Positions 1 through 33,805 of a DNA stretch of 33,805 bases are shown piece after piece. Source of the stretch: Clostridiales bacterium (GTDB lineage Bacteria > Bacillota > Clostridia > Oscillospirales > Butyricicoccaceae); NCBI GenBank assembly GCA_022775385.1, contig JALFIV010000036.1, positions 1 to 33,805 of the forward strand. Direction: 5' to 3'. The position numbers and the translations under genes were made by a program. How positions within the stretch are numbered: the first letter of the stretch is position 1; every line of letters begins with the position of its first letter. The notes beneath the pieces are model-generated. The model was given only the letters and a program-made list of their open reading frames with translations, searched no databases and was not told the origin of the DNA.

Positions 1-4
1 TATT

Positions 5-778
5 ATGAACGAATTACGAAACAAAAGTGGATTTTTATGTGATATGGACGGTGTCATCTATCACGGCAACCGTCTTCTGCCGGGCGTGCGTGAATTTGTC
101 GACTGGCTGTATGCGGAGAATAAGAATTTTCTGTTTCTGACCAATTCCAGCCGGCTGACGCCGGTGGAGCTGGGACAGAAGCTGGGACGCATGGGACTGG
201 AGGTCGACGCGAGCCATTTTTACACCAGCGCACAGGCGACCGCGAGCTTTCTGAAGCGGCAGGCGCCGGGATGCAGTGTGTATGCCATCGGCGAGCACGG
301 ACTGCTCAACGCGCTGTATGATGCGGGAATCCCGATCAACGATGTCGATCCGGATTACGTCGTATTCGGTGAACCGGACAGCTATCACTACGATCAGATT
401 GTCAAGGCAATCCGTCTGGTGGAAAACGGCGCACGCCTGATCGGGACAAACAGCGATCTGACCGGACCGTCCGAGTCCGGCATTCTGCCGAGCTGCCGCG
501 CGCTCATCGCACCGATTGAGCTGGCAACCAACAAGAAGGCCTACTTTGTCGGCAAGCCGAATCCGCTCATGATGCGCACCGGTCTGCGTCTGCTGGGTGC
601 GCACTCGGAGGACACGGTGATGATCGGCGACCGCATGGATACCGATATGGTGGCGGGAATCGAGACCGGTCTGGATACGGTTCTCGTCCTCTCTGGTGTG
701 ACAAGCAAGCAGGACATCGAGCGGTTCCCGTACCGTCCGCGCCTGGTGCTGAACGGCGTCGGAGACATTCCGGGATAA
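5..778 (+). CDS. HAD-IIA family phosphatase, NagD-like
   Basis: A 257-residue cytoplasmic hydrolase of the haloacid dehalogenase superfamily, subfamily IIA (NagD/AraL/PGP type). Motif I DMDGV is at residues 13-17, with the nucleophile and acid/base aspartates at 13 and 15. Motif II FLTNSS is at 44-49, a GKPNP motif lies near residue 183, and the metal-binding GDRMDTD near 208. The length is normal for the family. Members dephosphorylate small phosphometabolites such as nucleotides, sugar phosphates or phosphoglycolate; the substrate cannot be read from sequence. The ATG at position 5 fits the family N-terminus, but its ribosome binding site lies outside the window, so an earlier start cannot be excluded. 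The next gene, on the same strand, begins about 80 bp downstream. Confidence 0.9.
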   Translation: MNELRNKSGFLCDMDGVIYHGNRLLPGVREFVDWLYAENKNFLFLTNSSRLTPVELGQKLGRMGLEVDASHFYTSAQATASFLKRQAPGCSVYAIGEHGLLNALYDAGIPINDVDPDYVVFGEPDSYHYDQIVKAIRLVENGARLIGTNSDLTGPSESGILPSCRALIAPIELATNKKAYFVGKPNPLMMRTGLRLLGAHSEDTVMIGDRMDTDMVAGIETGLDTVLVLSGVTSKQDIERFPYRPRLVLNGVGDIPG

Positions 779-819
779 CGCTGTCCGGAAAAATAATTGA
801 AACCGCCTCATTGCATCGG

Positions 820-838
820 TGATACAAAACAGGTATCA
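820..838. promoter_or_regulatory. Perfect 6-bp inverted repeat upstream of the MGMT-like gene
   Basis: TGATAC (820-825) and GTATCA (833-838) form a perfect inverted repeat with a 7-nt spacer, ending 8 nt before the ribosome binding site of the next gene. A weak promoter-like pair TTGCAT (811-816) and TATCAT (834-839), 17 bp apart, overlaps it. Transcription from that pair would start almost at the ribosome binding site. An operator or small leader hairpin is possible; no regulator is identified. Confidence 0.35.
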
Positions 839-859
839 TACAAGCAGGAGGTGGCAGAA

Positions 860-1363
860 ATGGCAAACGAGCAGAACAAGGATTTCAATGCCATGCTGCA
901 CGACAGCAAGGATATGCCGAAAACCCAGATCATCACGGATCAGAAGAGCATTGAAAAATACGGCGGAGACCGGATGTATTTTGCGCCGCCGATCGCGTAT
1001 GACGCGGTCATGCGGACAGTGCCGTATGGAAAGGTCACGACGGTCGGTGCAATTCGAACGTATTTTGCCAAACAGAACGGCGCGGACTTTACCGAACCGA
1101 TCACGGCGGGGATCTTTGTCTCCATCGCGGCATGGGCGAGCGAACAGCGGGAGGACGATCCGACGCCGTACTGGAGAACGCTCAAGGCGGACGGAGAGCT
1201 GAATCCCAAATATCCCGGCGGCGTCGAGCGGCAGAAAGCACAGCTCGAAGCGGAAGGACATGAGATTATGACACGCGGCCGGAAGAACATCCGCTATTTT
1301 GTCAAAGACTATGAATCCGTGCTGTTTGAGCCGGATGAAACCAAAACAGAACAAAACCCCTGA
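860..1363 (+). CDS. MGMT/alkyltransferase-like fold protein lacking the PCHR motif
   Basis: A 167-residue protein. The ATG at 860 is chosen because AGGAGGTGG sits at 846-854; an in-frame ATG at 797 has no such signal. Residues about 48-135 resemble the C-terminal DNA-binding domain of O6-alkylguanine-DNA alkyltransferases: a MRTVPYGKVTTVGAI helix-turn-helix-like start and a DGELN...PGGVERQKAQLEAEG tail. In true alkyltransferases the active site reads P-C-H-R, and in ATL proteins P-W-H-R. Here the equivalent stretch reads PTPYWRTLK, so there is no acceptor cysteine. The protein probably binds DNA lesions or another ligand without alkyl transfer, or has a different role. The first 45 residues are a charged extension not found in short ATLs. 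A strong terminator follows immediately. Confidence 0.7.
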   Translation: MANEQNKDFNAMLHDSKDMPKTQIITDQKSIEKYGGDRMYFAPPIAYDAVMRTVPYGKVTTVGAIRTYFAKQNGADFTEPITAGIFVSIAAWASEQREDDPTPYWRTLKADGELNPKYPGGVERQKAQLEAEGHEIMTRGRKNIRYFVKDYESVLFEPDETKTEQNP

Positions 1364-1390
1364 CTTTGACGAGTCAGGGGTTTTGTTGTA
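1353..1390. terminator. Bidirectional intrinsic terminator between converging genes
   Basis: A perfect 13-bp stem (1353-1365 paired with 1372-1384) with a 6-nt loop. The arms begin with AAAA and end with TTTT, so a U-tract follows the GC-rich stem on both strands. The left arm overlaps the last codons of the MGMT-like gene, and fabD ends just beyond on the other strand. Confidence 0.92.
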
Positions 1391-1400
1391 TCAATCGGGT

Positions 1401-2321
1401 TTATTCTGCAGATTGGCAGACAGCGAGCACGCTGTTGTTGGATTCGACCGGCGTACAGGTCAGCTGCTTGGAGATTCTGCGCGCGAAGCCGGTCAGGGTT
1501 TTACCCGGGCCGATTTCCAGTGCGGCGGTGTGTCCGTCGGACATCATGTTCTGCACAAGCTCTTTCCAGCGGACCGGAGAGATCATGTGCTGTTCCAGAT
1601 GTGCCGGGAGATTTTCGATCGAGAGAATCTGTGCATCGGTATTGGAGTAAACCGGAATAGTCGGCACATGGATGGTCAGCGACTCGGCAAACGTGCGGAG
1701 CTGTGCAGCAGCCTCGGCCATCAGCGGCGTGTGGAACGCACCCGAAACTGCGAGCGGTACGGCGCGGCGTGCGCCGGCCTGTTTACAGGATTCCACCGCG
1801 CGGGAGACGGCATCGGTGGTGCCGGCGATGACCAGCTGACCGTCACAGTTGTAGTTGACCGGAAGAACAATGCCGTCGGTCTCTGCGCAGATCTGTTCGA
1901 CAACAGAATCCGCCAGTCCCAGAACCGCAGCCATGCATCCGTCGGTCTCATCCGCCGCGGCCTGCATCAGCTCACCGCGCTTGGTGACGAGACGCAGGGC
2001 GTCCTCCGTCGACAAAATACCGGAGGCGGCGAGCGCAGTGTACTCGCCAAGGGAGAAGCCGGCGCAGGCATCAAAGGTCACACCGCGCTCCTGCAGGGCG
2101 GAGAATACCGCGAGGGAGCAGGTGAAAATCGCGATCTGGCTGTTGATCGTGCGGGAGAGCTCTTCCTTCGTGCCGGAGAAGCACAGATCGGAGACCGACT
2201 GTCCGGCGACATCGGAGGCGCACTCAAAGACGCGCCGAGCCGCTGTGCTTTCCTGATAAACTGTTTGTCCCATTCCGGGGAACTGTGAACCCTGTCCCGG
2301 AAAAAATGCAGAAAATGTCAT
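1401..2321 (-). CDS. fabD: Malonyl-CoA:ACP transacylase
   Basis: Transfers malonyl from CoA to the acyl carrier protein, feeding FabH and FabF. The N-terminus carries the family FPGQGSQ (residues 7-13). The nucleophile elbow reads GFSLGEY with the active serine at residue 90; the usual GHSLGE histidine is replaced by Phe, a variant I believe also occurs in other Clostridia. The catalytic His lies in SGAFHTPLM near residue 197. The ATG at 2321 gives a normal 306-residue protein; an in-frame GTG at 2336 would add five residues, and neither start has a strong ribosome binding site. It is divergent from fabH and separated from the rest of the pathway, whereas in many Firmicutes it lies between fabK and fabG. 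Confidence 0.95.
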   Translation of the reverse strand: MTFSAFFPGQGSQFPGMGQTVYQESTAARRVFECASDVAGQSVSDLCFSGTKEELSRTINSQIAIFTCSLAVFSALQERGVTFDACAGFSLGEYTALAASGILSTEDALRLVTKRGELMQAAADETDGCMAAVLGLADSVVEQICAETDGIVLPVNYNCDGQLVIAGTTDAVSRAVESCKQAGARRAVPLAVSGAFHTPLMAEAAAQLRTFAESLTIHVPTIPVYSNTDAQILSIENLPAHLEQHMISPVRWKELVQNMMSDGHTAALEIGPGKTLTGFARRISKQLTCTPVESNNSVLAVCQSAE

Positions 2322-2379
2322 AGAATGAACGCTCACTTTCAGTTAAAATGGATGTTATTAAACAAATGATAAAATAATG

Positions 2380-2430
2380 TTTGACAAAATTAAGCGATAC
2401 CATTATAATAAACCGAAGATAGTTTGTCAA
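2380..2430. promoter_or_regulatory. Paired TTTG-N-CAAA operator-like sites flanking the fab promoter -10
   Basis: TTTGACAAA (2380-2388, overlapping the -35) and TTTGTCAA (2423-2430, just after the predicted start) are inverted copies of each other. Each is itself a short palindrome, and their centres are about 43 bp apart, near four helical turns. The half-site resembles FabT/FabR (MarR family) boxes of the TTTGA...TCAAA type, so repression by a fatty-acid-responsive MarR protein is inferred. FapR-type boxes are not seen. The -35-side copy also lies upstream of divergent fabD and could affect both units. Confidence 0.5.
2381..2409 (+). promoter_or_regulatory. Consensus sigma-A promoter of the fab/acc operon
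   Basis: TTGACA at 2381-2386 and TATAAT at 2404-2409 are separated by exactly 17 bp, matching both consensus hexamers. Transcription should start near 2416 and read fabH and the following nine genes. Confidence 0.93.
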
Positions 2431-2456
2431 TTATTAGTTTTTATAAAAACGGGGAA

Positions 2457-3443
2457 GTGATAGCAATCGGTACGATATTGGTGTCAACCGGCAGTTATGT
2501 GCCGGAACAGCGTTTGACAAACAGCCAGCTGACGGAGATGGTTGAGACATCCGATGAATGGATTGTCCAGCGCACCGGCATTCGGGAGCGCCGCATCGCG
2601 TCCAACATGCAGACATCCGAGCTTGCGATTCCGGCGGCACAGCGCGCGCTGGAGGACGGCGGCGTGTCTGCGCAGGAGCTGGATTTAATTATCGCCTGTA
2701 CGGCGACGCCGGATAGTTATACGCCTTCGCTTGCCTGCCGTGTTCAGGCGGCGATCGGAGCGGACAATGCCTTTGCGTTTGACGCCTCCGCGGCCTGCTC
2801 CGGTTTTGTCTATGCCACAGATATTGTGGACAGTTATTTCCGCGCCGGAAAGGCAAAAACTGCGCTGGTGGTCTGTGCGGAGACGCTCAGCCGTCTGGTT
2901 GATTTCACCGATCGCACGGTCTGCTGTCTGTTCGGCGACGGCGCCGGCGCGGCGGTTTTCCGCTGGAGCGAGACCGAGGAGGGAATCCTTCAGACAGTCA
3001 TGGGGGCAGACGGCACCCGCGGCGATGCACTGCTGGCCAAGGCGCTTCCGGTGGAGGATGCGCTAAACGGAGATCGGACCTACTCACACACAGACCGATT
3101 CCTTCATATGAACGGCAAAGAGGTATTCCGCTTTGCCGCCCGCACGGTTCCGGATGCGATCGACCGTGTTCTGAACAAGGCGGGGATGACGGCGGACGAG
3201 ATCGACTGGGTGGTTCCGCATCAGGCGAATCTGCGCATCATCGATGTGATCTGCCGCCGCTACGGACTGAAAAAAGAACAGGTTTATGTCAATCTGGATC
3301 GATTCGGCAATACCTCGAGTGCATCCGTTCCGATCTGTCTGGACGAGATGCGTCAAAAGGGACTGCTCAAGCGCGGTCAGCGCGCCATTTTTGTCGGATT
3401 TGGCGGCGGATTGACCTATGGAGCGATTTTGCTGCGGATTTAA
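2457..3443 (+). CDS. fabH: Beta-ketoacyl-ACP synthase III
   Basis: Catalyses the first condensation, acyl-CoA (acetyl or branched primer) with malonyl-ACP. The catalytic triad is visible: Cys in ASAACSGF (about residue 114), His in PHQANLR and Asn in RFGNTSSAS. The start is uncertain. The frame is open from a TTG at 2424, which lies only about 8 nt from the predicted transcription start and has no ribosome binding site. GTG at 2457 is chosen for a near-normal 328 residues, although the purine-rich GGGGAAG (2451-2457) abuts it. TTG at 2478 and GTG at 2481 would give slightly short proteins. The position matching the E. coli start Met is an ATC codon at 2466. It is first in the operon, 15 bp before fabK. 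Confidence 0.93.
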   Translation: MIAIGTILVSTGSYVPEQRLTNSQLTEMVETSDEWIVQRTGIRERRIASNMQTSELAIPAAQRALEDGGVSAQELDLIIACTATPDSYTPSLACRVQAAIGADNAFAFDASAACSGFVYATDIVDSYFRAGKAKTALVVCAETLSRLVDFTDRTVCCLFGDGAGAAVFRWSETEEGILQTVMGADGTRGDALLAKALPVEDALNGDRTYSHTDRFLHMNGKEVFRFAARTVPDAIDRVLNKAGMTADEIDWVVPHQANLRIIDVICRRYGLKKEQVYVNLDRFGNTSSASVPICLDEMRQKGLLKRGQRAIFVGFGGGLTYGAILLRI

Positions 3444-3458
3444 CAGAGGAACAGAACT

Positions 3459-4424
3459 ATGAAAACAAAAATTACAGAACTTCTTGGAATCAAATATCCG
3501 GTTTTTCAGGGTGCGATGGCGTGGATTGCGGATGCCGGTCTGGCAGCCGCGGTATCCAACGCGGGCGGTCTGGGAATCATTGCGGCGGGCGCCGCGCCGG
3601 TTGAGTTTGTGCGCGATGAGATCCGTCGCGCCAAGCAGCTGACGGACAAGCCGTTTGCGGTCAACATCATGCTGCTCAATCCGAATGCCCCCGAGCTGGC
3701 ACAGCTGGTTATCGACGAGGGCGTCAAGGTTGTCACGACGGGCGCCGGATCTCCGGCAAAGTACATGAAGGCATGGAAAGAGGCCGGCATCAAGGTCATT
3801 CCGGTCATCGCGTCCACCGCGTATGCCAAGCGTATGGAGCGCATGGGTGCGGATGCGGTCATCGCCGAGGGCATGGAGTCCGGCGGACATATCGGTGAGA
3901 CCACGACGATGGCACTGCTCCCGCAGGTTGTCGATGCGGTTTCCATTCCGGTCATCTGCGCCGGCGGTGTTGCGGACGGCCGCGGCATGGCTGCGGCGCG
4001 CATCTTCGGCGCCGAGGGTGTTCAGTGCGGCACGATTTTCCTGAGCGCAGAGGAGTGCAATATCTCCCAGCAGTATAAGGATATGATCTACAAGGCAAAT
4101 GACATCTCGACAGTCGTCACCGGACGCGCTTCCGGCCATCCGGTCCGCTCGCTCAAGTCTCCGCTGTCCCGCCGTCTGGTCAAGATGGAAGGACACATCG
4201 AGACGCGCACGCTGGAGGAGATCGAGATGATCACCGCGGGTTCCCTGCGCAAGGCGGTTCAGGACGGCAATGTGGAGGAAGGAACCTTCATGTCTGGACA
4301 GATTGCCGGACTGGTCAACGGTCCGTCGGACTGTAAGACGATTCTGGAAACCATCGTCGGCGACGCAGAACGCATTCTGACGCACGCGCCGGCACTGATT
4401 GGAATGGGTGAAAACGATGGCTAA
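3459..4424 (+). CDS. fabK: Enoyl-ACP reductase II, FMN-dependent
   Basis: Reduces trans-2-enoyl-ACP with NAD(P)H through FMN and so completes each elongation cycle. The 321 residues match the nitronate monooxygenase/FabK TIM-barrel family. The N-terminus has the family YPVFQGAMAWIADAGLAAAVSNAGGLG pattern (shown here as part of residues 13-39), GAGSP is near 96, and the FMN-phosphate region reads ICAGGVADGRG near 165-177. No FabI, FabL or FabV is present in the window, so this is the probable enoyl reductase; FabK enzymes are generally triclosan-insensitive. The ribosome binding site AGAGGA lies 8 nt before the ATG. It overlaps fabG by 8 bp, indicating translational coupling. Confidence 0.95.
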   Translation: MKTKITELLGIKYPVFQGAMAWIADAGLAAAVSNAGGLGIIAAGAAPVEFVRDEIRRAKQLTDKPFAVNIMLLNPNAPELAQLVIDEGVKVVTTGAGSPAKYMKAWKEAGIKVIPVIASTAYAKRMERMGADAVIAEGMESGGHIGETTTMALLPQVVDAVSIPVICAGGVADGRGMAAARIFGAEGVQCGTIFLSAEECNISQQYKDMIYKANDISTVVTGRASGHPVRSLKSPLSRRLVKMEGHIETRTLEEIEMITAGSLRKAVQDGNVEEGTFMSGQIAGLVNGPSDCKTILETIVGDAERILTHAPALIGMGENDG

Positions 4425-5151
4425 ACTTGCAATTGTAACCGGTGCATCGCGCGGAATCGGCGCGGCGATTGCCAAAAAGCTGGCGGCTGAGGGATGCGAC
4501 GTAGTTGTCAACTGTGTCTCCTCGGTGGAAAAAGCGGAGGCAGTCGCGGCGGAGTGCCGCGAGCTGGGCGTCAATGCCTATCCGATGGCATGGAATGTCG
4601 CAGACTACGATGCATGTAAACTTGCGGTAAACGAAATTAAGAAGAACATCGGCGTACCGGAGATTCTGGTCAACAACGCTGGAATCACACGCGACGGACT
4701 GCTGATTCGCATGAAGCCGGAGCAGTTCAACGATGTCATTCAGGCGTGCCTGACCGGCACGTTCAATATGACAAGTCTGGTCGGCGCGCAGATGCTGCGT
4801 GCGAAGAAGGGCAGAATTGTCAATCTCGCGTCGGTTTCCGGCATCGCCGGAAATGCCGGGCAGGCGAATTATTCCGCAGCAAAGGCGGGTGTCATCGGTC
4901 TGACCAAGACGGCGGCAAAGGAGCTGGGCTCGCGCGGCATCACGGTCAACGCGATTGCGCCGGGCTTTGTTGAGACGGATATGACGGCTTCCCTGCCGGA
5001 GGATATTCAGGAGGGCGCCAAGGCGCGCATCTCTCTCGGACGCTTCGGAAAGGCAGAGGAGATTGCAGAGATTGCGGCGTTCCTCGCGTCGGATCGGGCG
5101 TCGTACATCACCGGACAGGTCATCGTCGCAGACGGTGGCATGGCACTGTGA
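4417..5151 (+). CDS. fabG: 3-oxoacyl-ACP reductase
   Basis: An NADPH-dependent short-chain dehydrogenase of 244 residues that reduces beta-ketoacyl-ACP. The Rossmann motif TGASRGIG is at residues 8-15 and NNAG at 86-89. The catalytic Ser139, Tyr152 and Lys156 lie in NLASVSG and YSAAK. The C-terminal ITGQVIVADGGMAL is typical of FabG. The ATG at 4417 is preferred over one at 4399 because it gives the canonical MAKLAIVTGA start; it lies inside the last codons of fabK (8-bp overlap). The gene ends in TGA, directly followed by the AGGAGG of fabF. Confidence 0.96.
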   Translation: MAKLAIVTGASRGIGAAIAKKLAAEGCDVVVNCVSSVEKAEAVAAECRELGVNAYPMAWNVADYDACKLAVNEIKKNIGVPEILVNNAGITRDGLLIRMKPEQFNDVIQACLTGTFNMTSLVGAQMLRAKKGRIVNLASVSGIAGNAGQANYSAAKAGVIGLTKTAAKELGSRGITVNAIAPGFVETDMTASLPEDIQEGAKARISLGRFGKAEEIAEIAAFLASDRASYITGQVIVADGGMAL

Positions 5152-5162
5152 GGAGGAACAGG

Positions 5163-6398
5163 ATGGAACGAGTTGTACTTACCGGAATGGGTGCGGTGAC
5201 GCCGCTGGGCAATTCCGTACCGGCATACTGGGACGGACTGAAAAACGGAGTCAACGGAATCAAGACGATCACATCGTTTGACACCACAGGATATAAGGCG
5301 ACAGTCGCGGGAGAGATCCGCGATTTTGATCCGCTGACCTTCCTGGATAAGAAGGAAGCGGCACACATGGACCGCAACTGCCAGTTTGCGCTGGCGGCGG
5401 CGAAGGAGGCGATGGAGCAGTCCGGTCTGATGGAGAGCGGCATTGATCCGTTCCGCGTCGGCACGTTCATCAGCTCGGGTATCGGCGGTCTGCAGGTGTT
5501 TGAGACGGAGCACGAGAAGCTGCTGAACAAGGGTCCGCGCCGTGTCTCCCCGTTTGCCATTCCGATGATGATTGCGAATATGGCGACGGCTCATGTCTCA
5601 ATGGCGTTCGGCCTGAAGGGTGAGAGCTATGCGCCGGTCAGCGCTTGTGCCTCCGGTACACAGGCAGTCGGTGAGGTGATGCGCGCGATCCGCCACGGTT
5701 ATCTGGATGCGGCGGTCGCAGGCGGCGCCGAGTCGTGCATCACGCCGGTGGCAATTGCAGGATTTTCCAATATGCATGCGCTGTCGCTGGAGCAGGATCC
5801 GGAGCAGGCGTGCTGTCCGTTTGACAAAAAGCGCAGCGGATTTATCATGGGCGAGGGCGCCGGTATTCTGGTGCTCGAGAGCCTGACATATGCCAAGGCA
5901 CGCGGTGCACATATCATTGCCGAGGTCATCGGCTACGGTTCGACCTCGGATGCGTACCACATCACCAGTCCGGATCCGACCGGAGAGGGTCCGTCCCGTG
6001 CAATCCGCATGGCGATGGAGGACGGCGGCGTAACAGCGGACGATGTGACGTACATCAACGCACACGGCACCTCGACGCCGATCAACGACGCGGCGGAGAC
6101 CGAGGCAATCAAGCAGGCGCTGGGCGATGCGGCATACCGCTGCAAGATTTCGTCGACCAAGTCGATGACCGGACATCTGCTCGGTGCGGCCGGTGCGATT
6201 GAGGCGATTGCCTGCGCCAAGGCGATTGAGGAAGGCGTAATTCCGCCGACCATCCATCTGACCGAGCAGGATGAGGTCTGTGATCTGGACTATGTACCGA
6301 ATCAGGCTGTCTCGTGCGAGGTCGATGTGGCGCTGTCCAACTCGCTGGGATTCGGCGGACACAATGCGACGATTGCACTGCGCCGCTTTGGAGAGTGA
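5163..6398 (+). CDS. fabF: Beta-ketoacyl-ACP synthase II
   Basis: Elongating condensing enzyme of the thiolase fold, 411 residues. The active Cys162 lies in VSACASGTQ, and the two catalytic histidines lie in NAHGTSTPIND (near 302) and TGHLLGAAG (near 339). It condenses malonyl-ACP with growing acyl-ACP. The ATG at 5163 follows AGGAGG at 5151-5156, which overlaps the fabG stop codon. It is followed 7 bp later by accB in the same operon. Confidence 0.96.
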   Translation: MERVVLTGMGAVTPLGNSVPAYWDGLKNGVNGIKTITSFDTTGYKATVAGEIRDFDPLTFLDKKEAAHMDRNCQFALAAAKEAMEQSGLMESGIDPFRVGTFISSGIGGLQVFETEHEKLLNKGPRRVSPFAIPMMIANMATAHVSMAFGLKGESYAPVSACASGTQAVGEVMRAIRHGYLDAAVAGGAESCITPVAIAGFSNMHALSLEQDPEQACCPFDKKRSGFIMGEGAGILVLESLTYAKARGAHIIAEVIGYGSTSDAYHITSPDPTGEGPSRAIRMAMEDGGVTADDVTYINAHGTSTPINDAAETEAIKQALGDAAYRCKISSTKSMTGHLLGAAGAIEAIACAKAIEEGVIPPTIHLTEQDEVCDLDYVPNQAVSCEVDVALSNSLGFGGHNATIALRRFGE

Positions 6399-6405
6399 GG
6401 CCGCG

Positions 6406-6843
6406 ATGATGCAGGAAAAAGACTTAAAGGCATTTGCATTTGCATGCATTGACAAGGCGGTTCAGTCGAATGTCAGCCGTCTGTCCATTCAGAACGGTGA
6501 CTTTTCCATCACAATTGAGACCGGACGCGGCAGTGCGCCGGCGGTTCAGACGGTTGTGGAAGCGGCACCGGCAGTCCAGCTGGAGGAGCCGCTGTACGAT
6601 GGACAGGTTGTCCCGTCTCCGCTGGTCGGTACATTCTATGCGGCGAGCGCACCGGACGCGCCTCCGATGGTGCAGGCGGGAGACGCTGTCAAGAAGGGAG
6701 ACACCCTGTGCATCATTGAGGCGATGAAGGTCATGAACGAGATCGAGAGCCCGTGCGACGGTGTAGTCAGCCGGGTTCTGGCGGTCAACGGCGACCTGGT
6801 GGAGTACAATCAGCCGCTGTTTGTCATCAAGGAGAATGCATAA
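6406..6843 (+). CDS. accB: Biotin carboxyl carrier protein of acetyl-CoA carboxylase
   Basis: A 145-residue carrier that shuttles carboxybiotin between AccC and the AccA/AccD carboxyltransferase. The N-terminal 40 residues are the AccB-specific domain, followed by an Ala/Pro/Val-rich linker (about 43-62) and a biotinyl domain from SPLVGTFY onward. Lys108 in EAMKVMNE is the biotinylation site. Two adjacent ATGs (6406 and 6409) could serve as start; GTGAGG lies just upstream. The stop codon directly abuts the fabZ start. Confidence 0.95.
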   Translation: MMQEKDLKAFAFACIDKAVQSNVSRLSIQNGDFSITIETGRGSAPAVQTVVEAAPAVQLEEPLYDGQVVPSPLVGTFYAASAPDAPPMVQAGDAVKKGDTLCIIEAMKVMNEIESPCDGVVSRVLAVNGDLVEYNQPLFVIKENA

Positions 6844-7272
6844 ATGCTGTACGATATTGAACAAATTAAGCAGATCATTCCGCACCGCGACCCGATGCTG
6901 ATGGTCGACTGCATTGAGCAGCTCGATCAGGAGGCAGGAACGGTAGTGGGTACCAAGACTTTCACGGGAGAAGAGGAATTCTTCAAAGGACACTTTCCGG
7001 GCAATCCGGTTGTCCCGGGCGTTTTTCTGATCGAGGCGCTCGCACAGACCGGCGCGGTTGCGATTCTCTCCCGTGAGGAATACCTCGGAAAGACCGGATA
7101 CTTTGCATCCTGGGATAAAATCAAGTTCCGCCGCAAGGTGCTGCCGGGTGACACGGTCACCCTGAAGGTTCAGCTGGTGAAAATCCGCGGCAGAATTGTC
7201 GTCGCGGACGGCACCGCCTATGTCGGCGAGGAAAAAGCGGCACAGGGAACGTTTACCTGTGCAATCAGGTGA
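6844..7272 (+). CDS. fabZ: 3-hydroxyacyl-ACP dehydratase
   Basis: A hot-dog-fold dehydratase of 142 residues that converts beta-hydroxyacyl-ACP to trans-2-enoyl-ACP. The catalytic His50 lies in the FabZ signature GHFPGNPVVPGV and Glu64 in FLIEALAQ. The N-terminal IIPHRDPMLMVD is also characteristic. The ATG follows the accB TAA with no gap; its ribosome binding site AAGGAG (6829-6834) is inside accB, so the two are probably coupled. No FabA or FabN paralog is seen, so how unsaturated fatty acids are made is not explained by this locus. Confidence 0.96.
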   Translation: MLYDIEQIKQIIPHRDPMLMVDCIEQLDQEAGTVVGTKTFTGEEEFFKGHFPGNPVVPGVFLIEALAQTGAVAILSREEYLGKTGYFASWDKIKFRRKVLPGDTVTLKVQLVKIRGRIVVADGTAYVGEEKAAQGTFTCAIR

Positions 7273-7278
7273 TATGCG

Positions 7279-8625
7279 ATGTTTTCCAAGATTTTGATTG
7301 CAAACCGCGGTGAGATTGCTGTTCGTGTCATCCGCGCCTGCCGTGATCTGGATGTCATCAGCGTCGCGGTCTACTCCGAGGCGGACAAGCAAGCCCTGCA
7401 TGCGCAGATTGCGGATGAGGCGGTCTGCATCGGACCGGCGCAGGCGAAGGACAGCTATCTGAACGCCGACAATCTGATTGAGGCGGCGCTCGGTGCCGGC
7501 GCGCAGGCGATCCATCCGGGATACGGTTTTCTGTCTGAAAACGCCGATTTTGCACAGAAATGTGAGGAAAACGGATTAGTATTCATCGGGCCGCATCCGG
7601 ATGTCATCCGAAAACTGGGCGACAAAGCTTCTGCCAAGGAGATGGCAAAGCGCGCCGGAGTCCCGCTCACCCCGGGCTCGGACGGCGTTCTGAAGGACGT
7701 GCTCGACGCGGCGCAGTGGGCGGAAAAGATCGGCTATCCAGTCATGATCAAAGCGTCCGCAGGCGGCGGCGGAAAGGGAATCCGCGTCGTAGAGTGTGCG
7801 GGAGACCTGGAGGCGGCGTTCCGCAGTGCTTCGGCAGAGGCGGAAGCAAACTTCGGAGACGGACGTCTGTACATGGAAAAACTGATCCGCCATCCGCGCC
7901 ATGTCGAGGTACAGATCATGGCGGATGCGTTCGGCAATGTCATCCATCTGTTTGACCGAGACTGTTCGGTACAGCGCCGTCATCAAAAACTGATTGAGGA
8001 AGCGCCGGCACCGTTCCTGAGCGACAAGGTCCGCAAGAAGATGTGCAGCTGTGCGGTATCGCTCGCCAAGGAAGCGGGATATCTGGGTGCGGGAACGGTT
8101 GAGTTTCTGGTGGATGACGAGCAGAATTTCTATTTCTGCGAGATGAACACGCGCATTCAGGTCGAGCATCCGGTGACCGAGATGGTGACCGGTGTGGATC
8201 TCGTCGCCCTGCAGCTCCGTGCGGCAGCCGGCGAGATGCTCGGCGTCAAGCAGAAGGATATTTCGCTTCAAGGCACCGCGATGGAGTGCCGCATCAATGC
8301 GGAAAACCCCAACGCCGGTTTTGCTCCCTGCCCGGGCACGATCGCCTCGATGCATCTTGCCGGCGGCATCGGTGTCCGCGTGGACTGTGCGGTCTATCCG
8401 GGATATACCATCCCGCCGTATTATGACAGCATGATCGGAAAGCTCATTGTCCACGGAAATGCGAGGGAGGAAACCCTGTCCCGTATGAAGCGCGCGATGA
8501 GTGAGATGCTGTTCGAGGGTGTGGAGACCAGTGTGGATTATCAGCTGTCGATTCTGCTGTCCGACGCGTTTGCGGCCGGAAAATACCACACCGACTCCAT
8601 TGAGAACGGAGACTTTTTTCGATGA
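7279..8625 (+). CDS. accC: Biotin carboxylase subunit of acetyl-CoA carboxylase
   Basis: ATP-grasp enzyme of 448 residues that carboxylates the biotin on AccB using bicarbonate and ATP. The family start [20 protein letters not shown] is clear (residues 2-21). The glycine-rich ATP loop [10 protein letters not shown] lies near 160-170, and the catalytic [14 protein letters not shown] near 287-300. The length is normal for a stand-alone biotin carboxylase. The start is 6 bp after fabZ, with AGGTGA across the fabZ stop as the ribosome binding site. The last codon and stop share an ATGA overlap with accD. Confidence 0.97.
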
Positions 8626-9482
8626 TCGTAGATTTATTTCAAAAGACAAGAGCGAGCTCCCGCCGGATTAAAAACCCGAAGGAATCGGCGCATGCGCCGG
8701 TCACGGTGACCTGCAAGACATGCGGACGGGAATGGAGCGCACAGCAGTACGGAAAAAACGGCTATGTCTGTCCGGAGTGCGGCACGCACGGACGCATCCG
8801 CTGCCGTGAGCGCATCCGCCTGACCGTTGACAAGGATTCCTTTTCCGAGCTGTTCGGCGAGCTTGCCACCGGCGATCCGCTGGGATTTCCGGGATATGCG
8901 GAGAAGATCAGCAAACTGCGCACCCGCTCCGGATTGGAGGACGCGGTTCTGACCGGCACCTGCCGCATCGGCGGCATCCCGGCGTGCATCGGTGTGATGG
9001 ACAGCTATTTCATGATGGCTTCTATGGGCAGTGTGGTCGGAGAAAAGCTGACGCGACTGTTTGAATATGCGACCGAAAAGCGTTTGCCGGTGGTTCTGTT
9101 TACCTGCTCGGGCGGCGCGCGCATGCAGGAGGGCATGTTCTCTCTGATGCAGATGGCGAAGGTGAGCGGCGCGGCGGCGAAGCATTCGGAGGCCGGTCTG
9201 CTGTATCTGACCGTGCTGACCGATCCGACGACCGGCGGCGTCACCGCGAGCTTTGCCATGCTGGGTGATATCATTCTGGCGGAGCCGGGTGCGACGGTCG
9301 GATTTGCCGGACGCCGCGTCATTGAAGGCACGATCGGTGAGACCCTGCCGGACGATTTCCAGTCGTCGGAATTTCTGCTGGAACACGGCTTCTGCGACCG
9401 GATTGTTCCGAGAAGCCGGATGAAGGAAGAACTGGCTCGGCTGCTGAAGCTGCACGAGGGAAAAGGAGGTCGGAAACGATGA
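8622..9482 (+). CDS. accD: Acetyl-CoA carboxylase carboxyltransferase subunit beta
   Basis: Half of the carboxyltransferase that moves CO2 from carboxybiotin to acetyl-CoA, 286 residues. The N-terminal zinc ribbon is intact: CKTC, then 15 residues, then CPEC, at about residues 31-53. It is followed by the crotonase-fold domain with [10 protein letters not shown] and an oxyanion-hole region [15 protein letters not shown]. It starts within the accC stop (ATGA) and ends within the accA start (ATGA), so the three subunits are translationally coupled, which suits a fixed stoichiometry. Confidence 0.97.
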
Positions 9483-10270
9483 AGCGAGCGATGGAGGAAA
9501 AGCTGGAGTGGATCCGCTCTCCCAGACGTCCGAATGTGGATGACATCATCGCCGGCGTGTTTTCCGATTTTATAGAGCTGCACGGAGACCGTCTGTACGG
9601 CGAGGATCACGCGATGTGCGCGGGAATCGCCCGACTGGGAGATATTCCGGTGACGGTACTCGGTCAGCGGCGCGGACACTCCACGCAGGAGAACATCGAG
9701 GCGAATTTTGCCATGGCGCATCCGGAGGGATACCGCAAGGCGCTCCGGCTCGCGCATCAGGCGGAGAAGTTCGGACGTCCGATTGTCTGCATTGTCGACA
9801 CACCGGGCGCGTTCTGCGGCGTTGAGGCCGAGGAGCGCGGTCAGGGCGAGGCGATTGCCCGATGTCTGTACGAGTTCATGCAGCTCAAAACACCGGTTAT
9901 CTCGATTGTGACCGGTGAGGGCGGCTCCGGCGGCGCACTGGCGCTGGCGGTTGCCAATGAGGTCTACATGCTGACGGATGCGATCTACTCGGTCATCTCG
10001 CCGCGCGGCTGTGCGAGCATCCTGTGGAAGGATGCCGCACGCGAAATCGAGGCGGCGGAGGCGCTCAAGATCACTGCACAGGATATGCTGGGATTTGGCC
10101 TGATCGACGGCATTATCGAGGATTCCCGACGGGATTCCGTGCTGTACCGTCACATCAAGTCGACGCTGACCGATGCGGTAAACCGCCTGTCACAACTGTT
10201 CGGCGAACAGCTGGCGCAGACACGGTATGAGAAATTCCGTTCCTACGGAGTTTTTGAAGAACATATATAA
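9479..10270 (+). CDS. accA: Acetyl-CoA carboxylase carboxyltransferase subunit alpha
   Basis: Partner of AccD in the alpha2-beta2 carboxyltransferase, 263 residues. The family motifs [35 protein letters not shown] and [11 protein letters not shown] appear in order. It is shorter than the roughly 320-residue proteobacterial AccA because the N-terminal helical part is reduced, as is common in Clostridia and Streptococcus. A strong AAAGGAGGT (9462-9470) lies 8 nt before the ATG. acpP follows after 25 bp. Confidence 0.96.
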
Positions 10271-10295
10271 AAACCATTTACGAACAGGAGAATGA

Positions 10296-10523
10296 ATGAT
10301 GTTTGAGAAAATTTGTGAAATTCTGGCTGAGAAGTTTGATGCAGACGCATCTGCAATGACCATGGAGACCAGCATCAAGGACGATCTGAAGGCAGACTCG
10401 CTGGATGTTGTCGAGCTGATGATGGATCTCGAGGACGAGACCGGCGTTGCAATCCCGGATGAGGATGCGGTAAAGATGAGCACGATCGGCGATATCGTCG
10501 CTTATGTCGAGGCACATCAGTAA
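10296..10523 (+). CDS. acpP: Acyl carrier protein
   Basis: A small acidic four-helix carrier of 75 residues that holds acyl intermediates on a 4'-phosphopantetheine arm. The attachment serine is Ser35 in the DSL motif (KADSLDVVELMMDLEDE). The ATG at 10296 follows AGGAG (10286-10290); the ATG at 10292 in another frame runs into a stop, and 10299 is an alternative in-frame start. It is the last gene of the fab/acc operon, whereas in the well-known streptococcal arrangement it sits second, after fabH. A terminator follows within 20 bp. Confidence 0.96.
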   Translation: MMFEKICEILAEKFDADASAMTMETSIKDDLKADSLDVVELMMDLEDETGVAIPDEDAVKMSTIGDIVAYVEAHQ

Positions 10524-10540
10524 GAATTACAAAGAATGGG

Positions 10541-10570
10541 CGGCAGGTTTTCCTGCCGCTCTTTTCTTTG
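10541..10570 (+). terminator. Intrinsic terminator of the fab/acc operon
   Basis: A 7-bp GC-rich stem CGGCAGG/CCTGCCG (10541-10547 and 10552-10558) with a TTTT loop, followed by the T-rich CTCTTTTCTTT. Confidence 0.9.
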
Positions 10571-10589
10571 ACGTGATGACGGATCAATG

Positions 10590-10635
10590 CGGAGTATGGG
10601 GCGGTACCTTCGCACAGACTCCGGATTTTTCTTTT
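10590..10635 (+). terminator. Possible second terminator or leader hairpin
   Basis: CGGAGT (10590-10595) pairs with ACTCCG (10618-10623), and an inner GCG/CGC pairing is possible. A T-rich stretch follows (10626-10635). It could back up the upstream terminator. The long loop makes this uncertain. Confidence 0.4.
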
Positions 10636-10657
10636 CGGGAAGAAAACAGCGGGGGCG

Positions 10658-10758
10658 TTGAGTACCGTCTGGAATTGTGATAAAATAAAGAAGAAATAGG
10701 GATGAGGGAACAGAATTTACCTCATTTTTACACAGTTTGGACAGAACTGTGATAGAAT
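10658..10758 (+). promoter_or_regulatory. Tandem promoters upstream of ppk
   Basis: The first promoter has TTGAGT (10658-10663), 17 bp, then TAAAAT (10681-10686) preceded by TG in extended -10 position. The second has TAGAAT (10753-10758), also with the extended -10 TGA before it but no good -35. Both lie in a repeated GAAYTGTGATARAATA block. The ppk start codon is about 75 nt beyond the second. Confidence 0.6.
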
Positions 10759-10831
10759 ATGAGGTGAGAAACAGAAAAACAGCGCGGCGGAAGTTTGGCG
10801 CCTGTGTGATATCTGGTAAGGGGAGAACACT

Positions 10832-12898
10832 ATGAAAGAAAACTGTTTTACGAACCGGGAACTGTCATGGCTGCAGTTCAATGAGCGCGTACTGAATGAG
10901 GCGGGAAATGACCGCGTTCCCCTGGCGGAGCGTCTGTCGTTCGCGTCGATTTATCAGTCCAATCTGGATGAGTTCTTCATGGTTCGTGTCGGCACCTTGA
11001 TGGTGCAGATGCAGTCGGATGAAGATATCCGTGAAAACAAGACCGGTATGACCAGCAAGGAGCAGGTTTCCGCCATTTTGGAGCGTGTTGCCGAGCTGGA
11101 GAAAAAGAAGGGGAAGATTTACGAACAGCTGATGGGTGAGCTGGAGCCGCACGGCATCCGTATCATCAATTTCAACCGCCTGTCCAACGAGGAGGGCGCA
11201 CTGCTGGAAGCGTATTTTGATTCCAATATCGCGCCGTTCCTGTCTCCGATGATCGTCAGCAAACAGCAGCCGTTCCCGTTTTTGAACAACAAGGAGCTGT
11301 ATGCGCTGGTACTGCTCGAGACCAAAAACGGAAAATCCAAGATCGGTATCGTCCCGTGTGCCAACGGTGTATTCAAGCGTCTGATCGAGATTCCATCCCG
11401 TCCGGGCACCTTTATGCTGGGCGAGGAGCTGATTCTGCACTTTGTCTCCAAGCTGTATCCCAAGTATGCGGTCAAGGCAAAGTCCATCATGCGCGTCACG
11501 CGCAACGCCGATATCGACGAACAGGATGTCTACGATGAGGATATGGATTACCGCGATATCATGGAGCATCTGATCAAGCAGAGAACGCGCCTGAGTCCGG
11601 TCCGTCTGGAGCTCACCCGCGATATCAGCAAGAAGGCGAGAAAACAGCTGGCGAAATATTTGGGTGTCAAGCTCGAACATATCATCCGCGTGGACACCCC
11701 GCTGGATCTGTCCTTTGTGTTCCAGCTTCAGAACTATCTGCATGGAAAGCCCGAACTGTTTTATGAAAAGCTCACGCCGCGCATGACGCCGGCGCTCAAT
11801 CTCAAGGAGAGTATTCTCGAACAGATTTCGCAGAAGGATGTTCTGCTGTCCTATCCGTTTGAGAGTATGAAGCCGTTCCTGCGCATGCTGCATGAGGCGG
11901 CGGAGGACGACTCGGTTGTCTCCATCAAGATGACGCTGTACCGCGTTGCGGACAAGAGCAAGATCATCGACGCACTGGTTGAGGCGGCAGAGAACGGCAA
12001 GGAAGTCGTTGTTCTGGTTGAGCTGCGCGCGCGGTTTGACGAGGCAAACAACATCGAGATGTCCCGCCGTCTGGAGGAGGCAGGCTGTCAGATCATCTAC
12101 GGTCTGGGGCAGTACAAGGTGCACTCCAAGCTGTGCCTGATCACCAGAAAGACTGAGGACGGCCGTTCGTGCTACATCACGCAGATCGGAACCGGCAACT
12201 ATAACGAAAAGACCTCCCGTCTGTACACCGACCTGTCGCTCATGACGGCGAATCAGGAAATCGGCGCGGAGGCGGCAAAGGTATTCCAGTCGCTCATGAT
12301 GGGTGAGACCGTCGAGCAGATGAACTGTCTGCTCGTCGCACCGAAGTGCCTGCAGAACAAGGTGCTCGACATGATGAACGAGGAGATTGCCCGCGCAAAG
12401 AACGGAGAGGCGGCGTACATCGGCATCAAGATCAATTCTCTGACCGACAAGGTCATCATCCGCAAGCTGATTGAGGCGTCGCAGGCGGGCGTCAAGATCG
12501 AACTGATCGTCCGCGGCATCTGCTGTCTGGTGCCGGAGGTCAAGGGACTGACCGAGAATATCACGATTATCAGCATTGTCGGCCGATTCCTGGAGCACTC
12601 GCGCATCTACCGATTCGGTGTCGGAGACCGAGAAAAGATTTACATTGCGTCGGCGGACTTCATGACGCGCAATACCATCCGCCGTGTCGAAGTCGCGGCG
12701 CCGATCTACGATCCGGAAATCAAGAACCGCCTGCGGTATATCTTTGACACCTGCATGGCGGACGATGAGAAGGGCAAGCGCCAGACGAGCGACCGAAGCT
12801 ATGTCGACCGCCGTTTGGGTGAGAACCGTCTGAACTCGCAGGAGGTATTCTACAAGGAGGCGTATCAGGCGGAGAGCACACCGGATACGACGGAATAA
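10832..12898 (+). CDS. ppk1: Polyphosphate kinase 1
   Basis: Reversibly polymerises the ATP gamma-phosphate into inorganic polyphosphate. The 688 residues show the full PPK1 plan: N-terminal domain starting NRELSWLQFNERVL, a middle domain, and two phospholipase-D-like C-terminal domains. The autophosphorylated His is His431 in KVHSKLCLI, and the second catalytic His is His589 in FLEHSRIYRF. NIEMSRRLEEAG and IGTGNYNEKTSRLYTDL are also typical. The ATG follows AAGGGGAGA. No exopolyphosphatase is adjacent, so polyphosphate breakdown must be encoded elsewhere. An rRNA methyltransferase gene starts 28 bp downstream and is probably co-transcribed. Confidence 0.97.
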   Translation: MKENCFTNRELSWLQFNERVLNEAGNDRVPLAERLSFASIYQSNLDEFFMVRVGTLMVQMQSDEDIRENKTGMTSKEQVSAILERVAELEKKKGKIYEQLMGELEPHGIRIINFNRLSNEEGALLEAYFDSNIAPFLSPMIVSKQQPFPFLNNKELYALVLLETKNGKSKIGIVPCANGVFKRLIEIPSRPGTFMLGEELILHFVSKLYPKYAVKAKSIMRVTRNADIDEQDVYDEDMDYRDIMEHLIKQRTRLSPVRLELTRDISKKARKQLAKYLGVKLEHIIRVDTPLDLSFVFQLQNYLHGKPELFYEKLTPRMTPALNLKESILEQISQKDVLLSYPFESMKPFLRMLHEAAEDDSVVSIKMTLYRVADKSKIIDALVEAAENGKEVVVLVELRARFDEANNIEMSRRLEEAGCQIIYGLGQYKVHSKLCLITRKTEDGRSCYITQIGTGNYNEKTSRLYTDLSLMTANQEIGAEAAKVFQSLMMGETVEQMNCLLVAPKCLQNKVLDMMNEEIARAKNGEAAYIGIKINSLTDKVIIRKLIEASQAGVKIELIVRGICCLVPEVKGLTENITIISIVGRFLEHSRIYRFGVGDREKIYIASADFMTRNTIRRVEVAAPIYDPEIKNRLRYIFDTCMADDEKGKRQTSDRSYVDRRLGENRLNSQEVFYKEAYQAESTPDTTE

Positions 12899-12926
12899 AA
12901 ATATCAGGACAGAATGAGGAAACGAT

Positions 12927-13964
12927 ATGGAGCAGCAGCACAAACGCCGGGTACGCTATAAGGGAACACATCCACGGCATTTTTCCGAAAAATATAAGGA
13001 ATTAAACCCTGAAAAGTATCAGGAGGACGTTCAGAAAATCATCTCGCAGGGAAAGACACCGGCGGGCATGCACATTTCCATCTGTGTCAACGAGATTCTG
13101 GACATTCTGCAGATTCAGCCGGGGCAGGTCGGACTGGATGCCACGCTCGGCTACGGCGGTCACACGCGCCGGATGCTGGAATGCCTGCAGGGTCAGGGTC
13201 ATCTGTACGCGACGGATGTCGACCCGATTGAGTCGGAAAAGACTCGGAAGCGGCTGGCGGATCTGGGATACGGTCCGGAGATTCTGACCATCCGTAATAT
13301 GAACTTTGCGGATCTCGACCAGGTTGCGCCGGATCAGAAATTTGATTTTGTGCTGGCAGACCTCGGTGTCTCCTCCATGCAGATTGACAACCCGGAGCGC
13401 GGCTTCACCTTTAAGCAGGACGGACCGCTTGATCTCCGGCTGAATCCGACGACCGGTGTCACCGCGGCGCAGCGTCTGCGTGAGCTGGACGAGGAGGAAA
13501 TCGCCGGCATGCTGGTGGAAAACGCCGATGAGCCGTACGCGGAGCGCATCGCGCGGGAGGTCATCCGCACCTACCGGCGCGGCGGAACGATTGACACCAC
13601 CCGTCAGCTGTATGCCGTCATTGAATCGGCGCTGTCCTTCCTTCCGGCGAAGGAGCGCAAAGAGGCAGTCAAGAAATCCTGTCAGCGGACGTTTCAGGCG
13701 CTCCGTATCGATATCAACAGCGAGTTCGAGGTGCTGTACACCTTTTTGGAAAAACTGCCGTCCGTGCTCAAAAGCGGCGGTCGGGTCGCTGTGCTGACCT
13801 TCCACTCGGGGGAGGATCGTCTGGTCAAAAAAGCCTTCAAGCAGCATCTGCGCGAGGGGATATACCGTGATATTGCGCGCGATGTCATCCGTCCCTCGGC
13901 GGAGGAGTGCTATCAGAACCCGCGCGCACGCTCGACCAAGCTGCGCTGGGCGATCCGCGCATAA
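12927..13964 (+). CDS. RsmH-type (MraW) SAM methyltransferase, extended paralog
   Basis: A 345-residue protein homologous to RsmH, which N4-methylates C1402 of 16S rRNA. The SAM-binding DATLGYGGHTRRML lies near residues 69-82. The active-site region DFVLADLGVSSMQID and GFTFKQDGPLDLRL follow, and the C-terminal TFHSGEDRLVKKAFK is present. Two points differ from the standard gene: about 45 basic extra residues precede the usual start (RYKGTHPRHF...), and it lies next to ppk rather than in the mraZ-mraW division cluster. I infer a second RsmH-like enzyme. The target could be C1402 or another rRNA base. The ribosome binding site GAGGAAA lies 5 nt before the ATG. A strong terminator follows. Confidence 0.88.
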   Translation: MEQQHKRRVRYKGTHPRHFSEKYKELNPEKYQEDVQKIISQGKTPAGMHISICVNEILDILQIQPGQVGLDATLGYGGHTRRMLECLQGQGHLYATDVDPIESEKTRKRLADLGYGPEILTIRNMNFADLDQVAPDQKFDFVLADLGVSSMQIDNPERGFTFKQDGPLDLRLNPTTGVTAAQRLRELDEEEIAGMLVENADEPYAERIAREVIRTYRRGGTIDTTRQLYAVIESALSFLPAKERKEAVKKSCQRTFQALRIDINSEFEVLYTFLEKLPSVLKSGGRVAVLTFHSGEDRLVKKAFKQHLREGIYRDIARDVIRPSAEECYQNPRARSTKLRWAIRA

Positions 13965-13990
13965 CACAATGATGTTCCATCAAAAACAAC

Positions 13991-14028
13991 AGCCGCCGCA
14001 GTGGAAATTCCACTGCGGCGGCTTTTCT
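13991..14028. terminator. Strong bidirectional terminator between converging genes
   Basis: A 16-bp nearly perfect stem rich in GC (13991-14006 with 14008-14023), then TTTTC on the plus strand. On the minus strand the stem is followed by GTTGTTTTTG. It ends both the ppk/RsmH unit and the marR-alcohol-aldehyde dehydrogenase unit. Confidence 0.93.
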
Positions 14029-14059
14029 ATGCAGATAGATTCCCGAAAAGGGAATTTGA

Positions 14060-15439
14060 TTATCGTAGAAACATACGAATCATCTTGTTATAAAAATCGG
14101 TATACGGCTGATAGCGCATCGGAAGATCTAACCAGGTCTTTTTGTCCACAATGCTCTTTTTATGGGAGAACGTGTCAAAGCCGGCCTTGCCGTGATACGA
14201 TCCCATGCCGCTGTTGCCGACGCCGCCGAAGCCCATATTGCTGGTGGCAAGGTGAATGATCGTATCGTTGATGCATCCGCCGCCGAACGAGCAGACATCG
14301 GTCACATAGCGCATCGTCGCTTTGTCCTCCGTAAACAGATAGAACGCGAGCGGATGCGGACGGGAATTGATGATCTCCAGCGCATCGTCCAGCTTGTCAT
14401 AGGTCAGAATCGGCAGAACCGGACCGAAGATCTCCTCCTGCATCACCGCGTCATCCCACGTGACATCCGTGAGGATGGTCGGTTCGATGCGCAGAGACTC
14501 GCTGTCCGAGCCGCCGCCATAGACCACCTTGTCCGGATCAATCAGCCCGCAGATGCGGCGGAAGTGCTTTTCGTTGATGATTTTGCCGTAGTCCGGATTG
14601 GCGAGCGCGCGGATGCTGTACTGCCGCTTGGTCTCGCGGATAAGCTCGCGGACAAGTTCCTCCTTGATTGCGGCGTCGCAGTAGATATAATCCGGCGCAA
14701 CGCAGGTCTGACCGCAGTTGAGGAACTTGCCGAACACAATGCGGCGGGCGGCGAGTTTGAGCTTCGCCGATTTGGTGACCACACAGGGGCTTTTTCCGCC
14801 GAGCTCGAGCGTCACGGGCGTGAGGTTTTCCGCGGCATGGCGCATGACCTCTTTTCCGACTGCCGGACTGCCGGTGAAGAACATGTAGTCGAACGATTCG
14901 CCCAGCAGGTGCTGATTTTCCGCCCGTCCGCCCGTGATGACCGCAACATAGTCCGGCTCAAAGCACTCCGCAATCAGCGACTGCAGAACCGCGCTTGTGC
15001 GGGGAGAATAGGCGCTCGGTTTAATCACCGCAGTGTTTCCGGCGGCAAGCGCGTCAACCAGCGGATCGAGCGTGAGCATAAACGGATAGTTCCACGGACT
15101 CATGATCAGCACGACACCGTACGGAGACGGCTTGACATAGCTGCGCGAAACATACTGTGCAAGCGGTGTGCGCACGCGGTTTTCTCTGGCATACGAGCGC
15201 ACATGCTTGAGCATAAAGCTGATTTCACTCAGGACAATACCGACCTCACACATATAGCTCTCCGACGCGCTCTTGCCGAGGTCAGCCTGCAGCGCATCCA
15301 TGATCTCGGTTTCGCGGCGCTGAATGGTGCATTTCAGACGGCGCAGCGCCGCGATACGGAACTCAACCGGCAGTGTGATGCCGCTGGCAAAGTACGTCTT
15401 CTGTCGGGAGACGATATCTCGAATTTCTTCCGGATTCAT
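14060..15439 (-). CDS. Aldehyde dehydrogenase, ALDH3-like
   Basis: NAD(P)-dependent enzyme of 459 residues that oxidises aldehydes to acids. Catalytic Cys246 lies in NCGQTCVAPDY, general base Glu212 in LELGGKSPC, and Asn117 in MSPWNYPF; the cofactor region FFTGSPAVGKEV is intact. The short N-terminus and the C-terminal tail (FDTFSHKKSIVDK...) are typical of the class 3 / fatty aldehyde group (AldX, YwdH) rather than CoA-acylating enzymes. It is the third gene of a minus-strand operon. Its ATG has the ribosome binding site GGAGG 6 nt upstream and lies 77 bp inside the end of the alcohol dehydrogenase gene. The natural aldehyde is unknown; medium or long-chain aldehydes are plausible. Confidence 0.94.
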   Translation of the reverse strand: MNPEEIRDIVSRQKTYFASGITLPVEFRIAALRRLKCTIQRRETEIMDALQADLGKSASESYMCEVGIVLSEISFMLKHVRSYARENRVRTPLAQYVSRSYVKPSPYGVVLIMSPWNYPFMLTLDPLVDALAAGNTAVIKPSAYSPRTSAVLQSLIAECFEPDYVAVITGGRAENQHLLGESFDYMFFTGSPAVGKEVMRHAAENLTPVTLELGGKSPCVVTKSAKLKLAARRIVFGKFLNCGQTCVAPDYIYCDAAIKEELVRELIRETKRQYSIRALANPDYGKIINEKHFRRICGLIDPDKVVYGGGSDSESLRIEPTILTDVTWDDAVMQEEIFGPVLPILTYDKLDDALEIINSRPHPLAFYLFTEDKATMRYVTDVCSFGGGCINDTIIHLATSNMGFGGVGNSGMGSYHGKAGFDTFSHKKSIVDKKTWLDLPMRYQPYTDFYNKMIRMFLR

Positions 15440-16643
15440 GGCTTTCCTCCATCACATCATAGTAAAACTGTTCCAGCTGCTCCGCCTCCATGAGGACGGG
15501 GACCGGATAGAGCGGATTTGCTTCCTTGGCGGCAGTGCGCGCCAGCTCGGGGACATCCTCTCGCCGGATTTCCGGAATGACGTCCGGAATGTCCAGACGG
15601 ATCTTCATCTCGCGGATCGCGCGGAGAAAGGCCTCCGCACCGACCTGATCGGTGTTCGCTCTGCTGGACAGACCGACGCAGACAGACAATTCGTGCAGTT
15701 TTTTATAGACACTCGGTCCGTATGCCTCGAGTACATGCGGGAGCAGAACGGCGTTTGCCAGTCCGTGCGGGACGTTGTACTTTCCGCCGAGCGAATGAGC
15801 GACAGCGTGGACATATCCGACATAGGATTTGGAAAAGGCAGAGCCTGCGAGATAAGCGGCGTGCAGCATATTGCGGCGCGCCTCGGTGTCATCGCCGTTG
15901 TCACAGGCGCGGTCGAGATTGGAAAAGATCAGCTGGATGGCCTCGATGGCATCGGCGCGGGTTTCCTTCGTGGTGGAGCGTCCGATGTACGCTTCGACCG
16001 CATGGGTGAGGGCATCCATGCCGGTGGTCGCGGTCACGTGGCGCGGCAGAGTACGGGTGACCTCCGGATCGAGCACCGCATAGCGCGGGATAAGCGGGAA
16101 GTCGTTGATCGGATACTTGTGGCGCGTCTTGCTGTCGGTGATGACAGCGGCGAGTGTCGCCTCGCTGCCGGTTCCGGCGGTCGTCGGAATCGCAATCAGC
16201 GTCGGCAGACGCTTATGTACCTTGAGAATACCCTCCATCTGAGACAGCGACTGACGCGGTTTGGCGATGCGCGCACCGACTGCCTTGGCACAGTCGATGG
16301 ACGAGCCGCCGCCGAATCCGATGATCGCCTGACAGTCGCCGCGCAGGTACATCGCGCGTGCCTCCTCGACATTCTGGTTGGTCGGATTGGCCACTGTCCG
16401 GTCATAGACGCGGCAGTGGATGTGCGCCTTGTGCAGGCTGTCCTCCAGCGGTTTGGTGATGCCGAATCCGCGGATACTGGCGTCTGTGATGAGCAGAACG
16501 CGGGAGATATTCTTTTTACGGAGCAGGGCGGGCAGTTCCTTTGTACTTCCCAGCAGTGTCGGCTTGCGATAGGGAAGAACGGGAATTGCCGCACGGAATA
16601 CCGTCTGGAAGGAACGGCAGTAGGCTTTTTTAGCGAAATTCAT
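15363..16643 (-). CDS. Iron-containing alcohol dehydrogenase
   Basis: A 426-residue group III alcohol dehydrogenase that interconverts an alcohol and an aldehyde or ketone with NAD(P)H. The dinucleotide-binding motif GFGGGSSIDCAKAV, the GTGSEAT motif and metal-binding regions MDALTHAVEAYI and HSLGGKYNVPHGLANAVLLPHV are all present. The ATG at 16643 has AAGGAGAACACGC upstream and overlaps the marR stop (ATGA). The homologous region seems to end near LEQFYYDVMEE; about 24 further residues rich in Arg and His are read over the start of the aldehyde dehydrogenase gene in another frame. Pairing with an aldehyde dehydrogenase suggests the two act in series on one compound. Confidence 0.94.
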   Translation of the reverse strand: MNFAKKAYCRSFQTVFRAAIPVLPYRKPTLLGSTKELPALLRKKNISRVLLITDASIRGFGITKPLEDSLHKAHIHCRVYDRTVANPTNQNVEEARAMYLRGDCQAIIGFGGGSSIDCAKAVGARIAKPRQSLSQMEGILKVHKRLPTLIAIPTTAGTGSEATLAAVITDSKTRHKYPINDFPLIPRYAVLDPEVTRTLPRHVTATTGMDALTHAVEAYIGRSTTKETRADAIEAIQLIFSNLDRACDNGDDTEARRNMLHAAYLAGSAFSKSYVGYVHAVAHSLGGKYNVPHGLANAVLLPHVLEAYGPSVYKKLHELSVCVGLSSRANTDQVGAEAFLRAIREMKIRLDIPDVIPEIRREDVPELARTAAKEANPLYPVPVLMEAEQLEQFYYDVMEESHESGRNSRYRLPTEDVLCQRHHTAG

Positions 16644-17101
16644 GCGTGTTCTCCTTGTTGTGCACAAACAGTTTGCAGGTTTTCTGCGATGATCTGCAGC
16701 GCGCGGTAGAATTCCGCCCGCGACCGGTCGCTGAGCCCTTGACCGCCCTGTTCGACGGCGGCTTCGATGCGCGCGTCAATGCGGCGGGCAGCATCCTGAC
16801 CGGCGTCTGTGAGCGTGATCCGGGTGCGGTATCGCTTGCTCTGACCGGGATGATCGCCGAATGCTATCAGATGCTTTTGCTCCAGTGCGGACAGCGCGCG
16901 GGAAATTGCGCCCTTGTCTTCCTCGCACAGGGTGGTCAGCTGTGACGCAGTCAAGCCCTCCGGGTGCTGCTGCAGATAAAACAGACACATCACGTGGATG
17001 CTTTTGAGTCCGAGCGGCTGCATCTCAAAGGTTTTGATTTTTTGAATGCAGCGGTATATCTGTGTGATCGATGTCACAAACGTTTCAAATCGCTGTGTCA
17101 T
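16640..17101 (-). CDS. MarR family transcriptional regulator
   Basis: A 153-residue winged-helix DNA-binding protein. The region GLTASQLTTLCEEDKGAISRALSALEQK (in the middle third) is the MarR helix-turn-helix, followed by a wing containing YRTRITLTDAG. The long helices at both ends are for dimerisation. The start at 17101 is set by a perfect AGGAGG 5 nt upstream; an upstream in-frame start at 17146 lacks one. It is the first gene of the operon with the alcohol and aldehyde dehydrogenases (4-bp ATGA overlap), so it probably represses its own operon and responds to an alcohol, aldehyde or fatty acid. A palindrome sits inside its promoter spacer. Confidence 0.93.
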   Translation of the reverse strand: MTQRFETFVTSITQIYRCIQKIKTFEMQPLGLKSIHVMCLFYLQQHPEGLTASQLTTLCEEDKGAISRALSALEQKHLIAFGDHPGQSKRYRTRITLTDAGQDAARRIDARIEAAVEQGGQGLSDRSRAEFYRALQIIAENLQTVCAQQGEHA

Positions 17102-17143
17102 AAAATCCTCCTGAGCAATCTCGTACTGATAGGGAAATCGTAC

Positions 17144-17173
17144 CATATAGATGTTGAAAAATCAACAAGTAAA
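17144..17173 (-). promoter_or_regulatory. marR operon promoter with an internal palindrome
   Basis: On the minus strand, TTTACT (17168-17173) and TATATG (17144-17149) are 18 bp apart, a moderate sigma-A promoter about 45-50 nt upstream of marR. The spacer is almost filled by TGTTGA-N4-TCAACA (17152-17167), a 6-bp-arm palindrome suited to a MarR dimer. This suggests autorepression by blocking RNA polymerase. Confidence 0.55.
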
Positions 17174-17231
17174 CTATACAAAGTTATTAGAAAAATCATA
17201 CGGAAATAGGAAAATAAAATCAAAGAAGCGG

Positions 17232-17259
17232 TTGTAAATACAAATTTCTATGTTATAAT
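17232..17259 (+). promoter_or_regulatory. Promoter of the thrH-like gene
   Basis: TTGTAA (17232-17237), 16 bp, then consensus TATAAT (17254-17259) with an extended TGT immediately before it. The start codon of the thrH-like gene lies 40 nt downstream. Confidence 0.8.
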
Positions 17260-17274
17260 TTAGTTAGCTAAATT
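17257..17274. promoter_or_regulatory. 18-bp palindrome overlapping the thrH -10
   Basis: AATTTAG-TTAG-CTAAATT has 7-bp arms and overlaps the end of the -10 hexamer and the transcription start. The core TTAGTTAGCTAA resembles MarR-family operators. It differs from the palindrome in the marR promoter, so whether the neighbouring MarR binds both is open. Confidence 0.5.
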
Positions 17275-17298
17275 GTTAGAAGACGAAAGGGGAACCAT

Positions 17299-17901
17299 AT
17301 GAAAATAACTTGTCTGGATTTAGAGGGAGTATTGGTGCCGGAGATCTGGATTGCATTTTCCGAGGCGAGCGGCATTCCGGAGCTCAAGCGCACGACCCGC
17401 GATGAACCCGATTATGACAAGCTGATGCGGTGGCGTCTGGGCGTTTTAAAGGAGCACAAGCTGGGACTGAAGGAGATTCAGGAGACGATTGCGACCATCG
17501 ATCCGCTTCCGGGCGCAAAGGAATTTCTGGATGAGCTGCGTTCTCTGACGCAGGTGGTGATCATCAGCGATACCTTCACGCAGTTTGCCACACCGCTGAT
17601 GAAGAAGCTCGGCTGGCCGACTATTTTCTGCAACACGCTCGAGGTTGCACCGGACGGCGAGATCACGGATTTCCGCATGCGCATTGAAAATTCCAAGCTG
17701 AGCACGGTGCGGGCGCTGCAGTCCATCGGCTATGAGACCATTGCCGCTGGTGACAGCTACAACGACCTTGCGATGATTCAGGCGAGCAAGGCGGGATTCC
17801 TGTTCCGGAGTACGGAAAAAATCAAGCAGGATTACCCCGAGCTTCCGGCATTTGATGACTTCGACGATCTGATGTCCGCAATCAAGCAGGAACTTGCATA
17901 A
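17299..17901 (+). CDS. thrH: ThrH-like phosphoserine phosphatase / homoserine phosphotransferase
   Basis: A 200-residue HAD-superfamily protein very close in sequence to Pseudomonas ThrH, which can dephosphorylate phosphoserine and pass the phosphate to homoserine. Motif I is CLDLEGVLVPEIW (Asp7, with Glu9 in the second acid position as in ThrH). Next come TTRD and DYDKLM, motif II ISDTF, and motif IV AAGDSYNDLAM. The ribosome binding site AAAGGGGAACC precedes the ATG. It is a single-gene unit with its own promoter and terminator, with no serine or threonine genes beside it. Phosphoserine phosphatase activity is the most likely role; the phosphotransferase role is by family analogy. Confidence 0.92.
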   Translation: MKITCLDLEGVLVPEIWIAFSEASGIPELKRTTRDEPDYDKLMRWRLGVLKEHKLGLKEIQETIATIDPLPGAKEFLDELRSLTQVVIISDTFTQFATPLMKKLGWPTIFCNTLEVAPDGEITDFRMRIENSKLSTVRALQSIGYETIAAGDSYNDLAMIQASKAGFLFRSTEKIKQDYPELPAFDDFDDLMSAIKQELA

Positions 17902-17914
17902 ACACAGGCAAAAG

Positions 17915-17951
17915 AATAGCGAGATTAGAAATTCTAATCTCGCTATTTTTA
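17915..17951. terminator. Bidirectional terminator between thrH and oadB
   Basis: A 16-bp stem (17915-17930 with 17932-17947; in practice with a small AT loop) followed by TTTTTATTT on the plus strand. On the minus strand it is followed by CTTTTG. It lies between two converging genes. Confidence 0.92.
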
Positions 17952-17969
17952 TTTGGTTGTTTTCTGTGA

Positions 17970-19127
17970 TTACAGAAGCATCGGTACCAGGGTCAGGAAG
18001 AAGCCTGCCGCAACGGCAGAGCCGATAACGCCGGCAACGTTCGGGCCCATGGCGTGCATGAGCAGGAAGTTGGACGGGTTTTCCTTCTGACCGACCTGCT
18101 GTGCAACACGGGCAGCCATCGGTACAGCGGATACACCTGCGGAACCGATCAGCGGGTTGATCTTGCCCTTGGTCACCCAGCACATGATATTGCCGAAGAT
18201 GACGCCGCCGAAGGTGGACAGACAGAATGCAATCAGACCCATTGCGATGATCATGATCGTCTGGAGAGTCAGGAAGGTCTCAGCAACAGCCATGGAACCT
18301 ACGGACAGACCGAGGAGGATGGACAGAACGTTGCAGAGTGCATTCTGAGCGACGTCGGACAGACGGTCGGTGACACCGGATTCCTTGAACAGGTTGCCGA
18401 GCATCAGCATACCGATCAGCGGAGCGGTATCCGGCAGAAGCAGGATAACGACGGTTGCGACTGCGATCGGGAAGATGATCTTCTCAGTCTTGGAGACCGG
18501 ACGCAGCTGCATCATCTTGATCTCGCGGTCCTTCTTGCGGGTGAACGCCTTCATAATCGGCGGCTGGATCATCGGGATCAATGCCATGTACGAGTACGCC
18601 GCAATCGAGATCGCCGGCAGGTACTCAGCAGCCAGACGGGAGGTAACCAGAATCGCCGTCGGACCGTCCGCACCACCGATGATGCCGATGGCAGCAGCGA
18701 CGTTGACCGGGAAACCGCACAGCAGCATGGAGCCGAGGAATGCGGTGAAGATGCCGAACTGAGCGGCAGCGCCGAGGATCAGGGAGGACGGACGCGCAAT
18801 CAGCGGACCGAAGTCGGTCATTGCGCCGACGCCCATGAAGATCAGCGGCGGGTAAACTTCGTTTTCAATACCCAGTGCAAAAATCTTGAGCAGACCGCGG
18901 TGTCCCTCTTCCGAGATGATGGCGATACCGGAATTCGGCAGGTTTGCCAGCAGCATACCGAATGCGATCGGGACGAGCAGCAGCGGCTCAAACTTCTTGC
19001 CGATGCCCATGTACAGGAGCAGGAAGGCAATCAGAATCATGATGATGGTTTTGGGTTCCTGAAGCAGCGCAGCATAACCGGAGCCGCTCAGGATCTCACC
19101 AATAACCGCAGTAATTGAAAAGTTCAT
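17970..19127 (-). CDS. oadB: Sodium-translocating decarboxylase subunit beta
   Basis: Membrane subunit that couples decarboxylation of carboxybiotin to sodium export. The 385 residues are strongly hydrophobic with about ten membrane segments. The signature [19 protein letters not shown] contains the conserved aspartate (Asp203 in Klebsiella OadB) needed for ion transport, and [16 protein letters not shown] near the C-terminus is also conserved. It is the last gene of the oadA-oadG-carrier-oadB operon, 15 bp after the biotin carrier, with GGGAGGG as ribosome binding site. OadB and the beta subunits of methylmalonyl-CoA and glutaconyl-CoA decarboxylases are very similar; the alpha gene in the operon points to the oxaloacetate type. 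Confidence 0.95.
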
Positions 19128-19142
19128 GTGCGATCCCTCCCG

Positions 19143-19550
19143 TTACTGAACGGTTGCGAGAACAGCACCGGTGTCTACGGTAGCGCCAACATCGACGCAG
19201 ACGGAAGTGACAGTGCCGTCCTTGCCGGCGAAGATTTCGTTCTCCATCTTCATTGCCTCGAGGATGAACAGAACGTCACCGCTCTTGACAGCCTGACCGT
19301 TCTTGCAGCGAACTTCCAGGATCTTGCCCGGCATCGGAGCGGAAACCGGATCGCCGGAGCCTGCCGGAGCAGCGGCCGGAGCTGGAGCGGCAGCCGGAGC
19401 CGGAGCAGCGGCCGGAGCCGGAGCGGCAGCCGGTGCAGCGGCAACAGCCGGAGCCGGTGCCGGAGCTTCGCCGATGTAGGCAGCGACAGCCTTGCCGCGC
19501 TCTACCTCAACTTCATACTGTTTTTCATTAATGGTTACAATGTACTTCAT
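19143..19550 (-). CDS. Biotin carrier subunit of the sodium-pumping decarboxylase
   Basis: A 135-residue protein in three parts. Residues 1-27 form a short N-terminal segment (MKYIVTINEKQYEVEVERGK), residues 29-63 are an almost pure Ala/Pro linker with tandem repeats, and residues 69-135 form a biotinyl domain. Lys101 in EAMKMENE is the biotin attachment site. It would carry CO2 from the OadA carboxyltransferase to OadB. In Klebsiella this domain is fused to the end of OadA; here it is a separate gene, as in MmdC/GcdC-type systems. The ribosome binding site is GGGAGGAAC. Confidence 0.93.
   Translation of the reverse strand: MKYIVTINEKQYEVEVERGKAVAAYIGEAPAPAPAVAAAPAAAPAPAAAPAPAAAPAPAAAPAGSGDPVSAPMPGKILEVRCKNGQAVKSGDVLFILEAMKMENEIFAGKDGTVTSVCVDVGATVDTGAVLATVQ
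19355..19450. repeat. Low-complexity Ala/Pro-coding tandem repeat
   Basis: A run of near-identical 15-18 nt units of GGAGC, GGCAGC and CGGAGC blocks codes for the flexible Ala-Pro linker of the biotin carrier. Such tracts can change length by slippage without breaking the frame when whole codons are gained or lost. Confidence 0.8.
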
Positions 19551-19566
19551 GTCTCAAGTTCCTCCC

Positions 19567-19920
19567 TTAAAGAGCCGCGATGCGACGGAACTGCAGTTCG
19601 TCCAGCGGAATATCGGTTTCATCACTGATGATTGCCATGATGCAAGCAGCCGTCTCCTCATCACAGTCGATCAGCTGCAGCTTGCCGTCCCACGGCTTCG
19701 CCGGCTTCTCCTCCGCCTTTGCGGCCGGAGCAGCGGGTGCGCTGGACGGAGCCGGAGCAGCCGAAGCGGCTGCCTTTCCGGTGCCCTCAATTTTTGTTAC
19801 GGCAAAAGAGATAATCTTGATGATAAGGATCAGGAACAGAAGCATGCAGAAAACGGTGAGGAATCCGCTGAGTGCAATCAGCAGGGATTCGCCAACGCCC
19901 AATACGCTATATTCTCCCAT
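19567..19920 (-). CDS. oadG: Sodium-pump decarboxylase subunit gamma
   Basis: A 117-residue small subunit that anchors the carboxyltransferase to OadB. There is one membrane segment at residues about 13-43 (LIALSGFLTVFCMLLFLILI within it), then an Ala/Pro-rich linker (about 48-70), and a soluble tail after PWDGKLQLIDCDEE. The gene lies 14 bp after oadA and has AAGGAGG upstream. The C-terminal soluble part is larger than in the shortest OadG proteins and resembles the MmdD-type gamma subunits with an OadG domain. Assignment rests mainly on membrane topology and position. Confidence 0.88.
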   Translation of the reverse strand: MGEYSVLGVGESLLIALSGFLTVFCMLLFLILIIKIISFAVTKIEGTGKAAASAAPAPSSAPAAPAAKAEEKPAKPWDGKLQLIDCDEETAACIMAIISDETDIPLDELQFRRIAAL

Positions 19921-19934
19921 GAGAAATTTCCTCC

Positions 19935-21335
19935 TTACTCTTCAACCTTCTGGATCTTATAGGTGACCTTGACACCCTTGTGCTCTTCGCGATACTTAAA
20001 GAAGTCCTCAGCCTGCTTCGGGAATGCAACGTAGGACAGAACGTCCTCTTCGCTGACATCCTCCGGCTTGCAGCCGATGATTTCGGCAGCCTTGACGCGT
20101 GCCTCCGGCAGTTCGTTCGGAACGTGGATGCGCTCGGTCATCGGCTTCTCATCGCCGAGAGCCATCTTGACGATCTCCTGATTGACTTCGCCCGGAGCAC
20201 GGCCGTACTCGCCGCGCAGATAGCTGACGATTTCCTTCGGGAAGTTCTTGTAGCGCTCGCCGACGATGACGTTGACGGTAGCCTGAGAGCCGACCATCTG
20301 GCTCAGCGGGGTAACCAGCGGCGGATAACCCATGTCCTTGCGGACCTTCGGGATCTCAGCCAGAACCTCGTCGAACTTATCCATGGAGTTCATGTCGGTC
20401 AGGTTTGCGATCAGGTTGGACAGCATGCCGCCCGGAACCTGATAGATCAGACCGTCGGCATTGGTAGCCATAACGTACGGGTTGATCTGGCCGTTTTCGA
20501 GGAACTTCTTCTTAACCGGTGCGAAGTGGGTCTTGATCTTGGTCAGGACGTCCTCCTTCAGGCCGGTGTCGCAGCCGAACTGCTTGAGTGCATAGCTCAT
20601 GGACTCGGTGCACGGCTGAGCGGTGCCGCTTGCAAACGGAGAGATCGCGCAGTCGATGACATCAGCGCCTGCCTCAACCGCCTTGAGCAGGGTCATGGAG
20701 CCCAGACCGGTGGTGTCATGGGTGTGAACAACAACCTTCAGGCTGCAGTTTTCCTTGAGCGCCTTGACCAGGTCATATGCTTCCTTCGGGGACAGCAGCG
20801 CAGCCATGTCCTTGATGCAGAGGGACTGGCAGCCCATGCGCTCGAGTTCCTTGGCCTGCTCGACGTACTTCTCGAGGGTGTGAACCGGGCTCTTGGTGTA
20901 GCACATAACGCCCTGTGCTTCCGCGCCGGCCTTGAGGCACTCGTCGACAGCGACCTCGATGTTGCGCAGATCGTTCAGCGCGTCGAAGATACGGATGATG
21001 TCGATGCCGTTTTCAACCGCCTTGCGGACAAAGCCGCGGACTGCCTCGTCGGAGTAATGACGATAGCCCAGAATGTTCTGGCCGCGCAGCAGCATCTGCA
21101 GCTTGGTGTTCGGCATGTGCTTGCGGATCGTGCGCAGTCTCTCCCACGGATCTTCGTTCAGGTAACGAAGGCAGGAATCGAACGTCGCACCGCCCCAGCA
21201 CTCGACAGAGTAGTAGCCGGCCTGATCCATGGTCTCGAGAATGTCAACAAAATCCTCGATCGGAATACGGGTCGCGCACAGAGACTGGTTTGCGTCACGC
21301 AGGACGGTCTCTGTAATGTTAATTTTCTTTGGCAC
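19935..21335 (-). CDS. oadA: Oxaloacetate decarboxylase alpha subunit (carboxyltransferase)
   Basis: A 466-residue DRE-TIM-type carboxyltransferase that transfers the carboxyl of oxaloacetate to biotin, giving pyruvate. Key motifs are ETVLRDANQSL at the N-terminus, the CIKDMAALLSP lysine (carbamylated and metal-binding in homologs) and metal-binding HTHDTTGLG. A PYC/OadA C-terminal domain with VPGGMLSNL and GSQATVNV follows. There is no biotinyl domain; the carrier is two genes downstream. The start is GTG at 21335 with AGGAG about 10 nt upstream. The same domain plan occurs in pyruvate carboxylase subunit B, but the neighbouring oadG and oadB favour a sodium-pumping decarboxylase. AccC of the fab locus could in principle run it in reverse. 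Confidence 0.94.
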   Translation of the reverse strand: MPKKINITETVLRDANQSLCATRIPIEDFVDILETMDQAGYYSVECWGGATFDSCLRYLNEDPWERLRTIRKHMPNTKLQMLLRGQNILGYRHYSDEAVRGFVRKAVENGIDIIRIFDALNDLRNIEVAVDECLKAGAEAQGVMCYTKSPVHTLEKYVEQAKELERMGCQSLCIKDMAALLSPKEAYDLVKALKENCSLKVVVHTHDTTGLGSMTLLKAVEAGADVIDCAISPFASGTAQPCTESMSYALKQFGCDTGLKEDVLTKIKTHFAPVKKKFLENGQINPYVMATNADGLIYQVPGGMLSNLIANLTDMNSMDKFDEVLAEIPKVRKDMGYPPLVTPLSQMVGSQATVNVIVGERYKNFPKEIVSYLRGEYGRAPGEVNQEIVKMALGDEKPMTERIHVPNELPEARVKAAEIIGCKPEDVSEEDVLSYVAFPKQAEDFFKYREEHKGVKVTYKIQKVEE

Positions 21336-21379
21336 AGTGTATCAGCTCCTTTATTTGATTCAATGTGTGCAAATAGAAC

Positions 21380-21401
21380 CGGTGTTTTGCGGAAAACACC
21401 G
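21380..21401 (-). promoter_or_regulatory. Hairpin in the oad operon leader
   Basis: CGGTGTTTT (21380-21388) pairs perfectly with AAAACACCG (21393-21401) across a 4-nt loop. It lies between the predicted transcription start and the oadA ribosome binding site. No clean U-tract follows on the minus strand, so a stabilising or regulatory leader hairpin is more likely than a terminator. Confidence 0.45.
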
Positions 21402-21447
21402 ATGGAACAGGAAAGAACAGGTCATTTTCCTATACCCATACGCGCTT

Positions 21448-21477
21448 ATTATACAACAAATAAGTGCCGGTTTGCAA
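21448..21477 (-). promoter_or_regulatory. Promoter of the oad operon
   Basis: On the minus strand, TTGCAA (21472-21477) is followed after 18 bp by consensus TATAAT (21448-21453). The predicted leader is about 105 nt long. Confidence 0.8.
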
Positions 21478-21606
21478 CGAAAAATCGAAAATTCTTTTTT
21501 ATATGAAAAATATGATGAAACGATGGGAAATTACAAAAATTCAATAGCAAAATGTGACGAAAAAGTAGAATTTGTGTCCTGAAAAACTACACAATTTGTG
21601 CATATT

Positions 21607-22449
21607 TTAGCGGCAGTTTAACCTCGTGTTTTGTGTGTCAAATGAGAGTGAACTGCCGCCGGAGAGATAGGACACCTGTCCGTCGGTTTCTCGGTTCAGG
21701 ATCCGATAGGAGGGCAGTCCGGTACAGTGGCAGGTGTAGTATCGGGAGGGACGCTTGACAAGCTCGCGGGCGATGGCGCATACGGTGTCCTCCGGTTCAT
21801 GGATATTCTTAGAAGGCTGGCAGAGATGAAAACCGGAGACGACATGCGTCATGGGGTGCCCGACCTCGGACTCCGCCCGCTCCAGAACATTGACGATGCC
21901 GCAGTGGGCACAGCCGGCGATGAGCAGGCACATGTCTCCCTCGCGGACAATCAGACTCTGCTCGTGGGAAAAGTCGTCCGGCAGACGAGCCCCGTCCGCC
22001 GTGCTCATGAGCAGTTTGGCGTTGGAGGAGGCGAAAAACTTCCGTCCGGTGACGCCGGATATCAGACGGAGGGTGTCGTCGATGGTGCAGGAGGTACCGG
22101 TCAGAACGATCTGCGGATGATGCTTGAGCGATGCATCCAGACCGATCATGCCGCGTCCGCTCCAGTGCGGGCAGAACGCGGTCTCACGGACATAGACCGG
22201 CGCGGTCTGGTTGATTTCCAAAAAGGTTTTCAGCCCGCCGCCGTGGTCATCGTGACCGTGGGAGAGGACGGCGAGGTCGACGGCAGACAGATCGACACCG
22301 AGCTGTTCCGCGTTGCGGGCAAAGCTATCATCCGGACCGAAGTCGAACAGGATTTTGTGATGAGCGGTCTCCAGATACAGGCTGAGACCGTGACGGGTCA
22401 GAATATCCGGACAGTCAGTGGTGTTTTCCAGCAGAGCGGTCAGTTTCAT
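21607..22449 (-). CDS. MBL-fold metallohydrolase, DHPS-like
   Basis: A 280-residue metallo-beta-lactamase-fold protein. The dinuclear metal motif SHGHDDHGGG lies at about residues 63-72, a second His in AGCAHCGIVN near 177-186, and a third in SGFHL near 205. The order and C-terminal CHCTG match the group annotated as 7,8-dihydropterin-6-yl-methyl-4-(beta-D-ribofuranosyl)aminobenzene 5'-phosphate synthase-like, common in Clostridia and methanogens. The real substrate is unknown. Its ATG is preceded by AAGGAG and lies 78 bp after trpA, so it may be read from the trp operon; a hairpin between them could reduce read-through. No methanopterin genes are nearby, so a pterin role should not be assumed. 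Confidence 0.88.
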   Translation of the reverse strand: MKLTALLENTTDCPDILTRHGLSLYLETAHHKILFDFGPDDSFARNAEQLGVDLSAVDLAVLSHGHDDHGGGLKTFLEINQTAPVYVRETAFCPHWSGRGMIGLDASLKHHPQIVLTGTSCTIDDTLRLISGVTGRKFFASSNAKLLMSTADGARLPDDFSHEQSLIVREGDMCLLIAGCAHCGIVNVLERAESEVGHPMTHVVSGFHLCQPSKNIHEPEDTVCAIARELVKRPSRYYTCHCTGLPSYRILNRETDGQVSYLSGGSSLSFDTQNTRLNCR

Positions 22450-22473
22450 AGAATAACTCCTTTCTTGCAGGAA

Positions 22474-22504
22474 AGACGCAGAACGAGGATGCCATTCTGC
22501 GTCT
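22474..22504 (-). terminator. Hairpin between trpA and the MBL gene
   Basis: AGACGCAGAA and TTCTGCGTCT form a 10-bp perfect stem with an 11-nt loop just after trpA. On the minus strand only a short T-rich TCTTTCC follows, so termination is probably partial at best. Confidence 0.5.
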
Positions 22505-22527
22505 GGAAAAATGTGTGTGGAGAGAAT

Positions 22528-23316
22528 TCAGGAATCTGCGCGGCGGCAGCCGTCCTTCATGCTGCGGACATAGTCGCAGACCGGTGGGATGCAGTCGCGG
22601 CTGTATTCCGCGATGATCTTGACGATCGCAGAGCCGACGATGGCACCATCGGACACCCGGCTCATCGACTCGGCCTGTTCCGGCGTGGAGATACCAAAGC
22701 CGACGGCGCACGGAATGTCGCAGGACTGTTTGACCAGCTCGACCATGGCGCCGATGTCGGTGGTAATCTCGCTGCGGACACCGGTGACACCGAGGGAGGA
22801 AACACAGTAGACAAAGCCGCTCGCCTCGGAGGCGATCATGCGGATGCGCTCGTGAGAGGTTGGCGCGATCATGCTGATGAGATCGATGCCGTACTGCTTG
22901 CACAGCGGATCGAACTCCGCCTTTTCCTCATACGGGACATCCGGCAGGATGAGACCCTGAATGCCGGCCTCCGCGGCGGTCTTGAGAAACCGTTCCGCAC
23001 CATAGGAATAGACCACATTGGCATAGGTCATGAACACCAGCGGAATGGTCACGGTTTTGCGGACTTCACGCACCAGTTCAAACACCTTGTCGGTGGTGCA
23101 TCCGGCGGACAGCGCGCGCAGATTGCCGTCCTGAATGACCGGACCCTCTGCGGTCGGGTCGGAGAACGGGATACCGATTTCGATCAGATCCGCGCCCGCC
23201 TCAGCCATCGCGGGGATCAGCTTTGCGGTGGTCTCCAGATCCGGATCGCCGCAGGTGATGAAGGGGATGAATGCCTTTCCGTTTGCGAATGCGTCTGCAA
23301 TTGCGATATTACTCAT
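22528..23316 (-). CDS. trpA: Tryptophan synthase alpha chain
   Basis: Cleaves indole-3-glycerol phosphate to indole and glyceraldehyde 3-phosphate, passing indole to TrpB. The 262 residues form a TIM barrel with the catalytic Glu in [11 protein letters not shown] and the Asp in [10 protein letters not shown]. The phosphate-binding [10 protein letters not shown] and GSAIV are visible. The ATG at 23316 is supported by GGGGAGGA upstream and gives the usual N-terminus; a longer frame to 23364 lies in trpB. It overlaps trpB by 8 bp, consistent with coupled translation of the two subunits. Confidence 0.96.
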
Positions 23317-24493
23317 GGATATCCTCCCCTCTGTAGCGTGCCATGGCGGCGACGTCCTTGTCACCGCGTCCGGAAATATTGATGACCATAATCTGATCCT
23401 TATTCATCGTCGGCGCGAGCTTGATCGCGTGGGCGACCGCGTGTGCCGATTCGATGGCCGGGATGATGCCCTCGGTGCGTGACAGATACTCGAATGCATC
23501 AACCGCCTCGTCATCGGTGATGGCGACATATTCCGCGCGTCCGGAGTCAAACAGCATCGCGTGCTCCGGTCCGATGCCCGGATAGTCCAGACCGGCGGAG
23601 ATCGAGTAAACCGGCGCGATCTGACCGTACTCATCCTGACAGAAGTAGGACTTCATGCCGTGGAAGATGCCAAGGCGTCCGGTGGACAGGGTCGCTGCGG
23701 TCTCAAACGTGTCAATGCCGCGTCCGGCAGCCTCACAGCCGATCAGCTTGACCGACGGTTCGTCGATAAAGTTATAGAATGCGCCGATGGCGTTGGAGCC
23801 GCCGCCGACACAGGCGAGCACGGCGTCCGGCAGACGTCCCTCGCGCTCAAGCATCTGTTCCTTGATCTCCTTGGAGATCACCGCCTGAAAATCGCGGACG
23901 ATGGTCGGGAACGGATGCGGACCCATGACCGAGCCGAGAACATAGTGGGTGTCCTCGATGCGGGAGACCCACTCGCGGAAGGTCTCGGATACGGCGTCCT
24001 TGAGCGTCTTGGTTCCGGTGTCAACCGGATGAACCTTGGTGCCGAGGAGCTTCATACGGTAGACGTTGAGCGCCTGACGTTCACAGTCCAGACGACCCAT
24101 GTACACCTCGCACTCCAGTCCGAGCAGTGCGGCGGCGGTCGCAGTCGCAACGCCGTGCTGACCGGCACCGGTCTCGGCGATGACACGGGTTTTGCCCATC
24201 TTCTTTGCCAGCAGACACTGGCCGAGGGCATTGTTGATTTTGTGAGAGCCGGTGTGGTTGAGATCCTCACGCTTGAGATAGATCTTACAGCCGCCGAGAT
24301 CGTTGGTCATCTTTTCCGCGTAGTACAGCAGAGACGGACGGCCGACGTAATTCTTCATCAGATCGTCCAGCTCGGCAAGAAATTCCGGGTCGTTCTTATA
24401 TTTGTTATAGGCCTGTTCCAGTTCCAGAACCGCGTTCATCAGGGTTTCCGGAATGTACTGACCGCCGTGAATGCCAAATCTTCCGTTGGACAT
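23309..24493 (-). CDS. trpB: Tryptophan synthase beta chain
   Basis: PLP enzyme of 394 residues that joins indole and serine to tryptophan. The PLP lysine is in [13 protein letters not shown], the phosphate-binding loop is [12 protein letters not shown], and the catalytic Glu is in AETGAGQHG. The N-terminal [16 protein letters not shown] identifies the standard TrpB1 type that works with TrpA, not TrpB2. It shares one nucleotide with the trpF stop (TAATG) and overlaps trpA. Confidence 0.97.
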
Positions 24494-25092
24494 TATGGGA
24501 TTCTCCTTACTATTTCAACTAATTTTTTGATTTTTTTCGGGTCTTTGATGCCGTTCGTTTCCGCACCGCTCGAGACATCCAGCAGGTACGGCTGCATATG
24601 CGCCGCATCGCGGATGTTCTGCGCGTTCAGACCGCCGGCGAGTGCGAACGGACGGCCGATATCGCGGATCAGCGTCCAGTCAAACGCTTCGCCCGTGCCG
24701 TAGCCGTTGTCGAGCAGGACGAGATCGGCACAGCTTTGCGCCGCGCGGTCGAGATCCTCCTGCGAGCGGATGCGGAAGGCTTTCCAGACCGGCTTTCCGG
24801 TCTGTTCTTTGAGTGTGCGGATGTAGTCCTCATCCTCGTTTCCGTGCAGCTGAGCGATGTCCAGAATACCGTCGTTGAGCAGGTCGGAGACCAGAGACAG
24901 CGGCTGATCCACCGTCACACCGACAACCGGAATGGAGGGGAGCAGCTGTTCGGTCAGCTCATAGACCCGCTGAGGGCTCACGCTGCGGCGGCTCTTGGGA
25001 AAGTTGATGACAAAGCCGGCGTAGTCCGGCTGATATTCGTTCAGCGCCATGATATCCTGCGGACGGGTCAGTCCGCAAATCTTGATTTTCAT
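24493..25092 (-). CDS. trpF: Phosphoribosylanthranilate isomerase
   Basis: A 199-residue TIM-barrel isomerase that converts N-(5-phosphoribosyl)anthranilate to the ribulose form. The catalytic Cys6 lies in [12 protein letters not shown] and the catalytic Asp in [16 protein letters not shown] in the middle and [10 protein letters not shown] are family marks. It is slightly shorter than E. coli TrpF, which is fused to TrpC; here the two are separate genes one nucleotide apart. The ribosome binding site AGGAGGAG overlaps the trpC end. Confidence 0.95.
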
Positions 25093-25093
25093 C

Positions 25094-25876
25094 TCAGCTC
25101 CTCCTCATCTGATTCAGCAGTGCGGTTTTGTCCGGTGCTCGCATGAGCACCTCGCCCATGAGCACCGCGTCCGCACCGATTCTGCGCAGAGCCGCGACAT
25201 CCCCGGCGCTCTTGACGCCGGACTCCGCCACATACAGGCAGTTTTCCGGAATGCGGTCACGCAGACGGGCGGCGTTGGAAAAGTCCACCGAGAAGTCCTT
25301 CAGATTCCGGTTGTTGACGCCGATGAGCTTGGCGCCGGCGGCGACCGCGGAATCGATCTCGGATTCATCGTGCGTCTCCACGAGGGCGGACAGGCCGAGC
25401 GAATCACAGATGGACAGATAGCGCGCGATGGTATCGGTGTCCAGAATCGCGCAGATGAGCAGGACGGCGTCCGCACCCATCAGCTTTGCCTGATAGATCT
25501 GGTATTCATCCACTGTGAAATCCTTGCGGATCATCGGGGTGTCCACCGTGCGGCGGATCTCGGTGAAAATCTCATCGCTTCCGAGAAACCACTTGGGTTC
25601 GGTCAGGCAGGAGATGCAGTCTGCGCCTGCCGCTTCATACTCCTGGGCAATGCGCAGGTAGGGGAAGTCCGGTGCGATCACGCCCTTGGACGGCGACGCC
25701 TTTTTGACCTCGCAGATAAAGGACAGACCGTCTGCGCGCAGTGCCTGTTCAAAACAGAACGGCGTGCGGCCGGCGGAAAGCTCATGACAGCGCTCTTTCA
25801 GCTCCTGCAGGCTGTGTTTGGCGGCGTCCGCCTTGACACGCTCGGCGGCGTGAGCGGCAAGTTCATCTAAAATCAT
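25094..25876 (-). CDS. trpC: Indole-3-glycerol phosphate synthase
   Basis: A 260-residue TIM barrel that closes the indole ring with loss of CO2. Motifs run in order: [12 protein letters not shown] (substrate lysine), [37 protein letters not shown] (residues in part), [12 protein letters not shown] and [12 protein letters not shown]. All expected catalytic Lys and Glu residues are visible. It overlaps the trpD stop by 4 bp (ATGA) and is followed directly by trpF. Confidence 0.96.
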
Positions 25877-26904
25877 TCCGCACCCTCATTGCTCGCCTTG
25901 GCAAATTCCGCAACCTTGGCGGCCGCCTTGCCGGAGTCAATCATCTCGGCAGCCAGCTTGACGCCGTCGGCAATCGAATCCGCCTTGCCCGCGGCATACA
26001 GCGCCGCACCGGCGTTCATCAGCACGACATTGCGCTTGGCGCCGCGCTCGTTTCCGGTCAGAATGTCCATTGTGATTCTGGCGTTTTCCGCCGGCGTGCC
26101 GCCGACGATATCGTCCTTGGTCGCTCGCTCAAAGCCGAAATCCTCCGGCTGGATGGTGTAGGTCTTGTATTCGCCGCCGCCGAAATCGCAGACCGTGGTC
26201 GGCGCGCTGATCGAAATCTCATCCAGCTTGTCCTGACCGTATACCACCACGCCGCGCTTGACACCGAGACTGGTGAGAACCTTTGCCAGCGGCTCAACGA
26301 GGTATTCGTCGTAGACACCGAGCAGCTGGTAGTTCGGGCTTGCCGGATTGGTGATCGGCCCGAGAATGTTGAATACCGTGCGGAAGCCGAGTTCCTTGCG
26401 GATTGCGCCGACGTACTTCATGGATGTGTGGTACTTCTGTGCGAACATGAAGCAGATGCCGACCTCGCGGAGCAGACGGACACAGTCCTCCGGACTCTGC
26501 TGAATGTTGACGCCCAGCGCTTCGAGGCAGTCGGCGGTGCCGCACTGCGAGGAAGCGGCGCGGTTACCGTGCTTGGCGACCTTGACGCCCGCCGCGGCCA
26601 GAATAAAGACCGAGGTGGTGGAGATGTTGAAGCTGTGTGCACCGTCACCACCGGTACCGACGATTTCCAGACAGTCCATGTCGCCGGTATCGACCGGGAT
26701 CGCATGGCTGCGCATCGCGGCGGCACAGCCGGAGATCTCGTCGATGGTTTCAGCACGGGTGCTCTTGGTGGACAGAGCGGCAAGGAACGCGGCGTTCTGC
26801 GTTGCGGTCGTCTCTCCGCTCATGATTTCATTCATGACCTGAAAGGCTTCGTCGTAGGTCAGGTCTTCTTTGGTGACAATTTTAATAATCGCTTCTTTAA
26901 TCAT
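25873..26904 (-). CDS. trpD: Anthranilate phosphoribosyltransferase
   Basis: Transfers phosphoribose from PRPP to anthranilate. The 343 residues have the small helical N-terminal domain and the [16 protein letters not shown] phosphate/PRPP loop near residues 80-95. [22 protein letters not shown], the Asp-Glu metal pair ([10 protein letters not shown] region) and [14 protein letters not shown] are also family marks. It is not fused to TrpG, unlike the enterobacterial gene. The ATG has AAGGAG about 8 nt upstream and lies 39 bp after trpG. Confidence 0.96.
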
Positions 26905-26943
26905 GATACGATACTCCTTCTCTGTTGTCTATATTCGAATGTC

Positions 26944-27513
26944 TCAGTCCATCGTGATGGAGAGGAAATTCTCCATCATCACCCGTCCGTCCGGTGTCAG
27001 GATGGATTCGGGATGGAACTGAAGTCCAAAAATCTTCTTTTCCAGATTCATGACGGCCATGACTTCGCCGTTGGCGTCTGTCGATACCACCTTGAGCTCA
27101 TCCGGCAGATTCGTGCCGATCAGCGAGTGATAGCGCGCGACGAGAATGCGCTCCGGCAGTCCGCGGAAGATCGGACAGCCCGGATCCACCGTGACCTCGC
27201 TCTGCTTGCCGTGCATCAGCTTCTTCGCGTGCTTGACCGTGCCGCCGAACACCTCGCAGATCGCCTGATGACCGAGGCAGACGCCGAGAATCGGGATGCG
27301 GCCGCCGAATTCGCGGATGACATCCTCGCAGATGCCGGCGTCGCACGGACGTCCCGGACCGGGGGAGAGCAGAATGTGGGACGGATTCAGCTGACGGATT
27401 TCCCCCAGTGTGATCCGGTCGTTGCGGACCACTTTGATATCCGGCTGAATGCTTCCCGCGAGCTGAAAGACGTTGTAGGAAAAGCTGTCGTAGTTGTCAA
27501 TCAATAAAAGCAT
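26944..27513 (-). CDS. trpG: Anthranilate synthase glutaminase component
   Basis: Class I glutamine amidotransferase of 189 residues that supplies ammonia to TrpE. The triad is visible: Cys in LGVCLGHQAI (near 78), and His and Glu in QFHPESIL (near 166-171). LLIDNYDSFSYN at the start and SPGPGRPCDAG are typical. In related bacteria this subunit can also serve 4-amino-4-deoxychorismate synthase; no pabB is seen here. It lies 14 bp after trpE with AAGGAGAC as ribosome binding site. Confidence 0.95.
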   Translation of the reverse strand: MLLLIDNYDSFSYNVFQLAGSIQPDIKVVRNDRITLGEIRQLNPSHILLSPGPGRPCDAGICEDVIREFGGRIPILGVCLGHQAICEVFGGTVKHAKKLMHGKQSEVTVDPGCPIFRGLPERILVARYHSLIGTNLPDELKVVSTDANGEVMAVMNLEKKIFGLQFHPESILTPDGRVMMENFLSITMD

Positions 27514-27527
27514 GTCTGTCTCCTTTC

Positions 27528-28994
27528 TCAGTCTGCCTCGACCTCTGCGGCACGTTCAATCGCGCTGATGACCGCGCCGGCCTTGTTCTGGGACTCGAGA
27601 TATTCGTTCTCGGGTACCGAATCGGCGACAATGCCGCCGCCCGCCTGTACGCTGACCACATCGTTTTTCTTGACCGCCATGCGGATGGCGATGCAGACAT
27701 CCAGATTGCCGGTGAAGTCGACATAGCCGAGTGCGCCTCCGTAGACACCGCGTCCGCACGGCTCGAGCTCTTCGATGATCTCACATGCGCGGATTTTCGG
27801 AGCGCCGGACAGCGTGCCGGCGGGGAGCAGGGCGGCGATTGCGTCAAACGCATCGTACTGCGGAAGGATATCGCCCTCGACCATCGAGCAGATGTGCATG
27901 ATGCGGGAGTAGCGGTGGATCATTTTGTATTCCGTGACTTCGACCGAGTTATAACGGGAGAGTCTGCCGATGTCGTTGCGGCCGAGATCGACCAGCATGT
28001 TGTGCTCGGACAGCTCCTTCTCGTCGGAGAGCAGGTCTGCTTCCAGTGCGCGGTCCTCCGCATCGGTCTTTCCGCGCGGACGGGAGCCGGCGACCGGGAA
28101 GGTGACCAGCCGGCCGTCCTGCAGCTTGACCAGCGTTTCCGGCGAGGTCGACATGATCTCGATGTCATCGCAGTGAAAGTATACCATGTACGGAGACGGA
28201 TTGGTGGTGCGCAGGACGCGGTAGGCATCGATCAGGCTGGCATGGTATTCCGTCTGCCACCGGCGGGAGAGGACCGCCTGAAAGATATCGCCGTCGACGA
28301 TGTACTGCTTGGTCTTATTCACAATGTCACAGTATTCGTCTTTCGTGACATTGCAGGTGAACTTGGGTTTTTCGGTGATTTTTGTCTTGGGCAGCGGCAT
28401 CGGATCGCGGATCAGAGCGACCATCTTTTCGATGTCGGCGCGTGCCGCACCGTAGTTTTCCAGCAGATTATCGGTCTCCAGATTGACGATGACCGAGATT
28501 TTCTGATACAGATGATCGTAGGCGATGACCTTGCTGCACAGCATCAGGTCAAAGTCGTCTGCATCGCTGCCGCTCAGCTCCAGCGTCGGCTCGGCATAGC
28601 CGATCATGCGGTAGGCATAGTAGCCGACCAGACCGCCGGTGAAGGAAGGGAATCCCTCGATTTTCGGCGCCTTGTAGTGGGACATCAGCTCGCGCAGAAT
28701 CTGATACGGATTATCGGTCTGCACCTGTGTGGTGGTGCCGTCCTGATATTCGGTGGTGACGACATGATCCCGGCAGACGATATGGACGATGGGATCATAG
28801 CCGAGGAAGGAATAGCGTCCCCATTTTTCGCCGCCCTCAATGCTCTCCAGCAGGAAATACCGGTCGGAGACCTGTGCGATTTTGCGCAGCAGGGTGATCG
28901 GTGTGATGACATCGGCATAGATGTCGCGGCAGAGCGGGACGATGGAATAGTCCTTTGCATATGCCTCGATCTCAGAAGTAGATGGTTTTAACAT
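27528..28994 (-). CDS. trpE: Anthranilate synthase component I
   Basis: Converts chorismate and ammonia to anthranilate, the committed step. The 488 residues have an N-terminal domain with the LLES motif (YFLLESIEGG), which binds tryptophan for feedback inhibition in homologs. The C-terminal chorismate-binding domain carries PSPYMVYF, GSRPRGKT, DLGRNDIGR, PAGTLSGAPK and VQAGGGIVADS. The ATG at 28994 is chosen because AAAGG lies 9 nt upstream; an earlier frame extension runs into the T-box leader and is not real. It is first in the trp operon. Confidence 0.97.
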   Translation of the reverse strand: MLKPSTSEIEAYAKDYSIVPLCRDIYADVITPITLLRKIAQVSDRYFLLESIEGGEKWGRYSFLGYDPIVHIVCRDHVVTTEYQDGTTTQVQTDNPYQILRELMSHYKAPKIEGFPSFTGGLVGYYAYRMIGYAEPTLELSGSDADDFDLMLCSKVIAYDHLYQKISVIVNLETDNLLENYGAARADIEKMVALIRDPMPLPKTKITEKPKFTCNVTKDEYCDIVNKTKQYIVDGDIFQAVLSRRWQTEYHASLIDAYRVLRTTNPSPYMVYFHCDDIEIMSTSPETLVKLQDGRLVTFPVAGSRPRGKTDAEDRALEADLLSDEKELSEHNMLVDLGRNDIGRLSRYNSVEVTEYKMIHRYSRIMHICSMVEGDILPQYDAFDAIAALLPAGTLSGAPKIRACEIIEELEPCGRGVYGGALGYVDFTGNLDVCIAIRMAVKKNDVVSVQAGGGIVADSVPENEYLESQNKAGAVISAIERAAEVEAD

Positions 28995-29056
28995 AGTGGT
29001 CATCCTTTCTTTGCGGGTACTTGCGGCGGCAGGGGACGAGGAACAGCAAAAAGAGA

Positions 29057-29099
29057 ATAAAAAAAGCTTTTGCCCCCATATCACTATGGGACAAAAGCT
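29057..29099 (-). terminator. Regulated terminator of the trp T-box leader
   Basis: Arms 29065-29080 and 29085-29099 form a roughly 14-bp stem with a 4-nt loop and one imperfection. On the minus strand it is followed by TTTTTTTATT. The right arm competes with the antiterminator that includes the T-box core. Confidence 0.9.
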
Positions 29100-29339
29100 G
29101 AAACTTCTGCGGTACCACCCAGATTGCCGTAAAAAACGACCGCTCACCGCACACAAACATGTGCGCCTCTTCGGTAACGGCGGAGGAACACCGTCAGCGC
29201 CTACTGCTCGGATAGAGGTTCAGGCTGCCCTCGCGAGTCCATTCGACCGGCTGTCCAACGCCGCGATTTCACCGTCCGCGGCTCTCTGAAGAAGGAACGA
29301 ATCCGATGTACTTCTCTCGTTCACAGGTTTTTCTATTTC
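29060..29339 (-). promoter_or_regulatory. T-box riboswitch, tryptophan-specific (UGG specifier)
   Basis: The minus strand carries the conserved T-box core GGGTGGTACCGC (29109-29120), whose TGGT bulge pairs with the free tRNA acceptor end. Stem I features precede it: CAGAGAGCC and GGTGAAA in the upper stem. In the specifier region GAA-TGG-AC, the codon TGG for tryptophan is at 29239-29241. The core is followed by a terminator hairpin, AGCTTTTG/CAAAAGCT arms at 29065-29099, with a run of seven Ts. Uncharged tRNA-Trp should favour the antiterminator and allow transcription of trpE onward; charged tRNA should cause termination. Confidence 0.95.
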
Positions 29340-29345
29340 GGGTTT

Positions 29346-29375
29346 ATTGTACTCTGTGTTTTTCATGTTTGTCAA
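29346..29375 (-). promoter_or_regulatory. Promoter of the trp operon
   Basis: On the minus strand, consensus TTGACA (29370-29375), 18 bp, then TACAAT (29346-29351). Transcription would start near 29339, right at the beginning of the T-box stem I. Confidence 0.88.
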
Positions 29376-29475
29376 GTGGGAAAGAGAGAAAAGTTAGTAA
29401 AAACGGTTTAAACCCGTGGCGGACAGCGTATCATAAGCGGGGAGGGAAGAAAACCAGCATTTTGGCAAACAATAC

Positions 29476-29488
29476 AAAAAGCGTTTCA
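29476..29488. promoter_or_regulatory. cre-like CcpA site upstream of glgP
   Basis: AAAAAGCGTTTCA matches the ideal catabolite-response element TGAAAGCGTTTCA at 11 of 13 positions, with an intact central GCGTTTCA. It lies about 90 bp upstream of the glgP -35, a location often linked to activation rather than simple block. The rest of 29352-29576 shows no gene; a small open frame there lacks a ribosome binding site. Confidence 0.5.
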
Positions 29489-29576
29489 TTGTTTCGGTGA
29501 ATGTGCTAAAAAACAGGTGCGAACGGGATGTAACATGAGCGAAGCGTGGAAAAAAGGCAAGATACCGAAAAAAATG

Positions 29577-29605
29577 TTGAAAAGAACAGGGCGGTTTGCT
29601 ATAAT
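29577..29605 (+). promoter_or_regulatory. Promoter of glgP
   Basis: TTGAAA (29577-29582), 17 bp, then consensus TATAAT (29600-29605). Transcription should start near 29612, giving a leader of about 180 nt. Confidence 0.88.
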
Positions 29606-29709
29606 AACAACGTCAAAATGGAAAATGTAAGAAAGTTGCAGTTTGGAAATGTGACTGGTTTTTCATTGGTTTTTGAACTTCGGCGCGCTGTTAGTTCCCC
29701 ATTTTGTGA

Positions 29710-29743
29710 CCGTGTATGCTGCGGTCCCGCATAGGCGCACCGG
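29710..29743 (+). promoter_or_regulatory. Hairpin in the long glgP leader
   Basis: An inner stem TATGC/GCATA (29715-29719, 29729-29733) and an outer stem CCGTG/CACCGG (29710-29714, 29738-29743, one bulge) can form a two-part hairpin about 50 nt before the start codon. It matches no known riboswitch class that I recognise. Confidence 0.35.
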
Positions 29744-29790
29744 TTGATGACACACACATATACCAATACAGAAAGGTGGAATTTATTCGA

Positions 29791-32187
29791 ATGGCGAAAC
29801 AGCTGAATTTGGATAATCTGATGGACAGCATCTGCCTTTACCTCAAGAGTGACCGGAGAAAGAATCTCGACGAGGCAAATGCGCAGGATCTGCACCATGC
29901 ACTGTCGAAGGCACTGATGGCACGCATTGCGGACGATTGGAAGGAGAGCCTGGCTCTCCATGACACTTCCCGTCATGCATACTATATGTCCGCTGAATTC
30001 CTGATCGGACGTGCAATTTACAACAATCTGGTATGTCTCGGCATTTATGATGAGGTTGAGGCAATGTTCCAGGAGCACGGCCTGAGCCTGAGCATGCTGG
30101 AAGAAGTTGAGGACGCTTCGCTGGGCAACGGCGGTCTTGGCCGTCTGGCAGCCTGCTTCCTGGACTCTGCGGCAACACAGGATCTCCCGCTCGACGGCTA
30201 CGGCATCCGCTACCGCTACGGCCTGTTCAAGCAGTACATTCAGGACGGTTTCCAGAAGGAGACCGCCGACGACTGGACCCGCTTCGGCGATCCGTGGAGC
30301 ATCCGTTCCGAGTCGGATTCTGTTCTGGTTAAGTTCGGCGATCAGGCCGTCCGTGCCGTTCCGTACGACATTCCGATTATCGGTTACAAGACCAAGAACA
30401 TCGGCAACCTGCGTCTGTGGCAGGCAGAGTCGATCGATTCGTTCGACTTCAACGAGTTTAACGAGCAGCACTATGATGCTTCCGTCCGTGAGAAGAACCG
30501 CGCAGAGGACATTTCCCGCGTTCTGTATCCGAACGATTCCACCGACGAGGGTAAGAAGCTGCGTCTGAAGCAGCAGTACTTCTTCTGCTCGGCATCTCTG
30601 CAGGATATCATCCGCAAGTACAAGAAGGTACACGGCAATGATTTCAGCCGTTTTGCTGATTTCAACGCCATCCAGCTGAACGATACCCATCCGGTTATCT
30701 CGATTCCGGAGCTGGTTCGCCTGCTGACCACCTACGAGGGTGTTGAGTTCAGACAGGCAGTCAAGATCGCGCAGAAGACCTTTGCATACACCAACCACAC
30801 CGTCCTTCCGGAGGCGCTGGAGAAGTGGAGCAAGCACATCATGCAGGCGGTCGTTCCGGATGTTTACAACATCATCGAGCGCATCAACAACATGTTCATT
30901 GATGAGCTGTATCACATGAATCGTTCTCCGGACTTCATCCAGAGCGTTCAGATCATCAAGCACGACCAGATCCACATGGCAAATCTGGCGATGTACGGTT
31001 CCAGCTATGTCAACGGCGTTGCTGCGATCCACTCTGACATCCTCAAGAAGGTCACGCTGAACAGCTTCTACCAGATCTGGCCGGAGCGCTTCCAGAACAA
31101 GACCAACGGCGTCACTCCGAGACGTTGGATCGCGATGAACAACCGCGAGCTGTCCGCTCTGCTGACCCGTCTGCTGGGCTCGGACGAGTGGGTCACCGAC
31201 CTGTCCAAGCTCAAGGAGCTGGAGAAGTATGCAGACGACAAGGCTGTTCTGGAAGAGTTCATGGAGATCAAGCATCAGAAGAAGCATCAGCTGGGTATGT
31301 TCATGCTCAAGCATGACGGCACCGCGCCGATCAAGAACTCGATGTATGATATCCAGATCAAGCGTCTGCACGAGTACAAGAGACAGCTGCTGAACGCGCT
31401 GTCCATCCTGTATATCTACTTCGGACTGAAGGACGGCTCCATTCAGAACTTCCATCCGACCACCTTCATCTTCGGTGCAAAGGCAGCGCCGGGCTACCGC
31501 CGCGCAAAGGGCATCATCAAGCTGATCAACGAGATCGCCCGCGTCATCGAGGAGGACGGTCAGGTCCGCGACAAGATCCGCGTCATCTTCGTCTCCAACT
31601 ACAACGTATCCTACGCAGAGAAGCTGGTTGCAGCTGCTGACGTTTCCGAGCAGATCTCCATGGCAGGCAAGGAAGCATCCGGTACCGGCAACATGAAGTT
31701 CATGATGAACGGCGCTGTTACGCTGGGTACGCTGGACGGCGCAAACGTTGAGATCTTTGAGGAGGCCGGCGAGGAGAACAACTACCGCTTCGGCGGCACG
31801 GTTGAGGAGCTCGACTATCAGGAGCACCACGACTACATCCCGTACAATATCTACAACGGAGATCCGAAGATCAAGCGCGTTCTCGAAGCGCTGGTCAATG
31901 GTATGCTGAACGACAACGGAACCGGTATGTTCCGCGAGCTGTATGATTCCCTCATCCACAAGGTTGACTGGGCACAGATCCATCCGGACCAGTACTTCCT
32001 GATGTATGACTTCAAGAGCTATGTCGATGCAAAGCTGCGCTGCAACCGCGATTACAGCGAGGATAAGTATGCATTTGCAAAGAAGTGCTGGATCAACATC
32101 TGTAATTCCGGCAAGTTCTCGTCCGACAGAACCATCCGCGATTACGCGAACGAAATCTGGCACATTGACCCGATTGAGTTCGAATAA
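29791..32187 (+). CDS. glgP: Glycogen/starch alpha-glucan phosphorylase
   Basis: PLP enzyme of 798 residues that releases glucose 1-phosphate from the ends of alpha-1,4-glucans. Family motifs occur in order: YMSAEFLIGR, LGNGGLGRLAACFLDS, YRYGLFKQ, FNAIQLNDTHP, TNHTVLPEALE, NKTNGVTPRRW and KRLHEYKRQLLN. The PLP lysine is Lys636 in EASGTGNMKFMMNG. The ATG at 29791 is chosen because AAAGGTGG precedes it; an upstream in-frame start at 29716 lacks one. Codon use is very biased to C-ending codons, suggesting high expression. No other glycogen genes are adjacent. Its own promoter, an upstream cre-like site and a terminator make it a single-gene unit. Confidence 0.97.
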   Translation: MAKQLNLDNLMDSICLYLKSDRRKNLDEANAQDLHHALSKALMARIADDWKESLALHDTSRHAYYMSAEFLIGRAIYNNLVCLGIYDEVEAMFQEHGLSLSMLEEVEDASLGNGGLGRLAACFLDSAATQDLPLDGYGIRYRYGLFKQYIQDGFQKETADDWTRFGDPWSIRSESDSVLVKFGDQAVRAVPYDIPIIGYKTKNIGNLRLWQAESIDSFDFNEFNEQHYDASVREKNRAEDISRVLYPNDSTDEGKKLRLKQQYFFCSASLQDIIRKYKKVHGNDFSRFADFNAIQLNDTHPVISIPELVRLLTTYEGVEFRQAVKIAQKTFAYTNHTVLPEALEKWSKHIMQAVVPDVYNIIERINNMFIDELYHMNRSPDFIQSVQIIKHDQIHMANLAMYGSSYVNGVAAIHSDILKKVTLNSFYQIWPERFQNKTNGVTPRRWIAMNNRELSALLTRLLGSDEWVTDLSKLKELEKYADDKAVLEEFMEIKHQKKHQLGMFMLKHDGTAPIKNSMYDIQIKRLHEYKRQLLNALSILYIYFGLKDGSIQNFHPTTFIFGAKAAPGYRRAKGIIKLINEIARVIEEDGQVRDKIRVIFVSNYNVSYAEKLVAAADVSEQISMAGKEASGTGNMKFMMNGAVTLGTLDGANVEIFEEAGEENNYRFGGTVEELDYQEHHDYIPYNIYNGDPKIKRVLEALVNGMLNDNGTGMFRELYDSLIHKVDWAQIHPDQYFLMYDFKSYVDAKLRCNRDYSEDKYAFAKKCWINICNSGKFSSDRTIRDYANEIWHIDPIEFE

Positions 32188-32212
32188 GAGCGATATCATT
32201 ATCAAAAGAAAC

Positions 32213-32248
32213 AAACTGGCGTTGCCCGCTTGGGCAATGCCAGTTTTC
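32213..32248 (+). terminator. Terminator after glgP
   Basis: AAACTGGC-G-TTGCCC pairs with GGGCAA-T-GCCAGTTT (32213-32227 and 32232-32246), one mismatch and a 4-nt loop. A short TTTT tract (32244-32247) follows, so efficiency may be moderate. Confidence 0.8.
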
Positions 32249-32301
32249 ACGTCAAACCATTGAAACCGATAGGATCATCGAAGGGAAAGTCAGGATTTTT
32301 C

Positions 32302-33363
32302 ATGGATAATAGTGAATCACAACAGAAGCCGCTGAGAAAGCGGATTGATGCCATCGACGCCTGCAAGCTGATTGCGGCACTGTTTGTCGTCGGCATTCAT
32401 ACCGCTCCGCTGGACTCGCTGAGTGAATCGGCGAATTTCACCCTGTTCGAGTGCTTTTCCCGATTCGCCGTTCCGTTTTATTTTGCAAGCTCGGCATTCT
32501 TTTTCTTCCGCGGCGGCGTGGATGAAAAGAAGCTCTGGCACTATGAGCGCCGGATGGGAATTCTGTATGGAATCTGGTTTTTGATCGCGTTTCCGGTCAC
32601 CTTTGCCCGGAAATACTGGGTGCTGTTTACACAGCATGAGCTTCCGGTCGCGATCTGGAGAACCGTCCGCGGATTCCTGTTTGCATCCAGCTTCCGCGGC
32701 TCGTGGTTTTTGTCCGGATCCATGTTCTGTGCACTGGTCATCTTCTATCTGAGCAAAAAACTCAAAACCAAGCACATTATGTGGATCTGCAGTGCGTCTT
32801 ATGTGTTCTGCGTGCTGTGCAGTACGTACGGCAATCTGATTTACCGGATCGGTCTGGGGGAGCAGTATGAGACGCTGCTGTTCTATTTCGCCCATCCGTA
32901 TACCAGCATCATCACCGGTCTGCTGTACTTTGCCATCGGCAAGTATTTTGCCGAGCATGAGATGGAGGCATCCGCAAAGGATCCGAAAAAGTATTTCCTG
33001 CTCAGTGCGATTACCATGGCGGGAGTCATGCTGGAATACACAGTCGCACAGCGCATGGGCTGGGTGAATTCCACCGACTGCTGTTTTATGCTCATTCCGA
33101 ACGTGTACTGTCTGCTGACGTTTGCGCTGAGTTCCAGTATTCACCTGAAGCATGTCAAAGAGATCCGTGCAAGCGGCGTCATCGTGTTCTTTGCACATTT
33201 CAGTGTGCTGTATGCCTTCCAGATGATGGACAAGTATTTGGGACTTCACATCGACACGCTGACCCGGTATCTGCTGATTCTGCTGATCTCGTTCAGCTTT
33301 GCCCATTTTGTGCTTCGCATGGAGGACCGCAAACACTGGCGATGGATGCACTATCTGCATTGA
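32302..33363 (+). CDS. Membrane acyltransferase, family 3
   Basis: A 353-residue integral membrane protein with about ten hydrophobic segments, matching the acyltransferase-3 (OafA/WecH-like) family that moves acyl groups, often acetyl, onto sugars or lipids at the cell surface. The N-terminal family pattern is RIDAIDACKLIAALFVVGIHTAP, shown here at residues 14-36, with the likely catalytic His33. An Arg-rich inner loop (YERRMG) follows. The ATG at 32302 with a weak AGG upstream gives a natural N-terminus; an earlier frame start overlaps the glgP terminator. No polysaccharide or cell-wall genes are beside it, so the substrate is unknown. It is the last gene before an apparent mobile-element junction. 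Confidence 0.85.
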   Translation: MDNSESQQKPLRKRIDAIDACKLIAALFVVGIHTAPLDSLSESANFTLFECFSRFAVPFYFASSAFFFFRGGVDEKKLWHYERRMGILYGIWFLIAFPVTFARKYWVLFTQHELPVAIWRTVRGFLFASSFRGSWFLSGSMFCALVIFYLSKKLKTKHIMWICSASYVFCVLCSTYGNLIYRIGLGEQYETLLFYFAHPYTSIITGLLYFAIGKYFAEHEMEASAKDPKKYFLLSAITMAGVMLEYTVAQRMGWVNSTDCCFMLIPNVYCLLTFALSSSIHLKHVKEIRASGVIVFFAHFSVLYAFQMMDKYLGLHIDTLTRYLLILLISFSFAHFVLRMEDRKHWRWMHYLH

Positions 33364-33366
33364 TGG

Positions 33367-33397
33367 AAAACAAAAAGACCTGCATCAGAGAGCGGTC
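33367..33397 (-). terminator. Minus-strand hairpin with U-tract after the acyltransferase
   Basis: GACC-GC pairs with GC-A-GGTC (33377-33383 and 33392-33397, one bulge). On the minus strand it is followed by TTTTTGTTTT. No gene on the minus strand reaches it inside the window, so it may be the leftover terminator of a gene displaced by an insertion. Confidence 0.45.
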
Positions 33398-33414
33398 CAA
33401 TAAAACAGTATAAC

Positions 33415-33460
33415 AAAACCGGGAAGCAACATGATTTAGGTCGTGTTACTTCCCGGTTTT
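33415..33460. terminator. Bidirectional terminator downstream of the acyltransferase
   Basis: AAAACCGGGAAG (33415-33426) pairs perfectly with CTTCCCGGTTTT (33449-33460). The inner bases can extend the stem with a few mismatches. Each arm ends in a U-tract for its own strand. Confidence 0.85.
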
Positions 33461-33474
33461 CATAATAGCAGGGT

Positions 33475-33554
33475 TTGGGGAAGGCACTCCCCAACAAGAT
33501 TCCATGAGGGCAAAATGAGTAATAGGCGAAATTTGGACCCATGGCAGAATCTTG
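33475..33554. repeat. Stacked inverted repeats ahead of the RHH gene
   Basis: TTGGGGA/TCCCCAA (33475-33481, 33488-33494) is a 7-bp hairpin. It is followed at once by CAAGATTC-CATG (33495-33506), which pairs with CATG and GAATCTTG (33540-33543, 33547-33554). No U-tract follows. Such adjacent repeats just before a ribbon-helix-helix gene are reminiscent of an origin of transfer or the end of a mobile element, but no nic site is recognised. Confidence 0.5.
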
Positions 33555-33570
33555 CTCTGTAATGACCGAA

Positions 33571-33599
33571 TTGATTTTTAGAGCTATTTGCGCTACACT
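33571..33599 (+). promoter_or_regulatory. Promoter of the RHH gene
   Basis: TTGATT (33571-33576), 17 bp, then TACACT (33594-33599). The predicted start near 33606 lies about 37 nt before the start codon. Confidence 0.65.
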
Positions 33600-33642
33600 A
33601 TTACACAGGTACACAAGTAGATGTGTTGTGAGGTATAAGATT

Positions 33643-33805
33643 ATGGCTGAAAGAAATATGGTAAATCTTACGATTACAATGACAAGAGAAGAACGTAAGG
33701 CTTTAAAGCAGATTGCGCTCGATAAAGATATTACTGTTTCTGCTTTAATCCGCTTATGGTTGCAGGAACATCGGGAAGATGAGGTGGAAAATAATGGCCA
33801 GAAAT
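33643..33805 (+). CDS. Ribbon-helix-helix DNA-binding protein, cut by the window end
   Basis: The frame is open from ATG 33643 to the end of the window, giving 54 residues. The start MAERNMVNLTITMTREERK is a beta-strand followed by helices (KALKQIALDKDITVSALIR), the Arc/MetJ/CopG ribbon-helix-helix pattern. GAGGT lies 9 nt upstream. Such small proteins are frequent in integrative conjugative elements and plasmids as relaxosome helpers or regulators. The AT-rich codon use differs sharply from every gene to its left, indicating acquired DNA. It is either near its end or continues past the window. Confidence 0.75.
   Translation, partial: MAERNMVNLTITMTREERKALKQIALDKDITVSALIRLWLQEHREDEVENNGQK
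33794..33805 (+). CDS. Possible start of a further gene
   Basis: ATGGCCAGAAAT begins in a different frame from the RHH gene, with GAGGTGG 6 nt upstream. Only four codons are visible, so neither its identity nor its reality can be judged; an overlap with the RHH gene end is typical of mobile-element operons. Confidence 0.35.

What the first reader, a model, noticed from the sequence alone, without database searches (positions are those of the whole stretch)
33364..33805. Junction to a probable integrative or mobilizable element
After the acyltransferase there are back-to-back terminators, then stacked inverted repeats, a separate promoter and an AT-rich ribbon-helix-helix gene followed by another likely start codon. 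Composition changes abruptly. The repeats upstream of an RHH gene would suit an origin of transfer with a relaxosome helper, or an element end.
Basis: partly seen in the sequence, partly recalled or inferred. Interest (0 to 1): 0.5.

Follow-up and report, generated by a model that had tools for sequence, protein, structure and literature searches.

The report
Helper-dependent restriction transposon in a terminator
The window ends inside a small mobile DNA element that sits in the loop of a gene terminator, carries a restriction-modification system and a conjugation start site, and seems to have lost its own movement genes, so it probably travels with the enzymes of a larger relative.

Summary
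The junction is real and is the left end of a small mobile element. It contains: half of a chromosomal bidirectional terminator (33372-33385); an element end identical over 20 bp to that of an autonomous TnpX-type integrative mobilizable element (IME) in another genome (33392-33411); a hairpin terminator (33415-33460); a 92-bp oriT (33467-33558); and the RHH gene heading a restriction-modification operon (33643 on). The right end lies on contig C89 of the same genome. A same-genus genome (G008) has the natural empty site: one intact terminator between the same two genes. No recombinase or relaxase is seen in the predicted ~2.8-kb element, and the 92%-complete genome shows no PF03432 relaxase and no TnpX-like recombinase. 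The end-oriT fusion recurs in five other contigs; the two with both ends carry other restriction genes (1.36 and 2.6 kb). Of 26 element ends tested, 24 lie in terminator-like sites. Best reading: a recombinase-less, relaxase-less, oriT-bearing transposon moved in trans by autonomous IMEs that target terminator loops. The parts are known kinds; the combination and the terminator target look new. Movement is inferred, not shown.

The parts
32302..33363 (+). Chromosomal acyltransferase gene (Acyl_transf_3), left neighbour of the insertion
   Evidence: Pfam PF01757; 82% identical orthologue in G008
33372..33385 (.). Left half (AAAAAGACCTGCAT) of the chromosomal bidirectional terminator split by the element; the other half is on contig C89
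   Evidence: 14-nt exact complement between the two flanks; intact terminator in G008
33386..33391 (.). Presumed crossover zone; exact dinucleotide not resolved
   Evidence: inference from the LE and RE flanks of four elements
33392..33411 (+). Left element end (LE) GCGGTCCAATAAAACAGTAT, imperfect inverted repeat of the right end on C89
   Evidence: identical in autonomous element G046; only one LE and one RE exact core in G000
33415..33460 (.). Hairpin (probable bidirectional terminator) just inside the left end
   Evidence: -27.9 kcal/mol; 90.7% of cells paired and 2 pairs changed on both sides over six cassettes
33467..33558 (-). Origin of transfer (oriT): TTGGGGA/TCCCCAA repeat 33475-33494, CAAGATTC/GAATCTTG repeat 33495-33554, candidate nick motif CCCTG|C on the - strand (33468-33473; nick motif recalled, not tested)
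   Evidence: mobC beside it in 17 of 19 loci
33571..33599 (+). Candidate promoter TTGATT-17-TACACT of the cargo operon
   Evidence: same hexamers and spacing in L006 (read); below the scan threshold
33643..33805 (+). RHH protein gene (P0001), open at the contig end; probable regulator of the R-M operon
   Evidence: homologue heads the operon in L024
33794..33805 (+). Start of the next gene, expected EcoRI-type adenine methyltransferase (MARN...)
   Evidence: inferred from synteny with L024 and from the nuclease half on C89, 93% identical

Best explanation
The interval is the left end of a ~2.8-kb non-autonomous mobilizable transposon: LE, hairpin terminator, oriT, RHH regulator, EcoRI-type methyltransferase, GmrSD_N/HNH nuclease, RE. 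It is inserted in the loop of the bidirectional terminator shared by two convergent chromosomal genes. It encodes no recombinase or relaxase that we can see. Mechanism (inferred): an autonomous IME of the G046 type, with matching ends and a 96% identical oriT, supplies the TnpX-like serine recombinase that excises and circularizes it, and the MobC/relaxase pair that nicks its oriT; an ICE or conjugative plasmid supplies the pore. On arrival the recombinase inserts it into another terminator, probably reading the symmetric A/T tracts as a palindromic attB. The element's own hairpin next to LE replaces the broken terminator. Shown: both ends, the empty site, oriT homology and context, absence of mobility genes in the sequenced parts, recurrence with other cargo, and terminator-like targets. 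Inferred: the unsequenced middle (~1.6 kb), trans-mobilization, target recognition, terminator replacement, R-M activity.
For: Ends: the exact end core occurs once as LE (C122) and once as RE (C89) in G000; their flanks form one terminator. Empty site: G008 has acyltransferase, an intact hairpin (-23.1 kcal/mol), then the C89 sequence, 84% over 1424 nt. Cargo: the C89 gene is 93% identical to the C-terminus of the L024 nuclease; PADLOC MTase_II and REase_II for the L024 pair. oriT: 95.7% identical to the mobC-linked oriT of G046; mobC beside it in 17 of 19 family loci, the exceptions being the two LE-oriT fusions. Non-autonomy: no PF03432 relaxase; the only PF07508 recombinase is 20% identical to TnpX. 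Recurrence: five further contigs with the fusion, two with both ends and different restriction genes. Target: A-tract at 24 of 26 ends against 7% (all) or 14% (intergenic) background; 7 of 7 end pairs share an inverted arm of 10-16 nt.
Against: The middle is not assembled; methyltransferase presence and element length rest on synteny, and an L024 methyltransferase search of G000 found nothing. L048 has LE-oriT next to an EamA/LysR pair and no RE was found; L050 and L052 are cut by contig ends. The L048 case may be chromosomal context, so restriction cargo is shown for only three elements. The crossover dinucleotide is not the same in all pairs (L049 does not fit). Mismatched flank pairs share up to 13 nt because of the A-tracts. 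G000 itself has no visible helper, so movement is not expected there now. No transfer or excision was observed. No element was found in viral contigs.
Confidence: 0.8

Rival explanations
1. A decayed IME remnant (CIME): an autonomous element inserted here and then lost tnpX, relaxase and mobC in place; the ends and oriT are leftovers and it no longer moves.
For: The helper genes are missing exactly between LE and oriT, where they stand in G046; G408 (L077) shows what a decayed relative looks like, with an LE, an R-M gene and a half oriT; no helper was seen in G000.
Against: The same LE-hairpin-oriT fusion occurs in six contigs of different organisms with different neighbours and different terminators; the cassettes are 82-93% identical. 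Repeated independent decay to the same junction is unlikely.
Confidence: 0.15
2. The missing middle hides the mobility genes and this is an ordinary autonomous IME with a rearranged gene order.
For: About 1.6 kb or more between C122 and C89 is not assembled.
Against: Both borders of the gap are the syntenic R-M operon of L024. Complete relatives L049 (2.6 kb) and L051 (1.36 kb) have no such genes. No PF03432 relaxase or TnpX-like recombinase was found in G000.
Confidence: 0.04
3. The RHH protein is a relaxosome accessory that binds the adjacent repeats.
For: Adjacent to the oriT; a weak NikA-like match, E 0.0035, below the cut-off.
Against: In L024 the same RHH precedes the same R-M operon, and the match to the window there stops short of the oriT. 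A true mobC of another kind (PF21983/PF05713) reads the other way from this oriT in autonomous elements. A Ligilactobacillus plasmid has a MerR regulator in the same slot before methyltransferase and DUF262 genes.
Confidence: 0.05

Closest known systems
Tn4451/Tn4453/Tn6104-type mobilizable transposons (TnpX large serine recombinase, TnpV)
   Same: Related ends belong to elements that encode a large serine recombinase and TnpV; one relative has MobA/MobL as in Tn6104 (PMC3158075, passages read)
   Different: The window element has no tnpX, tnpV or mob gene in its sequenced parts; targets are terminator loops, whereas the review describes Tn4451 as of low specificity with a 2-bp core (PMC5704250, passages read)
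iOriT / MGI elements (integrative elements with an oriT but no relaxase)
   Same: oriT without relaxase, helper needed for transfer (PMC11389934 and PMC5704250, passages read)
   Different: The relaxase-less MGIs in the passages read, MTnSag1 and tISCpe8, encode their own transposase; here the integrase is missing as well
CIME (cis-mobilizable element)
   Same: Retains both ends, lost integration and transfer genes (definition in PMC5704250, passages read)
   Different: Keeps a conserved oriT and recurs in different sites with different cargo, so more than decay
MITE
   Same: Needs the recombinase of a relative acting on its ends (definition in PMC11389934, passages read)
   Different: Carries genes and an oriT; the helper is a serine recombinase IME rather than an IS

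Membership tests
TnpX-type IME (Tn4451-like) | Encodes a large serine recombinase | tested here: not met
   None in the sequenced ends; only one PF07508 protein in G000 and it is 20% identical to TnpX. The middle is unsequenced
TnpX-type IME (Tn4451-like) | Ends recognised by the family's recombinase | tested here: inconclusive
   LE 20/20 and RE 29/29 identical to autonomous G046; recognition itself not testable
TnpX-type IME (Tn4451-like) | 2-bp identical core at both ends | tested here: inconclusive
   CA fits G000 and L051, TT fits G046, L049 does not fit (read)
Canonical IME | Own relaxase gene | tested here: not met
   No PF03432 in G000; MobA/MobL family not searched there; middle unsequenced
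iOriT / MGI | oriT related to that of a helper, no relaxase | tested here: met
   oriT 95.7% identical to the mobC-linked oriT of G046; no mobC adjacent, no PF03432 relaxase
iOriT / MGI | Transfer by a helper shown | not testable with these tools
   needs mating experiments
CIME | attL and attR kept, integration and transfer genes lost | tested here: met
   the middle is unsequenced
CIME | Moves only in cis with a linked element | not testable with these tools
   recurrence in different sites argues for movement in trans
Type II restriction-modification cargo | Methyltransferase plus restriction nuclease genes | tested here: inconclusive
   Nuclease C-terminal half present; methyltransferase only its first codons in the window, inferred from L024

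The most novel reading that the evidence does not exclude
A lineage of recombinase-less and relaxase-less transposons that share one LE-hairpin-oriT cassette, swap restriction systems as cargo, insert into the loops of bidirectional terminators (restoring termination with their own hairpin), and spread among gut Clostridia by borrowing both the recombinase and the relaxase of one autonomous IME family.
Probability: 0.5. Interest if true: 0.75.

Novelty: new variant of a known kind. Interest (0 to 1): 0.62.

Why it matters
It would be the conjugative counterpart of a MITE: under 3 kb, no mobility gene, yet doubly helper-dependent and carrying antiviral cargo. Annotation pipelines that look for integrases and relaxases would miss such elements, so part of the movement of R-M systems may be unseen. 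The terminator-loop target explains how an element can insert between genes without harming expression, and gives a simple, testable attB rule for this recombinase family.

Tried and rejected
Direct repeats for the element: none found; the ends are inverted repeats. The plasmid collection had no match to the junction; viral contigs had none to LE or LE-oriT. The L024 methyltransferase was not found in G000, read as an assembly gap. Chance LE hits: of 16 places, five (L054, L057, L059, L063, L067) were dropped because they had mismatches, no LE-like interior and no tnpX. Of 8 RE places, G200 (L074) was left out of the flank test because LE and RE lie head to head with nothing between. An RHH-like ORF before EcoRI-type methyltransferases of viral contigs: 0 of 34 loci tested of 43 found, with a weak single-sequence search. 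mobC of L036: not found beside the oriT by motif; by eye an antisense frame looks like mobC about 0.5 kb away. Literature: searches listed no paper whose title or abstract start describes terminator-loop insertion by such elements (searches returned zero papers); PMC9345347 was seen only in a listing.

Full report
What was checked. The window is one whole contig, C122 of genome G000 (2.14 Mb, 142 contigs, 92% complete). The acyltransferase ends at 33363. Then come a half hairpin, a 20-bp inverted repeat, stacked repeats and an RHH frame that is open at the contig end. GC drops from 51% to 44% to 37%.

The element ends. A search of 99 relatives split the junction into pieces with different histories: a 92-bp block (33467-33558) at 80-96% identity in many genomes, a left piece around 33392-33411, and the RHH gene (77% DNA identity, G072). 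In G046 the left piece (20/20 identical) is the end of an element with this order: LE, TnpX-like serine recombinase (Resolvase, Recombinase, Zn ribbon, DUF4368), relaxase (PF03432), MobC, the 92-bp block, Type I R-M-like cargo (by eye), TnpV, RE. In G000 the exact end core occurs only twice: as LE on C122 and as RE on C89. The RE 29-mer is identical to that of G046.

The target. The LE flank AAAAAGACCTGCAT and the RE flank ATGCAGGTCTTTTTT are complementary arms. In G008, same genus, the acyltransferase is followed by an intact hairpin, AAAAGACCTGCAAGCTCGGTCGGCTTGCAGGTCTTTT (-23.1 kcal/mol on the folded stretch), and then by sequence 84% identical to the C89 flank over 1424 nt. This is the natural empty site. 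On C89 a 214-aa gene ends just outside the RE and converges with the acyltransferase. The acyltransferase was found in 2 of 12 genus genomes, G000 and G008. Over 26 ends of this element family (17 LE, 9 RE), 24 have an A4 run 14-24 nt outside the end core, against 7.3% of 24,000 random positions and 13.6% of 23,614 intergenic positions in the same loci. In 7 of 7 LE/RE pairs the flanks share an inverted arm of 10-16 nt; 42 mismatched pairs average 6.7 with a maximum of 13. An eighth pair, G393, fits by eye. The two failures of the A4 test are the L049 LE (three A) and G133a.

The oriT. Of 19 places in the family survey (87 genomes) that match the 92-bp block, 17 have a mobC frame starting close to its nick-side edge and reading away; the two without are the LE-oriT fusions, window and G051. 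In an earlier set mobC was found by motif in 12 of 13 loci. The repeat TTGGGGA/TCCCCAA followed by CCCTGC on the mobC-facing strand resembles MOBP nick regions; that resemblance is recalled, not tested.

The cargo. L024 has RHH (9541-9693), EcoRI-type methyltransferase (PF13651) and GmrSD_N/HNH nuclease in a row. The C89 fragment is 93% identical over 212 residues to the nuclease C-terminus. PADLOC calls the two L024 genes MTase_II (424 bits) and REase_II (519 bits). The plasmid pLa3_1 has regulator (MerR), methyltransferase and DUF262 genes in the same order. So the RHH is most likely the operon's regulator. Expected element length is about 2.8 kb: roughly 0.4 kb on C122, 0.8 kb on C89, about 1.6 kb missing.

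Non-autonomy and recurrence. G000 shows no PF03432 relaxase and one PF07508 recombinase, 20% identical to TnpX over 366 residues. MobA/MobL relaxases were not searched in G000. A scan of the species-representative collection for LE-gap-oriT found five contigs, of which L048 is the same contig as G051. L049 has both ends and holds an N6_N4 methyltransferase plus a 291-aa unknown gene; L051 has both ends (RE diverged) and only an Mrr-like nuclease. L050 and L052 are cut by contig ends; L048 borders EamA and LysR genes with no RE found. The six cassettes are 82-93% identical and share a hairpin inside LE with 90.7% of cells paired and 2 pairs changed on both sides (six sequences, modest support). 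Of 16 LE-pattern places in 394 genomes of the order, after dropping five chance matches, eight run into tnpX (one weakly), one (window) into oriT and two into neither.

Interpretation. One ancestor probably lost everything between LE hairpin and oriT, and its descendants have since moved and changed cargo. A G046-type IME has matching ends and a 96% identical oriT and so could supply both activities. Serine recombinases act on short near-palindromic sites (recalled); a bidirectional terminator with symmetric A and T tracts would be such a site. This last step is inference.

Known or new. IMEs without relaxase, CIMEs and TnpX elements are described (PMC5704250, PMC11389934, PMC3158075; passages read). 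I found no report of this combination or of terminator-loop targeting in the searches named under Tried and rejected; subscription papers are not in that library.

Noticed in passing
29084-29333 (-) and genes down to 23309: T-box leader upstream of an apparent trp operon: anthranilate synthase I, GATase, Glycos_transf_3, IGPS, PRAI, PALP; ordinary chromosome.
   Followed up: partly
29716-32187 (+) and 10832-12898 (+): Carbohydrate phosphorylase just left of the acyltransferase and a polyphosphate kinase further left.
   Followed up: no
L080:9168-19794: Complete autonomous element in G393 with the same ends, a TnpX-like recombinase and a MobA/MobL relaxase instead of MobC/PF03432, and a methyltransferase in its cargo: same recombination module, different transfer module.
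   Followed up: partly
L077:1501-4360: G408: LE in a terminator-like flank, a fused N6_Mtase/Methylase_S gene and half an oriT next to tRNA-like sequence; looks like a decayed relative.
   Followed up: partly
L074:1503-1535: G200: RE and LE cores head to head with only a few bases between them, like a solo-ends relic.
   Followed up: no
L049:2375-3250 (+): 291-aa gene next to the methyltransferase with no Pfam, NCBIfam or PADLOC match; candidate restriction enzyme.
   Followed up: no
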